Below are positions 1 to 64,000 of a stretch of DNA of 64,000 nt, piece by piece. Made by a program: the position numbers and the translations under genes. This DNA is from Amantichitinum ursilacus (GTDB taxonomy: Bacteria; Pseudomonadota; Gammaproteobacteria; Burkholderiales; Chitinibacteraceae): positions 186,001 through 250,000 of the forward strand of contig NZ_LAQT01000002.1 in the NCBI RefSeq assembly GCF_001294205.1, read 5' to 3'. The notes under the pieces are model-generated. The model had not been told where the DNA came from. It saw only the letters and a program-made list of their open reading frames with translations, and searched no databases. The stretch's first letter is position 1, and each line of letters begins with the position of its first letter.

Positions 1-198
1 GCGGACGCCGGCAAATATCTGCAGCAAAAACTCGGCATCGGCTACGGTGAAACCACCGCCGACGGCAAGTTTACGTTGCAGGAAGGGGAGTGTATGGGCG
101 CTTGCGGCTATGCACCGGTGATGTTGTTCAACAATCACACCATGTGCAATCACATGACCCCGGAAGCCATCGACAAGAAACTGGCGGAGCTCGAATAA
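1..198 (+). CDS. nuoE: NADH-quinone oxidoreductase subunit E, 3' part
   Basis: This is the last 65 codons of the 24-kDa subunit of respiratory complex I, which carries the binuclear N1a iron-sulfur cluster next to the FMN subunit. The visible part holds the last two cluster cysteines in the motif GECMGACGYAP, the usual end of NuoE. The 5' part lies outside the window. The stop codon at 196-198 is followed directly by the nuoF ATG, so the two genes are translationally coupled. The identity is secure from the motif and from the nuoF-N genes that follow. Confidence 0.93.
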   Translation, partial: ADAGKYLQQKLGIGYGETTADGKFTLQEGECMGACGYAPVMLFNNHTMCNHMTPEAIDKKLAELE

Positions 199-1485
199 AT
201 GGCGACGTTTGCAAAAGGCGTGGTGTTTGAGGGCGTGGATTTTGACGACCCCAATAGCTGGCGTCTCGAAGAATATGTAAAGCGTGGCGGTTACGCCGGG
301 CTGCGTCGCATCGCCGACGAAAAACTGACGCAAGACCAGATCATCGCCGAAATGAAACTGTCGGCGCTGCGTGGTCGCGGTGGCGCCGGTTTCCCTACCG
401 GCCTGAAATGGTCGTTCATGCCGCGTAGCTTTCCGGGTCAGAAATACCTGGTCTGCAATACCGATGAAGGCGAGCCGGGTACCTTTAAAGATCTGGATAT
501 CATCTGGAACAACCCGCACGCGCTGATCGAAGGCATGATCATCGGCGGTTTCACCATGGGTGCGACCGTTGGTTACAACTATATCCACGGTGAAGTCTTC
601 GAAGCCTACGAGCGCTTTGAAGAAGCCATCGAAGAAGCCCGCGCTGCCGGTTTCCTCGGTGCCAACATCCTCGGTTGCGGTTTCGACTTCCAGCTGCATG
701 CGCACCATGGTTATGGCGCGTATATCTGCGGCGAAGAAACTGCACTGCTGGAGTCGCTGGAAGGCAAAAAAGGCCAGCCGCGCTTCAAGCCGCCTTTCCC
801 CGCCAGCTTTGGTCTGTACGGCAAGCCCACCACGATCAACAACACCGAGACCTATGCGTCGGTGCCGTACATCGTGCGTAACGGCGGCCAGAAATTCCTT
901 GAGCTGGGCAAGCCCAACAACGGCGGCACCAAGCTGTTCTCGATTTCCGGTCACGTCAATCGTCCGGGCAATTACGAAGTGCCGCTGGGCATGCCATTTG
1001 CCGAACTGCTTGAACTGGCCGGTGGCATGCGCAACGGCAAGAAGTTGAAAGCCGTCATCCCGGGTGGTTCGTCCGCCCCGGTGTTGCCTGCCGACATCAT
1101 GATGAACTGCACCATGGACTTTGATTCGATCGCGAAAGCGGGTTCGATGCTGGGTTCGGGCGCGGTGATCGTGATGGACGAAGACACCTGTATGGTGCGC
1201 GCGCTGGAACGCCTGTCTTATTTCTACTTTGAAGAATCGTGCGGCCAATGTACGCCGTGCCGTGAAGGCACTGGCTGGCTGTATCGCGTGATTCACCGTA
1301 TCGAACACGGCCATGGCCGTCCGGAAGACCTCGATTTGCTGCTGTCGGTTGGCGCCAATATCGCAGGCCGCACGATTTGTGCGCTGGGCGACGCCGCCGT
1401 GATGCCGGTCCAAGGCATGCTCAAACACTTCCGCAGCGAATTCGAATATCACATCGAAAACAAACGCTGCCTGGTGGACCACTGA
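199..1485 (+). CDS. nuoF: NADH-quinone oxidoreductase subunit F (FMN/NADH-binding)
   Basis: This is the 51-kDa subunit of complex I, 428 residues, which binds NADH and FMN and passes electrons to the N3 [4Fe-4S] cluster on the cytoplasmic arm. The glycine-rich FMN/NADH loop [10 protein letters not shown] lies near residues 59-68. The NADH-binding acidic stretch follows at NTDEGEPGT. The cluster ligands are in [12 protein letters not shown] near residue 350, with a further Cys in the ICALGD motif. The length is normal for the family. The ATG abuts the nuoE stop. It is the second gene of a nuoE-N operon on the plus strand. Confidence 0.98.
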
Positions 1486-1572
1486 GCAAGACCCGGCGCG
1501 CCGCACTCGATGCGCGCGCCGTGATGCCTTGTCGCTCAAGAATTTTTGAAGAATTAACTGGATCGATCGATC

Positions 1573-3879
1573 ATGCTTGAAGTCGAAATCGACGGTAAGA
1601 AGCTGACAGTGCCCGGTGGCAGCACCGTGATGGACGCCGCCAACTCGGTTGGCGCGTACATCCCGCACTTTTGCTATCACAAAAAACTCTCCATCGCCGC
1701 TAACTGCCGGATGTGTCTGGTCCAGGTCGAGAAAGCGCCCAAGCCGTTGCCCGCCTGTGCCACGCCGGTGACGGACGGCATGAAGGTGTGGACTCACTCC
1801 GACTCCGCCGTCAAGGCGCAAGCGGGCGTGATGGAGTTTTTGCTGATCAACCACCCGCTGGATTGCCCGATTTGCGATCAGGGCGGTGAATGTCAGCTGC
1901 AGGATCTGGCCGTCGGTTATGGCAAGTCCGCTTCGCGCTACGAAGAAGAAAAGCGCTCGGTGGTCAACAAGAACCTGGGCCCGCTGATCTCCACCGACAT
2001 GACGCGTTGCATTCATTGCACCCGTTGCGTGCGCTTTACCGAAGAAGTGGCAGGCTACCAGGAACTGGGTATGCCGGGCCGCGGTGAGCATTCCGAGATC
2101 ATGTCGTTTATCGGCAAGACCGTTAATTCGGAAATCTCGGGCAACGTGATCGACTTGTGCCCGGTGGGCGCGCTGACGTCCAAGCCGTTCCGCTTCTCGG
2201 CGCGGACCTGGGAACTGTCGCGTCGCAAATCGGTAAGCCCGCATGATGGTCTGGGTTCCAACCTGACCGTGCAGGTGAAAGACCATCAAGTTAAACGCGT
2301 GCTGCCCTTGGATAACGAGTCGATTAACGAATGCTGGTTGTCCGACCGCGATCGTTTCTCGTACGAAGCGCTCAACAGCCCGGAACGCGTAACCAAGCCG
2401 ATGATCAAGCAAGGCGGCGTATGGCAACAGGTGGAATGGACCGTGGCGCTGGAATACGTCGCCAACGGCCTCAAGTCCATCGTGGCTGACCATGGCGTCG
2501 ACAGCATCGCCGCAGTGGCCACGCCGCAATCCACGCTGGAAGAACTGTTCCTGCTGAAGAAGCTGGCCAACGGTCTGGGCGTACAAAATACTGAATCGCG
2601 TCTGCGTCAGCACGATGCCAGCTTTGCCACCGCCGGCGTGCAGTGGTTGGGCCAGAGCATTGTGGAACTGGCAGAAAGCGATGCCGTGGTGGTAGTGGGT
2701 TCCACGCTGCGCAAAGAACACCCGCTGATCGCGCAACGTCTGCGCCAGGCCGTCAAGCACGGCATGAAGGTTGCTGCGGTTAACCCGCACGGCGACGACA
2801 TGCTGCTGCGTCTGGCCGGTGAAGTGGTTACCCGTCCGGACCAACTGGTGGAAGGCCTGCTGGCCGTACTGAAAGCCACCGTCGAAATCAAGGGCGCAAC
2901 CTGCCCGGCGCATATCGACACCAGCCACACCGAGATTACCGATGTCGCTCGCGGCGTGGCCAATATCCTGGCTGCGGGCGAACGTGCTTCGATCATCCTC
3001 GGCAACCTGGCCGTACAAGATGCGCGCGCCGCCGAAATCCACGCCGTTGCCGCCGCACTGGCTGCGCTGACTGGCGCCACCTTCGGCGTGCTGACCGCGG
3101 GCGCCAACACCGCGGGCGCTGAGTTGATCGGCTTTAACGCCGCAGGCGACGTATTTGCTACGCCGAAGAAAGCCTATGTATTGCTGGGCGCAGAGCCCGA
3201 CTTCGATACCGCCAACCCGGTCAAGGCATTGGCTGCGGTTGAGCAAGCCGAAATGGTGGTGGTGCTGTCGAGCTTCCAGTCGTGCGCATACGACTATGCC
3301 GATGTAATCCTGCCGGTTTCGCCGTTCTCGGAAACCTCGGGCACTTACATCAATATGGAAGGCCGCCCGCAAAGCTTTAACGGCGTGGTGCGTCCGCTGG
3401 GCGATACCCGTCCGGCCTGGAAAGTGTTCCGCGTGCTGGGCAACTTGCTGGGTCTGCATGGCTTTGATTACGGCACTTCGGAAGAAGTCCGTGACGAAGC
3501 GCTGGCCGCTGGCGTCGAAGCCCGTCTCAACAACAACGCTGTAGCTCATGTGCACGTGAAAGCGCGAGCGGCCGGCAACGGTCTGGTGCGTCTGGCTGAA
3601 GTGCCGTTGTACCAGAGCGATGTGTTGTCACGTCGTGCGCCTAGCCTGCATGCCACCGTGGATGCGCAGGTTGCCGAAACGTTGCGCGCCAACGCGGCCA
3701 CCCTGGCTGCACTGGGTGTAGCGGCCGGTGACAAAGTCAAAGTAGAGCAGGGCGGTACGGCTGAACTAGTAGTGGCGCTGGACGCCCGCTTGCTGGATCA
3801 GGTTGTGCGGATTTCTGCTGGCCACCCGCTGACCCGTGATCTTGACAGCGCCGCCGCGCTGCAAGTTGCGAAAGCATAA
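1573..3879 (+). CDS. nuoG: NADH-quinone oxidoreductase subunit G
   Basis: This is the 75-kDa subunit of complex I, 768 residues, the electron wire between NuoF and NuoI. The N-terminal ferredoxin-like domain has [2Fe-2S] ligands (CYHKKL, CRMC, CATPV). It is followed by the His-ligand cluster region ([14 protein letters not shown]) and a [4Fe-4S] site ([10 protein letters not shown] and CPVGA). A molybdopterin-oxidoreductase-like domain fills the rest. The 87-base gap after nuoF contains an 8-bp GC-rich hairpin (1494-1501 with 1512-1519), possibly an intercistronic processing or stability element. No strong ribosome binding site is visible before the ATG. The assignment is secure. Confidence 0.97.
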
Positions 3880-3890
3880 GGGCGACGAGA

Positions 3891-4952
3891 ATGCTGGATC
3901 TATTCAAACAATTAATGGATTTCCTCCACTACAACATCCTCGGGATGGTGATTTACGCGATCATCAAGATTGTCGTGATCATGGTGCCGCTGATTCTGGG
4001 CGTGGCCTACATGACCTACGCCGAGCGTAAAGTCATCGGCTACATGCAGATCCGGATCGGCCCGAACCGGGTGGGCTTCTTTGGCTTGCTGCAACCGTTT
4101 GCGGACGTGTTGAAGCTGCTGCTGAAGGAAATCATTGCACCGTCCGCCGCCAGCAAAGCGCTGTTCTTTATTGCGCCGATCCTGGTGCTGATGCCGGCGC
4201 TGGCCGCCTGGGCCGTCATGCCGTTCTTCCCGGGCGTGGTGCTGGCCGACGTCAACGTGGGTTTGCTGTACGTGATGGCAATTACCTCGCTGGGCGTGTA
4301 CGGCATCATCATCGCGGGCTGGGCGTCCAACTCCAAATACGCGTTTCTGGGTGCGATGCGCGCCGCCGCACAGGTGGTGTCGTACGAACTGGCGATGGGC
4401 TTTGCGCTGATCGGCGTGATGATGGTGTCCGGTAGCCTTAACATCAGCGAAATCGTAATGCAGCAAGGTCGCGGCATTGCCGGTGGTTCGGTGTTGTCGT
4501 GGAACTGGCTGCCGCTGCTGCCCTTGTTTGTCGTCTACTTTATCGCGGGTCTTGCGGAAACCAACCGCGCCCCGTTTGACGTGACGGAAGGCGAATCCGA
4601 AATTGTGGCGGGCCACATGATCGAGTATTCGGGCATGAGCTTCGCGCTGTTCTTCCTGGCCGAATACATGAACATGATCCTGATCAGCGCCATGTCGTCG
4701 GTCATGTTCCTGGGCGGCTGGTTGTCACCGTTCCCGGCCAGCATTCCGTTCCTGGGCGCCCCCAGCTTTATCTGGTGGTTCCTCAAGGTCGCGTTCATGT
4801 TGTTCTTCTTCTTGTGGGCCCGGGCTACTTTCCCGCGCTATCGCTATGACCAGTTGATGCGTCTGGGCTGGAAAGTGTTCATCCCCGTCACGTTGGTCTG
4901 GATCGTGCTGATTGGCGCCTGGATGCAGACTTCGTTCTCGCTCTGGAAGTAA
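3891..4952 (+). CDS. nuoH: NADH-quinone oxidoreductase subunit H
   Basis: This is the membrane subunit, 353 residues, that with NuoB, D and I forms the quinone-binding cavity and links redox chemistry to proton pumping. It is strongly hydrophobic with about eight transmembrane helices. The family signatures [18 protein letters not shown] (residues about 44-61) and the acidic loop [15 protein letters not shown] (about 223-237) are intact. The gene starts 11 bases after nuoG. Length and motifs are normal for proteobacterial NuoH. Confidence 0.98.
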
Positions 4953-4972
4953 GAAGTAGAGGATATAAAGAC

Positions 4973-5461
4973 ATGGATAGAATCAACCATTTTTTCAAAA
5001 CGTTCCTGCTGGTCGAGCTCGTCAAGGGCTTGATGCTGACGGGTCGCTACTTCTTCCAGCGCAAGATTACCGTGCAGTTTCCGGAAGAAAAGACCCCGTA
5101 CAGCCCGCGTTTTCGCGGTCTGCATGCGCAACGTCGCTACGCCAACGGCGAAGAGCGTTGCATTGCATGCAAATTGTGCGAGGCGGTTTGCCCGGCCATG
5201 GCCATCACGATCGAATCGGACGTACGTGACGACGGCACCCGCCGCACCACGCGTTATGACATCGATCTGACCAAGTGCATTTTCTGCGGTTTCTGCGAAG
5301 AAGCCTGTCCGGTCGATGCCATCGTCGAGACGCATATTCTCGAATATCACGGCGAGAAGCGTGGCGACCTGTACTACACCAAGCCGATGCTGCTGGCGGT
5401 GGGTGACAAGTACGAAAGCGAAATCGCCGAGCGTAAAGCCGCCGACGCCAAATACCGCTGA
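4973..5461 (+). CDS. nuoI: NADH-quinone oxidoreductase subunit I
   Basis: This 162-residue protein is a double [4Fe-4S] ferredoxin-like subunit carrying clusters N6a and N6b, which feed electrons toward N2 near the membrane. Two classical motifs are present: [12 protein letters not shown] near residue 63 and [12 protein letters not shown] near residue 102. The N-terminal amphipathic helix expected for membrane contact is present. It lies between nuoH and nuoJ in the standard order. A ribosome binding site (agaggat) precedes the ATG. The assignment is secure. Confidence 0.98.
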
Positions 5462-5477
5462 TCGACAAGGGATCGTC

Positions 5478-6113
5478 ATGACAACCGTAGTTCTCTTTTA
5501 TCTGTTCGCGGTGGTGTTGCTGGGGGCCGGTCTGGCCACCATTACCGCCAAGAACCCTGTGCATGCCGCGCTGTTCTTGATGCTGGCATTCTTTTCGGGC
5601 GCCTGCCTGTGGATGCTGATGAAGGCCGAATTTTTGGCCGTGGCGCTGGTGCTGATCTATGTCGGCGCAGTAATGGTGCTGTTTTTGTTTGTAGTGATGA
5701 TGTTGGACGTCAACTTTGAAGAGTTGCGTAAAGGCTTCTGGAAGCACGTGCCGCTGGCCGTGACCGTCGCCATCATCATGGCGGTTGAAATGGGCCTGAT
5801 CCTGCATAGCCGCGCCGCCGAAGTGGTGGTGGGCGGTCTGCCGGAGCAAGCCGCGGGTTACAACAACGCCAAGGCGCTGGGCTATCTGATTTATACCCAG
5901 TACTTCCTGCCGTTCCAGTTGTCCGCCGCGCTGCTGCTGGTAGGGATGATCGCCGCGATCGCGCTCACCATCCGCAAACGCAAGAACACCAAATACATCA
6001 ATCCGGCTGTTCAGATTGCCACCAAGCGCGAAGACCGCGTGCGGATCGTCAAGATGGCTGCCGAGGCCCGCCCCACTGTGGGCGAGGTCGTCGAAGAACA
6101 ACCGAAAGCGTGA
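5478..6113 (+). CDS. nuoJ: NADH-quinone oxidoreductase subunit J
   Basis: This is a small membrane subunit of complex I, 211 residues from the ATG at 5478, which follows an aagggatc ribosome binding site. The reading frame is open further upstream inside nuoI, but the shorter start matches the family, because the protein then begins with its first membrane helix ([17 protein letters not shown]). Five transmembrane helices are visible, including the conserved third one ([19 protein letters not shown]). The charged C-terminal tail of about 45 residues is typical of betaproteobacterial NuoJ. Confidence 0.96.
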
Positions 6114-6126
6114 TGGGGAGCGCACC

Positions 6127-6432
6127 GTGCTGACACTGACTCATTACCTTGTGCTCTCGGCGATCCTGTTTGCGATCTCCGTGTTCGGTATCTTTGTTAA
6201 CCGCAAGAACCTGATCGTGTTGCTGATGGCCATCGAATTGATGCTGCTGGCGGTCAACATGAACTTCGTCGCTTTCTCGCAGTTTCTGGGGAACGCCTCC
6301 GGGCAGGTATTCGTCTTCTTCATCCTGACCGTGGCCGCTGCAGAATCGGCGATTGGTCTGGCAATTCTGGTCGTGCTGTTCCGTAACTTGCGCTCGATCA
6401 ACGTCGAAGACCTGGGCAGCCTGAAGGGCTAA
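6127..6432 (+). CDS. nuoK: NADH-quinone oxidoreductase subunit K
   Basis: This is the 101-residue MrpC-like membrane subunit of complex I. I chose the GTG at 6127 (protein begins [12 protein letters not shown]), preceded by gggagc, because it gives the usual length. Longer upstream starts overlap nuoJ heavily. The two conserved membrane glutamates are present: the one in [13 protein letters not shown] and the one in [13 protein letters not shown]. Three transmembrane helices are visible. It lies 13 bases after the nuoJ stop. Confidence 0.96.
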
Positions 6433-6466
6433 CGAACAAGCAACGTCAGATATTCGGGTAACAATA

Positions 6467-8566
6467 ATGGATATGAAAACAATCTACCTGCTGATTCCAC
6501 TGGCGCCGTTGTTCGGTGCGCTGGTCGCAGGTCTGTTCGGTTGGGCCATCAGCCGTCGCGTGGCGCACACGGTCACCATCGCGGGTGTGGCGGTGGCGTG
6601 TGGGCTGTCGCTGTATACGCTCAACTACCTGCTGCATGGCGGCGCCAGCTACAACGAGCCGGTTTATAACTGGCTGACCATTAATGGCGTCGACTTCAAT
6701 GTCGGCTTTCTGGTCGACAAGCTGACCGCAATGATGATGTGCGTGGTGACCTTTGTGTCGCTGATGGTGCACATCTACACCATCGGCTATATGGCCGAAG
6801 ATCCGGGTTACAACCGCTTCTTCAGCTACATCTCGTTGTTTACCTTCTCCATGCTGATGCTGGTGATGAGCAACAACTTTGTGCAGCTGTTCTTCGGCTG
6901 GGAAGCCGTGGGTCTGGTGTCGTACCTGCTGATCGGTTTCTGGTTCAAGCGCCCGACCGCCACCTTCGCCAACCTGAAAGCGTTTCTGGTTAACCGCGTG
7001 GGCGACTTCGGCTTTCTGCTGGGTATCGGCCTGGTGCTGGGCCACTTTGGCTCGCTGGACTACGCCGCGGTGTTTGCCAAGGCGCCCGAACTGAAAGACG
7101 CCACCATCACGATCTTTGCCGGCCATCCGTGGTCGCTGCTGTCGCTCACTTGTATCCTGCTGTTTGTGGGCGCGATGGGTAAATCGGCACAGTTTCCGCT
7201 GCACGTGTGGCTGCCCGATTCGATGGAAGGTCCGACCCCGATTTCCGCACTGATCCACGCCGCAACCATGGTGACGGCCGGTATCTTTATGGTGACGCGC
7301 ATGTCGCCGCTGTTCGAGCTGTCGGATACCGCGCTGAACTTCATCCTGGTGATCGGCTCGATTACCGCGCTGTTCATGGGTTTCCTCGGCATCATTCAGG
7401 ACGACATCAAGCGTGTGGTTGCCTACTCCACGCTGTCGCAGCTCGGTTACATGACCGTGGCGCTCGGTGTATCGGCGTACTCGGTAGCCGTGTTCCATCT
7501 GATGACGCACGCCTTCTTTAAAGCGCTGCTGTTCCTTGGCGCGGGTTCGGTGATCATGGGCATGCACCATGATCAGAACATCCGCAACATGGGCGGCCTG
7601 CGTAAATACATGCCGATTACCTGGATTACTTCGTTGATCGGTTCACTGGCGCTGATCGGCACGCCGTTCTTCTCGGGCTTCTACTCCAAAGATTCGATTA
7701 TTGACGCGGTGTCCACCTCGCATCTGCCGGGCGCGCACTTTGCCTACTTTGCTGTCGTGGCTGGCGTGTTCGTCACCGCGTTCTACTCGTTCCGCATGTA
7801 CTTCCTGGTGTTCCATGGCCAGTCGCGCTGGATGGAAGCCAAGCCGCACCATGCTCATGCCGATGCGCATCACGCCCCGGCCGCGCACGGCGCGCATGCT
7901 GGTGACGACCATGCTGCGCACGGCGATGACCACGAAGAACATCACGGTCTGGGTCCGAACGACAAGCCGCACGAATCGCCGTGGGTGGTGACGCTGCCGC
8001 TGATTCTGCTGGCGATTCCGTCCGCGCTGATTGGTTTCTTCGCCATCCAGCCGATGCTGTTCGGCGACTTCTTCAAGGGCGTGATCTTCGTCAACAACGA
8101 AGCGCATCCGGCAATGGAAGAACTGGCGCACGAATTCGGCGGCGCGGCCGAAATGGGTCTGCACGCCTTCGCCGGTTTGCCGGTGTGGCTGGCTCTGGCC
8201 GGTGTGGTGCTGTCGTATGTGTTCTACATCCTCAAGCCGGAACTGCCGAAAGCCGTGGGCAAATTCTTCAGCTCGATTGGCGTGACCAAGCTGCTCGAAA
8301 ACAAGTACTACATGGACTTTCTGTACATCAACGTGTTTGCCGCCGCTGGCCGCGCCTTGGGCACCGTGCTGTGGAAGGTGGGCGATGCGTTGCTGATCGA
8401 CGGTCTGGTGGTGAATGGCGCTGCTCGCCTGGTTCAATTCTTCTCGTTCGTGGTACGCCGCGTCCAGACGGGTTACATCTATCACTATGCGTTTGCAATG
8501 ATTCTGGGCGCGTTGGTGATGATTACCTTGTGGATCGGTATTCCGCTCTATGGCGCGATGCACTGA
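6467..8566 (+). CDS. nuoL: NADH-quinone oxidoreductase subunit L
   Basis: This is the largest antiporter-like subunit, 699 residues, with the long lateral helix that clamps the membrane arm and a proton channel of its own. Proton-antiporter (Proton_antipo_M) motifs are clear, including WEAVGLVSYLLIGFW, GKSAQFPLHVWLPDSMEGP and HAFFKALLFLGAGS. An unusual loop of about 40 residues (about 460-500) is very rich in His, Asp and Ala, with more than a dozen histidines, and sits between transmembrane helices. Similar His-rich loops occur in other betaproteobacterial NuoL proteins. Their function is unknown to me, although metal binding is conceivable. Confidence 0.97.
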   Translation: MDMKTIYLLIPLAPLFGALVAGLFGWAISRRVAHTVTIAGVAVACGLSLYTLNYLLHGGASYNEPVYNWLTINGVDFNVGFLVDKLTAMMMCVVTFVSLMVHIYTIGYMAEDPGYNRFFSYISLFTFSMLMLVMSNNFVQLFFGWEAVGLVSYLLIGFWFKRPTATFANLKAFLVNRVGDFGFLLGIGLVLGHFGSLDYAAVFAKAPELKDATITIFAGHPWSLLSLTCILLFVGAMGKSAQFPLHVWLPDSMEGPTPISALIHAATMVTAGIFMVTRMSPLFELSDTALNFILVIGSITALFMGFLGIIQDDIKRVVAYSTLSQLGYMTVALGVSAYSVAVFHLMTHAFFKALLFLGAGSVIMGMHHDQNIRNMGGLRKYMPITWITSLIGSLALIGTPFFSGFYSKDSIIDAVSTSHLPGAHFAYFAVVAGVFVTAFYSFRMYFLVFHGQSRWMEAKPHHAHADAHHAPAAHGAHAGDDHAAHGDDHEEHHGLGPNDKPHESPWVVTLPLILLAIPSALIGFFAIQPMLFGDFFKGVIFVNNEAHPAMEELAHEFGGAAEMGLHAFAGLPVWLALAGVVLSYVFYILKPELPKAVGKFFSSIGVTKLLENKYYMDFLYINVFAAAGRALGTVLWKVGDALLIDGLVVNGAARLVQFFSFVVRRVQTGYIYHYAFAMILGALVMITLWIGIPLYGAMH

Positions 8567-8618
8567 TCCCACTGGATTCAGCGCTGTTTAAAGTAATTAA
8601 AAAACAAGCAGGTAGACT

Positions 8619-10121
8619 ATGACGGGTAATCTTCTGAGCTTAGCGATCTGGGTACCGATCGCGGCTGGCCTGATCGTGCTGGCCACCGGGAGCGACAAGA
8701 ACGCACCGATGGCTCGCGTGCTGGCTGTAATTGGCGCCTTGCTAGGCTTTGCGGTCACCATTCCGCTGTACACAGGCTTTGATCACTACAGCAGCGGCAT
8801 GCAGTTTGTTGAGCTGAAGCCGTGGATCGAAACATTCAGCATCAACTACTCGCTGGGTGTGGATGGTCTGTCGGTGTGGTTTGTCATCCTGAACAGCTTT
8901 ACCACGCTGATGGTGGTGATTGCGGGCTGGACCGTAATCCAGAAACGCGTTGCGCAATACATGGCGGCATTCCTCGTCATGTCGGGCCTGATCAATGGCG
9001 CGTTTGTGGCGCAGGATGCCATCCTGTTCTACGTGTTCTTTGAAGCCATGTTGATCCCGATGTACCTGATCATCGGTATCTGGGGCGGCCCGCGCCGCGT
9101 GTATGCATCGATCAAGTTCTTTCTGTACACGTTCCTGGGCTCGCTGCTGACGCTGGTCTCGTTTATCTACCTGTACTTTCAGGCCAACGGCTCGTTTGCC
9201 ATTGCGGATTTTGCCCGTCTGCCGCTGGGCATGACTGCGCAAGGCCTGCTGCTGATTGCATTCTTCTTTGCGTTTGGTGTGAAAGTGCCGATGTGGCCGG
9301 TGCACACCTGGTTGCCCGATGCCCACGTTGAAGCGCCTACCGGCGGCTCGATGGTGCTGGCAGCCATTACGCTGAAGCTGGGTGCCTACGGTTTCCTGCG
9401 ATTTGCGCTGCCGATCGTGCCGGATGCATGTCGTCAGTACGCCTGGGTGTTCATCCTGTTCTCGCTGATCGCCGTGGTGTACGTGGGTATGGTGGCGCTG
9501 GTGCAGACCGACATGAAAAAGCTGGTGGCTTATTCGTCGATCTCGCACATGGGTTTTGTCACGCTGGGCTTCTTCATGTTTACCGGCAACGGCAATCTGA
9601 ACCAGTTTGCAGTCGAAGGCGCGTTGGTACAGATGATCTCGCACGGCTTTGTGTCGGCCGCGATGTTCTTCTGCATCGGCGTGATGTACGACCGCGTGCA
9701 CAGCCGCAAGATTGCCGATTACGGTGGCGTGGTAAACAAGATGCCGATCTTCGCCAGCTTCATGATGCTGTTTGCGATGGCCAACTCGGGTCTGCCGGCC
9801 ACGTCGGGCTTTGTGGGTGAGTTCTTTGTGGTGTTGGGCGCGGTGCAGGTTAATTTCTGGTACGCGTTCTTTGCTGGCACCACGCTGATCTTTGGCGCTG
9901 CCTATACCTTGTGGATGTACAAACGCGTGATCTTCGGCGAAGTCGCCAATCACCACGTGGAAGAACTGAAAGACGTGAACAAGCGGGAGTTGCTGGTGCT
10001 GGTGATTCTGGCCATCACCGTGCTGGGTATGGGTCTGTATCCGAAGCCCTTTACCGATCTGATGCACTTCTCTGTTAACGATCTGATCTGGCACGTGGCG
10101 CAGACCAAGCTGCCGCAGTAA
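8619..10121 (+). CDS. nuoM: NADH-quinone oxidoreductase subunit M
   Basis: This is an antiporter-like proton-pumping subunit of complex I, 500 residues with about 14 transmembrane helices. Diagnostic segments are FYVFFEAMLIPMYLIIGIWG (conserved membrane Glu), KVPMWPVHTWLPDAHVEAPT and KKLVAYSSISHMGFV. It follows nuoL after 52 bases, with an agcaggt ribosome binding site. Length and order are normal. Confidence 0.98.
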   Translation: MTGNLLSLAIWVPIAAGLIVLATGSDKNAPMARVLAVIGALLGFAVTIPLYTGFDHYSSGMQFVELKPWIETFSINYSLGVDGLSVWFVILNSFTTLMVVIAGWTVIQKRVAQYMAAFLVMSGLINGAFVAQDAILFYVFFEAMLIPMYLIIGIWGGPRRVYASIKFFLYTFLGSLLTLVSFIYLYFQANGSFAIADFARLPLGMTAQGLLLIAFFFAFGVKVPMWPVHTWLPDAHVEAPTGGSMVLAAITLKLGAYGFLRFALPIVPDACRQYAWVFILFSLIAVVYVGMVALVQTDMKKLVAYSSISHMGFVTLGFFMFTGNGNLNQFAVEGALVQMISHGFVSAAMFFCIGVMYDRVHSRKIADYGGVVNKMPIFASFMMLFAMANSGLPATSGFVGEFFVVLGAVQVNFWYAFFAGTTLIFGAAYTLWMYKRVIFGEVANHHVEELKDVNKRELLVLVILAITVLGMGLYPKPFTDLMHFSVNDLIWHVAQTKLPQ

Positions 10122-10162
10122 CCGAAGCAATCACAAGCAATGAATATAAAAGGGTTTAGAGC

Positions 10163-11617
10163 ATGACCTGGACCAGTCTGAATGCAGGTGCGGCAACACC
10201 GGAGATTTTTCTCCTGATCGCGGTTTGCGCCGTCCTGCTGATCGATCTGTTTGTTAGCGACGCCAAGCGGCACGTCACTTATTTACTGACGTTGGGCGCA
10301 CTGGCTGTCACGGCCTGTCTGCTGGTTAACGGCCTGGCGCAACCGCCGCAACTGGCTTTCAGCGGCATGTTTGTGCAAGACCCGCTGGCAGGCGTGGCCA
10401 AGCTGGCCATGGTGCTGGGCGCTGCGCTGGTGTTTATCTATGGCCGGGCCTATGCCGAGGCGCGCGGTTTGTTTCGGGGCGAGCTGTTTACGCTAAGCCT
10501 GTTCTCGCTGCTGGGCATGATGGTAATGGCATCCGCCATGAACTTCGTGACGCTGTACGTGGGCCTGGAACTGCAATCGCTGGCCATGTATGCCCTGATC
10601 GCGCTGAACCGCGACAACGTGCAATCGTCCGAAGCCTCGATGAAATACTTTGTGCTGGGCGCGCTGGCTTCTGGTCTGCTGCTGTACGGTATGTCGATGG
10701 TGTACGGCGCCAGCCAGAGCCTGGATGTACTGACCATTGCGCACAACATCACTGCTGGTGGCGCTAACCGTGTACTGAGCGTGTTCGGTCTGGTGTTCAT
10801 TGTGGTGGGTATTGGCTTCAAGCTGGGCGCGGTGCCGTTCCATATGTGGATGCCCGATGTGTACCAGGGCGCGCCCACCCCTGTCGCGCAGCTGATTGGT
10901 ACTTCGTCCAAGGTGGCTGCGTTTGTGTTTATCCTGCGCATCCTGGCCGAATCGCTGCAAGGCTTTGCGCCGGACTGGAGCCAGATGCTGATGTTGATGG
11001 CAGTGCTGTCACTGGCCTTGGGCAACATCACCGCCATTGCGCAATCGAACATCAAGCGCATGTTTGCATTCTCGGCCATCGCCCATATGGGCTTTGTGCT
11101 GCTGGGCATCATGGTCGGCAATCCGTACGGCTATGGCGCGGCATTCTTCTATTCGATTACCTATCTGCTGACCAGCGCGGCGGGCTTCGGTTTGATCATG
11201 TTGATGTCGCGCGCCGGCTTTGAAGCCGATCGCATTGATGACTTCAAGGGTCTGAATCAACGCAGCCCGTGGTTTGCTTTCATGATGCTGATCGTCATGT
11301 TCTCGATGGCGGGTGTGCCGGTGTTTGTGGGCTTCTTTGCCAAACTGGCTATCCTGAAAGCCGTTGTGAGCATGGGCCTGACCTGGCTGGCTGTATATGG
11401 CGTGCTGATGTCGCTGATTGGCGGGTTCTATTACTTGCGCGTGGTCAAGGTCATGTATTTCGATGAGGCGGAAGATACGCATCCTATTGTCGCAGGCATC
11501 GATGCCCGCGCCATCCTCAGCGTTAACTGCTTGTTGCTGCTGGTGTTGGGCCTGATGCCGGACCGCCTGATGTATCTGGTCACCGCGGCCATCACGCACT
11601 CCATCGTGCAGATGTAA
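10163..11617 (+). CDS. nuoN: NADH-quinone oxidoreductase subunit N
   Basis: This is the third antiporter-like subunit of complex I, 484 residues with about 14 transmembrane helices. Motifs include VGLELQSLAMYALIALNRD, KLGAVPFHMWMPDVYQGAP and KRMFAFSAIAHMGFVLLG. It is the last structural nuo gene. The next gene starts seven bases after its stop. The assignment is secure. Confidence 0.97.
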   Translation: MTWTSLNAGAATPEIFLLIAVCAVLLIDLFVSDAKRHVTYLLTLGALAVTACLLVNGLAQPPQLAFSGMFVQDPLAGVAKLAMVLGAALVFIYGRAYAEARGLFRGELFTLSLFSLLGMMVMASAMNFVTLYVGLELQSLAMYALIALNRDNVQSSEASMKYFVLGALASGLLLYGMSMVYGASQSLDVLTIAHNITAGGANRVLSVFGLVFIVVGIGFKLGAVPFHMWMPDVYQGAPTPVAQLIGTSSKVAAFVFILRILAESLQGFAPDWSQMLMLMAVLSLALGNITAIAQSNIKRMFAFSAIAHMGFVLLGIMVGNPYGYGAAFFYSITYLLTSAAGFGLIMLMSRAGFEADRIDDFKGLNQRSPWFAFMMLIVMFSMAGVPVFVGFFAKLAILKAVVSMGLTWLAVYGVLMSLIGGFYYLRVVKVMYFDEAEDTHPIVAGIDARAILSVNCLLLLVLGLMPDRLMYLVTAAITHSIVQM

Positions 11618-11624
11618 GGACCGC

Positions 11625-11924
11625 ATGCTCGAAGTCGTTTTGTTGTGTGTGTTGGGTGTGGTTGCCGCCAACCTGCCTTTCTTGTCGGACCGCGTGTTTC
11701 TGGTTGTGCCCAACACGCGTCTGCGCAAGCACTTCGGCTGGGAACTGCTGGAGGTGTTGGTGTTGTACGCTGTGGTATTAGGCATTGCGCGGGTACTTGA
11801 GGCGCGCGTCAGCACGGTGCAGCCGCAACACTGGTGGTTTTATGTCGCCACCCTGGCTTTATTTGTGGTGGTGGCGTGGCCAGGGTTTGTCTGGCGCCAC
11901 TTCTGGCGCAAGCCTGGTATGTAA
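11625..11924 (+). CDS. DUF2818 family membrane protein
   Basis: This is a 99-residue protein with three likely transmembrane helices and the short conserved pattern NLPFLSDRVF near residue 17. In betaproteobacteria a DUF2818 gene regularly closes the nuo operon. This gene begins seven bases after nuoN and is followed by a terminator, so it is probably part of the same transcript. An accessory or assembly role for complex I is a reasonable inference from position, but no function is proven to my knowledge. Confidence 0.85.
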   Translation: MLEVVLLCVLGVVAANLPFLSDRVFLVVPNTRLRKHFGWELLEVLVLYAVVLGIARVLEARVSTVQPQHWWFYVATLALFVVVAWPGFVWRHFWRKPGM

Positions 11925-11947
11925 CACACACCAGCTATCGCGAGGAA

Positions 11948-11976
11948 AACGCTACCTTTATGGTGGCGTTTTTTTT
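11948..11976 (+). terminator. Rho-independent terminator of the nuo operon
   Basis: A 9-bp stem (11948-11956 with 11962-11970, one T-G pair) with a five-base loop is followed by a run of eight T. It lies 24 bases after the DUF2818 stop. Confidence 0.9.
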
Positions 11977-12060
11977 GGCTTGCGGCAGCGTGGATGTAGT
12001 CGCGGGGTAGCGTGGCGGCGCAAATAGTACGAAGAATCTACATTTTATGTAGGACAGGGC

Positions 12061-12089
12061 TTGCCAGGCACGGGCGAAGTCGCTAATAT
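12061..12089 (+). promoter_or_regulatory. Sigma-70-type promoter for tRNA-Val and the thrS operon
   Basis: TTGCCA (12061-12066) and TAATAT (12084-12089) are separated by 17 bases. The predicted start is about seven bases before the tRNA. No other good promoter is seen between the tRNA and thrS, so tRNA-Val, the leader peptide and thrS may share this transcript. This is an inference from consensus match only. Confidence 0.6.
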
Positions 12090-12103
12090 CGCCGTTCTTC
12101 GAC

Positions 12104-12180
12104 AGGCACGTAGCTCAGCTGGTTAGAGCACCACCTTGACATGGTGGGGGTCGTTGGTTCGAGTCCAATCGTGCCTACCA
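12104..12180 (+). tRNA. tRNA-Val (anticodon GAC)
   Basis: This is a 77-base cloverleaf. The acceptor stem is AGGCACG with CGTGCCT, the D-arm contains AGCTGGTTAGAG, the anticodon stem CCACC/GGTGG encloses TTGACAT (anticodon GAC), and the T-arm contains GGTTCGAGTCC. The 3' ACCA is encoded. It lies immediately upstream of the thrS leader. Confidence 0.97.
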
Positions 12181-12210
12181 ACAGAATTTGATGAAAAGGA
12201 AGATCAAGCC

Positions 12211-12246
12211 ATGTTCCGAACTACCACGACTACCGGTGTTAACTGA
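12211..12246 (+). CDS. Threonine-rich leader peptide of the thrS operon
   Basis: This is an 11-codon reading frame encoding MFRTTTTTGVN and then TGA. It contains five consecutive Thr codons (ACT ACC ACG ACT ACC, 12220-12234). A good ribosome binding site (aaaggaag, 12196-12202) lies about eight bases before the ATG. Five Thr codons in a row just upstream of a terminator and of the threonyl-tRNA synthetase gene fit a control peptide: when charged tRNA-Thr is scarce the ribosome would stall in this run. The last Thr codons lie in the first strand of the leader hairpin described in the next entry. The peptide itself probably has no other function. Confidence 0.85.
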   Translation: MFRTTTTTGVN

Positions 12247-12312
12247 ACGCGGTAGCCGTGCTTGGCTTGGTCTTGTATAAAAAAGTGCGGCTTCTGCCCG
12301 CACTTTTTTTTT
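12230..12312 (+). promoter_or_regulatory. Transcription attenuator of thrS (pause, antiterminator, terminator)
   Basis: Three mutually exclusive helices are visible. The pause hairpin pairs CTACCG (12230-12235, inside the Thr codons) with CGGTAG (12250-12255). The antiterminator pairs AGCCGTGCTT (12254-12263) with AAGTGCGGCT (12283-12292) over 10 bp with two G-U pairs. The terminator pairs AAGTGCGG (12283-12290) with CCGCACTT (12298-12305) and runs into a stretch of nine T. A ribosome stalled on the Thr codons would mask the first strand, free the second and favour antitermination. This is the classical amino acid operon design, read directly from base pairing but not tested. Confidence 0.82.
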
Positions 12313-12430
12313 GCCCCTGCGCCCTGAGCGTTGATCGCGAATGTGATTGCCGGGCCGGCAGAAAAATCTGATCGATAATATTGCGGCCCGCATGCCCCGA
12401 GTGGCGCGGCCCGACAAGAAGGCGAAAACC

Positions 12431-14329
12431 ATGATTGCGATTACGCTTCCCGATGGCTCCAAACGTGAATTCGAATCCCCGATCAGCGTGCATGGCGTAG
12501 CGGCCAGCATTGGCGCGGGTCTGGCGCGTGCTGCGCTGGCGGGCAAGGTCGACGGCAAACTGGTCGACACCAGCTTTGTGATTAACCACGATGCCAGTCT
12601 GGCCATCGTGACGGACAAGGATGCGGATGGCCTCGACGTTATTCGCCACTCCACGGCCCACTTGCTGGCCTATGCCGTTAAATCGTTGTTTCCGGACGCC
12701 CAAGTCACCATCGGCCCGGTGATCGATGAAGGCTTCTATTACGATTTCAGTTATTCGCGCCCGTTTACGCCGGAAGATCTGGCAGCCATCGAGAAGAAAA
12801 TGGCGGAGCTGGCCAAACAGGACATCCCGGTGGAGCGCTACGAACTGTCGCGTGACGAAGCCGTGGCGTATTTCAAAGGCATCGGTGAGAAGTACAAGGC
12901 TGAGATCATCGAGTCGATCCCGGCTGATCAAACGCTGAGCCTGTATCGCGAAGGCGATTTCACCGACTTGTGCCGCGGCCCACACGTGCCGTCGACGGGA
13001 AAGCTGAAAGTATTCAAGCTGATGAAGGTGGCTGGCGCGTACTGGCGCGGCGACAGCAAGAACGAAATGTTGACGCGCGTATACGGTACCGCGTGGGCGA
13101 AGAAAGAAGATCTGGATGCGTATCTGCATCGTCTGGAAGAAGCCGAAAAGCGCGATCACCGCAAGATCGGCAAGGCGCTGGACTTGTTCCATATGCAGGA
13201 AGAAGCGCCGGGCATGGTGTTCTGGCATCCCAAGGGGTGGCAGCTGTGGCAGTCCATCGAGCAATACATGCGCCGCCGTCTGGGCGTAGCGGGCTATCAA
13301 GAAGTGCGTACGCCGCAAATGATGGATCGCGTGCTGTGGGAGCGCTCGGGCCACTGGGAAAATTACCACGACAACATGTTCATCACCGAGTCGGAAAAAC
13401 GCGTTTACGCGGTCAAGCCGATGAACTGCCCCGGCCATGTGCAGATTTTTAATAGCGATCTGCGCTCGTATCGCGATCTGCCGTTGCGCCTGGCCGAGTT
13501 CGGCGCTTGCCACCGCAATGAGCCGTCCGGTTCGTTGCATGGTTTGATGCGGGTACGCGGCTTTACGCAAGATGACGCGCATATTTTCTGTACGCCTGAT
13601 CAGTTTATTTCGGAAGCGATTGCGTTCCATCAACTGGCCATGAGCGTGTACGACGACATGGGCTTTACGGATGTCTCAATCAAGCTGTCGCTGCGCCCGG
13701 ACAAACGCGCCGGTAGCGACGAAGGCTGGGACAATGCCGAGAACGGCATGCGCGATGCCTTGCGTGCCTGCGGCGTGGAATGGGAAGAGCTGCCGGGTGA
13801 GGGCGCTTTCTACGGTCCGAAAGTGGAATACCACATCAAGGACGCGATTGGCCGTTCGTGGCAATGCGGTACGCTGCAGCTCGATTTTGTGCTGCCGGAG
13901 CGTCTGGGCCCTGAGTATGTGGCCGAAGACAACAGCCGCCAGCGCCCGATCATGCTGCATCGCGCGATCGTCGGTTCGATGGAGCGTTTCCTCGGTATCC
14001 TGATTGAAAACTTTGCCGGTTCCTTCCCGTTGTGGCTGGCGCCGACGCAGTTGGTGGTGATGAATATCTCGGAAGCGCAGGCTGATTACGTGGCTGAAGT
14101 AGCCCAAAAGCTGAAGGCCGCTGGCCTTCGGGTGCAATCAGACTTGAGAAACGAGAAAATAACCTATAAAATCCGCGAACATAGCTTGCAGCGCTTGCCG
14201 TACCAACTCATTGTGGGCGACAAAGAAAAAGCTGCAGGTCTGGTGGCCGTGCGTAGCCGCAGTGGTGAAGATCTGGGGCAGATGACGGTAGAGGCCTTGC
14301 TGGAACGGCTGAAACCCGAACTGCTGTAA
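12431..14329 (+). CDS. thrS: Threonyl-tRNA synthetase
   Basis: This enzyme charges tRNA-Thr with threonine in the cytoplasm. It has 632 residues from the ATG at 12431, chosen because the protein then begins [14 protein letters not shown] like other ThrS proteins and because aagg lies eight bases upstream. An in-frame start 84 bases earlier exists but adds an atypical tail. Domains in order are TGS (1-60), the editing/SAD domain with the [11 protein letters not shown] motif and TDLCRGPHV, the class II catalytic core with MNCPGH and [11 protein letters not shown], and the C-terminal anticodon-binding domain. It is preceded by a threonine attenuator and followed by infC. Confidence 0.97.
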
Positions 14330-14384
14330 CGGATTACACCAAGCCGTTCGCACGGCTTTGCATTTGACTGACTGGAGAATCAAG

Positions 14385-14906
14385 ATAGCTGCTCAAGACA
14401 AGGAGCCGCGGATCAACGGCGAGATTACCGCTCGCGAAGTCCGCTTGCAGGATGCCCAAGGCGAACAACTGGGCGTGGTGAGTCTGTACGACGCGTTGTC
14501 CAAGGCGGAAGAAGCCGAACTGGACCTGGTCGAGATTGCCCCCAATGCGACGCCGCCGGTGTGCCGCATCATGGATTACGGCAAGTACAAGTACGAAAAG
14601 TCCAAGAAAGATCACGCGGCCAAACTGAAGCAGAAGCAGATTCAGGTTAAGGAAGTCAAATTCCGGCCGGGCACGGACGAGAACGACTATCAGGTAAAGC
14701 TTAAGAACCTGATCCGTTTCTTGAACGATGGCGACAAGGCCAAGATTACCCTCCGGTTCCGCGGGCGCGAAATGGCCCACCAGGAAATCGGTATGGCCCA
14801 GCTCAAGCGGGTAGAAGCAGACCTTGGCGAAATCGCCATCGTCGAGCAGTACCCCAAGCTGGAAGGCCGCCAGATGATCATGATGCTGGCGCCGAAGAAA
14901 AAATAA
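14385..14906 (+). CDS. infC: Translation initiation factor IF-3 (ATA start)
   Basis: IF-3 binds the 30S subunit, prevents subunit joining and proofreads the start codon. Its N-domain ([13 protein letters not shown]), linker and C-domain ([14 protein letters not shown]) are complete. No ATG, GTG or TTG lies at the expected place. ATA at 14385 is seven bases after GGAG (14374-14377) and gives a 173-residue protein starting [17 protein letters not shown] at 14358 is in frame but lies upstream of the ribosome binding site. Rare AUU/AUA starts of infC are known to allow IF-3 to repress its own translation, so this start is itself a control element. The C-terminus ends in APKKK. Confidence 0.95.
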
Positions 14907-14914
14907 GTAGCCGT

Positions 14915-15055
14915 GCGGCCTTCGGGCTGCGGGGTGTAGCAAACAACGGGGGCGCGGCTGCTCCCGTTTATGTTCTGTCGGGCCAGCAATGGCCGGGTGG
15001 AACAAGCAGCCGCAACAAAAGCGTGGTGGCGGGCCCAAAGTCCTTCGCAAGAAGG
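14915..15055 (+). promoter_or_regulatory. Structured leader of rpmI-rplT
   Basis: The 189-base gap between infC and rpmI holds three strong hairpins. GCGGCC/GGCTGC is capped by TTCG (14915-14930). AACGGGGGC/GCTCCCGTT forms a 9-bp stem (14945-14968). CCTTC/GAAGG is capped by GCAA (15042-15055). In enterobacteria ribosomal protein L20 represses this operon by binding a leader fold. A similar role here is inferred from position and structure only. Confidence 0.5.
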
Positions 15056-15095
15056 CGCCTGTTGCCGGATCTAAACATCATTGGAGTGCATATTC

Positions 15096-15293
15096 ATGCC
15101 CAAGATGAAAACCAAGAGTGGCGCTAAAAAGCGCCTGAAAGTACTCGGCGGTGGTGGTGTCAAGCGCAGCAAAGCGTTCAAGCGCCACATCCTGACCAAG
15201 AAAACCACCAAGAACAAGCGCCAACTGCGCGGCACATGCATGGTCCACCCGACCAACATGGCCAGCGTTCGTGCAATGTTGCCCTACGGCTAA
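15096..15293 (+). CDS. rpmI: 50S ribosomal protein L35
   Basis: This is a 65-residue basic ribosomal protein. The ATG at 15096 ([16 protein letters not shown]) gives the normal length and follows ttggag. Upstream in-frame codons add an atypical MECIF tail and are rejected. The family segment [18 protein letters not shown] is intact. It lies 15 bases before rplT. Confidence 0.97.
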
Positions 15294-15308
15294 CCAAGGA
15301 GATTATCT

Positions 15309-16816
<1,508 letters not shown>

Positions 16817-16831
16817 GCCTGGGCTCCTGAC

Positions 16832-19192
16832 ATGAAATTCTCTGAACAATGGCTGCGCAGCTGGGCCAATCCTGCGCTGGCGTCAGAAGAACTGGCGCAT
16901 TTGCTGACCATGGCGGGCCTGGAAGTCGAAGAATCCGACCCGGCTGCGCCTGCATTTACTGATGTCATCGTCGCCGAAGTGCTGACGGTAACCCGCCACG
17001 AAAACGCGGATCGCCTGAACGTCTGCTTGGTGAACGTGGGCGAGGCTGCGCCCGTACAAATCGTATGCGGCGCACCCAATGTACGCCCCGGCATTCGCGT
17101 GCCGTGCGCTCGCGTTGGCGCTGATCTGCCGGGCGATTTCAAGATCAAACTGGCGAAGGTCCGTGGCGTGGAATCGAGCGGCATGCTGTGCTCGGCCAAA
17201 GAACTGGGCATCGCCGAAGATGCTGATGGCCTGTTGATCCTGCCGGACGACGCGCCGGTTGGGCAGTCGATTCGCGACTATCTGAACCTCGACGACACGC
17301 TGCTGACGCTGAAACTGACCCCTAACCGTGCCGATTGTTTGTCGATCCGCGGTATTGCGCGTGAAGTCTCGGCGCTGACCGGCGTGGCGCAAGACGCCAT
17401 CGTGCCGACGCCGGTGGTTGCAACCATCGCCGACGCATTGACGATCAAGCTGGAAGCGCCGGAAGCGTGCCCGTTGTACACCGGCCGCATCATCCGTGGC
17501 ATCGACCGCACCGCGCCCACGCCGGAATGGATGAAGCAGCGCCTGGCGCGCTCGGGCATCCGCAGCATCAGCGCCGTGGTCGACATCACCAATTACGTGA
17601 TGATCGAGCAAGGCCAACCGCTGCACGCTTTTGACGCCAACAAGCTGGGCGGCGATATCGTTGTGCGGCTGGCCCACGCGGGCGAAGCGCTGACCTTGCT
17701 GAACGGCAAAGAACTTGCGCTCGACGCCGATATGCTGGTCATCACCGACGGTGTTAAGCCTGTCGCGCTGGGCGGTATCATGGGCGGCGCCAATAGTGAG
17801 ATCGACGACGAAAGCCGCGATATCTTCCTCGAATCCGCCTTCTTCAGCCCTGCCGCGGTTGCGGGCAAAGCGCGCCGCCTGGGCTTCTCGTCTGAAGCCA
17901 GCCATCGCTATGAGCGCGGCGTCGACTTTGGTCACACCCGCGCCAGCCTTGAACGCGCCACGCAATTGCTGCTGGAAATCTGTGGTGGCGAGGCAGGCCC
18001 GGTGGTCGAAACCGTCGTCGCGGACAAACTGCCAGTGCGCAACGCTGTCACGCTGCGCGTATCGCGCGTCAAACGCGTGCTGGGCCTGGATCTGACCGGC
18101 AACGAAGTGCTGTTGCTGCTGCAACGCCTGAGCCTGGATGCGCAACTGGATGGCGATGTCATCACCGTGCAACCGCCCAGCTTCCGCTTTGATATCCAGA
18201 TTGAAGAAGATCTGATCGAAGAAGTGGCGCGCATGTTCGGCTACGACAACATCCCGTCGCGCCCGGCCGCCAGTCGCATCGCCATGCTGCCGCAGCCTGG
18301 CAATGCCCGGAACAAGTTTACGCTCAAGCAGATTCTGGTCGGCAGCGGCTACCAGGAAAGCATCAATTACGCGTTTGTGGAACAGAAGTGGGAAACCGAA
18401 CTGGCCCACAACGCCGATCCAATCAAGCTGATCAATCCGATCGCCAGCCAGATGAGCGTCATGCGCTCGTCCTTGCTGGGCGGCCTGGTCAGCGCGCTCA
18501 AGTACAACCAGAATCGTAAAGCCGAACGCGTGCGTCTGTTTGAACTGGCGCGTGTGTTCCATGGCGTGACCGCCGAAGCGCAACCTGAGCGCATCGGTGG
18601 CCTGGCTTGGGGCAGCCGCGAGCCGGAACAATGGGGCCTTAGCGATGTGGCGGTTGATTTCTTTGACGTCAAAGCCGACGTTGAAGCGCTGATCGCACCG
18701 CGCGTGGCCACGTTCCGCCGCGCCAGCCATCCTGCACTGCACCCCGGCCGCAGCGCCGAAGTGTTGCTGGACGGCAAGGTAATCGGCTGGTTGGGTGAAC
18801 TGCACCCGCAGTTTACGCAGAGCTATGAACTGGGCACGTCGCCCGTCGTGTTTGAGCTGGAAGTGGCGGCGTTGCTGTCTGTCCGGCCGGTCAAGGCGAG
18901 TGCCGTGTCAAAACAACAAGCGGTGCGTCGTGATCTGGCCTTGCTGGCCGAAGAATCACTGACGCTGGGTGAGTTGCAAGCTGCTTTTGCCGCGGCCAAT
19001 CAGCCTTTGGTCACCGCCATCGAGCTGTTTGATATCTACCGTGGCAAAGGTGTGCCTGAAGGCAGAAAGAGCCTTGCTTTCAAGGTGTTGATGCAAGATA
19101 CTCACAAAACTCTTACTGATGAGGAAGTCGACGCTACCGTGGCCGCGCTGATCGCAGCCGCTGCAGCGCATGGCGCCACACTACGAGCATGA
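16832..19192 (+). CDS. pheT: Phenylalanyl-tRNA synthetase beta subunit
   Basis: This is the 786-residue beta subunit, which carries the tRNA-binding OB domain (about 40-150), the B3/B4 editing region, B5, the inactive catalytic-like core and the C-terminal ferredoxin-like anticodon-binding domain. It begins [14 protein letters not shown], as is usual for PheT. It lies 15 bases after pheS. Length and domain order are normal. Confidence 0.97.
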
Positions 19193-19242
19193 GCTTACCC
19201 AGTAGCACCGACGCCAAGTCGTATCGTAATGAGATAACAACA

Positions 19243-19560
19243 ATGACGCTTACCAAAGCAGACCTCGCCGATTTGCTGTTTGACAAGGTTGGCCTGAACA
19301 AGCGCGAAGCCAAGGATATGGTCGAAGCATTCTTCGAAGAAATCCGTGCCTCGCTTGAAGAAGGCGACACCGTCAAACTGTCAGGTTTTGGCAATTTCCA
19401 GTTGCGCGATAAACCGCAACGCCCGGGCCGCAATCCTAAAACCGGGGAAGAGATTCCGATCTCCGCTCGCCGTGTAGTCACCTTCCATGCCAGTCAGAAA
19501 CTGAAAGGGCTAGTAGAACTGCACTATGCAAAACAGCAGCAACGTCATTTCAACCAGTGA
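19243..19560 (+). CDS. ihfA: Integration host factor alpha subunit
   Basis: IHF-alpha pairs with IHF-beta to bend DNA at specific sites in recombination, replication and sigma-54 transcription. It has 105 residues from ATG 19243 ([17 protein letters not shown]). A longer in-frame start at 19189 overlaps the pheT stop and adds 18 unusual residues. The DNA-intercalating arm [12 protein letters not shown] and the ARRVVTF strand are intact. pheT-ihfA order is common in proteobacteria. IHF may matter for the sigma-54 promoter of the rtc locus in this window, which is an inference. Confidence 0.95.
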
Positions 19561-19876
19561 ACTGCCGCCAATTCCTGCCAAGCGCTACTTCACCATTGGT
19601 GAAGTGAGCGAACTGTGTGGCGTAAAGCCGCACGTTCTGCGCTACTGGGAACAGGAATTCACCCAGCTCAAACCCGTAAAACGCCGCGGTAACCGTCGCT
19701 ACTACCAGCACCACGAAGTGCTGCTGGTGCGGCGGATTCGCTCGCTGTTATACGAACAAGGTTTTACCATCAGCGGCGCGCGCAACCAGCTGGCCCACGC
19801 CGGCGAAGAAGCCGCCAGCCCCGCCGCATCCATGCGCGAAGGGCTGCAAGCGCTGCTGGATTGGCTGGATGAATAA
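19526..19876 (+). CDS. MerR-family transcriptional regulator
   Basis: This is a 116-residue protein with an N-terminal winged helix of MerR type: [25 protein letters not shown], with RRGNRRYYQ in the wing. A short helical tail follows. It starts inside ihfA (35-base overlap), an arrangement conserved in many beta- and gammaproteobacteria. The protein lacks a metal-binding C-terminal domain, so the ligand is unknown. It is the last gene before a strong terminator. Confidence 0.88.
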
Positions 19877-19908
19877 GCGCCCGGATGCGTAATGCGCTGA
19901 AGCAAATC

Positions 19909-19948
19909 AAAACGCCGGATCAGGTTTGATAGCCTGAGCCGGCGTTTT
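19909..19948 (+). terminator. Rho-independent terminator after the merR-type gene
   Basis: AAAACGCCGG (19909-19918) pairs with CCGGCGTTTT (19939-19948). The inner helix TCAGG (19920-19924) pairs with CCTGA (19933-19937). It closes the thrS to merR run. Confidence 0.9.
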
Positions 19949-20143
19949 CATTGTTAGCCTGGCGCGGGCGGGGCAGGTTAGCGCCGGCATGCAGGTGTGG
20001 CGCTGTGGTTATGCCTACGCCGAGGCCAGCGCAGGCTTTGCCGGGATTGCTACTCAATTCAATTGCTTATCGACCGCGCAGTGAAAAAATGAGGGGTGAT
20101 GCTAGGCAGGCCCGACAAAGCTGGTCTATAATCGCGTCTCTCT

Positions 20144-20220
20144 CGGAATGTAGCGCAGCCTGGTAGCGCACTTGCATGGGGTGCAAGGGGTCGCGAGTTC
20201 GAATCCCGCCATTCCGACCA
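20144..20220 (+). tRNA. tRNA-Pro (anticodon GGG)
   Basis: This is a 77-base cloverleaf. The acceptor is CGGAATG with CATTCCG, the D-arm is GCGC/GCGC, the anticodon stem CTTGC/GCAAG encloses ATGGGGT, and the T-arm contains GAGTTCGAATCCC. The 3' ACCA is encoded. A TATAAT box lies at 20127-20132. The accessory island that follows directly suggests the tRNA served as an integration site, but no integrase or repeated tRNA end is visible. Confidence 0.97.
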
Positions 20221-20225
20221 AATCA

Positions 20226-20263
20226 AACAAGGGTTTGTAGACTTCGGTTTACAGGCCCTTGTT
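20226..20263 (+). terminator. Hairpin downstream of tRNA-Pro
   Basis: AACAAGGG (20226-20233) pairs with CCCTTGTT (20256-20263), with an inner TGTA/TACA helix. There is no long T run after it. It may act as a weak terminator or a 3' processing barrier for the tRNA. Confidence 0.55.
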
Positions 20264-20362
20264 GCATTTCCAGCCTATACAGCCTATTCGGGTACACTTT
20301 CGAGTACTCCTTGGATACTGCTTGTTATTTCAAGGGGGTTTGAGTCTTGTTGTGTCAACCAT

Positions 20363-21217
20363 TCACCCTCGATATTGAACTCTATTGAAATGCTGTTCCG
20401 GTGGACGGCCAATAGTTTGATGCAATTCAACCCAAGGTTGGTGGGCGCGTATAGCTTCTACAATCTGCGTAATGTGGGCTGGACTGGTGTTGTAGCCGAA
20501 CGTAATGGATCTGAGGGCGCGTTCGTCAATCAGCAGTTTGTCGTCACGAAGTTCAGGGTCTCCCTGTAAGCGCGGCTGCTGAAGAACGTACCGATATTCT
20601 TGTTCCGGTGCCCATATCGTTGTTTTGGTCAATACACCCTTTTTGAGATCATCAAAGCTCATGCTGTCCGTGAGATCAATCGTGCGGATTTCATCGTGAT
20701 AAATGACTTCTTGCGCTAACGCCAATTGATTCCGCAGGTCCAGTTCTATCGCGATGCCTTTGTGGTTACATGCGTACTCGTTCCACAGATGTTGGTTTTG
20801 GGCGGAGGTGCTGAGGCTCATGATCCGCATCTTGGCATCCAGCTCGCGGTGTATATCCGCATTTGCAGCGGGCAGCAGGGCGTCTAGTTTTTCTTGGGTT
20901 AACCCGTCTAACTCAACTTGCATTTCTTCTTCGCTAGGATGGGGTTCTCGACCAAGCATGCATCGTCTTGCCCAAGCGTGGACACGTGGTCGGTAGTCCG
21001 GATCCCCATAGTTTCCAAGAACATAGTTCGGTTTGCATTCTTCCGGATCATTGAGGATTGATGGCTTTGGAAAATAAAGAAGACGGTTCCGGATTAACTC
21101 CAGCACATGATGTATTCCGTTGCCGTCCAGGCTCTTGTATTTGAAGAGTGGTCCGTTCCAGAAATTCAAGGAAACTACACCGTAGTCGGTTTCAATTTCG
21201 ATTTTTCTGACACTCAT
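20363..21217 (-). CDS. DUF2971 domain protein
   Basis: This is a 284-residue cytoplasmic protein. The family pattern is present: LFKYKSL near residue 25, a strand with FPKPSILNDPEEC (about 50-62), MSLSTSAQNQHLWNEYACNHKGIAIELD (around residue 133), the YHDE strand, and WAPEQEYRYV near residue 203. DUF2971 proteins are common in defence and accessory islands, and their activity is not established to my knowledge. The gene runs toward tRNA-Pro. Its upstream neighbour is divergent. Base composition is lower in GC than the nuo and translation operons. Confidence 0.8.
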   Translation of the reverse strand: MSVRKIEIETDYGVVSLNFWNGPLFKYKSLDGNGIHHVLELIRNRLLYFPKPSILNDPEECKPNYVLGNYGDPDYRPRVHAWARRCMLGREPHPSEEEMQVELDGLTQEKLDALLPAANADIHRELDAKMRIMSLSTSAQNQHLWNEYACNHKGIAIELDLRNQLALAQEVIYHDEIRTIDLTDSMSFDDLKKGVLTKTTIWAPEQEYRYVLQQPRLQGDPELRDDKLLIDERALRSITFGYNTSPAHITQIVEAIRAHQPWVELHQTIGRPPEQHFNRVQYRG

Positions 21218-21245
21218 GTTGTGCCCTTAGTGAGTCTGGCCGTTG

Positions 21246-21557
21246 ATGGTGAGCCTGGTCTTCGCGCTGTTCGATTCAGTTGAGTTAATTGCCGCTCTTG
21301 CTTTGTTGTGGGCTCAGTATGCTTTTTATTTCTGCGCGATCAACTCAAGAGCCGACGGTGGCTACGTAGGGTTTGAGGCCTACACTGCCCGTATTCGTTC
21401 GAATGGTAGTGTTTCTGATCTCCGAACAGCGGAGATGACGTTGCATAGCTTGGGTTGGAATTATGGCCAGCTTGTAGCGCTAAACAACCAAATGCAGGCA
21501 GACTGTCAGGGTGTCGTGGTTAACGGGGCTCCCCCGCTGATTCCTCAAGCTAGCTGA
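21246..21557 (+). CDS. Hypothetical small protein with an N-terminal membrane helix
   Basis: This is a possible gene of 103 codons from ATG 21246 (a TTG lies one codon earlier). A hydrophobic stretch (LVFALFDSVELIAALALLWA) could be one membrane helix. The rest is soluble and I do not recognise it. No clear ribosome binding site is seen. It is divergent from the DUF2971 gene and in the same direction as the metallopeptidase gene that follows after 125 bases. Confidence 0.4.
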   Translation: MVSLVFALFDSVELIAALALLWAQYAFYFCAINSRADGGYVGFEAYTARIRSNGSVSDLRTAEMTLHSLGWNYGQLVALNNQMQADCQGVVVNGAPPLIPQAS

Positions 21558-21682
21558 CAATCACGCTCACCGGTGAATCGTAATCAACGGGTGCGGCAAC
21601 GGGCTTTCATTGCTCCATACGCAGTGACCTATCCGGGATTACCGGTAAACTTGTCTAATCCGACTCTACAGAATGGCAAGAT

Positions 21683-22831
21683 ATGAAGATTGATCTTGTG
21701 TTGATCTCATCTCGGCTGGCGGAAGCGCGCCGACTTCAATCGGTTGAGCTGGTTGAGGCCGCTGCACAAACCGGAATCGCAACCGAACGGCTCGCAAGCA
21801 TAGAAGCGGGAGCGCAGGTTCCCTCTGGTGATGAACTTCTGATTCTTGCCAACTACTACGCGAGAGACTTTCGGGATTTTGTTGATCCCAATCGCCCGGA
21901 GCCATTCAAGCAAACCGATATTCTATATCGTAGATTCGGGCCAGCATTTACCGGCAGTGATCGGCGATCAATTCAGGAATTTTTGTTTCTCTGCGAGATA
22001 GAAGCCAGTCTTGAAAAAGAGCTGGGGCGCACGCCAATTCCATTTAGCTTCACGCCGACCGGCACTTTCTTTAAACAGCAAGGGGAACAGGCTGCGCACG
22101 CTCTGCGGCAACGGTTGGGGTATACCTCGAAAAAGATTCAACTGGATATTTACTCGGATTTTCGAAGTATCGGATTGCACGTTTTTCGGCGTCGATTGGC
22201 CAACTCCGAAATTTCCGGTCTTTACATCGAGCATCCCATCGCTGGTCATTGCATCTTGGTCAATTATGAAGAGGACATCTACCGCCAACGGTTTTCGGTG
22301 AGCCATGAAGCTGCACACGCTATATTTGATTCCGCCGAGGCTGCCAGTGTCAGTTACCAGAGTAGTAGCTCCAACTACGATAGGAAGGACCGCAAAGAGA
22401 TACGAGCGAATCGATTTGCATCGTGTTATCTGATGCCACCTGAGCTGTTACCCAGCATTAAGATCTGGGATACGGGACTGGCCCAGCATTGGGCAAAAAA
22501 CTTCAAGGTCAGTACGGAAGCCTTGTCGTATGCACTCCTGGAGGCTCGGCTTGTTGATCAGGATGCCGCAAAATTAATCCGTTCTGTACGAGTGCCGATG
22601 GCTGAAAAGATTGACCCCGAAGCTCCTGACTACCTAAATGCCACTCAAATGCGCCGACGCCAGCAGCTTTTGGAGCGTGGCTTGTCTGATTACTATGTGG
22701 GGCTTTGTTTCGAGGCTCACAATCGAGGATTGATTTCGGCGGGCCGTTTAGGCGAGGCCCTGCTTTCGGATCACAAGGAAACTAGAGAGATCTCTGTTCT
22801 TTACGGTCGGAGCATCGTTCATGAGCTTTGA
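21683..22831 (+). CDS. XRE-type HTH and ImmA/IrrE-like metallopeptidase
   Basis: This is a 382-residue protein. The N-terminal 70 residues look like a Cro/XRE helix-turn-helix (RLAEARRLQSVELVEAAAQ, ERLASIEAGAQVPSGDELLILANYY). The middle has the zinc peptidase motif HEAAH at 208-212 followed by a conserved downstream region with NRFASCYLMPPELL, typical of ImmA/IrrE (DUF955) proteins. Known relatives cleave repressors or antitoxins. The stop overlaps the start of the next gene by 11 bases, so the two products are probably made together. The pair resembles a regulator/protease with a PIN effector, as found in defence and toxin-antitoxin loci. Confidence 0.85.
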   Translation: MKIDLVLISSRLAEARRLQSVELVEAAAQTGIATERLASIEAGAQVPSGDELLILANYYARDFRDFVDPNRPEPFKQTDILYRRFGPAFTGSDRRSIQEFLFLCEIEASLEKELGRTPIPFSFTPTGTFFKQQGEQAAHALRQRLGYTSKKIQLDIYSDFRSIGLHVFRRRLANSEISGLYIEHPIAGHCILVNYEEDIYRQRFSVSHEAAHAIFDSAEAASVSYQSSSSNYDRKDRKEIRANRFASCYLMPPELLPSIKIWDTGLAQHWAKNFKVSTEALSYALLEARLVDQDAAKLIRSVRVPMAEKIDPEAPDYLNATQMRRRQQLLERGLSDYYVGLCFEAHNRGLISAGRLGEALLSDHKETREISVLYGRSIVHEL

Positions 22832-23414
22832 TCCGGCAAAATTTGCGACTGTCTCGGTGGTAGATACTTGTGCGGTCTGGAATATGTTGTCTTCGTTGCG
22901 TCTGAATGAAGCCGCTGCTCAAGCAAAACTGCATTTCTGTATTACGCCGGTTGTTTTGTATGAGTGTCTGCAGCGGCCTCGTCCAAACGTTACACCTGAA
23001 CAGAAAGTACTAATGGATCGTCTGATCTCCAATCGGGAGAGGGGAAGATTTCCGATTCAGGAATGCAGTTTGGATGATTTGCTCGCAATCTCTGAAAAAG
23101 CGCCTGGCAAACTTGGTTCGGGCGAGCTGTCATGCATTGCCACTGCTTATGGTATCCGTAGTATTGCGGTAATGACAGACGAGAAGCTCGCCAGAACATA
23201 TGCTCAGAACGTGTTGGGTTTGCCAATTGAGACTACCCCTCGGCTTTACGGTTACCTGCACTTTCATATGCGTTTGGGACACGCGGACCATGCTGAAGTT
23301 ATCAAGGAGCATGAGCGATTCGAGTCGCGACCTTTGACAGCCTTCTTTAATCAAACATTCGATGAGGCAATGCGCTGTCGACTAATGTTGGCAACGAAAG
23401 CTTCTCCGAAATAA
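22821..23414 (+). CDS. PIN-like domain protein (putative ribonuclease)
   Basis: This is a 197-residue protein with PIN-fold acidic residues in the expected order: Asp15 in VVDTCAVWNML, Glu49 in LYECL, Glu102 in GSGELSCIATAYG, and Asp120 in MTDEK. PIN proteins are Mg-dependent RNases and often toxins. It overlaps the upstream XRE/ImmA-IrrE gene by 11 bases. The C-terminal 60 residues have no feature I recognise. The combination suggests a regulated RNase module, but whether it acts in phage defence, stress or stabilisation of the island is open. Confidence 0.72.
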   Translation: MSFDPAKFATVSVVDTCAVWNMLSSLRLNEAAAQAKLHFCITPVVLYECLQRPRPNVTPEQKVLMDRLISNRERGRFPIQECSLDDLLAISEKAPGKLGSGELSCIATAYGIRSIAVMTDEKLARTYAQNVLGLPIETTPRLYGYLHFHMRLGHADHAEVIKEHERFESRPLTAFFNQTFDEAMRCRLMLATKASPK

Positions 23415-23507
23415 CCGAGCGAGATCAACGACGGTATTCGTCGCGCTTGCGCCTCAATGGCTGCACTGTTATATGGGCTCGGAGCATCCGATTGGTGTTT
23501 TCTAGGA

Positions 23508-23738
23508 TTATTTGAAAAGGCCCTTGAGCATCTTTGCGATTTCATTGTTTGCATACTCGACTGCTAATGCTTTTCCTTCCTCGAGCCCAACCTCCATCAA
23601 AGAGTCGTAGTCATTAAACTCGCCACACTCTTGGCACTTGAGCATGTCTCCAGATTGATGCGTTTTTTCTGTATCGCCCTTTAGATCGCAACCGCAAAAT
23701 AGACATTTCAGTGTGATTTTAAATTGCTTGTCTTCCAT
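23508..23738 (-). CDS. Small zinc-ribbon protein
   Basis: This is a 76-residue protein with two CxxC pairs: CLFCGC near residue 12 and CQECG near 35, forming a likely zinc ribbon. The C-terminal helix is amphipathic (AVEYANNEIAKMLKGLFK). Its start overlaps the stop of the upstream gene (taATG), so it is translationally coupled. I do not recognise the family. It is convergent with the PIN gene. Confidence 0.7.
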   Translation of the reverse strand: MEDKQFKITLKCLFCGCDLKGDTEKTHQSGDMLKCQECGEFNDYDSLMEVGLEEGKALAVEYANNEIAKMLKGLFK

Positions 23739-24142
23739 TACTTTGTTCCCAAGAATTTAGAAGCGAATGTGGCCACAGCGATGAGAAAACCAAAAAATAT
23801 AAATAAGCCCTTGTGATCTTCGATGTAATCAGAGCATTTTTTGAGGCAACTACGCGATGCTTTGATTTCTTCAGCTCGTGCTTTCGAGCGTGCGGCACCT
23901 ACACCTTTAAGCGTGATGCCAAGATGTCTTAATCTTTTGCCCAATGAGCGATGTTCTATCCACTCATTTGCTATGCACTTATCTGCCGCCTTCTCTAGGT
24001 CGGTAATGGAATAGGCAGTCCCATATTTCGAATTGATCTCATCAGCCAACGCTTGGTCAACATCGAAGGTAACTAGCTTTGCGGTAACGCCATTGGTTTC
24101 CATGTAGTCAATGATGTTGGTGAGGATCTTGAATTCGGGCAC
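23738..24142 (-). CDS. Hypothetical protein with C-terminal membrane anchor
   Basis: This is a 134-residue protein. Residues 1-80 resemble a winged-helix-like or small alpha/beta domain (YSITDLEKAADKCIANEW, LGITLKGVGAARSKA). A Lys-rich linker follows, then one transmembrane helix near the C-terminus (GLFIFFGFLIAVATFASKFLG), which would leave the soluble domain in the cytoplasm. It is coupled to the zinc-ribbon gene downstream. Function is unknown. Confidence 0.65.
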   Translation of the reverse strand: MPEFKILTNIIDYMETNGVTAKLVTFDVDQALADEINSKYGTAYSITDLEKAADKCIANEWIEHRSLGKRLRHLGITLKGVGAARSKARAEEIKASRSCLKKCSDYIEDHKGLFIFFGFLIAVATFASKFLGTK

Positions 24143-24399
24143 AGAGGCTCCTTGGACCTAATGTTTGAACTAACGGTAGTGCTGAGCGGTATCCGACCTT
24201 GCGAGACGTTGGATGCCTTTATTTTGGACTCACACGGAAGATACTGCGCTAAGAGCAACGATTAAAGTGGTGGTCGTTTCGTGGGTGAAAAATGACGCTC
24301 ACACTTCGGTCCTTTCAGGCGTTCCGTGGGAGTTCTGCTTGCTGTAAGGTACAGCGGCTTCTTGAGAAGTAGGTGATCGCTAGTTTGCGGCCCAGGGCA

Positions 24400-24830
24400 G
24401 ATCATCCTGAGTGTGCTCAGGAAGCTGGCCTTGGTAGCTGATTCGGCGTTTTGCATTTTCAGCCAACCATTTTTCTCGCGTCGGCAGACCAGGCGCATCC
24501 GGGCGAGGACGAAACGCACCATGTCGCCTCGCTCCGAAACGATCCACAACTTCCAATCGCCGCTCGCCGCGTTATCACGAAGCGCGATGACCCATCAGTG
24601 AGTGATGGGTGCGAGAAGTCGATGTGGCGCGTCTCTTCCACCAAACTTGCTTTAATTGCCTCCAAGCCTCCGACCCGGCCGCTAAGATCATGCATGTCGC
24701 AGGTTGCGTCGCCCGCGAAGACGCTGCCGAACCCCTCCGGGGCGCCAGCCCCGGTCGATGCAGGCGACATAACGGGCTGCCAACTGCCGGACATGTTCGA
24801 TGTCCAGCAGCGCCGAAATGTCGGGCAATT
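24400..24830 (-). pseudogene. NTF2-like (SnoaL-type) gene, frameshifted
   Basis: On the minus strand three reading frames in succession carry parts of what looks like one NTF2-like protein. The first has DIEHVRQLAARYVACIDRG (to about 24755). The second has GFGSVFAGDATCDMHDLSGR and HIDFSHPSLTD (about 24590-24740). The third has WKLWIVSERGDMVRFVLAR (about 24490-24550). These segments match the usual order in SnoaL-like polyketide-cyclase or dehydratase relatives. At least two frameshifts separate them. It lies just downstream of the FAD monooxygenase, a frequent neighbour of such proteins. Confidence 0.5.
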
Positions 24831-24855
24831 ACGTGGCGAAGAGACGACCCCTATA

Positions 24856-26391
24856 TCAAGCCCTTGCCGCGATGAGCTGATCGATCGCGTCTTGCGCGAC
24901 GGCGTCCGGCTGCGCGTCTGAGCGCCAGGCGATCACCCCATCCGGGCGGACCAGCGTGGCGCCAGCGTCCTTGATGTCGAATACAGCTGCGAAGGGCTGC
25001 TCGTCCGGAAAGACGAAGTCTTGTCCGACCAGGACGGAGACCACCTGCAGACGCTGCGCCAGCTCGATCCATGCGCGATTGGCGGACAACAGCACGTAGG
25101 CCTTGCCGAACAGGTCAAGCGTCGAGCGTGTCCCGCTCGCTCCCTGCTCCCACACGTGCGGAGCCCGCGTGCCGGGTTGGCCGGCCCATTCCTTGGGCGT
25201 TGCCGCCGCCGGCAGTTCCGGACCCGCGCCGACGACGGCCATCGACCGATTTAGCTGGCCGAACTCCATCGCATCGTTAGCAAGCAACGGCTCAGGCTTG
25301 AATGTCGCGGGGGCCCACTTCGCATAGTCGGGGCGCGAGAAGGTTTGCTGATGCCGCAGCCACCCGATCGCATGACGTTCGGCGTGGTAAGTGTCGAGGA
25401 GCCGGTCGGCGGCCATTCCCTGCAGAACTGCAGCCAATTTCCACGAGAGATTCCAGACATCGTCGATGCCGGTATTCGCGCCGAAGCCGCCTCGGGTCGG
25501 TGGCAGTTGGTGTGCGGCGTCGCCTGCCAGGAACACGCGTCCCTCGCGGTAGCGATCGGCGATACGACCGGCGAGTTCCCAGCGACCCGTCGTGATGATC
25601 TCGAACGGCAGTTCACGGCCAAGCGCTCTGAGCACCGCTTCTTTGAGCTCGTCCGTGTCACGCTCTTGATCGTCGTCGAACATCAGCACCCAGCGACCGT
25701 CCCCGTAGGTGGTGAGAAACGCATTGAATCCTGCCTGCTTGATCTCGAACTGCTGTGCGCCACGATCCAGCACGGCGTCAGCATCCGGGCAGTGAAACAA
25801 CACGCTGCGCAATGTTCGCAGATGACCGACGCCACTCCGTGAGATGCCGAGACCGTCGCGGATCGTGCTATTGGCGCCGTCGCAGGCGATCACCCAATCT
25901 GCAGTGATTATCTCTTCAGCGCCGTCATTGCGGTTGCGCACCGTCGCCGTCGCACGCGCGTCGTCCTGAATCAAGGAGATCAGTTCGACACCGAGGTTCA
26001 TCTCTGCGCCAGCCTCGAGCGCCGCTGCGCGCAGGATGGGCTCTAACTTGTCTTGTGCGATCGCCGCACCCGTGCAGGGCGACAGAGCTGCGCTGCGCTG
26101 GGCTGGTTCGCCGGGCGTCCACTCAGTTTCCGCAATCCAGTCGCCGAACAGCGTCGCGACAGTCACGCGGCGGAGGCGGGCGCCAGGATCGGCCTGCGGG
26201 ATGCGATCAGCGATGCCGCAGGCGCGGTAGTGTTCCAACGTAGTTTCGGTGAAGCCCATGGCACGCGGATGAGAGGCGCTGCCGCGATGCTTGTCGATCA
26301 GAAGATGGGGGACGCCGTGATGGCGCAGAAACAGGGAAGCGGATAAGCCGACGAGGCTTCCGCCGACGATAAGAACAGGTACATGGCGCAT
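24856..26391 (-). CDS. FAD-dependent aromatic-type monooxygenase
   Basis: This is a 511-residue flavoprotein hydroxylase from ATG 26391, chosen because it opens with the dinucleotide fold (VPVLIVGGSLVGLSASLFL) and follows aaagga. The open frame extends another 70 codons upstream without family features. Other landmarks are the DG motif (VIACDGANSTIRDGL), the GD motif (VFLAGDAAHQLPPTRGGFG), and a C-terminal thioredoxin-like domain. It belongs to the group of phenol or polyketide hydroxylases and rifampicin monooxygenases. The substrate cannot be told. It runs toward the decayed NTF2-like gene, so a former two-gene catabolic or tailoring unit is likely. Confidence 0.88.
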   Translation of the reverse strand: MRHVPVLIVGGSLVGLSASLFLRHHGVPHLLIDKHRGSASHPRAMGFTETTLEHYRACGIADRIPQADPGARLRRVTVATLFGDWIAETEWTPGEPAQRSAALSPCTGAAIAQDKLEPILRAAALEAGAEMNLGVELISLIQDDARATATVRNRNDGAEEIITADWVIACDGANSTIRDGLGISRSGVGHLRTLRSVLFHCPDADAVLDRGAQQFEIKQAGFNAFLTTYGDGRWVLMFDDDQERDTDELKEAVLRALGRELPFEIITTGRWELAGRIADRYREGRVFLAGDAAHQLPPTRGGFGANTGIDDVWNLSWKLAAVLQGMAADRLLDTYHAERHAIGWLRHQQTFSRPDYAKWAPATFKPEPLLANDAMEFGQLNRSMAVVGAGPELPAAATPKEWAGQPGTRAPHVWEQGASGTRSTLDLFGKAYVLLSANRAWIELAQRLQVVSVLVGQDFVFPDEQPFAAVFDIKDAGATLVRPDGVIAWRSDAQPDAVAQDAIDQLIAARA

Positions 26392-27004
26392 GGTGAGCGT
26401 CCTTTGGTCAAAATGCCGAGGCAACGGCGCAAGGACGATTGTCGAACCAGCCCGTAAGGACGAGGCGGTAGCCACGATGGCTGCGTAACCTGATCTACGG
26501 GAGGAAGGCAAGCGTCCACCCGTCGTGGTCCGCGGCCCAACAGGGGCTGGAATTGAGCCTGGCGCTGAAGGCCAAGCCGACCGGGGCTCACCACGCCGGT
26601 CCACCTTTTTCGACGGCGCAAGCTTAAAAGATTATTCACCACTCTTCAAGGTAGGGCTGCGGCCCCCCAAGGGTCGTTAGGCGCCGACAGGCGAGCGCCC
26701 CAGCCGTAGTGATCAGGCGCATGACAAGCGCCACTGGCACAAATCATCTGGAACTTCGTCGGGAGTCGAAACCCAACGCCTGATGATGTATTCAAGCCAG
26801 GAATTTTTTGTTTTTGCGTAATATCAGGCGGCCAATTTTATTGGCGGGCAAATCGTGTTCCATGGCACGCGTCGAAATCCAGACCATGCGACTGATAACG
26901 GGCCTTATTGCCGAACCGCTACGGGCTTTGTTTATTCCGAGCGTGCCAAATCTGGTACCAAAAGCACTGCAGTGGGACCGCTTGAATGGAGATGTCAGTT
27001 CACG
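26392..27004. other. Intergenic region, no gene identified
   Basis: These 613 bases lie between the FAD monooxygenase start and the next plus-strand gene. Open frames exist on both strands but none has a recognisable product or good start. The promoter of the monooxygenase must lie in the left part. The right part (about 26800-27000) is lower in GC and may hold remnants. Confidence 0.5.
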
Positions 27005-27295
27005 ATGGACAAATTTCGAGTTGACTTTAATGAGATGGTTGAGCCGGATCTGGTGCTTTTTTCCGTGACGGATACCAAAATAAATGACCACGGAATGCCC
27101 GTCACGGTAGGGGCAGGAATGGAAGTGTATTTATTCATGCCGGATTCGAATGATTTGGGGGAGCCTGAAGACCTCGTTGCCACCGGGCGAATTGAAATCA
27201 ATTCGATCCCAGGCTGGGGAAGCGATGTCAAATGGTGTTGCCGTATTGATTCGAAAGGCATAAGTCATCTGTCGGATGGGGACCAGATCGAGTAG
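27005..27295 (+). CDS. Conserved hypothetical protein
   Basis: This is a 96-residue acidic cytoplasmic protein from ATG 27005 (MDKFRVDFNEMVEPDLVLFS). The frame is open back to 26855, so the start is uncertain. It contains a beta-rich core ending in WGSDVKWCCRIDSKGISH. I recall short conserved hypotheticals of this type in accessory regions, sometimes next to toxin or immunity genes, but cannot name a family. Function is unknown. Confidence 0.55.
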   Translation: MDKFRVDFNEMVEPDLVLFSVTDTKINDHGMPVTVGAGMEVYLFMPDSNDLGEPEDLVATGRIEINSIPGWGSDVKWCCRIDSKGISHLSDGDQIE

Positions 27296-27690
27296 TTATG
27301 TGTTCGGCGCAAAGCTTCGATCTGGGCGATGCGTAATGCAGTTTGTATTGCGCTGAAGCTCCACGTCCGCGTCGAACGCGTTCAACGTATTGCCTCACGC
27401 CCCTGCCCGGTCACGCGGCGGCTGGGTGCTCCGCTTCCCATAGAGCGTGCACATGGACAGCTTCCATGGGTGACATAAACGCAAAGGCGGTTAATGCGGG
27501 CGGCCGCCGCTGCGTATACAGCAAGTCGCTTCTGAAAGTCGGTGAGCAAGCCAGGTTCACACATTGCCTAAGCCATCTGGCCGAGTCAGACAGTCTTTTG
27601 ACAGAATAATAATAATTTCATGAAAGCGTAAGTAACCCGCTCGAACAGGCCGGTTACTCGGCGTCTACTTGACAGAGTGTGAGGTGAGAA
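27296..27690. other. Intergenic region before the first PEP-CTERM gene
   Basis: No supported gene is present in these 395 bases. A possible plus-strand frame of 88 codons has a composition typical of chance frames. The right end carries the promoter and ribosome binding site (gaggtgag) of the next gene. Confidence 0.5.
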
Positions 27691-28242
27691 ATGCGTAAAA
27701 CGATTCTTTCGGCCGCTTTTGTCGGCGGTCTTTTGCTGTCTGGGTTCGCGAATGCTACGGTGTCTGGAGAAATTGATGGCGCAGAATGGGGTGCGTGGGA
27801 AACCCTTTACAATTATGAGGATGGCGATTACGGCTCCTATCAAGGTTACGACTATGCGCTTAATCTTTCGGATGCAGCGCCCGGTTATAACGTCACGATT
27901 AACTACCAAAGCCAGCCTTTGGGTTATCCCGATAATCAGGTCATTGATGGATTCGAGATTGAACAGTTAATTACGGTTTATCCCCCCGGCTATCCGGACG
28001 GAGTCCAGGTGATAGGTGGGTTTTACCAGATCTATGACGCAAGCGGATTTTCTGGTTCATTTACACAGTTTCTGAATCCTGGCACTTATCTGGTCCTTGT
28101 TGATACCCATAAGCCTACCTTTGGCAAGCTGATGTTGAACAATTCGATTGCCGCTGTGCCAGAACCAGAGACATGGGCGCTTTGGGGAATCGGTGCAATT
28201 GCGCTCATCGCACGCAATACGTCACGCAAAAAGCTTCGTTAA
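27691..28242 (+). CDS. PEP-CTERM sorted exported protein
   Basis: This is a 183-residue protein with a Sec signal peptide (MRKTILSAAFVGGLLLSGFANA, cleavage expected near 22). The mature part is Tyr/Gly/Asp-rich. The C-terminal sorting signal is VPEPETWALWGIGAIALIA followed by basic residues. PEP-CTERM proteins are handled by exosortase and displayed on or outside the outer membrane, often together with exopolysaccharide. The exosortase is not in this window. A terminator follows directly. Confidence 0.88.
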   Translation: MRKTILSAAFVGGLLLSGFANATVSGEIDGAEWGAWETLYNYEDGDYGSYQGYDYALNLSDAAPGYNVTINYQSQPLGYPDNQVIDGFEIEQLITVYPPGYPDGVQVIGGFYQIYDASGFSGSFTQFLNPGTYLVLVDTHKPTFGKLMLNNSIAAVPEPETWALWGIGAIALIARNTSRKKLR

Positions 28243-28250
28243 CAGCGTAG

Positions 28251-28287
28251 AAAAAGGCCAAACATCGAACCGATGCTTGGCCTTTTT
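28251..28287 (+). terminator. Rho-independent terminator of the PEP-CTERM gene
   Basis: AAAAAGGCCAA (28251-28261) pairs perfectly with TTGGCCTTTTT (28277-28287). The T run forms the end of the stem, so the element may work in both directions. Confidence 0.88.
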
Positions 28288-28467
28288 CATGGCTTGACGG
28301 TGATTTAGCAGGGCGGGCCTATAAGGACCCGTGCAATTCATTCAAGAACAAATCACTGGCTTTGTAGGAAAGGCGAGAAGGCTTATAGTAGGGATCTGCT
28401 AACCCATATATGTTTCGCAGGTTTTTGATATCTTTCGTACCCTTCATCCTGTAGACCCGTTGTAACC

Positions 28468-29496
28468 ATGGAGACTAAGCGCTTGACTCGAGGCATGTTC
28501 AACTTCATACAAGGTGAACCTGTTTACAGAGAGTCGCCCAAAGACTGGCATGTAGAATTAACCCATTCCACATGTGTGTGGTATGACCTTCTGCTTAATC
28601 CGCATGAGAACTTCGATACGAGGCAACAAATAACGGATTACTTAAAAGGTCTGCAATCAATTGTTGAGAGCCAACTCGACAAACGCTTCATATACTTCCT
28701 CGCCGCAAGAACGAAGCTACGATTTTGTACGTCAAAAAATCCAAGATACTCCTTTCTTGGTAACGCCCTTGTTTTCTATATTGAAGTGGGACGAGAGAGG
28801 ATACGGAGGAAGCTCGTCACAAAATTGTTCGACGCGCAAACTCTAAAGCCGATCAGGCCGCCAGTTGAAATCTCTGATCGCTTTATTACGTTTCATTACA
28901 CACCAACCCGTAAGGTGTCTATGTCGATTCACGACTTTCTGCAAAGCAGCGCAATTGAATTAGGCATAAACACAGAAATTCATTACATAGGCTACACCAA
29001 GAATCCATCGGAGCGTCCAATCAATGGGGCGCATCGCGGTCTGTCTGACATGCTGTACCGGGTTTCTACCGAAGAGTACGACTTTTTTATTTTCTATAAT
29101 TTATTCAAAGTGTTGTCCATTGGAATGAGTCCATCCACTGCGTTCAATTTCTGCTTCGCAAATTCAATGCTCGATGAAATAAACGTAGATGAGGAGGGGC
29201 GTATCATCGAGAAAGCACTGATCAAATATTTCAGCACTGAGACTCAAGAGCTAAATAAGAAGAACGAAGAATCTGAACTAGAAAATAGTCTGGAGCGACT
29301 GGGGATGAAAAACAATATCGGCTCTGTTTGCGTCCATATTGAGATGGAAGAACCACACGAGCTATACAGATTCTTCTCTCGTTCAGTAAAACCATCCGAT
29401 AGGCATATTTTTACTTGCCGAATTGCAGGTAGTGGTGCCGAGATTATCGAGGGCTCAAAATTCTCGGCGCCTGCTACAAGTGGGGGAAATGCATGA
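28468..29496 (+). CDS. Unknown protein with a GIY-YIG-like nuclease signature
   Basis: This is a 342-residue protein of lower GC than the core genes. The N-terminal 160 residues are unfamiliar. Residues 171-190 read IHYIGYTKNPSERPINGAHR, which matches the second GIY-YIG core motif with the catalytic Arg (Arg183) and a following His (His189). Further on, IEKALIKYF (Glu248) resembles the late catalytic Glu with its ALI-YF context. This suggests a GIY-YIG endonuclease-like domain in the C-terminal half, without a clear first GIY tripeptide. The tail (260-342) is acidic and probably flexible. It could be a mobile-element or defence nuclease. The link is by motif only. Confidence 0.55.
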   Translation: METKRLTRGMFNFIQGEPVYRESPKDWHVELTHSTCVWYDLLLNPHENFDTRQQITDYLKGLQSIVESQLDKRFIYFLAARTKLRFCTSKNPRYSFLGNALVFYIEVGRERIRRKLVTKLFDAQTLKPIRPPVEISDRFITFHYTPTRKVSMSIHDFLQSSAIELGINTEIHYIGYTKNPSERPINGAHRGLSDMLYRVSTEEYDFFIFYNLFKVLSIGMSPSTAFNFCFANSMLDEINVDEEGRIIEKALIKYFSTETQELNKKNEESELENSLERLGMKNNIGSVCVHIEMEEPHELYRFFSRSVKPSDRHIFTCRIAGSGAEIIEGSKFSAPATSGGNA

Positions 29497-29556
29497 AATC
29501 CGGCATGATTGGTGGCCTACGTGCATCCCGCTTACTCTCGGACAAGGAACGGCTAT

Positions 29557-29916
29557 ATGGATTTTGCTATGGACAAAGTTCTTTTCGAAATACAGGCGGA
29601 GGTGTGCGCACGGTATGGTTCGCCGTTCGTGCCGGCGCCTTCGAAATTAAAAGTCGGCATTTCAAAAAACGTTAGAGACGGTGTCCGGCCTCTGAATGGG
29701 ATGAGGATTAACCCCGAGGACGGTACATCAGGTTGGTTTATCTGGGCCGGCGAAGAGCGGTCAGACGCTGCTGATTTTTTTATTCCTTTGCATATTGAAC
29801 ACTTGATCGAATGGGCTCCTCTCGTCATTCCATATCTTGCGTTATCGCCGGGGTGGAGGTTTTTGGTAACGGAAGCAGTTGAGGATGTGTGGCGCGATCC
29901 GCTGTTGCGTTTGTGA
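29557..29916 (+). CDS. Imm33-like immunity protein
   Basis: This is a 119-residue protein from ATG 29557, which follows aagga by nine bases. An upstream in-frame start at 29509 has no ribosome binding site. The sequence has the pattern I associate with Imm33-domain proteins: a KVGIS strand, a PLNGMR segment, GTSGWFIWAGEE, FFIPLHIEHL and SPGWRFLV. Such proteins often accompany polymorphic toxins, but no toxin with a recognisable delivery domain lies next to it. The neighbour upstream is the GIY-YIG-like protein (60 bases away). An orphan immunity gene acquired from elsewhere is possible. Confidence 0.6.
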   Translation: MDFAMDKVLFEIQAEVCARYGSPFVPAPSKLKVGISKNVRDGVRPLNGMRINPEDGTSGWFIWAGEERSDAADFFIPLHIEHLIEWAPLVIPYLALSPGWRFLVTEAVEDVWRDPLLRL

Positions 29917-29920
29917 GTGT

Positions 29921-30112
29921 TTATGCAGCATTCAAGTAGGGTCGGCTAGCAATAGGGTGTTCTTTGAGGTCCGTAATCAGCTTAACCGTGGTGTCAATAT
30001 AGAAGTCGACTGTTCCTGTTTTCTGGCCAATCTGGATGGCACGGCGCTTGCGCTCGCATGGCGGTTCTTGTTCCCGGCCACGGAGGATATAAGCTGGCGT
30101 TCTGCGTTTTAA
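29921..30112 (-). pseudogene. Possible gene remnant
   Basis: A minus-strand frame ending at 29921 encodes a protein-like C-terminus (VDFYIDTTVKLITDLKEHP, then IASRPYLNAA and stop). Its upstream part runs into the opposite gene at 30179, so a complete gene cannot exist. It may be the tail of a lost gene. I do not recognise it. Confidence 0.25.
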
Positions 30113-30178
30113 TTGTTTCGCTCGGGTTAACGAAAAAACTGCGACGAATCGTTCATCACTGGAATGTAGGGAGAATTT

Positions 30179-30592
30179 ATGGATGATTGGGACGTTTTGA
30201 CCGAAGCCACCATTGACGCTATTCGGATTGAGTCGACGAAGCAGGAAATCCGGATTGATGTGACATGTAGGTGGGAGGGCGAGAAGCGCAGGCAAATTGT
30301 TGCCCAAGGGGTTGATGATTTCGTGGTCGACGATATGCGGCTGTTAAACATTATTGACCGCGCTGCGAGACTCGATGCGAGCGGTGGTCAGGAGACAGAA
30401 ACTGCAAGGCGCTTATTCTTTATGATGCGGGGGCGGGAGCCCGATACCAGCGATCTGCAATGGCCCGTGCTCCAGGAGAAACTGGACCGTATCCGGACGG
30501 GGGCTCTGTTTTTTATGGAACTTGAGCCTGTCTACGGCGCCACCGTGTTGGTGCTGGCAGAGCGCGTTCAATTGCTGGCAATTGAGGGCTAA
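30179..30592 (+). CDS. Hypothetical protein
   Basis: This is a 137-residue acidic protein with a ribosome binding site (gggag) before ATG 30179. An N-terminal beta-rich part (EIRIDVTCRWEGEKRRQIVAQG) is followed by a helical region. It resembles small immunity-type or regulatory proteins in size and charge, but no family is recognised. Its stop overlaps the stop of the opposite gene by four bases. Confidence 0.55.
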   Translation: MDDWDVLTEATIDAIRIESTKQEIRIDVTCRWEGEKRRQIVAQGVDDFVVDDMRLLNIIDRAARLDASGGQETETARRLFFMMRGREPDTSDLQWPVLQEKLDRIRTGALFFMELEPVYGATVLVLAERVQLLAIEG

Positions 30593-31146
30593 ATGCCTTG
30601 CTTGCGTCTGGACAAATCGCCGCGCCAGAAAATGATATCAAGATCAACCCGCCACACGCCTTCGCTCTTCGCCAACTTGTCTGCATAGTTCTGAAATTGT
30701 TTGCTCTGTGGCGCGTCAAGGCGACTTACTCCTCGCCAGCGCGGAAGTTTGCCTCGACCGGCCTTTTGCTTTAGTTCACGGGCCACATGGCTATCAAGCG
30801 GCACTTCAAAAAATTGACCGATCTCAGATAATTGAAAGTCTTCGCAAACCCATCGATTGTAGAGACAATCCCGCAAAAAAATATTAAGAAACTTACGTGC
30901 GGTGCCCCAATGCAGCTTGACCTCGTTGCGATACTGCTCTGTGATCCCATCCAGCAATTTTGCAAACTCCTCTGCATCGCAATTGATAAATTTGCTGAGG
31001 TCGATCTGCGCAAGAAAGAGGCGAGCAGGCGCAATGGTTCCTTTTTTAGCCATGCCGCGTATGGTGGAAGGTCCGATCGCTGAGTTCGCAATTCGGCAAC
31101 GAAGTTTGTTTCGATACTCGTCTTTCAAGACGTACTTTTCTGTCAA
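30589..31146 (-). CDS. Hypothetical protein, possible OGG-like helical fold
   Basis: This is a 185-residue basic protein. The central part (HWGTARKFLNIFLRDCLYN, then FFEVPLDSHVARELKQ) and the end (LPRWRGVSRL, RVDLDIIFW) resemble bacterial proteins of OGG/HhH-GPD-like fold, in which a late Asp is catalytic. I can see the final Asp-containing strand but no clear helix-hairpin-helix, so the relation is tentative. It is convergent with the previous gene and transcribed from about 31160. Function is unknown. Confidence 0.5.
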   Translation of the reverse strand: MTEKYVLKDEYRNKLRCRIANSAIGPSTIRGMAKKGTIAPARLFLAQIDLSKFINCDAEEFAKLLDGITEQYRNEVKLHWGTARKFLNIFLRDCLYNRWVCEDFQLSEIGQFFEVPLDSHVARELKQKAGRGKLPRWRGVSRLDAPQSKQFQNYADKLAKSEGVWRVDLDIIFWRGDLSRRKQGI

Positions 31147-31323
31147 CGCATACTCCTCGAGTCAATGCCCACCAAGACATGATGCCTATCGTCGTCCGAT
31201 GGGCAATTCCGGGACGATGCCACGCTTCAGGACTGGTATCAGTTTTGCCATCCGCCCATGCCAGACGACGATCTACACCTGAAACCGGGGTAACGGTGAC
31301 GGTTAATAAAACTCGCAATGACC

Positions 31324-32436
31324 TCACCGTGTCATCACCGTTTCAATACTTTGCTCCTTGCGTGCATCCAACGGAAAATAGCTGATTTCACGCTTGTTGA
31401 AGTCAGTTTTCTTCAGATCAATCATTCTTAAAGACCGATTGAACATGGTGTGATAGTAATAGCGCAATGAAGCTGTATCCATTGCACTGCTCCATTGCGT
31501 GGAGCCTATCGTTTCATCTTTGGGCAGATTTGCTTTGGCATCCGTGGCGCCTAGTGGGATATCGAAGTTATCCAGAATCCGGAATGCTTCATTGACCGCT
31601 TTATATCCAGTATCCGGTTGGCGCACGGTATTGCGTAGCGCGGCGGCCCGGACAAAGCGCGAGGGCGGGGTGTAGTCGCCGGGCAGCCCGACCATGCCGT
31701 TGCCCGCGCCAAAAGGCGCCAATTCCAGATCACCCACTTTAATGGTCTGATTGGACTGCGGATGCAAACCGACGTAATTGCGCAGATTGGTCAGATGCCA
31801 TGGAAACTCTGGCGAATTCGTCAATACCCCGACCGGATCGTCATAGATGTTGAGCGAGCCGTGGGTGTATTCCAGCACGATGGTTTTGCCGCTGCGGTCG
31901 GTGATCATAAAATGCACCGGCGGCGCGATACCATGAAACGCCTGCAGGACGACGTCGGTCACGATGACGTCAGGCATATTTTTTCGCACCTCTTCGGTGG
32001 TGGCGAAGTTACTCAATAGCCAGGTCGGGACATCGGTCATTGCAAGCGTCTGATCTGCCTTCGCGGGATCATATTTCTGGCCCTCTTCGTAGCCGGGCAA
32101 GTACAGCGAAGACACGGTCAAACCTTTCTCATTCATGCCATCAGTAATGACCGGTGTCTGTACCAGGTTCAAGCCGACGATGCCGTATTTGCCCGTCCAG
32201 GCCAGCCCGGCCTTGCCATCCGGGGTAGCTGCTTTAAAGACATGCTGGCGTGGCACCACCATGATCTCGGAATCAAGGAAAAACGTACCCCATTCCATGG
32301 TTCGTGCCTGGATCGCAGAACCATCTTTAGCGACTAGCGTAATGCCGGTGCATGCGGCGGCGATGTTCGGGAGGCCGATCGTTAGATTTGCAGCGAGGCA
32401 CAGCCACGCGGCGACAGGACGGATTGTACGTTTCAT
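31324..32436 (-). CDS. Choloylglycine hydrolase family (Ntn) amidase, exported
   Basis: This is a 370-residue protein from ATG 32436. A signal peptide (MKRTIRPVAAWLCLAANLTI and on to AAA) ends exactly before Cys29, the expected N-terminal nucleophile of this Ntn-hydrolase family (CTGITLVAKDG). Further family landmarks are ARTMEWG near residue 45, GMNEKGL, and LTNSPEFPWHLTNL, where Asn and neighbouring residues shape the active site. It hydrolyses linear amides such as bile-acid conjugates, penicillin V or acyl-homoserine lactones in relatives. In this organism the substrate is unknown, and acyl amides are plausible. A perfect FNR-type site lies about 113 bases upstream. Confidence 0.87.
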   Translation of the reverse strand: MKRTIRPVAAWLCLAANLTIGLPNIAAACTGITLVAKDGSAIQARTMEWGTFFLDSEIMVVPRQHVFKAATPDGKAGLAWTGKYGIVGLNLVQTPVITDGMNEKGLTVSSLYLPGYEEGQKYDPAKADQTLAMTDVPTWLLSNFATTEEVRKNMPDVIVTDVVLQAFHGIAPPVHFMITDRSGKTIVLEYTHGSLNIYDDPVGVLTNSPEFPWHLTNLRNYVGLHPQSNQTIKVGDLELAPFGAGNGMVGLPGDYTPPSRFVRAAALRNTVRQPDTGYKAVNEAFRILDNFDIPLGATDAKANLPKDETIGSTQWSSAMDTASLRYYYHTMFNRSLRMIDLKKTDFNKREISYFPLDARKEQSIETVMTR

Positions 32437-32548
32437 GTTACAAGCGCTCCGGAACAAGGGCTGCCAAGGTTGGCGCCACCAGCTGCTCTGAAGTTGAGTT
32501 CACTACCTTGGCAATAGCAAGAATCCGAATTACCTGTTCGAGCATTAT

Positions 32549-32562
32549 TTGATGCATATCAA
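32549..32562. promoter_or_regulatory. FNR/ANR-type box
   Basis: TTGATGCATATCAA matches the FNR consensus TTGAT-N4-ATCAA perfectly. It lies in the 511-base gap between the divergent amidase gene (start 32436) and the universal stress gene (32948). Either or both may be its target. The rest of the gap holds no supported gene. Confidence 0.65.
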
Positions 32563-32779
32563 ATTTTCGCCAGGTCTCGACATCTTGCGGACAGCAATAT
32601 CGGTTTCGCGGAAAGGTTCATGGGGTGGGCATGGAGGGGGCGCAGGCGGTAAGGCATGCTGGCGTGGCGGCTATCCGGCAACCGCAGCGACACTGGAGGC
32701 GGTAACGGCGTGCTTGACTGGCCGCAGCCCAGGAATTTCGGCCCATGTTGAGGAATTCCTACCCCAAGTTGTGAATAAT

Positions 32780-32814
32780 TTGAGATAGATCAAATTTACT
32801 TGATATTTTCAAGT
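32780..32814. promoter_or_regulatory. Second FNR-like box and adjacent palindrome
   Basis: TTGAGATAGATCAA (32780-32793) differs from the FNR consensus at one position. Four bases later a perfect palindrome ACTTGA-TATTT-TCAAGT (32798-32814) has FNR-like half sites but a five-base spacer. The location, 134-168 bases before the first usp gene, suits oxygen-responsive control. Confidence 0.6.
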
Positions 32815-32947
32815 AAACCCGGCTGGTTTTGGCGCAGGCTGAATACATCCCCCGCGCTGCCGGTCATCGAGTACAGACCCCGAAATTTGAGCGACGGCGC
32901 CCCCGCCTGGCTTGTGAAGCCCGGCAAGCTCGCATCGGAGGTGTGTC

Positions 32948-33769
32948 ATGAACTACACCGCAATCACCGTTTTGCTTGGAACGGCACCGTCCCACCATCG
33001 GCTGCTGGAAGTTGTCTCGCAACTGGCCACGACATTTTCCGCCAGCGTCACTGGCGTGATCGCCAATCAACTTGAGCCACCCTATGGCGACGGGTTGGGC
33101 GTCATTGATCCATTTGCCTGTCGGCGCGAGACGCGACATCGCGAAGCGGTCGAAGCCGAGGCCGAATTTCATCATGTGCTTGAAGAGCAGATTCCGCGTC
33201 GCCGCTGCTGTATCGAGCTGGATGTGCCCTCGGTGGCAGAGGCGTTGGTGCGCCATGCCACGGGTGCTGATTTGCTTGTGGTGCAAGCGGGCGATTTTGC
33301 CGGGTTCGGTACGGCGGGCCTCGTCCTCAGTGAGCTGGTGATGCTGGCAGGACGGCCGGTCCTGGTATTGCCGGCCGAATTGCCGCCGGTTTCACTGGAG
33401 CGCGTGTTGGTGGGCTGGAAAGACACTCGCGAGACGCGACGGGCGATTGCCGATGCATTGCCGCTGTTGCGCCAGGCCGGCCATGTCACTCTGGCTGAAG
33501 TGGTCAGCGATCAAGGTGTGCCGGCAGCGCGCAGCCGCTTGATTGACGTCGCTGCGTGGCTAAGGCCACATGGCGTCCACGCGCATTACCGCATCGTTTC
33601 GGCCAACGAACATCCATTACTGGCTTTCAAGGATTTGATCAAAGAGATTGACGCGACGCTAATCGTCGGCGGTGCGTACGGTCATCACCGAGTGCGGGAA
33701 TGGGTATTAGGCGGGTTTACCCGCGACCTGCTGCTAAGTGGTGAACATTGCACACTGGTTTCGCATTAA
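32948..33769 (+). CDS. Tandem-domain universal stress protein
   Basis: This is a 273-residue cytoplasmic protein made of two Usp folds. The first (1-145) ends in RPVLVLPAE. The second ends in the nucleotide-binding signature with VGGAYGHHRVREWVLGGFTR near the C-terminus. A strong ribosome binding site (ggaggtg) precedes the ATG. Proteins of this shape are often induced by oxygen limitation or stasis, which fits the FNR-like sites upstream. The next gene is a paralogue 15 bases downstream. Confidence 0.9.
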   Translation: MNYTAITVLLGTAPSHHRLLEVVSQLATTFSASVTGVIANQLEPPYGDGLGVIDPFACRRETRHREAVEAEAEFHHVLEEQIPRRRCCIELDVPSVAEALVRHATGADLLVVQAGDFAGFGTAGLVLSELVMLAGRPVLVLPAELPPVSLERVLVGWKDTRETRRAIADALPLLRQAGHVTLAEVVSDQGVPAARSRLIDVAAWLRPHGVHAHYRIVSANEHPLLAFKDLIKEIDATLIVGGAYGHHRVREWVLGGFTRDLLLSGEHCTLVSH

Positions 33770-33784
33770 GCCCGGGAGCCCATC

Positions 33785-34609
33785 ATGACTTATACGTCGA
33801 TCATGGTTCATCTGGCCGCAGGCCAGGACAATGCAGCGCTTTTGCAAGCCGCCGCTTCACTGGCCCGGCATTTTCCAGCCCGGTTGATCGGGCTGGTAAC
33901 CGGCGTCAACCCGGTGGCTGTCATGGGCGGCCAAACAGTGGATGTACAGCCGTCTGCTCAAAAGAAAGCGTGGCTGGAGCAGCAGTTCGCCGCCTTGCAG
34001 GCGCAAATGGCCGCCCACACCGGGCTAGCCGCAGACCAGATGGAGCTGCGCTGCAATCACGAAGCGGTGCCGGCGCTGGAGTGGATTTGTCGCGAGTCCC
34101 GTGCAGCGGATTTGCTGATCTGTGCAGCGCCCAATCCCCGTAGCGTAGCCGCATTGGACCTGCCGCCGGGCGAACTGGCGATGCACGCCGGTCGGCCGGT
34201 TCTGATGGTCCCGCCCACGGTCTGCGAAATTGCGGTCAACCGGATCATGATTTGCTGGCAAGACAAACCCGAGGCGCGGCGGATTATTGCCAATGCCCTG
34301 CCGATTTTGTTGCTGGCCAATACCGTTACCGTCGTCGAAGTCGCCACCGAAGCCGAGGAGAAAGACGCAAGAGACCGCCTGCGCACCGTGACCCATTGGC
34401 TCAGAACGCATGACGTACGGGCCGAATACAAGTTGGATCATAGCGGCGCGCCGCACGCACCCACCCTGCGCAAGCTGGCACTGGATGTGGGCGCCGACCT
34501 GGTGGTGGCGGGGCTATATGGGCACAGCCGCGCCCAGGAGTGGGCAGCCGGCGGAGTAAGTCGCGACTTTCTTTTGCGTTGTGAGCAGTGTGTGTTATTG
34601 GCGCATTGA
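33785..34609 (+). CDS. Tandem-domain universal stress protein, paralogue
   Basis: This is a 274-residue double Usp protein clearly related to its upstream neighbour (shared RPVLMVPP-like first-domain end and the final AGLYGHSRAQEWAAGGVSRD). The two genes are adjacent and probably co-transcribed. Divergence is high, so the duplication is old. The likely role is stress survival through nucleotide binding. No specific partner is seen. Confidence 0.9.
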   Translation: MTYTSIMVHLAAGQDNAALLQAAASLARHFPARLIGLVTGVNPVAVMGGQTVDVQPSAQKKAWLEQQFAALQAQMAAHTGLAADQMELRCNHEAVPALEWICRESRAADLLICAAPNPRSVAALDLPPGELAMHAGRPVLMVPPTVCEIAVNRIMICWQDKPEARRIIANALPILLLANTVTVVEVATEAEEKDARDRLRTVTHWLRTHDVRAEYKLDHSGAPHAPTLRKLALDVGADLVVAGLYGHSRAQEWAAGGVSRDFLLRCEQCVLLAH

Positions 34610-34660
34610 GTGGCACACACGGGCGCACAGGGCAGACTTGACCAGTTCAGGGATCAAACC

Positions 34661-35275
34661 ATGAATCGTTTTTCGCGCTACATGCTTTTTGCCGCCGCGC
34701 TGTGCCTCGCAGGCCCCGATGCGCGGGCGGCATTGATCTCATTGGACAAATTCGCCCACGTTCCGCAGCAGCCGTGGACCGGCGAGCCCTATATCTACAA
34801 AGGACTGGCGTTCAGTTTTAGTGCGATGGGTTATGGCCAGGCGGGCGTTGACGGCTATTTTGGATACACGATTGTCGTGGACGTGCTGGCAGGACCAGTG
34901 GTTTTTGGTGGTGTCAGTCTGAACACCCAGCCGCTTGATGAGTATCAGACGCCAACCGATGCGGTTAGCGTCACCGGGTATCGCGACGGTGTTGCAGTTG
35001 GCAACGCTCGATTTGCGTTGCCGCCTGATCGCACTTTCCGTTTTTACACTTCGCCCTTTCGTGCAGCCATCGACCGGCTGGAGTTTGTGGGCGGCGACCG
35101 ATTTGGCACCCGTTATTCGTATTGGGCCATGAATGCGCTGGATATCAGCCCGGTGCCAGAGCCGCCGACCTATGCGATCGCCTTGGCGGGCCTGGCCATG
35201 CTGGCAATCAGCCGGCGCGCCCGCTCCCGTCCCAGGCATTTCAACGGCCAGCACGCAGCGCCACCGCTGGAATAG
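34661..35275 (+). CDS. PEP-CTERM sorted exported protein
   Basis: This is a 204-residue protein from ATG 34661 with a signal peptide (MNRFSRYMLFAAALCLAGPD, cleavage after ARA). The mature domain is beta-rich, with aromatic and Gly residues. The sorting end is PVPEPPTYAIALAGLAMLA followed by SRRARSR. It lies 51 bases after the second usp gene and may be read from the same promoter, though a separate promoter cannot be excluded. Confidence 0.85.
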   Translation: MNRFSRYMLFAAALCLAGPDARAALISLDKFAHVPQQPWTGEPYIYKGLAFSFSAMGYGQAGVDGYFGYTIVVDVLAGPVVFGGVSLNTQPLDEYQTPTDAVSVTGYRDGVAVGNARFALPPDRTFRFYTSPFRAAIDRLEFVGGDRFGTRYSYWAMNALDISPVPEPPTYAIALAGLAMLAISRRARSRPRHFNGQHAAPPLE

Positions 35276-35430
35276 CAGGTCGCCGATATCTGGCCAAGTG
35301 GAGCGTTGGCCGCTTTGCCTGCCGCATCCGGCATTTGCATGGCGAATCGTGGCAGGAATGCTATTAAGTATTAGCAACTTCTGATTAATTTCTTTTCGCG
35401 CACTGTTGCAGCGAAAAACAAGGGCATCCT

Positions 35431-36348
35431 ATGCACCGTTCCACCCGCGTCTGGTTTGCCCTGTTGCTGCTCTTTATCTTCCGTTCAAGTGCTGCGCAGT
35501 GCATCGGGGTGGTCACCGCTGGCGGCGGAAACCAGTTTTGGCAAGAAGTAGGGCGTGGCGCGAAATCTGCCGGCGCGCATCTGGGCGTCGACATTTATTT
35601 CCGCGGGCCGTTGGACGAAATGCACCCGGAAGCGCAGCACAAAATCATTGAAGCGGTCAGAAAACAGAATTGCCGCGCCATCGTCATCGCGCCAAGCAGC
35701 AGCGCCGTCAACGCACAAGTCGAGCAGTTCAGACAGCAGGGCATCCCTGCGGTATATATCGACCGCGATCCCGGTGGCGCCGCAATTCAGGCCTTTGTCG
35801 GTACTGATAACTTTAAAGCTGGCACTCGGGCGGGTTTGATCATGGCGGACAAACTGCACGGTCGCGGCACGGTCCTGCTGTTTCGTATGCAAGACGAGGT
35901 TGCGTCCACCCGTGACCGTGAACGCGGATTTCTTGAAGCTGCACGCGCGAGCGGGCTTCGCGTCATCGTGGGGCCCTACATAGGTTCAGATATCGGGGCG
36001 GCCAGGGTGAGGGCGGCCAATCTGCTTTCGTCGCTGGCCGAGCCGGTCAATGGTGTGTTCACCCCGAATGAGTCCGTCACCTTGGCGGTGCTCTCCGCCC
36101 TGCGCGGCGAGGCTGGATTGCTGGCACGCCACGAGTTGGTCTTTATCGGCTTCGATATCAACGATGAACTGACACGAGCCGTTATCCGTGGTCAGATTTC
36201 CGCGTTATTTGTTCAGCATCCGTGGCTTATCGGTTATCAGGGGGTCATCGCCGCTTACCATGCGGCCGCAAACGATCCAGCGTCGCCGATGGTCCGTGTC
36301 GATACCGGCGTGAACGTCATTTATCGGTCAGACCTCATCCCGCACTGA
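35431..36348 (+). CDS. Periplasmic sugar-binding protein (LacI/RbsB-like)
   Basis: This is a 305-residue protein with a signal peptide ending near SSAAQ (residue 22). It has the periplasmic binding protein type I fold: VVTAGGGNQFWQEVGRGAK in the first strand and helix, IVIAPSSSAVNAQVEQF, AVYIDRDPGG, FVGTDNFKAG, and VFIGFDINDEL. Relatives bind sugars or autoinducer-2-like ligands for ABC import or for sensory partners. No ABC permease or ATPase is adjacent, so this is an orphan that may feed a distant transporter or a sensor. Confidence 0.83.
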   Translation: MHRSTRVWFALLLLFIFRSSAAQCIGVVTAGGGNQFWQEVGRGAKSAGAHLGVDIYFRGPLDEMHPEAQHKIIEAVRKQNCRAIVIAPSSSAVNAQVEQFRQQGIPAVYIDRDPGGAAIQAFVGTDNFKAGTRAGLIMADKLHGRGTVLLFRMQDEVASTRDRERGFLEAARASGLRVIVGPYIGSDIGAARVRAANLLSSLAEPVNGVFTPNESVTLAVLSALRGEAGLLARHELVFIGFDINDELTRAVIRGQISALFVQHPWLIGYQGVIAAYHAAANDPASPMVRVDTGVNVIYRSDLIPH

Positions 36349-36569
36349 CCCCATGACGGGCAGCGATGTCGTGGGCGATTGTTTGAAGCGAGAGCCCGCC
36401 CGCCGGGTGATTGGATTCTCGGAATGATCAACTCGGTTCTGCACCCAGCGTGATTCCATCTGTATGAGATATTTCGCAAAGGTGCTATCAGTTTGCTGCG
36501 CGTCAATTCAGGCGTAACGCCTGGCGCAGATATTCAAGTCCCTTCACGAGCAAGAAGCGGGCTTCAAAC

Positions 36570-36896
36570 ATGGCACCCTCCAGAAGACAGTTTCTAACGG
36601 CAGCCGGCGCCACCAAGGTGGTGAGGGCGTTTGGTCGCACAGGTCGCGGCGATTATAGTTGGGTCAATTCCGCTACCACTGGCCGTCCAGGCATTGGATT
36701 GAGTCAGGCCGCTGTAGCAGATACCTGTCTGGCATCGTTGCGTATATGCGAGAACGCCGACGGTCCACCTCAGGCGTTCGAGCCACGGAAAATTACCCGC
36801 AAAGCCGTCAAATTCGACGCCAGATTCTACGGCCTTGATCGGTCATGGGCGCTGCGGCAAATAGAGACAGCCAATTTGGAAAATGCCAGGCATTAA
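36570..36896 (+). pseudogene. Collapsed duplicate of the TorA-like reductase
   Basis: This 108-codon frame joins the Tat-signal start of the reductase gene downstream (SRRQFLTAAGAT, compare SRRHFLTAAGAT) directly to a part matching its residues about 770-855 (GLSQAAVADTCLASLR, FDARFYGLDRSWALRQ). Roughly 740 codons of the middle are missing. About 45 bases before the start are also shared with the intact gene (gatattca-gtcc..ttcac). It stops before the cytochrome c domain. The simplest reading is a tandem duplicate reduced by a large in-frame deletion. The product cannot bind the Mo cofactor. Confidence 0.8.
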
Positions 36897-36943
36897 CACG
36901 AACAACAATTTTTCAGATGTTTTTTTATTTGAGGATATACATC

Positions 36944-37261
36944 ATGTTCAAAAACGCATTTACATTGGTTTCGGCAGCGTCGTTGTTTTTGACGAGCTAC
37001 AGTTTCGCCGCCACGCCGGCGGAAATCGCCAAGGCGAATAACTGCCTTGCCTGTCACAGTGTCGATCAAAAAATTGTCGGCCCGTCGTACAAGGAAGTGG
37101 CCGCCAAATACAAAGGCAATAAAAAAGCCGAAGCTTTATTGATCGCCAAAGTTAAAAATGGTGGCTCGGGCAGCTTTGGCCCCATGCCGATGCCACCAAA
37201 TCCGCAGGTCTCGGATGCTGATCTGAAAACGCTGGTGAAGTGGATTCTGGCGCAGAAATAA
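36944..37261 (+). CDS. Class I cytochrome c (c551-like)
   Basis: This is a 105-residue periplasmic protein from ATG 36944, behind gaggat. The signal peptide ends at SFAA (residue 23). Haem attachment is CLACH near residue 33, and the Met ligand is probably in GPMPMPPNP. It lies between a collapsed reductase copy and the intact TorA-like reductase, so it is the likely electron donor to that enzyme. A longer in-frame start at 36845 is rejected because it lacks a signal peptide context. Confidence 0.9.
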   Translation: MFKNAFTLVSAASLFLTSYSFAATPAEIAKANNCLACHSVDQKIVGPSYKEVAAKYKGNKKAEALLIAKVKNGGSGSFGPMPMPPNPQVSDADLKTLVKWILAQK

Positions 37262-37274
37262 ATTGGCAAAAGCC

Positions 37275-37314
37275 AGCCCGGCGCTGCGTATTTAATACGG
37301 CAGGCCGGGCTTTT
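37275..37314 (+). terminator. Terminator after the cytochrome c gene
   Basis: AGCCCGGC (37275-37282) pairs with GCCGGGCT (37304-37311), enclosing a second imperfect helix (CTGC-GTAT / ATAC-GGCAG), and is followed by TTTT. Confidence 0.75.
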
Positions 37315-37468
37315 GATTTGACCGGATATTCTGATATTAACGCCGTTGCGGAAACAGCGTACGCAATAGAGAAAATTCGCAAAGCGCTAGCCAACTTGCG
37401 CCACATCAATGGATTTGTGAGGTCGTGCACGGATATTCAGGTCCTTCTTCACGTAGAGGGCGCACAGC

Positions 37469-40147
37469 ATGACGATCTCCAGAAGGCATTTTCTAACTGC
37501 AGCAGGGGCGACCGGGGCGGCGGGTTTGTTCAGCCTGGGGCCGGTCTCAAGTGCATTGGCCAAAGCCATGGGGGGCCAGCTTCAGAACAGCATGGCTCAC
37601 TTCACGGGCAAGGTGATGCACGCTTCACATTACGGCCCGTTTGTGGCAACGGTCAAAAACGGCAGAATCGAAAAGATAGATCCCACGCGCTTTGATGCGC
37701 GCCCCACCGAAATGCTCACCATGGGCATTCTGGCCCGCACCTATGACAAAACCCGCATCGCGGGGCCCATGGTGCGCAAGTCTTATCTGGAAGGCATTAG
37801 CGGCGACCGCAAAACTGAGCTGCGTGGCCGCGAAGAATTTGTGCAGGTTTCCTGGGAAGTGGCTTTGGGCCTGACCGCCAAAGCGATCCTCGATACGATT
37901 GAAAAACATGGCAATGAGGCCGTCTTTAGCAGTTCTTATGATGGTTGGTCACACGGCGGTATTTTCCGCGCCAATGTATTGCAGGGCCGGTTCTTTAATC
38001 TGTTAGGCGGGTGTTCCATTACCACCGGCGACTATTCAGGCGGCGCCGCACAAATTGCCATGCCGTATGTAATTGGCGATATGGAAATCTATTCCGCGCA
38101 AACGGCCTGGCAACAAGTGCGTGATAATACCGAAGTATTTGTTTTTGTTGGCTGTGACCCCAACAAGAATAACCGCATTGAATACACCACTGCGGATCAT
38201 GAAATGTTTGACCACTGGGATGAAATCAAAAAAGCCGGTGTTAAATTTATTTCGATCAATCCGCAATTCACCACCACTGACGACAAGATGGGTTCGGAGT
38301 GGGTCCGCATTATTCCAAATACCGATACCGCCTTGTTTCTGGCGATGAGCTACGAGCTGTATATCACCGGTAAATACAATAAAGCGTTTATCGAAAAATA
38401 CACTGTCGGTTTTGATCGCTTCCTTGCCTATCTGGTGGGTAAAGACGCTGACGGCACGCCCGCCAAGACCGCGGAATGGGCCGCGAAAATCACCGGGATT
38501 CCCGCCGAAAAAATCCGTGAAATGGCGCATCTGTTTGCATCAAAACGCACTCAGTTTGCAGGCTCCTGGTCTATTCAACGCGCCCATCATGGCGAGATGC
38601 CGTATTGGGCCATTATCAATTTCGCGTGCATGTTGGGCAGCATCGGCTTGCCGGGCCAAGGCGTTGGCTTTAGCTGGCATTACGGCGGCGGCGGTACCGC
38701 GCAATCGGGTGCAACGGGTCCGCTGGGGATATCGCAAGGGCGTAATGCGGTGAAGAAGATTTGTCCGGCATCGCGCATTACCGAGATGATCAATAACCCG
38801 GGCAAGGCATTTACCTATAACGGCAGCCATTACACCTATCCGCTGACCAAAATGATCTTTAATGCCGGCAACAACTTTATGTCGCATCAGCAGAACCTGC
38901 ACGAGCTGATCAAGGCATTGCCCAAGGTCGATACCATCGTGGTGCAGGATTGCTGGTGGTGCGCGTCCGCGCGTTGGGCCGATATTGTGCTGCCGTCTAC
39001 CACGCCGCTGGAGCGTAATGATATTTCCTCGGGTGGCACCTATAGCATCGACAAGATTTTTGCGATGAAGCAGGTGATCGCGCCCGTGGGCGATACGCTG
39101 GATGACTTCGAAATCTTTCGGCGCCTGGCCGTCCTGTGCGGCGTGGAGATGGGCTTTACCGAAGGCAAAACCCAGATGGATTACGTCAAGCTGGCCTATG
39201 CCGGGAGCTCGGCCGCAGCCACCACGCCGTTCGAAAAATTCTGGGCCGATGGCGTGGCGCTGATGAAGGTGCCGCCGGAAGCGCAACGTTGGGTTAGACA
39301 CGGCGATTTTCGTACCGACCCGGTCAAACACCCGCTGCATACGGCGTCCGGTAAGGTCGAAATGTATTGCGCCGCCATCGACAAAATGGGCCTCGCAGAT
39401 TGCCCGCCGATGCCCAAATTTCTGGAACCGGAAGAATATCTCGGCAATGCCAAACCCGGCCAATTGCATGTGGTTAGCCCGCATCCGTTTTATCGCGTGC
39501 ATTCGCAAATGGATAACGCCGAGCCACTGCGCAAGCTTTACACCGTGCAAGGCCGCGAGCCCTTGGTGATCAACCGGCAAGATGCGCAGGCGCGCGGCAT
39601 TGAGGATGGCGATATTGTTGAACTGTATAACGAGCGCGGCACGATCGTGGTGGGCGCGCGGCTTTCCGACAAGATCATGCCTGGCGTGGTCAGCATTCAG
39701 GAAGGCGCATGGCCACAACTCGATCGCAAAGGGCGCTGCAATAACGGCTTGATCAACTTTATTACCAACAGCCGCCCAGCCAGTGGATTAAGCCAGGCCA
39801 CCGTAGCCGACACCTGCCTGGCGTCGCTGCGCAAATGTCTGGATCCCGAAGGCCCCACCCAAGCCTTTGAGCCGCCCGCCATCATTCGCAGAAAGGTCAA
39901 GTTCGACCCCAAATTTTATGGGTTGGAACGCTCGTGGGCCTTGCGGCAAAAAGCCACTGCCGATATGTCGCCCGGCGAAAAGATCTTTTACCAACGCTGC
40001 ACCGTGTGTCACGGTCCGCGCGATCCGGCTCAGTTTAACCAGAAGCAATGGCTCGGCATCACGCAAAGCATGTTTCCGCGCGCGGGGCTAAACAAGGACG
40101 AGCAAAAGCTGGTGCTCGACTTCCTGTACGAAAACGCCAAGCAATAA
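37469..40147 (+). CDS. TorA/BisC-type molybdopterin reductase with C-terminal cytochrome c domain
   Basis: This 892-residue enzyme begins with a Tat signal (ISRRHFLTAAGATGAAGLFS). The body follows the TMAO/biotin-sulfoxide reductase family: HASHYGPFVATVKNGRI, GDYSGGAAQIAMPYVIGDME (Ser as likely Mo ligand, near residue 190), FSWHYGGGGTA, and a MoCo-binding C-terminal domain with INRQDAQARGIEDGDIVELY. Unlike E. coli TorA it carries an extra C-terminal domain with a haem c site (CTVCH, about 844-848). It probably reduces TMAO or a related N- or S-oxide in the periplasm, taking electrons through its own haem and perhaps the small cytochrome c upstream. No torC- or torD-like gene is adjacent. Confidence 0.88.
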   Translation: MTISRRHFLTAAGATGAAGLFSLGPVSSALAKAMGGQLQNSMAHFTGKVMHASHYGPFVATVKNGRIEKIDPTRFDARPTEMLTMGILARTYDKTRIAGPMVRKSYLEGISGDRKTELRGREEFVQVSWEVALGLTAKAILDTIEKHGNEAVFSSSYDGWSHGGIFRANVLQGRFFNLLGGCSITTGDYSGGAAQIAMPYVIGDMEIYSAQTAWQQVRDNTEVFVFVGCDPNKNNRIEYTTADHEMFDHWDEIKKAGVKFISINPQFTTTDDKMGSEWVRIIPNTDTALFLAMSYELYITGKYNKAFIEKYTVGFDRFLAYLVGKDADGTPAKTAEWAAKITGIPAEKIREMAHLFASKRTQFAGSWSIQRAHHGEMPYWAIINFACMLGSIGLPGQGVGFSWHYGGGGTAQSGATGPLGISQGRNAVKKICPASRITEMINNPGKAFTYNGSHYTYPLTKMIFNAGNNFMSHQQNLHELIKALPKVDTIVVQDCWWCASARWADIVLPSTTPLERNDISSGGTYSIDKIFAMKQVIAPVGDTLDDFEIFRRLAVLCGVEMGFTEGKTQMDYVKLAYAGSSAAATTPFEKFWADGVALMKVPPEAQRWVRHGDFRTDPVKHPLHTASGKVEMYCAAIDKMGLADCPPMPKFLEPEEYLGNAKPGQLHVVSPHPFYRVHSQMDNAEPLRKLYTVQGREPLVINRQDAQARGIEDGDIVELYNERGTIVVGARLSDKIMPGVVSIQEGAWPQLDRKGRCNNGLINFITNSRPASGLSQATVADTCLASLRKCLDPEGPTQAFEPPAIIRRKVKFDPKFYGLERSWALRQKATADMSPGEKIFYQRCTVCHGPRDPAQFNQKQWLGITQSMFPRAGLNKDEQKLVLDFLYENAKQ

Positions 40148-40162
40148 GCGCTGGCTGCAACC

Positions 40163-40202
40163 CGGGCAAGCGCGGCCTTTGCCGCCGCGCTTGCCCGTTT
40201 TT
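40163..40202 (+). terminator. Rho-independent terminator of the reductase gene
   Basis: A perfect 14-bp stem (40163-40176 with 40184-40197) with a seven-base loop is followed by TTTTT. Confidence 0.93.
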
Positions 40203-40249
40203 ATGGTTGCCGCCTTGCCGCTCCGGGCTTAAGCAGCACGTGAACGACC

Positions 40250-40891
40250 TCAATCCGTCTGGCGGCAACCCAGTCTGACCAGATACGCCACAAACATATC
40301 CGCCATCGCATCCGCATACGCCACAATCTCCGCCTGCGTGCGTGGGCTGCTGGAAAACGCCTTGCCGACCGCGCTCAAGGTCGTATTCAGCAAATCTCCC
40401 GCCAACGCCCGAGTGCTGTCCGAGCCATCCGGCAACGCCTCGCGCATAAACGTCAGCACAATATCTTCGCCGCTGGCCCGCACCGCTTGGGTCTCGGGCG
40501 CGTCGCGGTAGAGCGGGGCGCTATCGCTCAGCGCCACACGCATTTCCGCTTCATCACATTCTGATTTGATAAACGCATGCACCAGCGTGCGCACACGCTG
40601 CAACGGCGCTTGGGCCGGATTTTGCAATATTGAGCGCAGCATTTCGGTGGTCTGTTGCCACTCATCGCTCTGCAGCCGGAACAGGATCGCCGCCTTGTTC
40701 GGAAAGTATTGATAGACCGATCCGACACTGACACCTGCCTTCTCCGCGACGCGCGCAGTGGTAAAACGCGCCGCGCCTTCTCGCGCCAGAACCTGAATAG
40801 CGGCGGTGAGAATCGCGTCGACCAGTTCGGTGGAACGTGCCTGTTTTGGCTGTTTTCTTGAGTTGAGCGGGGTGGTTTTGCGGTCGGTCAT
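40250..40891 (-). CDS. TetR-family transcriptional regulator
   Basis: This is a 213-residue protein from ATG 40891. The N-terminal helix-turn-helix is typical (FTTARVAEKAGVSVGSVYQYFPNKAAIL, about 42-70), with the usual KQPKQARSTELVDAILTAA before it. The C-terminal domain is the ligand pocket. It is divergent from the methyltransferase gene with a 92-base shared promoter region (GCGAATAATTCGTC near 40917 is a partial palindrome and possible operator), so it probably represses the methyltransferase/SDR pair. Confidence 0.9.
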   Translation of the reverse strand: MTDRKTTPLNSRKQPKQARSTELVDAILTAAIQVLAREGAARFTTARVAEKAGVSVGSVYQYFPNKAAILFRLQSDEWQQTTEMLRSILQNPAQAPLQRVRTLVHAFIKSECDEAEMRVALSDSAPLYRDAPETQAVRASGEDIVLTFMREALPDGSDSTRALAGDLLNTTLSAVGKAFSSSPRTQAEIVAYADAMADMFVAYLVRLGCRQTD

Positions 40892-40983
40892 GGGCTTGGG
40901 GAATGCGAATAGTAAAACGCGAATAATTCGTCGTATTCTAACTCCACCGTAACACGCCACTCAATCCCTGACTGGAGCACTCC

Positions 40984-41649
40984 ATGAACACCTTGCTTAG
41001 CGCGCCCGTCGCGCCACTGCTTAAAAAGCTGTATGACCAGGCGGATGCCAGCGGCATGGCCATGAACTTTGCCATCGCGGAACTCAGCGACGAATTGCTG
41101 ACCCGACTGATGCGCAGCAAAACCGAGTACACCGATTTTTATACGCGGCTCAAGGAAGTGCCGCTGGCCGTGTCGCGCGAAACCGGCCAGTTGCTGTACA
41201 TGTTGGCGCGGCATAGCCGGGCGCAAACCATCGTCGAGTTTGGCACGTCATTTGGTATTTCCACGCTGCACCTGGCTGCGGCATTACGCGACAACGGCGG
41301 CGGCAAGCTGATCACCACCGAATTCGAGCCGAGCAAAGTGGCGCAGGCGCAAGCCAATATCAATGCTGCGAGCCTGGCCGATCTGGTGGAAATCCGCGCG
41401 GGTGATGCGCTGCAAACGCTGGCCGTCAACCTGCCCGACCGCATTGATGTGCTATTGCTGGATGGCGCGAAAGCGCTCTACCCCGAGGTACTGGCTTTGC
41501 TGGAACAGCGTCTGCGCCCCGGCGCGTTGGTGATTGCCGATGACGCCGATTACAGCCCCGACTATCTGGCGCACGTGCGCAATCGTGCGGCTGGCTATTT
41601 GTCGATGCTGCTGGGCGACGACGTTGAGCTCTCCATCCGCCTGGCCTGA
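40984..41649 (+). CDS. SAM-dependent O-methyltransferase
   Basis: This is a 221-residue class I methyltransferase of the COMT/CmcI-like O-methyltransferase family. SAM-binding motif I is IVEFGTSFGISTLHLAAAL (about 81-99). An acidic residue follows in TTEFEPSK, and later motifs are DVLLLDGAK and ALVIADDADYS. The substrate is unknown. It is divergent from a TetR regulator and followed after 68 bases by an SDR-type gene in the same direction. Confidence 0.87.
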   Translation: MNTLLSAPVAPLLKKLYDQADASGMAMNFAIAELSDELLTRLMRSKTEYTDFYTRLKEVPLAVSRETGQLLYMLARHSRAQTIVEFGTSFGISTLHLAAALRDNGGGKLITTEFEPSKVAQAQANINAASLADLVEIRAGDALQTLAVNLPDRIDVLLLDGAKALYPEVLALLEQRLRPGALVIADDADYSPDYLAHVRNRAAGYLSMLLGDDVELSIRLA

Positions 41650-41717
41650 ACGCGTCTTCTGATCGTTCATCGCTTCCTGAAAACACCAAATAACATCCCC
41701 TCACACGGAGCAACACC

Positions 41718-42590
41718 ATGCATGTATTCGTAACGGGCGCGACCGGCTGGGTCGGCCACACCGTCGTAGAAGATTTGCTGCAAGCGGGCCACGCAGTGAC
41801 TGGCCTGGTGCGCAGCGCCGACAAGGCTGCCGCGCTCTCCGCCAAAGGCGCGCACGTGCTGCAAGGCACGCTGGATGATCTGGATATCTTGCGCCAGGGC
41901 GCCAGCGCCGCCGACGCGGTGGTGCATACCGCGTTTAACCACGATTTCTCGAAATTCTTGCAAAACGTCGAGCAAGACCGTATCGCCATCGAGGCCCTCG
42001 GCAGCGCGCTGCTGGGGACTCAAAAACCGTTGCTGGTCACGTCGGGCCTGGCGCGATTGGCGCCGGGCCGGTTGGCACTCGAAACCGATGTGCCCGACGC
42101 CAATTTCGCGCGCAAATCCGAAGCCGCCGCGCGCGCTCTGGCGGCCAGTGGAGTCCGCGCCGCCACAGTGCGGCTGGCCCCCAGTGTGCACGGTCTGGGC
42201 GACCACGGTTTTGTGCCGATCCTGATCAAGCTGGCGCGAGAAAAAGGCGTTTCGGCTTATATCGGCGACGGGCAGAATCGCTGGGCTGGCGTGCATCGCA
42301 CCGACGCCGCCCAGGTTTACCGCCTGGCGCTGGAAAGCGGCGTGACCGAGGCGGCCTACCACGCGGTGGCCGACGAGTCGGTACCGTTCAAGGCTATCGC
42401 CGAAGTGATTGGTCGCCAGTTGGGCCTGCCGGTCGAATCGCGCGAACGTGAGCACTTTGGTTGGTTCGCCGACTTCGCCGGCATGGACATGGCGGCCAGC
42501 GCTGCGCACACGCGTCAGGTGCTGGGCTGGAGTCCCACCGGGCCGGCTCTGCTCAGCGATCTGGACCAGCCGGGCTATTACGCCGGCTAA
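41718..42590 (+). CDS. NAD(P)-dependent SDR/epimerase-like protein
   Basis: This is a 290-residue extended or atypical short-chain dehydrogenase. The Rossmann motif is VTGATGWVGHTVVEDLL (residues 5-21). VVHTAFNHDF and a core with LAPSVHGLGDHGFVPILI follow. The Ser-Tyr-Lys triad is not obvious, as in atypical NmrA-like or plant-type epimerase families. It forms a probable operon with the methyltransferase under TetR control, a common layout for detoxification or quinone stress genes. Confidence 0.85.
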   Translation: MHVFVTGATGWVGHTVVEDLLQAGHAVTGLVRSADKAAALSAKGAHVLQGTLDDLDILRQGASAADAVVHTAFNHDFSKFLQNVEQDRIAIEALGSALLGTQKPLLVTSGLARLAPGRLALETDVPDANFARKSEAAARALAASGVRAATVRLAPSVHGLGDHGFVPILIKLAREKGVSAYIGDGQNRWAGVHRTDAAQVYRLALESGVTEAAYHAVADESVPFKAIAEVIGRQLGLPVESREREHFGWFADFAGMDMAASAAHTRQVLGWSPTGPALLSDLDQPGYYAG

Positions 42591-42605
42591 TTTAATAGCA
42601 ACATG

Positions 42606-42639
42606 GCGGGCCCTTTCTTGAAGCCAGGACAGGGCCCGC
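42606..42639 (+). terminator. Hairpin after the SDR gene
   Basis: GCGGGCCC (42606-42613) pairs perfectly with GGGCCCGC (42632-42639). No T run follows, so it is a weak or factor-dependent terminator. Confidence 0.5.
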
Positions 42640-42876
42640 ACGCGTTTCCCGGCCTGTGTTTATCAATCGTGCTTCTATCCAGCGGCCCCGCGAGGTAGCG
42701 CGTCGCAGGTCTGTGGCACGCCTCACCCGATACAGATTCCTGCCGGTGCAGTGCAGCAAGCCGCCGCCGCATGTGCTAATTCCTATACAGACGCCCGCAC
42801 AAAAAACCTATCCGTCAGCCGCAGGTGCGCTTCCGTTTTTTCTGGTTATTTCCGCTCATTACCAAGGACAGCCTCC

Positions 42877-43641
42877 ATGCTAAAAACCGCCCGCTACGGT
42901 TGGATTCCCGATTTACCCGATCATCGAGACCACTTTTACGCGGCGCCGCCGTCGCATCTGACCGCGTTGCCCGCCAGCATCGATTTGCGCGGCCAGTGCC
43001 CGCCGGTGTACGACCAGGGCCAGCTAGGCAGTTGCACCGCCAATGGCATCGCCGGAGCCATCCAGTTCGATCGCAAAAAGCAGGGCGCCAGCAACGACTT
43101 TGTGCCGTCGCGCTTGTTTATCTATTACAACGAACGCGTGATCGAGCATTCCGTGGCGTCCGACAACGGCGCGCAAATCCGCGATGGCATCAAGAGCGTG
43201 GCCAAGCAGGGCGATTGCCCGGAAACCGAATGGCCCTATGTGGTCAGCAAATTTGCCGACAAACCATCCGCCAAGTGCTACACCGACGCCCTCAAATACA
43301 AAGCCGTGCAATACCAGCGCGTGCAACAAACCTTGGCGCAAATTAAAGGCTGCCTGGCCGAAGGCTACCCGGTGGTGGTCGGCTTTACCGTGTACGAGAG
43401 CTTTGAGAGTGACGCCGTCGCCAAGGACGGCGTGGTGCCCATGCCCACCAGCAGCGAAACCGTCATCGGCGGTCATTGCGTGTTGCTGGTGGGTTATGAC
43501 GATGCCGATTCCACTTTCTGGTTCCGCAATTCCTGGGGCGATGCCTGGGGGCTGCAGGGCTACGGCAAGATGCCGTATGCCTATATGGTCGACACCAGTT
43601 TGTCTTCGGATTTCTGGACCATCCGCACGATTGCGGCGTAA
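42877..43641 (+). CDS. C1A (papain-like) cysteine peptidase, cytoplasmic
   Basis: This is a 254-residue protein from ATG 42877 behind aagga. The catalytic elements are complete: the oxyanion Gln and nucleophile in YDQGQLGSCTANGIAGA (Cys about residue 53), His in VIGGHCVLLVGYDD, and Asn in FWFRNSWGDAWG. It has no signal peptide and no long pro-region, so it is a compact bacterial C1A enzyme. The longer frame upstream (from 42751) is rejected because it lacks a ribosome binding site. The target is unknown. The convergent neighbour is rtcR. Confidence 0.87.
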   Translation: MLKTARYGWIPDLPDHRDHFYAAPPSHLTALPASIDLRGQCPPVYDQGQLGSCTANGIAGAIQFDRKKQGASNDFVPSRLFIYYNERVIEHSVASDNGAQIRDGIKSVAKQGDCPETEWPYVVSKFADKPSAKCYTDALKYKAVQYQRVQQTLAQIKGCLAEGYPVVVGFTVYESFESDAVAKDGVVPMPTSSETVIGGHCVLLVGYDDADSTFWFRNSWGDAWGLQGYGKMPYAYMVDTSLSSDFWTIRTIAA

Positions 43642-43666
43642 GCGCAGCAGGCAGGGCGGGCTGCGT

Positions 43667-45253
43667 TCAGTCCCGCAAATCCGCCCATGCCAGCTCAAAA
43701 CGCGCCAGATACTTGCGCAGGCGATCAGCATCGTTGGGCTGCTTTTTGCCTTCGCGCGATACGGCAAACAGCATGCGGCCCGCCTCGGACAAACTGCTGG
43801 CCCGGCGACACACGCGCACCACAGCTTCCAGCTGCGCACGGTCAAACAGGTCCAGCTGTGCGCTGCGTTCACCGAGCAAATCATCGAGCTCGGAAGCGCC
43901 GGCCGCGCTGCCCCAGCCATGCTGCAGCCGCGCAATTTCCTGCGCCACATTCTGCTCATCAATCCGGCCCGCATCGGCCAATGTGGCCATACGCGTTACC
44001 GATGCGCTCAGCTCGCGGAAATTGCCAGACCAGCGCGCCTGGGCGGAGGTGGCAAAATCCAGATAGCGGCGACGCGCTTCCACGTTAAAGCGCACTTGCT
44101 CGCCGTGCTCCCGCGCAAAGCGCGCCAGTTCGAAATCGAGGTTAGGTTCGATGTCTTCGGAGCGACCGGCCAGACCGGGCAATTCATAAGTCCACAAATT
44201 AATCCGCGCATATAAATCCTCGCGGAATTTGCCTTCGGCCACCCAGCGGCGCAAATCTCGATGCGTGCCCGCAATCAACTGAAAATCGCTTTCAACTTCG
44301 CGATCACCACCAAACGGAAAGAAGCGTTTTTCTTCAATGGCCTTGAGTAACATCGCTTGCTCATCCAGGCCCAATTCGCCGATCTCATCGAGAAACAACA
44401 AGCCGCCATCGGCTGCCCGCAGCAAGCCTGGGCGTTCGGTTTGCGCGCCGGTAAAAGCGCCTTTAACGTGGCCAAATAAAGCCGACATCGCACTATCGCC
44501 GCGCAAGGTGGCGCAATTAACTTCCACAAAACGGCCGCTGATTTGATGGCGCGCTTTTTTTAATTCATACACTTTGCGCGCCAGAAACGATTTGCCCGCG
44601 CCTGTCGGCCCCACCATCAAGATCGGCGCTTTGGAGCGCCCGGCAACATGCTCGATCTGCTCGATCACCCGATTGAAATGCGCATTGCGCGTGGCAATGC
44701 CGGACTTTAAAAACGACACCGTCTCGGCCGCATCGCGCTTGAAACGCTGCGCAATCTTGTTATAGCGCGACAAATCCAGATCGATGATGGTGTAGCTACC
44801 CGCGGCATTGCCGGTTTCGGCTTTGCGCGGCGGCGATGTCTGGATTAACCGGCCCGGCAAATAACGCGCTTCGGCCAGCAGAAACCAGCAAATTTGCGCC
44901 ACGTGCGTGCCGGTGGTGATGTGGATCAGGTAGTCCTCGTTCTCGGTATCAAATGGGTAATCGTGGGCGAAATCATGCAGCGCGCTGTACACCTCCTCAA
45001 AATCCCAGGGATTACGCAGGTTGATTTCTACGCGACGGGTTTCGGTTTCGGGCGAAACGCTATGTAAATCGTTGCAGGTGCGCTCGGCCAGCCCGCGGCT
45101 GCGCTCGTCATGCAGTAATTCCAGCCGGTGCACGATCAGATCTTCTTGCTGACCCAGGCTGATGGTCGGCCGCCATTTCTCCCAGCGCTGACTACCGCGC
45201 CCGACATGGTCGAGCACGGTGCCGATAAAGCCAATGACGACGGTCTTGCGCAT
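43667..45253 (-). CDS. rtcR: Sigma-54-dependent regulator of RNA repair
   Basis: This is a 528-residue bacterial enhancer-binding protein. The N-terminal CARF-like sensor domain (1-180; begins [17 protein letters not shown]) is typical of RtcR and is thought to sense RNA end products. The AAA+ domain has Walker [12 protein letters not shown], the sigma-54 contact loop GAFTGAQ, and Walker [13 protein letters not shown]-terminal DNA-binding region follows. It is divergent from rsr-rtcBA, with a sigma-54 promoter 152-167 bases from its start codon, exactly the arrangement known for rtc operons. Confidence 0.95.
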
Positions 45254-45404
45254 AGGGTTTATCCAGAAAGATAAAAAACTAGCTCAAAGTATATATAAAT
45301 CACCGAGCGACTGGCCAGATTGGGTGCAATGAGTGGTGAGGTTTCCAATATTAATCCATTAAAAAACAATGATATAAATTAATTTATCGGGAGGTGGTCA
45401 GGCC

Positions 45405-45420
45405 TTGGCACGCCGATTGC
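45405..45420 (+). promoter_or_regulatory. Sigma-54 promoter of the rsr-rtcBA operon
   Basis: TTGGCACGCCGATTGC matches the -24/-12 consensus (GG at 45407-45408, GC at 45419-45420, normal spacing). The start of transcription should be near 45432. RtcR, encoded divergently, is the expected activator. The AT-rich stretch 45280-45390 may hold its binding sites and an IHF site. Confidence 0.9.
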
Positions 45421-45461
45421 AAAGTAGCTGGCATCAAAACGAAATCGCTGTGAGTACTGAA

Positions 45462-47024
45462 ATGGCCAACCTGCAATTGTTCAACGCGCTGACTGCCAGC
45501 CTGCCGCAGACCAATACGCTCAACCGGAGCAACGCCGCGGCTTATGCCTATAAGCCAGAACACAAACTGGCGCAGTTGGTGATGACCGGTTGCCTGAACC
45601 AGACCTTCTATGCACAGGCCGAATTGCAACTGGCGGACGTGCTGACGTTGTGTGCTGGACTGGATGCGCGTTTTATCGCACAAGCTGCCATATATGGTCG
45701 TCAGCGTGGCCACATGAAAGACATGCCCGCGCTACTGCTGGCGGTGCTTTCACGCAAAGACGCGGCGCTGTTTGCGCAGGTGTTCGATCAGGTCATCGAT
45801 AACGGCAAGATGTTGCGCAACTTTGTGCAGATCATGCGCAGCGGGGCCACCGGGCGTAAGTCGTTGGGCTCGCGTCCCAAGAAGGCAGTGCAGGCGTGGC
45901 TGAACCGTGCCACCGAAGCGCAATTGTTAAGCGCAAGCATCGGCAGCGCGCCCTCGCTGGCGGACGTCATCAAGATGGTCCACCCCAAGCCGCAAGAAGC
46001 CTGGCGCGAGGCGTTTTTTGCCTGGGTATTGGGCCAATCTTGTAATCGCGCGGCGCTGCCACCGCTGACCCAGCAATTGCTGGCCTTTCGCGCCGATACC
46101 GCGCTGGAGATGCCGAACGTGCCGTTCCAGTTATTGACCAGCTCGGCCCTGAATAGCGCGCAATGGGGGCGACTGGCCGAACGTATGGGCTGGCAAGCGT
46201 TGCGCATGAATCTGAACACGCTGGCACGGCAGGGCGTCTTTGTGCAGCCCGGCATGATCGACATGGTTGCGGCGCGCCTGGCGGACCCGGAACTCGTCGC
46301 GGCGGCGCGGGTTTATCCCTATCAGTTGCTGGCCGCATGGCGTATGACCGGGGGTGAGATTCCGGCGCAAATCAAAAACGCTTTGCAGGATGCGCTGGAA
46401 ATCGCGTTGCGCAATGTGCCCGCGCTGCAAGGCCATGTGGTGGTGTGTCCGGATGTTTCGGGATCGATGTCGAGCCCGGTCACCGGTTGGCGGCCCGGCG
46501 CGACCACGGCGGTACGTTGCATTGATGTCGCCGCCTTGATGGCAGCGGCGGTGCTGCGCCAGTGCCCGCAAGCACGTGTTTTGCCATTTGAAACCAAGGT
46601 GGTGCAAGTGCGGCTGAATGCCCGCGATAGCGTGCTGACCAATGCCGAAAAACTGGCCGCAATCGGCGGCGGCGGAACGCGTTGTTCGGCTCCGCTGGCG
46701 CAGTTGGTTAAAGAAAAGGCCGTGGTCGATACCGTCATCCTGGTGTCGGATAACGAATCGTGGATTGATGCGCGCCGTCATGGCGCCACCGAGACCCTGC
46801 AACAGTGGCAGCAGATTAAACACCGCAATCCGCAAGCGCGCTTGATCTGCATCGATATGCAACCGTACGGGACGACGCAAGCGCAAGAAAGCCCGGACAT
46901 CCTGAATGTGGGAGGCTTTGGCGACGCGGTGTTTGATGTGGTGGCGCAGTTTGCGGCGGGCAGTTTTGGTGCCGGGCACTGGGTCAACGCGATCAAGCGG
47001 ACCCGCCTGGCCGGGGACGCCTGA
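45462..47024 (+). CDS. rsr: Ro60/TROVE domain RNA-binding protein
   Basis: This is a bacterial orthologue of the Ro autoantigen, a ring of HEAT-like repeats plus a von Willebrand A domain, which binds Y RNAs and damaged RNAs. The VWA domain (about 335-520) has the metal site DVSGS (in VCPDVSGSMSS) and a later TLILVSDN-like strand. I chose ATG 45462 (MANLQLFNAL). GTG 45450 is possible. The upstream frame from 45405 overlaps the sigma-54 promoter and cannot be translated from it. The length is about 520 residues. It is followed by the three Y-like RNAs and rtcBA. Confidence 0.93.
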   Translation: MANLQLFNALTASLPQTNTLNRSNAAAYAYKPEHKLAQLVMTGCLNQTFYAQAELQLADVLTLCAGLDARFIAQAAIYGRQRGHMKDMPALLLAVLSRKDAALFAQVFDQVIDNGKMLRNFVQIMRSGATGRKSLGSRPKKAVQAWLNRATEAQLLSASIGSAPSLADVIKMVHPKPQEAWREAFFAWVLGQSCNRAALPPLTQQLLAFRADTALEMPNVPFQLLTSSALNSAQWGRLAERMGWQALRMNLNTLARQGVFVQPGMIDMVAARLADPELVAAARVYPYQLLAAWRMTGGEIPAQIKNALQDALEIALRNVPALQGHVVVCPDVSGSMSSPVTGWRPGATTAVRCIDVAALMAAAVLRQCPQARVLPFETKVVQVRLNARDSVLTNAEKLAAIGGGGTRCSAPLAQLVKEKAVVDTVILVSDNESWIDARRHGATETLQQWQQIKHRNPQARLICIDMQPYGTTQAQESPDILNVGGFGDAVFDVVAQFAAGSFGAGHWVNAIKRTRLAGDA

Positions 47025-47037
47025 AGTTGAGTAATCC

Positions 47038-47133
47038 GGCACGAATGTAAGACGGGTCTACATCTCCGAACCTTGCTGGAAGGTAATCCAGCCCGCACTG
47101 CGGTGCGCGCTGACTCGCTTGTTTTGTCGTGCC
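47038..47133 (+). ncRNA. Y RNA-like ncRNA 1 (YrlB-like)
   Basis: The ends pair over 7 bp (GGCACGA 47038-47044 with TCGTGCC 47127-47133). After an internal loop (ATGTA side, GTTTTG side) an inner helix pairs 47053-47058 with 47112-47117, including the G-U pair found in all three RNAs, extended by a bulged A. TACATC follows on the 5' side. The core holds a 5-bp hairpin with a D-loop-like GG loop (47075-47092) and CGCAC/GTGCG with a TGCG tetraloop. No T-loop is visible, so tRNA mimicry is reduced. Confidence 0.75.
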
Positions 47134-47172
47134 ACTGTTTTATCCGCGCTGCTTGCGGCGTGGCCAGGTTTT

Positions 47173-47300
47173 TCGGCGAATGCGAACGGAACTACATCCT
47201 CTAACGATCGAGATACGGGTTCAAATCCCGTCGGCTCCAGCACTGTGGGGCCGTAGTTCAACGGTAGAACACGCCAACGTTTCGTTCATTTTGTCGCCGA
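47173..47300 (+). ncRNA. Y RNA-like ncRNA 2 (YrlA-like permuted tRNA)
   Basis: The outer helix is CGGCGA (47174-47179) with TCGCCG (47294-47299). The internal loop is ATGCG against CATTTTG. The inner helix is AACGGAAC (47185-47192) with GTTTCGTT (47279-47286). The tRNA-like module then reads in order: T-arm ACGGG-TTCAAAT-CCCGT (47215-47231), acceptor CGGCTCC/GGGGCCG closed by an eight-base loop (47232-47253), TA like U8-A9, and D-arm GTTC-AACGGTA-GAAC (47256-47270). This is the circular permutation described for bacterial YrlA, with the Ro-binding stem in place of the anticodon arm. Confidence 0.88.
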
Positions 47301-47317
47301 TCCTTTTGACCGGGTTT

Positions 47318-47460
47318 TGCGGTGAATGCGGTTGGAACTACATCGGGTAGAGCGCTCGCGGCAACGCGGGAGGCGCAGGTTCAAGTCCTGCTGAGTGCAT
47401 CGACTGATAGATGCGCAAGATAGCTCAGTGCTTTTCTGTTTCAACGTCTTTGTCATCGCA
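47318..47460 (+). ncRNA. Y RNA-like ncRNA 3 (tRNA opened in the D-loop)
   Basis: The outer helix is GCGGTGA (47319-47325) with TCATCGC (47453-47459). The inner helix is GTTGGAAC (47331-47338) with GTTTCAAC (47438-47445). Compared with ncRNA 2, several pairs change on both sides. The core reads: GGGTA-GAGC (3' half of a D-arm, 47345-47353), a 6-bp hairpin with a GCAA loop in the anticodon-arm position (47355-47370), T-arm GCAGG-TTCAAGT-CCTGC (47375-47391), an acceptor-like stem GTGCATC/GATGCGC with an eight-base loop (47395-47416), and TA-GCTC-AG (47421-47428), whose GCTC can pair with GAGC. Confidence 0.8.
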
Positions 47461-47494
47461 CCGTTTTTTAACCATCCATAAACATCATTTAAAT

Positions 47495-47524
47495 GGCCCC
47501 GTCGTTAAACTGGACGGCGGGGCC
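47495..47524 (+). other. Hairpin before rtcB
   Basis: GGCCCC-GTC (47495-47503) pairs with GAC and GGGGCC (47513-47515, 47519-47524) with a three-base bulge. It lies between the last Y-like RNA and rtcB and may separate or process the RNA part from the coding part of the transcript. No T run follows. Confidence 0.5.
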
Positions 47525-47562
47525 GGGGGCCAGCAAAGGCCACATTAAAACGAGAGATAACA

Positions 47563-48783
47563 ATGAGCACCAACGATTATCAAGTGCTGCAAGTCAGCGG
47601 CGGTAAGCCCATCAAACTGTGGACCAACGGCGTGCCGGTGGAAGACGCCGCGCAAAAGCAGCTGTTCCAGACCTCAAAAATGCCGTTTATTTTTGATCAC
47701 ATTGCAGTGATGCCGGATGTCCATCTGGGTAAGGGTTCGACCATCGGTAGCGTTATTCCCACCCAGGGCGCGATCATCCCGGCGGCGGTGGGCGTGGATA
47801 TCGGCTGCGGAATGATGGCGGCGTGCACCACGCTGACGGCCAAAGACCTGCCCGATAACCTGGCGGGGTTGCGTAGCGCCATCGAAAAAGCGGTGCCGCA
47901 CGGACGTACGCCGGGCGCGCGCGATAAAGGCGCGTGGTCCACGCCGCCCGAAACCGTCGATAGCATGTGGGCCGATTTGTTGCCCGGTTTCAAGCGTATT
48001 ACCGATAAATATCCGCGCCTTAAAAACACCAACAACTACAAGCATCTAGGCACCTTGGGTACGGGTAACCACTTTATTGAGGTATGCCTGGATGAGGCGG
48101 ACCGCGTGTGGTTCATGTTGCATAGCGGGTCGCGCGGGGTAGGTAACGCCATCGGCAACTTGTTTATCGAACTGGCGCAGGCCGATATGCGTCAGCACAT
48201 CGCCAATCTGCCGGATAAGGACCTGGCGTATTTCGAAGAAGGCAGCGAGCACTTTGATGATTACGTCGAGGCCGTCGGTTGGGCGCAGGACTACGCACGC
48301 CGTAACCGCGCCGTGATGATGCAGAACGTGATCGACGCGGCGCGCACCGTGATTACCAAGCCGTTTGACGCCAGCATGGAAGCGGTAAATTGCCACCACA
48401 ACTATGTGCAGAAAGAAAAGCACTTCGGCGCCGAAATTCTGGTCACGCGTAAAGGCGCGGTGTCGGCGCAAAAAGGGCAGTTGGGCATCATTCCGGGTTC
48501 GATGGGCGCCAAAAGTTTTATCGTGCGCGGGCTGGGTAACGAAGAGGCGTTCTGCTCGTGCAGCCATGGCGCAGGTCGCACCATGAGCCGTAACGAAGCC
48601 AGACGTCGCTTTACCGTGGACGACCAGATCAAAGCCACGCAACACGTTGAATGCCGCAAGGATAGCGATGTGATCGATGAAATTCCGATGGCGTACAAGG
48701 ATATCGACGCGGTGATGCAAGCCCAGAACAGTCTGGTGGAAGTCGTGCACACATTGCGGCAAGTGGTGTGCGTCAAAGGATAA
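47563..48783 (+). CDS. rtcB: RNA ligase RtcB
   Basis: This is a 406-residue Mn/GTP-dependent ligase that seals RNA 2',3'-cyclic phosphate or 3'-phosphate ends to 5'-OH ends. Active-site motifs are complete: MPDVHLGKGSTIGSVIP, GVDIGCGM (metal Cys), GTLGTGNHF, HSGSRGVGN, NCHHNYV (His), GSMGAKSFIVRG, and the guanylylated His in CSHGAGR. The length is close to the E. coli enzyme. It is the second protein gene of the RtcR-controlled operon and could repair cleaved tRNAs after stress. Confidence 0.97.
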   Translation: MSTNDYQVLQVSGGKPIKLWTNGVPVEDAAQKQLFQTSKMPFIFDHIAVMPDVHLGKGSTIGSVIPTQGAIIPAAVGVDIGCGMMAACTTLTAKDLPDNLAGLRSAIEKAVPHGRTPGARDKGAWSTPPETVDSMWADLLPGFKRITDKYPRLKNTNNYKHLGTLGTGNHFIEVCLDEADRVWFMLHSGSRGVGNAIGNLFIELAQADMRQHIANLPDKDLAYFEEGSEHFDDYVEAVGWAQDYARRNRAVMMQNVIDAARTVITKPFDASMEAVNCHHNYVQKEKHFGAEILVTRKGAVSAQKGQLGIIPGSMGAKSFIVRGLGNEEAFCSCSHGAGRTMSRNEARRRFTVDDQIKATQHVECRKDSDVIDEIPMAYKDIDAVMQAQNSLVEVVHTLRQVVCVKG

Positions 48784-48790
48784 ACGCGGT

Positions 48791-48819
48791 GGGCAAGGCT
48801 GCCTTGCTACAGCTTGCCC
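48791..48819 (+). other. Intercistronic hairpin between rtcB and rtcA
   Basis: GGGCAAG (48791-48797) pairs with CTTGCCC (48813-48819). It sits in a 122-base gap and may tune rtcA relative to rtcB. A second GC-rich imperfect stem lies near 48860-48890. No coding frame of note is present. Confidence 0.45.
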
Positions 48820-48905
48820 GGAGGCCATGATTAACGTTTTATCAGATCCGATCGCCCCGGCCATAGGCGCTTGCCAAGGCGGGGCAACATACAAAAGCAA
48901 AGCCA

Positions 48906-49934
48906 ATGACAACAACAAAAACTGAATATCTGGAGCTGGATGGCTCCGTGGGCGAAGGCGGTGGGCAGATTCTGCGTACCGCGCTCACTTTATCGATGCT
49001 GACCGGCACGCCGATCCGCATCAGCAAAATCCGGGCAGGACGGCAGAAGCCGGGCTTGTTGCGCCAGCATCTCACCGCAGTGCAGGCGGCCGCGGCGATT
49101 TGTGGGGCGACGGTGGAAGGGGCCACGCCCGGATCGCAAGCGCTGACGTTTGCGCCTGGCCCGATACGCGGCGGCGATTATCGCTTTGCCATCGGTAGCG
49201 CGGGCAGTTGCACGCTGGTGCTGCAGACGGTGCTGCCGGCCTTGTGGTTTGCCGATGCGCCTGCACGCATTTGCGTGAGCGGCGGCACGCATAACCCTAA
49301 AGCGCCGCCCGCAGATTTTCTGATTGATGCATGGCTGCCGCTACTGCAGCGCATGGGCGTGCAGACGCAGATCGAGTTGGTGCGGCATGGGTTTTATCCG
49401 GCCGGTGGCGGCGAGGTGGTGGCGCACACGCAGCCGGTGCCTGCTTTGCAGCCGCTCGACTTGTCGACGCGTGGCGCGCACGTCGCCCTCAATGCCGTGG
49501 CCATGGTGGCGGGCGTGCCGGTGAGCGTTGCGCTGCGCGAGGTGGAATGCCTACGTGCGCGCTTGCCCGAGGTGACGGCTGCACACCGCGAGTTGTCAGA
49601 TCGGATGGGGCCAGGCAATGCGGTGCTGGTGCGCGTACAGCACGAAAATGTCACCGAGCTATTTACCGGCTTCGGCGAAAAAGGCATCGCCGCTGAACGC
49701 GTGGCCGACCGCGTGGCGCAAGAAGCTTTGGGCTATCTGCGCCAGGACGCCGCAGTGGGCGAATATCTGGCCGACCAGTTGTTATTGCCGCTGGCGCTGG
49801 CGCGCGGCGGCACGGTGACGACCACGCATGCATCCAGCCATCTGACCACTAACGCGCAAGTGATCGAGAAATTTCTGGATGTCAGCATCCAGATTGAGCC
49901 CGAGCGGGGCGGCTATCGCATCACCGTCGCTTGA
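48906..49934 (+). CDS. rtcA: RNA 3'-terminal phosphate cyclase
   Basis: This is a 342-residue enzyme that converts RNA 3'-phosphate ends to 2',3'-cyclic phosphates with ATP. It begins with the typical LDGSVGEGGGQILRTALTLS. Other landmarks are GFYPAGGGEV and the C-terminal catalytic His region TTHASSHLTTN. In published rtc systems its product influences RtcR through the CARF domain. It lies 122 bases after rtcB in the same direction. Confidence 0.96.
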   Translation: MTTTKTEYLELDGSVGEGGGQILRTALTLSMLTGTPIRISKIRAGRQKPGLLRQHLTAVQAAAAICGATVEGATPGSQALTFAPGPIRGGDYRFAIGSAGSCTLVLQTVLPALWFADAPARICVSGGTHNPKAPPADFLIDAWLPLLQRMGVQTQIELVRHGFYPAGGGEVVAHTQPVPALQPLDLSTRGAHVALNAVAMVAGVPVSVALREVECLRARLPEVTAAHRELSDRMGPGNAVLVRVQHENVTELFTGFGEKGIAAERVADRVAQEALGYLRQDAAVGEYLADQLLLPLALARGGTVTTTHASSHLTTNAQVIEKFLDVSIQIEPERGGYRITVA

Positions 49935-49937
49935 TGG

Positions 49938-50225
49938 CTACACCGCATAACGCTGCTTGCGCTCCGCCGTATACGCCCACCAAGCCTGCGGTTCCGCGCC
50001 ATCCATAAAGCGGGTCACCGAGATAAACGTATCGATCATGCATGGGTCATGGCGCGTGGCCGTGGCCGCGCACAGTTCGTCGTACAACGCGTACGGATCG
50101 CGGCCGCGCAGTTGCTCAGGCTTGTCGATGCCCAGCAAACGCAAATCTGCGGCGACCGCCGGGCCGACGTTGGGCAGATCAGTCAGTGTTTGCAGACGGC
50201 TGCGATTTACTTTGCTGGGGTGCAT
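49938..50225 (-). CDS. Cdd1-like helix-hairpin-helix protein
   Basis: This is a 95-residue protein with an HhH segment (LPNVGPAVAADLRLLGIDKP) and the family tail IDTFISVTRFMDGAEPQAWW. It matches the Cdd1 (pathogenicity locus) family, found in many bacteria and often annotated as a mitomycin-resistance-like protein. Nucleic acid binding is likely from the HhH. The gene is convergent with rtcA, with only three bases between stops. Confidence 0.82.
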   Translation of the reverse strand: MHPSKVNRSRLQTLTDLPNVGPAVAADLRLLGIDKPEQLRGRDPYALYDELCAATATRHDPCMIDTFISVTRFMDGAEPQAWWAYTAERKQRYAV

Positions 50226-50379
50226 GGGCGGTTCCGGCGGCTTGCTGGTCAGATGCCATTAGCATAGCGCGGCCCACTGTCTGCGTTCCACTGGCCCGCG
50301 CGCCACGTGGCGTTTAGCAGGCGGTGCTGGCGCAATGCCTGTGGCATAGTCGCCATCCGGACCCACCCAACGAGCCTTT

Positions 50380-50850
50380 ATGCGCCGCCCCTTATCTGTC
50401 CATGTCTTTCTGGTCTGCCAGCACGAGCAGCAATTGCAATATCTGATTTTGCATCGCAAACCGCGGCCGGAGCTGGATTTGCCCGCGTTCCATCAAGGCG
50501 TTTCTGGCGCGTTGGAACACGGCGAGCAGTTTGCCGATGCGGCCTTGCGTGAGGTGCGCGAGGAAACCGGTTACGCGCTGGACGAAGTATGGCCGACTGG
50601 CTATGCCCACGCGTTTGCGATCAAACCGCAATGGCGCGCGCACTACGGGCCGGGGCCGCAGCAAGTGGAAGAACACGTGTTTGTGGGTGATGTCACCGGC
50701 CGTGGCAATCCGGTGTTATCGGAGGAGCATGGCGCTTGGCAATGGCTGACGTTGCAGCAGGCACTGTCGTTGCTGGATTACGGCCATGTCCGCGAATGTC
50801 TGCTGCAGGCCGACCAATTCCTCAGCACGCAACGTGTGCCCACTGCCTGA
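50380..50850 (+). CDS. Nudix hydrolase
   Basis: This is a 156-residue protein with a complete Nudix box GALEHGEQFADAALREVREE followed by TGY (about 43-65). The N-terminal strand region (SVHVFLVCQ, YLILHRKPRPE) resembles NudB-type dihydroneopterin triphosphate pyrophosphatases, which act in folate synthesis, but other nucleotide substrates are possible. It is a single gene with short flanks. Confidence 0.87.
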   Translation: MRRPLSVHVFLVCQHEQQLQYLILHRKPRPELDLPAFHQGVSGALEHGEQFADAALREVREETGYALDEVWPTGYAHAFAIKPQWRAHYGPGPQQVEEHVFVGDVTGRGNPVLSEEHGAWQWLTLQQALSLLDYGHVRECLLQADQFLSTQRVPTA

Positions 50851-50964
50851 CGCATCCCCGCATTTGCTGCACCGCACGGCAGCCTGAATTGTACTTTCTC
50901 CGATACGACGGTTGCAGACAGTTAAAGTAAGCAATAGTGTTTGAATTCGTCAGGAGTAAAGGTC

Positions 50965-51579
50965 ATGAGCAGATGCACACATTGGCTGGTACGGCTGCTG
51001 TGGTTGTCGTTGTTAATGGTCAGCACGCGGGCGATGGCCGGGCAGGTGCCACGGCAGATCAGCTTTACTTTCTTCGAGCACTTTATTAATTGCTGCCATG
51101 TGCCGGCGCCGAATCCGTCGTGGCAAGAAACCTTTGTCTCCAGCGACCCCGCCGTCGATATTCCTGCGGTGACCACCTTTGATGGCGTGGCGCGGTTTTC
51201 TTTTGATGTACAGCAAAACGACATCGTTATTCGTTTTCTCGGCGACGCGCATGACTGGCCGGTGGCTGATCAGCAATATCCCTTTATCGTGTTGTGGGGC
51301 TTGGGCTATTACAACGACATCAGCGTGACCACCAACCTGGTCGACGCGGGCAAAGACTGGATTCTGTTCAACCGCGACCCGGGTTATATGGGCATTGGTT
51401 GGGGCGGCACCACGCAGGCCGGTGACTATATCGACATCCGCTTGTTGCCCGTCCCGGAGCCAGAAACGTGGGCGCTGCTGGGTGTGGGTGTAGTGGGTTT
51501 GCTGGCGGCGCGCGGTCGGCGTAACCGTGCGATGCGGCGGCAGGCCCAGGCAGAATGGACGAGCGCCGCGATATCGTAG
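50965..51579 (+). CDS. PEP-CTERM sorted exported protein
   Basis: This is a 204-residue protein from ATG 50965, which follows aggag and aaagg. A signal peptide runs to about residue 28 (AMA). The sorting end is VPEPETWALLGVGVVGLLAA followed by RGRRNR. It is the third PEP-CTERM gene of the window, and the motif core is almost the same as that at 28150. The C-terminal tail after the basic cluster is unusually long (about 20 residues), so the real stop or processing may differ. Confidence 0.84.
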   Translation: MSRCTHWLVRLLWLSLLMVSTRAMAGQVPRQISFTFFEHFINCCHVPAPNPSWQETFVSSDPAVDIPAVTTFDGVARFSFDVQQNDIVIRFLGDAHDWPVADQQYPFIVLWGLGYYNDISVTTNLVDAGKDWILFNRDPGYMGIGWGGTTQAGDYIDIRLLPVPEPETWALLGVGVVGLLAARGRRNRAMRRQAQAEWTSAAIS

Positions 51580-51640
51580 TTGGCAGGGCGCGGTTTCACG
51601 GCTTAAATGCCAGCATCATTCACTGCGCTCAGCCTTCAAC

Positions 51641-52708
51641 ATGCCAAACCGCCGTCTTACCCAAGCTCTTCGTCAAACCTTGCTCGCGGGTTTTTTGTCG
51701 TTAACCGTGCCGTTGGCCGCCCAGGCCGCAATGCCGAGCGCGCAGCACAGCACGCTGGCGCAGCCGGTCAAGGTGATGATCATTTCGATGTTCGGGCCGG
51801 AAGGCAAAGTGTGGCTGGACCATCTGGGCCCATGGCGCGCGGTGGCGGTGCCGGGCTTGTCGCCCGATTACCCCGAGGTGCATTGCAACGCGCAGCAAGT
51901 GTGTGTGATGACCACCGGCATGGGCCACACCAACGCGGCGGCGTCGTTGATGGCATTGACGTTCTCGGACCAGTTTGATCTGCGTCGCACTTACTTTCTG
52001 ATTGCGGGCATTGCCGGCATCGACCCCGCGCAAGGCACGCTGGGCTCGGCGGCCTGGGCTAAATATCTGGTCGATTTCGGCATGCAATGGGAAATCGATG
52101 CGCGCGAGAAACCGGAAGACTGGCCCAGCGGCATGTTGGGCATCAACACGCATTCGCCGTCCGAAAAGCCGCCGCTGGACTATCGCACCGAGACATTTAC
52201 CTTGAATGCCGCGCTGGCCGAACGCGCTTATACGTTGTCGCGCAACGTCAAACTGGCCGATAGCGCCGAGGCGCAAGCGGCGCGCAGCAAGTTTCCCGAA
52301 GCCCCCGCCAACCAGCCACCCAAGGTGATCCAGTGCGATACGCTGGCGGGCGATACCTGGTGGTCGGGCAAGTTGATTGGCGAGCGCGCCCGCGTGTGGA
52401 CCAAACAGATGACCGATGGCAAAGGCACTTATTGCACCACGCAGCAGGAAGACAATGCCACCTACGAGGCCTTGAAGCGCGCCGCCAGCACCGGCCGCGT
52501 CGACCTGAACCGCGTGGCGGCGGTGCGTACGGGCTCGGACTTTGACCGTCCTTATCCGGGCCAGTCTGCGGCAGAAAACCTGCTGGATTACGCCAAACAA
52601 GGGGGCTTTGTCCCGGCCATCGATAATCTGTATCGCGCTGGCAATCCCCTGGTGCAGGACATCACCACGCGCTGGTCCGAATGGCGCAATGGCGTGCCGG
52701 CACAATAG
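51641..52708 (+). CDS. NUP family purine nucleoside permease-like protein, exported
   Basis: This is a 355-residue protein from ATG 51641, where a signal peptide begins (LLAGFLSLTVPLAAQAA). The family pattern is clear: KVMIISMFGPEG, CVMTTGMGHTNAAASLMAL, AGIAGIDPAQGTLG, RTGSDFDRPYPGQ. Members were described as nucleoside permeases in fungi, but the fold is that of nucleoside phosphorylases. A periplasmic nucleoside-binding or phosphorylase-like role is more likely here. The frame starts within the PEP-CTERM gene if longer starts are used, which I reject. Confidence 0.82.
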   Translation: MPNRRLTQALRQTLLAGFLSLTVPLAAQAAMPSAQHSTLAQPVKVMIISMFGPEGKVWLDHLGPWRAVAVPGLSPDYPEVHCNAQQVCVMTTGMGHTNAAASLMALTFSDQFDLRRTYFLIAGIAGIDPAQGTLGSAAWAKYLVDFGMQWEIDAREKPEDWPSGMLGINTHSPSEKPPLDYRTETFTLNAALAERAYTLSRNVKLADSAEAQAARSKFPEAPANQPPKVIQCDTLAGDTWWSGKLIGERARVWTKQMTDGKGTYCTTQQEDNATYEALKRAASTGRVDLNRVAAVRTGSDFDRPYPGQSAAENLLDYAKQGGFVPAIDNLYRAGNPLVQDITTRWSEWRNGVPAQ

Positions 52709-52744
52709 CAACAAGGCGCGGCGTGCCGAAGACCGCCGCAGCGT

Positions 52745-54505
52745 TCAGGCGGTGGCCGTGGGGCGCGTCGGCGCGTTGGGGTGCAACCAACGCGCGGGCA
52801 ACAGGCTGCCCGCGCCATATAAACCGATGCTGGCCAGCAGGCACACGCTCTTGATGCCGCCTGCAATCACGGATAGCGCCAGCCATAGATAATCCCAGCC
52901 TTGCGTTGGTACATGCGCGGCTAATGCGGTTAGCGGGATTTCGGCCACGGCGGCGAGGGCGGTGGCGGCGGGCAACCAGCCCAGCCATTGCCACATCGCG
53001 TATCCGCCGTCGCCGGGCTGGCGCAGTCCCAACCACAGGGTAAAGCCGCGCGTGCTCAGCCGCGCCAGCAAATAGGCGATGCACAGCAGGAGCAGCGGTT
53101 GTCCTAGCCAATGCCAGGTGGCGCTTTGCGCCAGCCAGCGGACGGGGTCGGCGCAGGGTAATAACAACGGCGTCCAGCTGCCAAATACGCCTTCGCTGCC
53201 GGGGCGATACGGCGTGCCGCCGGTTACGTACAGCAACAGCAAAGCCAGTACCGCCGCGATGATCAGCTTGGCGCGTGAGCGGCGGTGTTCCCAGATGCTA
53301 TGGATTTCCGCGCCGAGCGGCAGCGGTTGCGGGATGACCTCAATCGGCACGCCTTGCGTGGTGCGCGGTTGCATATTGCGCGGCGTCATGCCCGCCAGCC
53401 CCCACCATGCGGTGGTGAACAGGGTGTCATGGCGCAGCCACGCGGCAGGCGGGCGTGCACGGCGCGCGGGCGTGGGCATACCGCAGGCGGCCAGCTCTTC
53501 GATCATCCAGGCGAGGGTGTAATCAGACAAGCCGGCCTCGGGCAGCGCATAGCTGCCGCCCACATCGCAATGCACGCCCGGAAACCAGCGTTGGCGCAAA
53601 GTGTGCTCGGGCGTCGTGATATCGCCGGGCTCGTCGTATAGCCGTGGCAGAAAGGTAAAGCGATGCTCATCCAGCGATAGCGCATGCCGCACGTGCCGAA
53701 AGCGTTTGCCCAGCACGGTGGGTGGGCTGGGGTTTTTTTGTGCCAGAAACGGAATCGCGCCCACGGATTCCACCGTATCCCACACGCCGATGAATTCGAT
53801 CCACGCATCGCGGCTTTCACGCGTGGTGAAGTGGTCACGCACCTGGCGCGCCAGCGACTCGCGCGTGGGGGGCTCTTCCTGGCGTGCGGCGGCGGCAACG
53901 CCGGTAAGCCGCGCTGCAAACTTGCCGCGCCGCTCGGCCTGACGCAGGCGCCATTTCTGCACCAGGCCGGTAATCATGCCGCGCTCGCCGCCTGCGGGAT
54001 GGGGCGCATTGGGCGCTGCGCCCGGGGCGGAGAAATAAATGTTCAGCAGCGTCGGCAACATCACATCGTGTTGCGCGCGCAATACGCCAAACAGATTGAC
54101 CATGCCCGCAATGGCGCGCGCGGTAAACGCACCGCGGGAAAAGCCAAAGCAATAAATCTGATCACCCGGTTGCCAGTGCTGCATCAAAAAACGATAACCG
54201 TCGGCGATGTTGGCGTAGATGTCTTTGCCCAAGGCCAGTTGCAAGGTGCGATTGCAGGTGTCGCGCAGCCAGCCCGTCAAATCCACCGGGGGTGCGCCGC
54301 TCAGCGAACCGATGCCGGGGTCGTAATACAGCAGATAGGCCGGGTTGTCGGCTTGGGCCGTGGCAAAGCGTTCATACAGTTGCAGCACATTGGTGTCGCC
54401 ATGATGCGCGGTCAGCGTGTTGTTGGTGCCGTCGCAAAACAGCATCAGATGGCGCGCGGGCGGCGGCAGGGCGGGGGCGTCCGTAACAGGGTCGAGATCA
54501 GGCAT
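52745..54505 (-). CDS. DUF2235 (Tle1-like) alpha/beta hydrolase with C-terminal membrane helices
   Basis: This is a 586-residue protein. The N-terminal domain has the DUF2235 start (LMLFCDGTNNT), the nucleophile elbow GFSRGAFTAR (Ser123), FIGVWDTVESVG (Asp) and GVHCDVGGSY (His). About four transmembrane helices fill the C-terminal 180 residues. Tle1 phospholipase effectors of type VI secretion carry the same catalytic domain, but no VgrG, PAAR or immunity gene is adjacent here. A membrane-bound lipase or esterase is the safer reading. Confidence 0.8.
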   Translation of the reverse strand: MPDLDPVTDAPALPPPARHLMLFCDGTNNTLTAHHGDTNVLQLYERFATAQADNPAYLLYYDPGIGSLSGAPPVDLTGWLRDTCNRTLQLALGKDIYANIADGYRFLMQHWQPGDQIYCFGFSRGAFTARAIAGMVNLFGVLRAQHDVMLPTLLNIYFSAPGAAPNAPHPAGGERGMITGLVQKWRLRQAERRGKFAARLTGVAAAARQEEPPTRESLARQVRDHFTTRESRDAWIEFIGVWDTVESVGAIPFLAQKNPSPPTVLGKRFRHVRHALSLDEHRFTFLPRLYDEPGDITTPEHTLRQRWFPGVHCDVGGSYALPEAGLSDYTLAWMIEELAACGMPTPARRARPPAAWLRHDTLFTTAWWGLAGMTPRNMQPRTTQGVPIEVIPQPLPLGAEIHSIWEHRRSRAKLIIAAVLALLLLYVTGGTPYRPGSEGVFGSWTPLLLPCADPVRWLAQSATWHWLGQPLLLLCIAYLLARLSTRGFTLWLGLRQPGDGGYAMWQWLGWLPAATALAAVAEIPLTALAAHVPTQGWDYLWLALSVIAGGIKSVCLLASIGLYGAGSLLPARWLHPNAPTRPTATA

Positions 54506-54653
54506 GGTGGGCTCCCGCTGGCGATATGGGCTGTCATCAGCGTAGACAGTGTGGCGCGCGCAGGCGGGCGCGCTGATAGCCGGTGGTATTGGCTGCGGCT
54601 TTATGCCACGATGCCCACGTTTACGAGGAAATCCTCACAAATCCGGAGCCTGC

Positions 54654-55772
54654 ATGCCTACCTCATCCGATCACGCCATTGCCAGCGGCTTTGCCGGCCG
54701 CCCGCGCGCGGTGCAATGGCTGGCGCTGGTGCTGCTATCCATGCTGCTGGCGGGGGGATTGCTGCTGCTGCAACTGCCCGCTGCCTTGCTGTTGGGGCCA
54801 TTGGTGGCGGGCATCATCATCAGCGTAGCCGGCGCAAAGCTGCAGGTGCCTGCTGCGGTGGGCGCGCTGTCACAGGCGCTGCTGGGCTGCATGATCGCGC
54901 ACATGTTGCCGGGCTGGTCCGCCACCACTGCGCTGGCCGCGCACTGGCTGTTGTTTGTGCTGGGCGTGCTGGCGGTGATTGGCATCAGTGCGGCGTTGGG
55001 TTGGGCGCTTAGCCGGCTCGATATCCTGCCCGGCACCACAGCCTTATGGGGTCTAAGCCCCGGCGCCGCCACGGCGATGACCTTGATGGCCGAGGCCTAT
55101 GGCGCCGACGTGCAGATGGTGGCGTTTATGCAATATGTGCGGGTGCTGCTGGTGGCGTTGATTGCTTCGCTGATCGCGCATAGCCTGGGTTTGAACGCCT
55201 CGCATGGATTGGCGGGCGGCGACTGGTGGGCGCCCGTGTCGTGGCTGGCGCTGGCGCAGACGCTGGCGGTTGCCGTGGTCGGCATCGTGCTGGCGCATGG
55301 GCTGCGCTGGCGCGTGGGTGCCTTGCTGCTGCCACTGATACTGGGCGCAGCCTTGTCGCAAACGGGCTGGGTGCATCTGGCGATGCCACCGTGGCTGATT
55401 GCCTTGCTGTATGCCGCGATTGGCTGGCGCATCGGCCTGCGCTTTACCTTGCCGCTGCTGCGCCATGTGGCGCGCGCGTTGCCGCGCGTATTGGCCAGTT
55501 CGCTGGCGCTGATTGCCGCGTGCGGCGGGCTGGGCATGTTGCTGGTGTGGTTTGACGGGGTCGATCCGCTGACGGCGTATCTGGCCACCAGTCCGGGCGG
55601 TGCCGATACCGCGGCGATTATCGCGGCGTCCACCTCTATCGACGTGCAGTTTGTGATGACGATGCAGATGGCGCGTTTGCTGGCGGTGCTGTTGCTGGGG
55701 CCGCCGTTGGTGCGTTTGCTGGCGGCACAGATCGAGCGGCGTCGCCACGCGCGCGCCGGTGCTGGCGCTTAA
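54654..55772 (+). CDS. AbrB-family membrane protein (putative transporter)
   Basis: This is a 372-residue protein from ATG 54654, behind ggag. It has nine or ten transmembrane helices arranged as an internal repeat. The segments [13 protein letters not shown] and [20 protein letters not shown], repeated later as [20 protein letters not shown], are typical of the family once named ammonia monooxygenase. The function is unknown, and transport is likely. The stop overlaps the end of the convergent chemoreceptor gene by four bases. Confidence 0.84.
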
Positions 55773-57337
55773 AACCGCAGGGTACCCAGTTGGCGTTGCA
55801 GATCAGTCGCAACGCCGGTGAGATGCTGCATGCCCTGCACCATACGGCTGGTGCCCTGCATGCTTTGCTGCGCACCTTGATCCACCCGTTCCAGCTGCGT
55901 ACGCATCGCCGTACTGGCTTCGTCCTGCGCGCTGACGGCGTGGCTGATGGTGGTCATTTCGCTACTGACTTGCCCGGCGGCGTGGCTGATGCGGGCCAGC
56001 AAACCGGCCACGGTGCTGCCGTCATGACGACATTCCAGCACGCGTTGCGACGCAGCCTGCATTGCATCCAGCGTAACGCGGGTGCGGTCGCGGGTGGCAT
56101 CCAGAATGCGGCGGATGTCCTGGGTGGATTCGCTGGTCATGCTGGACAACTTGCGCACTTCGTCGGCCACTACGGCAAAGCCGCGACCCGCCTCACCCGC
56201 GCGGGCTGCTTCGATGGCGGCATTCAGCGCCAGCAGATTGGTTTGCTGCGCGATCGCTTCAATGCCGCTGGCGGCGGCGACAATCTGGGCGATGGTGTCC
56301 GTCAGCGCGTGCAGGGCGACATCGGTGGCTTCGAATTCGGCGTTGAGCGCATCCAGCCGTTGCAGCGTGGCGTTGCCTGCGGCGTGGGCCTCGGCCACCG
56401 TGCTTTGGGTTTGGGCGGCGATGGCGCTGGCTTCCCGCGCCCGATCACCCACTTGCTGCGCCGTCTGTTGCAACACGCCGCTGCCCGCCACCATCTGCTG
56501 CAGCAAGGCGGTCTGCTGGCCCGAATCAGTATGGATGGCGTCGGCCAGCGTGGTCACTTCGGCGGCGTCCTGGCGCGAGGTTTCCGCGGCGGCGCGCGCT
56601 TGTTGCAGCGTGCGCGTCAGATGCTCCAGAAACTGGTTGAGCGCGCCGCCCAGATGGCCGATTTCATCTTCGCCGCGTGGCATACGGCTGGTCAGATCGC
56701 CTTGCTGCAATTGCGCGCTGACCCGCGCCATGGCGTGCAAGCGCCGCTGCAGCACTCGCCAGAACCACAACAAGCTGCCCATCAATACAAACGCGGTCAG
56801 CGCCAGCGGCGCCAGAATCTGCACCGACATGCGCCGGATATCACGATCAAATACCGCGGTGGCCTGTTCGCCCGCCTGGCTGGCCGCCTGGCTGATGCCA
56901 TTGAGCGTTTGCAGCAGCGGTTCCAGTTCGTTATGCCAGGCTTGATCGGGTATGCCCAGCGCATCTTGCGGACTGGTGCCGGCGATCTTGACGGCGCTTT
57001 GATACTGGTTGAGAAAGTTGGCCCAGTGCCCGGCTAGCGCGGCTTGCAGCTGTTTTTGCTGCACGTCGTTCAAAGCCACCGCTTTGCTGGCCTGGCTGAC
57101 GTCGTGTGCGGCTTGTTGCAGGGTTTTGTCGGCATCGGCGGCCAGGGGGTCCAGCCGTGACGCGGTCAGCATCACCGCGCGCATCTGGCCCAAGGCGGAC
57201 ACCGTGTGCTGCGCCTGGCGATAGCCATCAAAATCATGCGCCAGCGCATTGACCAGCGTACCAAACCAGATGCCCAGGCCCAGCAAGGCGAGGGCGGCGA
57301 AAGCACTGACAAGGCGTAATTGAGTGGCGAGTTTCAT
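55769..57337 (-). CDS. Methyl-accepting chemotaxis protein
   Basis: This is a 522-residue receptor. Transmembrane helix 1 (about 10-32), a four-helix-type periplasmic domain and transmembrane helix 2 (about 173-195) are followed by HAMP ([20 protein letters not shown]). The signalling tip is [20 protein letters not shown] and then [11 protein letters not shown]. No pentapeptide tether for CheR is seen at the C-terminus (ending QRQLGTLRF). The ligand is unknown. Confidence 0.93.
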
Positions 57338-57460
57338 GACGGCAGGCAGGGCTGATGACGGCCGCGAATTTATGACATTGGAGTTTCAATTTCATGACGA
57401 CGCGCACGCCGACGTCAGTTTGCGCACTATTTACGATATGGAATTACGGGAGAGCAAAGC

Positions 57461-57862
57461 ATGCAGCTGACAGGACAATGCTTGTGTGGCGCGGTGCATT
57501 TCACGGTGGAGGACGCGCTTGAATACGCGGGCTATTGCCATTGCACGCGCTGCCGCAAACGCAGCGGTTCTGCCTTCAATACGTTTGGCGGAATCCGGGT
57601 CGATAAATTACAGATCACCCAAGGTGCGGCCGAAGTCTTGCGCCAGGATGAATCGGACGAAGGCTATGACGCCTTGTGTGCGCGTTGCCATTCGCCGCTG
57701 TTTGCGTTGGTGCGCAATCGCGAATACGTGCATGTGCGGCTGGGCTCGTTGATGGATAACCCCAGTCGCCAGCCCGATCACCACATCTATGTGGCCTGGA
57801 AAGCGCCGTGGTATCAGATCACCGACAATTTGCCGCAGTTTGCCGAGCTGCCTTCGGACTGA
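57461..57862 (+). CDS. GFA (glutathione-dependent formaldehyde-activating type) family protein
   Basis: This is a 133-residue zinc protein of the GFA/CENP-V fold: GQCLCGAVHF (Cys pair), CHCTRCRKRSGSAFNTF (Cys3), CARCHSPLF. The family includes glutathione S-hydroxymethyl adduct synthase and many uncharacterised members. The N-terminal tag and length are normal. It is a single gene. Confidence 0.85.
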   Translation: MQLTGQCLCGAVHFTVEDALEYAGYCHCTRCRKRSGSAFNTFGGIRVDKLQITQGAAEVLRQDESDEGYDALCARCHSPLFALVRNREYVHVRLGSLMDNPSRQPDHHIYVAWKAPWYQITDNLPQFAELPSD

Positions 57863-57865
57863 CGA

Positions 57866-58192
57866 TTACGCCGTGGTGTTGAGCACGCTGCCAGTCTGAA
57901 ACCCCGGTGGCACACTGCCGCCGTTGTTGTACACGCTATAAGCGTTGTTGGCGCCGGTGACGGCATTGGCGCCATCGCCATTGGCCGCGTTCTGCACCGC
58001 CGTGGTGGCGGGCGTGGCGCTCTGCGCCGCGATATCGGTGGCGCGTGCGGCTGCGGCGGCGGTTACGCTGTTGGTGCTGTTGGTGTCGTTGTCGTTGCTG
58101 GCCGGCGCGCGGGCCACTTGTTGCTGTTGCTGCTGCAACAACTGCTGGTAATAGGCCTGGCTGGCGTTGGAATACGGGCTGACGGTTGGCAT
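57866..58192 (-). CDS. Low-complexity Gln/Ala/Asn-rich hypothetical protein
   Basis: This is a 108-residue protein from ATG 58192 behind gggag. It begins MPTVSPYSNASQAYYQQLLQ and has a run of Gln followed by Ala/Thr/Asn-rich sequence. There is no membrane helix and no signal peptide. The composition suggests a flexible or aggregation-prone protein. The family is unknown. It is convergent with the GFA gene (three bases apart). Confidence 0.65.
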   Translation of the reverse strand: MPTVSPYSNASQAYYQQLLQQQQQQVARAPASNDNDTNSTNSVTAAAAARATDIAAQSATPATTAVQNAANGDGANAVTGANNAYSVYNNGGSVPPGFQTGSVLNTTA

Positions 58193-58341
58193 GTGAATAC
58201 TCCCAAATGCGCACAATTTTGCGTGTCTAAACCCAGCCTGGCTGGCCAAGCCCTTGTCTGTCAAACAGTTACGGTCGATTTTGCGATAACTGGCAGGGCG
58301 CTCTGTACGCTAAGTATCGGCTAAGTCGGCCTCAAGACAAT

Positions 58342-58356
58342 CGAGAATGATTCCTG
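58342..58356. promoter_or_regulatory. Possible Fur-like site before the iron operon
   Basis: CGAGAATGATTCCTG shares the central part with the Fur 7-1-7 consensus (left half good, right half poor). It lies 53-67 bases before the FTR1 start. The evidence is weak and rests mainly on position. Confidence 0.3.
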
Positions 58357-58408
58357 TTGCCGCATAACAGGTGCAAAATACGCCCTTGGATTTCTGTCGG
58401 ACTTGCTC

Positions 58409-59218
58409 ATGTTTTCAACGATGTTGATTGTGTTTCGCGAGATTCTCGAAGCCGCGCTGGTGGTTTCGATTGTCATGGCCGCCACGCGCACCGTGCCACG
58501 CCGTGGCTTATGGGTGGGGCTGGGCGTGCTTGGCGGCACCATCGGCGCGGGCCTGGTGGCCGTGTTTGCCGAGGTCATCTCCAACTGGGCCTCGGGCATG
58601 GGCCAGGAAGTCTTTAACGCCGGCATCATGTTTGTGGCTGTGCTGATGCTGGCCTGGCATTGTATCTGGATGAGCCGCCACGGCCGCGAGATGGCGCAAT
58701 CGCTGGGCTCGCTGGGTAAAGCGGTGACGGCGGGGTCTACCTCCATGACGGGTCTGGCGCTGGTGGTGGGCATCGCGCTATTGCGCGAAGGATCAGAAAC
58801 CGTCCTGTTTTTATATGGCATTGCCGCCGGCCAGCAGGGCCAGGGCATGCAGATGACCATCGGCGCGCTGATTGGCCTGGCGGGCGGCATCGGCGTAGGC
58901 GCGGCGCTTTACTTTGGCTTGCTGCAGATCAACACCCGCAAGCTGTTTGCCGTAACCAATGCCTTGGTGCTGTTGCTGGCCGCCGGTATGGCCAGCCAGT
59001 GCGTCGGCTTTCTGATTGCCGCCGACTGGGTGCCGCCCTTGGGGGATGCGTTGTGGGATACCTCGTGGTTGCTCACCGACGACAGCGTCACCGGCAAGAT
59101 GCTGCATGCCGTGGTGGGCTACACCGCGCGCCCGGCGGGCATCCAGTTGCTGGCCTGGGTGGGCACGCTGCTGATTATCTCGACGCTGGCTCGCACCATC
59201 GGCAAGCGTAAAGCCTGA
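58409..59218 (+). CDS. ftrC: FTR1-family iron permease
   Basis: This is a 269-residue protein from ATG 58409 with seven transmembrane helices. Both iron-passing REXXE motifs of the family are present: REILE near residue 10 and REGSE near residue 125. It is the first gene of a four-gene operon with a P19-type protein, a cupredoxin-like protein and a polyferredoxin, matching the FtrABCD ferrous-iron uptake system known from Bordetella and Brucella. The gene symbol follows that system. Confidence 0.88.
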   Translation: MFSTMLIVFREILEAALVVSIVMAATRTVPRRGLWVGLGVLGGTIGAGLVAVFAEVISNWASGMGQEVFNAGIMFVAVLMLAWHCIWMSRHGREMAQSLGSLGKAVTAGSTSMTGLALVVGIALLREGSETVLFLYGIAAGQQGQGMQMTIGALIGLAGGIGVGAALYFGLLQINTRKLFAVTNALVLLLAAGMASQCVGFLIAADWVPPLGDALWDTSWLLTDDSVTGKMLHAVVGYTARPAGIQLLAWVGTLLIISTLARTIGKRKA

Positions 59219-59273
59219 ACCGCACACTATTCCAATCAAATTCATAACGTTAACCAACCTGAGACCAAGCGCA

Positions 59274-59813
59274 ATGCGTAAATTCATTCTGGCAAGTGCT
59301 GTCGCTGCTGTATGTCTGTCGGCCCCGTCTTTTGCGGCCGAATACCCGATCGGTAAACCGCTGCTGAAGGGCGGCATGGAAATTGGCGCGGTGTATCTGC
59401 AGCCGATCAAGATGGAACCGGAAGGCATGATGCGCAAAGCCGAAGAATCGGACATCCATCTGGAAGCCGATATCCACGCACTGAAGAACAACCCGAACGG
59501 TTTTGCCGAAGGCGAATGGATGCCGGCGTTGCTGGTCAAGTACGAAATCACCAAGGTCGGCAGCAACACCAAAATCGCGGGCGACATGATGGCCATGGTG
59601 GCAAGTGACGGCCCGCATTATGGCGACAACGTTAAACTGGCCGGCCCGGGCAAATACAAGCTGCATCTGACCATCCTGCCGCCGTCGCAAAACCCGATGG
59701 CGCATTTTGGTCGTCACGTCGACAAAGAAACCGGCGTGGGCGCATGGTGGGCGCCGATCACCAATGACTACGAATTTACCTTCGCAGGCACCGGCAAGAA
59801 GGGCGGCTACTAA
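59274..59813 (+). CDS. ftrA: P19-type periplasmic iron-binding protein
   Basis: This is a 179-residue protein with a signal peptide (AVCLSAPSFAA, cleavage near residue 22). It belongs to the Fe2+ transport P19/FetP family: GGMEIGAVYLQPI, Met and Glu residues in KMEPEGM, HLEADIHA, GEWMPALLVKYEI and HFGRHVDKETGVG form the metal sites. It probably binds iron (and copper) in the periplasm and hands it to the FTR1 permease. It lies 55 bases after the permease gene. Confidence 0.9.
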   Translation: MRKFILASAVAAVCLSAPSFAAEYPIGKPLLKGGMEIGAVYLQPIKMEPEGMMRKAEESDIHLEADIHALKNNPNGFAEGEWMPALLVKYEITKVGSNTKIAGDMMAMVASDGPHYGDNVKLAGPGKYKLHLTILPPSQNPMAHFGRHVDKETGVGAWWAPITNDYEFTFAGTGKKGGY

Positions 59814-59889
59814 GCCGTCATCCCGTGCAGTATCGCCGGGATGTGTCTACATCCCGGCTTTGTAGTTTTAAAGCAGGAAGAAACAAACA

Positions 59890-60225
59890 ATGCGTCGATT
59901 ATTGTCCGCTGTAGCCGTTGGTTTGCTGGTGGCGCTGGCTCCGCTGGCCCACGCGGAAGACCCGTACGAAGTCAAAATCGAGTTCAAGGACGGCAAAGCC
60001 AATCCGTTAAACCTGACAGTGCCTGCGGGCAAAAAAATCCGCATTGTGGTCACCAACGCCGGCACGCAACCGGTGGAATTTGAAAGCACCGATTTACGCA
60101 AAGAAAAAGTGTTGGGGCCCGGCGTGACGTCGTCGGTCATCTGCGCGCCCATGCAACCGGGCACCTACAAGTGGTTTGATGATTTCCACCCCAATACTGC
60201 CAAGGGCACCATCGTTGCACGCTAA
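59890..60225 (+). CDS. ftrB: Cupredoxin-like periplasmic protein
   Basis: This is a 111-residue protein with a signal peptide (LLVALAPLAHA). The mature part has the cupredoxin_1 pattern seen in EfeO-like and FtrB proteins: NPLNLTVPAGKKIRIVVTN, PVEFESTDLRKEKV, and MQPGTYKWFDDFHPNTAKG. In FtrABCD the partner protein is thought to oxidise ferrous iron for FTR1. It starts 76 bases after the P19 gene. Confidence 0.85.
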   Translation: MRRLLSAVAVGLLVALAPLAHAEDPYEVKIEFKDGKANPLNLTVPAGKKIRIVVTNAGTQPVEFESTDLRKEKVLGPGVTSSVICAPMQPGTYKWFDDFHPNTAKGTIVAR

Positions 60226-60234
60226 GGACACCCC

Positions 60235-61665
60235 ATGAGCGTCACGCTGCTGTCTTCCCGTTTTCTTGCCCGCGCCGGCGACTGGCTGGCGCGGCATCGC
60301 GGCACGCTGATCGGCCTGCAATGGCTGGTGGTGGTGTTTTACGCCAGCTTGCTGATCATCCCCACGCTGCTACCGTTGCCGGATTCGGACGCGCGCATCC
60401 TCAATAACCTGACGGTGTTTGCGCAGTTTCTGTTCTGGGGCATCTGGTGGCCGTTTGTATTGCTGAGCATGGTGTTGCTGGGCCGCGCCTGGTGTGGCGT
60501 GCTGTGTCCGGAAGGCGCGCTCAGCGAATTTACCAGCCGCTTTGGCCTTAACCGCGCGATGCCGCACTGGCTGCGCTGGTCCGGCTGGCCATTTGTGGCG
60601 TTTGCCGGCACCACCATCTACGGCCAGATGGTCAGCGTGTACCAATATCCGCAAGCGGTGCTGGTGGTGCTGGGCGGCTCTACCGTCGCTGCCATGATCA
60701 TTGGCCTGATCTACGCGCGCGACCGCCGCGCCTGGTGTAAATATCTGTGCCCGGTTAACGGCGTGTTCAATCTGCTGTCGCGGCTTGCGCCGATTCATTT
60801 CCGGGTGGATGTGGATGCCTGGAAAAACAGCTACCACAGCCATAAAGTGATCCCGATTGTCTGTGCGCCGATGGTGCCGATCCGCAATATGCAAGGCAAC
60901 GCCGAATGCCATATGTGCGGCCGCTGCAGCAGCCATCGCGACGCCATCACGCTAAGCCCGCGCTCGCCCAATGCCGAAATCGTGCGCGTGGGCCCGCCCA
61001 AAGAATCGATGTGGCAAACCGCGCTGCTGTTGTTTGGCATGCTCGGCATCGCCATCGGCGCCTTCCAGTGGACCGTCAGCCCGTGGATGGTCACCCTCAA
61101 ACAAGCCTGTGCCGAGTGGTTGATCAACCACGACATCATGTGGCCGCTGGAAAAATCGCTGCCGTGGTACGTGTTTACCAACTATCCGCTGCACAACGAT
61201 GTGTTCACCATTCTGGATGGCACGCTGGTGGTGGCCTGGATTGTGGGCGTGGGCGCGCTGATGGGCTGTGTATTGTCCGCGCTGCTGGCGCTCGGCAACG
61301 GCGCGCTGGGTAAATGGGATAACAAACGCTTTCAGCATCTGGCGCTGGCGCTGGTGCCACTGGCGGGCTGTGGCTTGTTCCTGGGCCTGTCGGCCACCAC
61401 GGTTAGCCTGCTGCGCCCCGAAGGCGTCAACCTGACCTGGGTGCAACCGCTGCGCTTTACGCTGCTGGCAGGGGCCAATCTGTGGACCGGCGTGCTGGCG
61501 CTGGGCATCGTGCGGCGTTACGCCGCCGGTAACGGGCAACGAGTACTGGCGTGGCTGTCGGTGGCGATCGCCTGCGCCGTGGTGGATCTGACCTGGTGGT
61601 TGATGTTTGGCGGCTGGACCGTGGTGCAATGGGGCCACTGCATGCCGGGCGCGCGGGTGTGTTGA
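60235..61665 (+). CDS. ftrD: Membrane polyferredoxin (NapH/FtrD-like)
   Basis: This is a 476-residue protein with several transmembrane helices and cysteine-rich motifs CGVLCPEGALSE, CKYLCPVNGVF and CHMCGRCSSH for iron-sulfur clusters. The family transfers electrons across the membrane, here likely taking them from the periplasmic oxidation step during iron uptake. It is the last gene of the operon, nine bases after the cupredoxin gene, and is followed by a strong terminator. Confidence 0.87.
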   Translation: MSVTLLSSRFLARAGDWLARHRGTLIGLQWLVVVFYASLLIIPTLLPLPDSDARILNNLTVFAQFLFWGIWWPFVLLSMVLLGRAWCGVLCPEGALSEFTSRFGLNRAMPHWLRWSGWPFVAFAGTTIYGQMVSVYQYPQAVLVVLGGSTVAAMIIGLIYARDRRAWCKYLCPVNGVFNLLSRLAPIHFRVDVDAWKNSYHSHKVIPIVCAPMVPIRNMQGNAECHMCGRCSSHRDAITLSPRSPNAEIVRVGPPKESMWQTALLLFGMLGIAIGAFQWTVSPWMVTLKQACAEWLINHDIMWPLEKSLPWYVFTNYPLHNDVFTILDGTLVVAWIVGVGALMGCVLSALLALGNGALGKWDNKRFQHLALALVPLAGCGLFLGLSATTVSLLRPEGVNLTWVQPLRFTLLAGANLWTGVLALGIVRRYAAGNGQRVLAWLSVAIACAVVDLTWWLMFGGWTVVQWGHCMPGARVC

Positions 61666-61697
61666 GCGCACGACACTGAACATCGTATTCACCGGAC

Positions 61698-61737
61698 AAA
61701 TGCCGAAGCCGCCTGGTCGCCGCTTCGGCATTTTTTT
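61698..61737 (+). terminator. Terminator of the ftr operon
   Basis: AAATGCCGAAGC (61698-61709) pairs perfectly with GCTTCGGCATTT (61722-61733), followed by more T. Confidence 0.92.
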
Positions 61738-61850
61738 CGAATCGCTAATAAAAGCATGCCGGACAGGCAGAGCGCGAAGATTGTTTAGTTATTTGCGTTT
61801 GACAAATTAAACTGGTTTTCACTAAATTACTTTGGAAGGAGGTTTTTTTA

Positions 61851-62861
61851 GTGAAAAGTAAATATTTTCAGAATGTCAAGGATTCTCACCTTCGTCATAT
61901 CATCGATTCACAACAGACCTTCGATTCCTTGCTCGATGCGGAGCGCGCGCTCCATTCGTACAAGGGGTCAATGCTGTGGCGTGACGTCGGACCGTACACC
62001 TATTTGATCAAACGAGACACCAAGGGAGGGCAGACTAGCCTCGGCAAGAAAAATGAAGAGACGCTCGCAATCTACGAAGCTTTCCAGCGTAACAAGGCGG
62101 AAGCAAAAGCCTCTGTGAATGACTTGACGCAGGCATTGAATGAGAGGCAACGGATTAATAAAGCGCTCGGTATCGGTCGCGCCCCCCAGATACTGGTCGA
62201 TGTGCTGAATCGTATACGCGAAGCGCGTCTGGATGACCACATCCTCATCGTCGGCACCAACGCGATGTATGCCTATGAGGCGCAAGCAGGTGTGCGATTT
62301 GATGACTCAACATTGGCGACCACCGATGTGGACTTGCTGTGGGATAGTCGAAAACGGCTAAGCGTCTGGCACGCCGAAGATATTGGCGAGGACGGCTTGC
62401 TGGGTATCTTGAAGAAGGCTGACAAGTCGTTCGCCTTGATGGAAGACCAGCGATATACCGCCAGAAACGCCAGCGGCTATATGGTGGATCTAATTAAACG
62501 CAAGCGTCAGTGGCTTGAACTTGATGAGGCCGAAGAACAGCAAATAATCAAATCAGATCATGATTTTCGTGCCGCAAAAATTGAAGGGCTGACATGGCTT
62601 TTGTCGTCGCCGCGCTTTCGCGAAATGATCATCTCCGAAAAAGGCGAACTCGCATACATGGATACGATAGACCCACGCGCCTTTGCCATCCACAAGCATT
62701 GGCTGGCCTCGCGGCCCGGCCGCGATCCGCGCAAAGCGCGGCGCGACAAGATGCAATCGTTGGCAGTTCGTAGTCTTGTTGAACATTGGCTGCCCCACCT
62801 GCCGTTTAGCGGCATGCATGCCATACCCGAAAGTTTGCGTGCGGCTTTTGCAGAGGGTTAA
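61851..62861 (+). CDS. NTP_transf_8-like nucleotidyltransferase-fold protein
   Basis: This is a 336-residue protein starting at GTG 61851 behind a very strong ribosome binding site (aaggaggt). The middle part reads ILIVGTNAMYAYEAQAGV followed by TDVDLLWD, which is the nucleotidyltransferase G..A and DxD-type signature of the GSU2403-like (NTP_transf_8) family. The N-terminal 100 residues are helical. Function is unknown, and related folds occur in toxin and abortive-infection proteins. The low GC of its upstream region suggests later acquisition. Confidence 0.78.
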   Translation: MKSKYFQNVKDSHLRHIIDSQQTFDSLLDAERALHSYKGSMLWRDVGPYTYLIKRDTKGGQTSLGKKNEETLAIYEAFQRNKAEAKASVNDLTQALNERQRINKALGIGRAPQILVDVLNRIREARLDDHILIVGTNAMYAYEAQAGVRFDDSTLATTDVDLLWDSRKRLSVWHAEDIGEDGLLGILKKADKSFALMEDQRYTARNASGYMVDLIKRKRQWLELDEAEEQQIIKSDHDFRAAKIEGLTWLLSSPRFREMIISEKGELAYMDTIDPRAFAIHKHWLASRPGRDPRKARRDKMQSLAVRSLVEHWLPHLPFSGMHAIPESLRAAFAEG

Positions 62862-62968
62862 GCCTTTGGCTGGCTGCCCGCCAGCCCCCACGCCCACCAA
62901 TCGATACATGGCAACCCGCTTTAGACTACGCTCTGTTCTAAGTCCCTGTTGCGAGTTCGCCCCCTGAT

Positions 62969-64000
62969 ATGAAGCTGGCTCTACGCCCCTCCGCACCGTT
63001 GTTCTGGCCCGTCGTCGGTTTTGTCGCGGGCGTGGTGTTGACCTTGTTTGTGGCGTGGCAGGTGCAGCAGCACAACTTGCGCGCGCAGGCGCAGGCGATG
63101 CAGCAGGTGGCGAGCCAGATCAGCGACACGATGGCGGAGCGGCTGTTGCGCTATCAGTTTGGCTTGCGCGGCGCACGCGGCGCGGTGGTGACGGCGGGCG
63201 AGAACGGCATTACGCGCGATATTTTCCATCGCTATAGCCAGACGCGCGATCTGCAGCGCGAATTCCCCGGCGCGGGCGGTTTTGGCTTTGTGCGACGCGT
63301 GCCCGCCGATCAGCGGGAAGTATTCCTCGCCACCGCGCGCACTGATGATCCCGATTTCAATATCCTGCAGATGGCTCCGCACGCGGGTGATCTCTACGTC
63401 ATCCAGTACGTCGAGCCGGTGGGGCGCAACCGTCAGGCGATCGGGCTGGATATCGCGTCAGAAGACAATCGCCGGGACGCGGCGCTGGCCGCATTGCAGA
63501 CCGGCGAGGCGCGCTTGACCGGGCCGATTACGCTGGTGCAGGCAGCGGGCAAGCCGCATCAATCATTTCTGTTTTTGCTGCCGGTGTTTCGCGGTGACGG
63601 CACCATGCCGTTGACTCAGGCGGGCCGGGAAGCGGCGTTGTTTGGCTGGTCTTACGCGCCGTTGTCGATGGATGAGGTGTTGGTCAATCTGGGCCTTGAT
63701 CCGCATGCTGCGCAATTGACCGTGGCCGACATTACGCAATCGCCGCAGGCCACGGCGTTCTACAGCACGGCGCTTGCGCCCGATGCGGGGGCGGCGGTGG
63801 ACTCGATCGATCTGCAACAGGGATTTTATGGACGGCAATGGCGGCTTAGCCTGCATGTCTACCCGGCATTTGCCGACGGATTGAATTTGCTGCAGCCGGT
63901 CTGGGTCATCCTGGTGGGCGTGATGCTCTCGGTGCTGAAAGGCCTGCTGATCTGGACGTTAACGCAAAGCCGTCAGCGCAAATCTCTGCTGCGTTCCGAG
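62969..64000 (+). CDS. CHASE-domain membrane sensor, 5' part
   Basis: This is the first 344 codons of a gene that runs past the window end. It has an N-terminal transmembrane helix (about 12-30), then an extracytoplasmic CHASE domain (FGLRGARGAVVTAG, GGFGFVRRVP, YVEPVGRNRQAIGLDI, DNRRDAALAAL), and a second transmembrane helix near residue 312-332 (VWVILVGVMLSVLKGLLIW). The output domain (kinase, GGDEF or other) is not visible. CHASE domains sense small molecules. Confidence 0.85.
   Translation, partial: MKLALRPSAPLFWPVVGFVAGVVLTLFVAWQVQQHNLRAQAQAMQQVASQISDTMAERLLRYQFGLRGARGAVVTAGENGITRDIFHRYSQTRDLQREFPGAGGFGFVRRVPADQREVFLATARTDDPDFNILQMAPHAGDLYVIQYVEPVGRNRQAIGLDIASEDNRRDAALAALQTGEARLTGPITLVQAAGKPHQSFLFLLPVFRGDGTMPLTQAGREAALFGWSYAPLSMDEVLVNLGLDPHAAQLTVADITQSPQATAFYSTALAPDAGAAVDSIDLQQGFYGRQWRLSLHVYPAFADGLNLLQPVWVILVGVMLSVLKGLLIWTLTQSRQRKSLLRSE

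Follow-up and report, generated by a model that had tools for sequence, protein, structure and literature searches.

The rsr-rtcBA locus and its three Y RNAs

We analysed a window, i.e. the whole stretch of 64,000 nucleotides of Amantichitinum ursilacus DNA, containing an rsr-Y-rtcBA RNA repair operon composed of rtcR, a sigma-54 promoter match (assigned by pattern only), rsr, Y RNAs, rtcB and rtcA (Table 1). The gene rtcR is divergent from rsr and its product matches the PADLOC model RtcR--CARF_AAA_HTH with 890 bits. We placed the start of rsr at the ATG at 45462 since the residues MAN are common to the aligned homologues there. Across the window only TGGCACGCCGATTGCA agrees with the sigma-54 promoter pattern TGGCACRNNNNTTGCW at every position; at up to two mismatches the pattern yields 25 matches compared to 31.3 by chance, i.e. 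no excess. Directly 3' of rtcA a small gene of the Cdd1 family is present on the minus strand (49941-50225). The preliminary description had placed Y RNA-like RNAs with covarying stems in an rtcR/rsr-Y-rtcB-rtcA operon, between rsr and an rtcB 538 bases further on, and both the size of this gap and the operon assignment hold up against the Pfam, PADLOC and Rfam matches and the homologous loci.

Table 1 Features of the rtcR/rsr-Y-rtcBA locus in window coordinates
Feature	Position	Strand	Evidence and remarks
rtcR, sigma-54 activator with CARF domain	43667-45253	-	Pfam RtcR E 3e-86 and Sigma54_activat
Sigma-54 promoter match TGGCACGCCGATTGCA	45406-45421	+	5' of rsr; pattern match
rsr (Ro60/TROVE protein)	45462-47024	+	Pfam vWA_Ro60 E 4e-22, TROVE E 7e-8
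Y RNA copy 1, YrlB-like, Y stem, no T arm	47038-47133 (96 nt)	+	YrlB 23.7 bits; MFE z -2.8
Y RNA copy 2, YrlA-like	47173-47300 (128 nt)	+	YrlA 52.5 bits; MFE z -3.9
Copy 2 predicted anticodon hairpin ATC-CTCTAAC-GAT, tRNA positions 29-41	47196-47208	+	Loop 47199-47205, triplet CTA
Copy 2 positions 42-43 (CG)	47209-47210	+	Pairs with 27-28 at 47272-47273
Copy 2 T arm ACGGG-TTCAAAT-CCCGT	47215-47231	+	
Copy 2 closed acceptor helix CGGCTCC / GGGGCCG	47232-47253	+	Looped, no CCA end
Copy 2 D arm GTTC-AACGGTA-GAAC	47256-47270	+	
Y RNA copy 3	47318-47460 (143 nt)	+	YrlA 19.6 bits; R1 42.3 bits; MFE z -2.7
Copy 3 D-stem 3' half GAGC	47350-47353	+	Pairs with GCTC 47423-47426; consensus, not single-sequence MFE
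Copy 3 hairpin in anticodon position	47355-47370	+	Loop GGCAAC, unlike a canonical anticodon loop
Copy 3 T arm	47375-47391	+	
Copy 3 closed acceptor helix GTGCATC / GATGCGC	47395-47416	+	MFE; consensus version shifted and weaker
rtcB RNA ligase	47563-48783	+	Pfam RtcB E 2e-128
rtcA RNA 3'-phosphate cyclase	48906-49934	+	Pfam RTC E 4e-83

Judged from its sequence, the segment between rsr and rtcB holds genes for three bacterial Y RNAs that would serve the neighbouring Rsr, each lying beside a Ro60/Rsr gene and having a long stem that pairs the RNA ends and carries a conserved internal loop. That three Y-like RNAs lie here, downstream of an exact sigma-54 match, was confirmed, and the helices described for them are found in the sequence: the outer pairs GGCACGA/TCGTGCC, CGGCGA/TCGCCG and GCGGTGA/TCATCGC, and the inner pairs AACGGAAC/GTTTCGTT of copy 2 and GTTGGAAC/GTTTCAAC of copy 3, between which three pairs change on both sides (A-T to G-C, A-T to T-A and C-G to T-A) and the G-U pair is kept. 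In all three copies the 5' side carries GAATG and TACATC, and the 3' side carries TTTG; compensatory changes preserve the pairing at homologous loci as well. The earlier statement that the copies follow one RNA design applies to the Y stem, but not to the inserts, which are of three different kinds. The minimum free energy (MFE) of copies 1, 2 and 3 is equalled by 3, 0 and 3 of 200 shuffles, respectively, and the z-scores are -1.0, -1.8 and -1.2 if the ends are shifted by 3 nt.

The Rfam covariance search that had been proposed as a check returned, in E-value mode, matches to all copies (copy 1 YrlB, E 0.04; copy 2 YrlA, 8e-11; copy 3 YrlA, 0.27), but all of them score below gathering (97 for YrlB, RF02565; 69 for YrlA, RF02553); at the gathering scores the window yields only two tRNAs, both outside the segment. 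Copy 1 resembles YrlB in its stem and loop layout and in its place before a YrlA-like copy, and differs from it in score. Copy 2 has the YrlA order of T arm, closed acceptor and D arm, which is altered in copy 3 by a split D arm; as it stays below the cut-off, we file copy 2 as a variant beside RF02553 and not as a member. In the interval between copies 1 and 2 a terminator-like stem followed by TTTTT is found at 47144-47163 (two overlapping matches compared to 0.7 expected), and between copy 3 and rtcB we noted by eye a GC-rich inverted repeat at 47495-47524 (GGCCCCGTC ... GACGGCGGGGCC) with no T run behind it.

tRNA modules in copies 2 and 3

The preliminary description had missed that two of the inserts are tRNA modules. 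Copy 2 is predicted, from its sequence, to be a whole tRNA in circularly permuted order, which the Y stem enters between positions 28 and 29. Its 5' part runs from the Y stem through TAC, positions 29-31 (ATC), the loop CTCTAAC, positions 39-41 (GAT) and 42-43 (CG) to the variable loop AGAT, followed by the T arm, the acceptor 3' strand, a loop, the acceptor 5' strand, TA and the D arm, and ending with position 26 (A), positions 27-28 (CG), CCAAC and the Y stem. In this arrangement the branch point for the Y stem lies on the anticodon stem's 5' strand, and the anticodon arm consists of a 5-bp stem and the 7-nt loop CUCUAAC. Aligned to the tRNAs of the host, copy 2 reaches 55 in the best circular alignment compared to 35.5 in the linear one and a shuffle maximum of 40. 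No tRNA is called by ARAGORN within the segment, and the acceptor of copy 2 is closed by a loop. By nearest-neighbour energy the proposed fold scores -39.8 kcal/mol, or -43.7 if its anticodon stem is left unpaired; the MFE fold, at -48.3, lacks the anticodon hairpin and pairs CTC with GAG instead. These single-sequence energies favour other folds and give no support for the hairpin, in a model that has no tertiary contacts and cannot decide the question. The anatomy, i.e. the Y stems, the tRNA modules and the predicted hairpin, is well supported by the comparison with relatives described below, and we hold it with high confidence.

Copy 3 is predicted to be a tRNA whose ends lie in the D loop and which has no normal anticodon loop. 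We derived a consensus from seven copies, six of them flagged as D-loop-opened by the classifier and one (L064:7103-7220) added by eye, showing a D stem GAGC/GCTC that closes across the insert, a hairpin, a T arm and a closed acceptor. The D stem is invariant in the seven copies and therefore without covariation; the hairpin at the anticodon position covaries, with loops that are short or self-paired and not canonical. The proposed fold of copy 3 has -49.8 compared to -56.7 kcal/mol for the MFE fold, and its circular alignment to host tRNAs of 46 (shuffle maximum 42, linear-only 41.5) is suggestive only. A tRNA origin of copy 1 was rejected, its circular alignment to host tRNAs of 27.5 being below the shuffle mean of 28.5 with the ends shifted by 3 nt.

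Y RNA arrays and the anticodon hairpin among relatives

We compared the window with 80 named rsr loci (the best 80 of 97, a set leaning towards Pseudomonas) and further rsr loci, and dropped 12 of 107 as duplicates or fragments (L002-L010, L015, L018, L102), leaving 95. A Y-stem descriptor, its threshold picked from five and its scan confined to the region downstream of rsr, finds 198 copies in these 95 loci, compared to three when the opposite strand is read and 0-3 per dinucleotide shuffle (five shuffles); four loci with Y RNAs upstream of rsr (L011-L014) are hence scored as zero. For the 84 loci with rtcB downstream, window included and rtcB being in some a distant match of 25-33% identity, the number of loci with 0, 1, 2, 3, 4, 8 and 11 copies is 7, 19, 28, 19, 9, 1 and 1. 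Two is thus the commonest copy number, as the preliminary description had stated, while its suggestion that three in a row may be new fails: 30 of the 84 loci carry three or more, so three copies are ordinary, and we discarded copy number as a novelty. The eight-copy locus is that of Andreprevotia lacus (L098). The largest array of the sample, eleven Y RNAs on the minus strand at 6168-7936 of L103 (genome G073), includes all five insert classes.

A T arm is found in 147 of the 198 copies and T and D arms together in 118. By insert, 31 copies have T arm, acceptor and D arm with an anticodon hairpin (one of them, L098.1, being probably a chance fit), 85 have the same without the hairpin, six are D-loop-opened, 25 have a T arm without a D arm and 51 have no T arm. 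The hairpin is accordingly absent from most array members (167/198), and the window itself holds one copy without T arm, one with the hairpin and one D-loop-opened. By eye, the inserts of two copies (L105:6360-6499, minus strand, and L098:7063-7203) resemble tRNAs of the Leu type, and that of L105 has a long variable arm. An Rfam tRNA match of 30.4 (gathering 29) at L020:6846-6984 spans two adjacent Y RNAs and is likely a false tRNA annotation. An array of three Y RNAs at 3409-3834, minus strand, of L224 (genome G313, contig C144) includes one with the anticodon hairpin ACC CTTCCAC GGT; in 8.5 kb there is no match to rsr, rtcB, rtcA or rtcR, while a two-component system and a MobB protein are encoded nearby.

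Among the 93 distinct copies with T and D arms, 23 fit a frame of a 3-bp hairpin, a 7-nt loop and a 2-bp closure, compared to 1.3 in shuffles (maximum 6) and 6.5 with re-dealt 3' tails (maximum 12). Scanning the loop length gave these 23 copies at 7 nt and 0-6 copies at each length of 3-6 and 8-12 nt. U33 and A37, neither of which was a selection criterion, are each present in 21 of the 23. We aligned hairpin copies (alignment A1, in which L098:7063, Leu-like by eye and probably a chance fit, was exchanged for L098:7778) and split the alignment into A2 (11 rows) and A3 (10 rows), because the 5' strand of the hairpin fell into two registers; L095 and L101 are omitted from these 21 rows. RNAalifold predicts the hairpin unprompted in both. 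Every row pairs throughout the helix 29-31/39-41 (100%); both sides change at one of three pairs in A2 and two of three in A3, and both 27-28/42-43 pairs covary in A3; in A2 they are invariant and therefore show no covariation. Across 39 copies from cells and viral contigs, selected for pairing, we counted 16 different 29-31/39-41 helices and 22 triplets.

With a covariance model built from A2, R1, we scanned 399 genomes of the order, taken as the same sample that was searched with Rsr. All matches of at least 50 bits fall within 14 of the 16 rsr-bearing genomes; the 50-bit line was drawn after viewing the list, as R1 at E 0.001 matches 297 of the 399. In one of the two other rsr genomes (G123) the descriptor found no Y stem in the 6.7 kb around rsr, and in the other (G303) the copy is D-loop-opened. 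Six matches just below 50 bits were checked: five hold adjacent tRNA genes and the sixth (L218) has none by ARAGORN. Tandem tRNA genes (L219-L223) reach 47 bits because T arm, acceptor, acceptor and D arm follow one another in the permuted order, and such pairs could be a source of the permuted module. Copy 2 scores 133.9 bits, but is a training row of R1; the model also recovers copies outside its training set that are below the Rfam YrlA cut-off (L104:1927-2068, L100:998-1123, L081:6660-6803).

R1 gave 120 matches in all, 48 of them at 45 bits or more. We parsed 36, leaving out L100, L201, L013, two L101 matches and one L012 match. Two of the 36 lack a T arm by our pattern. In the remaining 34, a loop of 7 nt is found in 17 copies (13 viral), other lengths in 1-4, compared to 1.0 (maximum 4) in shuffles and 5.9 (maximum 11) with re-dealt tails, in a set that leans towards the hairpin since R1 itself contains it. 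As R1 knows the loop, U33 and A37 are biased among the parsed matches, while the count from the 23 copies is unbiased. A full-frame copy is present in at least 13 of the 65 viral contigs that have rsr, with loops such as CTTGTAA (L186) and CTTTTAA (L199). A partial check of viral origin gave PHROG matches to a thymidylate kinase and a phosphoesterase for the IMG/VR contig L168, and for L186 and L165 one match to a family of unknown function among six proteins scanned.

For the anticodon letters we pooled 38 loops, 21 from the 23-copy set and 17 from parsed R1 matches, omitting L098.1 and a repeated loop of L021. Fourteen of them are identical to the anticodon loop of an actual tRNA encoded in the window's own genome, compared to 4.8 for random triplets in the same frame (maximum 12 in 2000 trials); re-dealing the triplets gives a weaker contrast, with a mean of 9.05 and 11 of 2000 trials reaching 14. 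On the other side, A34, which is rare in real bacterial tRNAs, is frequent in this set (11 of the 38 loops). Within one genus, 10 of 46 genomes matched at E 1e-18 or better, giving eight distinct orthologous RNAs, in which the triplet differs in 63% (0.631) of the pairwise comparisons, compared to 7% (0.066) for the rest of the RNA, 8.5% for the D loop and 7.8% for the acceptor loop. Another stretch of 3 nt, located in the internal loop of the Y stem, comes close to the triplet in variability (0.548), so drift of unpaired loops could explain the variability of the triplet. Only four of the ten genomes keep the strict frame; in four others the loop has 8 nt, and in the remaining two 29-41 is mismatched.

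Relation to known Y RNAs and possible function

Shared with the YrlA family RF02553 are the Y stem, CUAC, the T arm, the closed acceptor, the D arm and the rsr/rtcB neighbourhood. The YrlA model has no anticodon hairpin, whereas copy 2 carries one, appearing in the Rfam YrlA alignment as a 12-nt insertion. Among 17 hairpin-class copies from 14 loci, four pass the YrlA gathering score of 69 (L045:6855-6989, 71.3; L106:2047-2177, 79.0; L086:7025-7154, 82.5; L091:7184-7314, 83.3). That YrlA matches a circularly permuted tRNA, as copy 2 does, is already known from the structure PDB 6CU1, according to a passage of PMC11472068. The account of YrlA in the relevant passages of PMC8394870 names D, T and acceptor arms and mentions no anticodon arm there, unlike what we predict for copy 2. 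Among the titles listed by a literature search and in the passages cited here, there was no report of an anticodon arm on a Y RNA. The new element would be an anticodon-arm variant of a known bacterial Y RNA, with provisional priority. Phage tRNAs described as evading tRNA-targeting defences (PMC10264068 and PMC11555353) likewise place anticodon loops on viral RNAs in a conflict with the host; those are tRNAs, whereas here the predicted loop sits on a Y RNA beside Rsr.

We favour a model according to which the RNAs are Rsr-bound, uncharged tRNA mimics serving as decoys for anticodon nucleases, to which as a whole we assign a probability of about 50%; the decoy function taken by itself we rate somewhat short of an even chance. 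The three RNAs probably share their transcription with rsr and rtcBA, driven by the RtcR/sigma-54 promoter, and each Y stem is predicted to be the handle bound by Rsr. Having no free CCA end, copy 2 should escape aminoacylation. According to PMC7790460, tRNAs cleaved in their anticodon loop induce the same operon in Salmonella, and PMC9879122 describes the signal as an oligoribonucleotide with a 2',3'-cyclic phosphate. An operon answering such cleavage would make Rsr-held decoys that display an anticodon loop and would occupy anticodon nucleases or be cut instead of tRNAs, acting beside repair by RtcB/RtcA. A recurring form with anticodon letters that differ between relatives suggests bait for tRNA-cutting enzymes, and competitive inhibition of the nuclease by YrlA has been suggested in the Salmonella work (a passage of PMC7790460). 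Against the model stand the lack of the hairpin in most array members and the finding of the same work that the nuclease left Salmonella YrlA uncut.

The main rival to the decoy model, in our view, is a scaffold or gate, in which the tRNA fold would only dock tRNA-binding proteins such as tRNA-modifying enzymes or PNPase on Rsr and the loop would be kept for shape. YrlA is reported as a substrate of DusA and TruB, its tRNA-like domain as PNPase-binding (passages of PMC8394870), and in D. radiodurans a Y RNA is stated to tether Rsr to PNPase (a passage of PMC7790460); the 85 of 198 copies with T, acceptor and D arms and without the 7-nt hairpin argue that the core module often suffices. A mere scaffold leaves unexplained, however, the recurrence of U33, A37, the loop length of 7 and natural loops, in a part that is absent from the Rfam YrlA model, and we regard it as a possible, rather unlikely explanation; for a Y RNA having an anticodon loop and no acceptor end, we see the decoy as fitting best.

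Alternatively, the same nucleases may cut the loop, and the cleaved Y RNA, kept together by its stem, would then feed RtcR signalling or ligation by RtcB/RtcA. The presence of RtcB/RtcA in the operon and the binding of 5' tRNA fragments with a cyclic phosphate by RtcR (in part of PMC7790460) would suit such a sensor or repair substrate, yet the permutation puts the cut about 30 nt from the 5' end of the Y RNA, unlike a tRNA 5' half, and the Salmonella passages of PMC7790460 describe YrlA as not cut by the nuclease, with fragments not detected, although the YrlA model has no such loop; we consider this role improbable. Degenerate tRNA genes or chance folds could account for the tRNA-like pieces and the weak Rfam tRNA/tmRNA matches in the segment, but are rejected by the ARAGORN result, the permuted alignment of copy 2 (55 compared to 35.5) and stems that covary across taxa, to which the close association with rsr adds, so that hardly any likelihood remains for them.

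Extending the decoy model, RNA repair operons and some viral contigs might carry Y RNAs displaying complete, uncharged and circularly permuted tRNAs as Rsr-held decoys against anticodon nucleases, with anticodon letters that change fast and arrays that offer several tRNA shapes simultaneously, a generalisation we put forward tentatively and with the odds against it. The predicted anticodon loop on a Y RNA opens the decoy idea to a direct test, since it can be mutated while the stem presumed to bind Rsr is left intact. If true, the conflict over tRNA anticodon loops would be extended to RNAs that are not part of translation.
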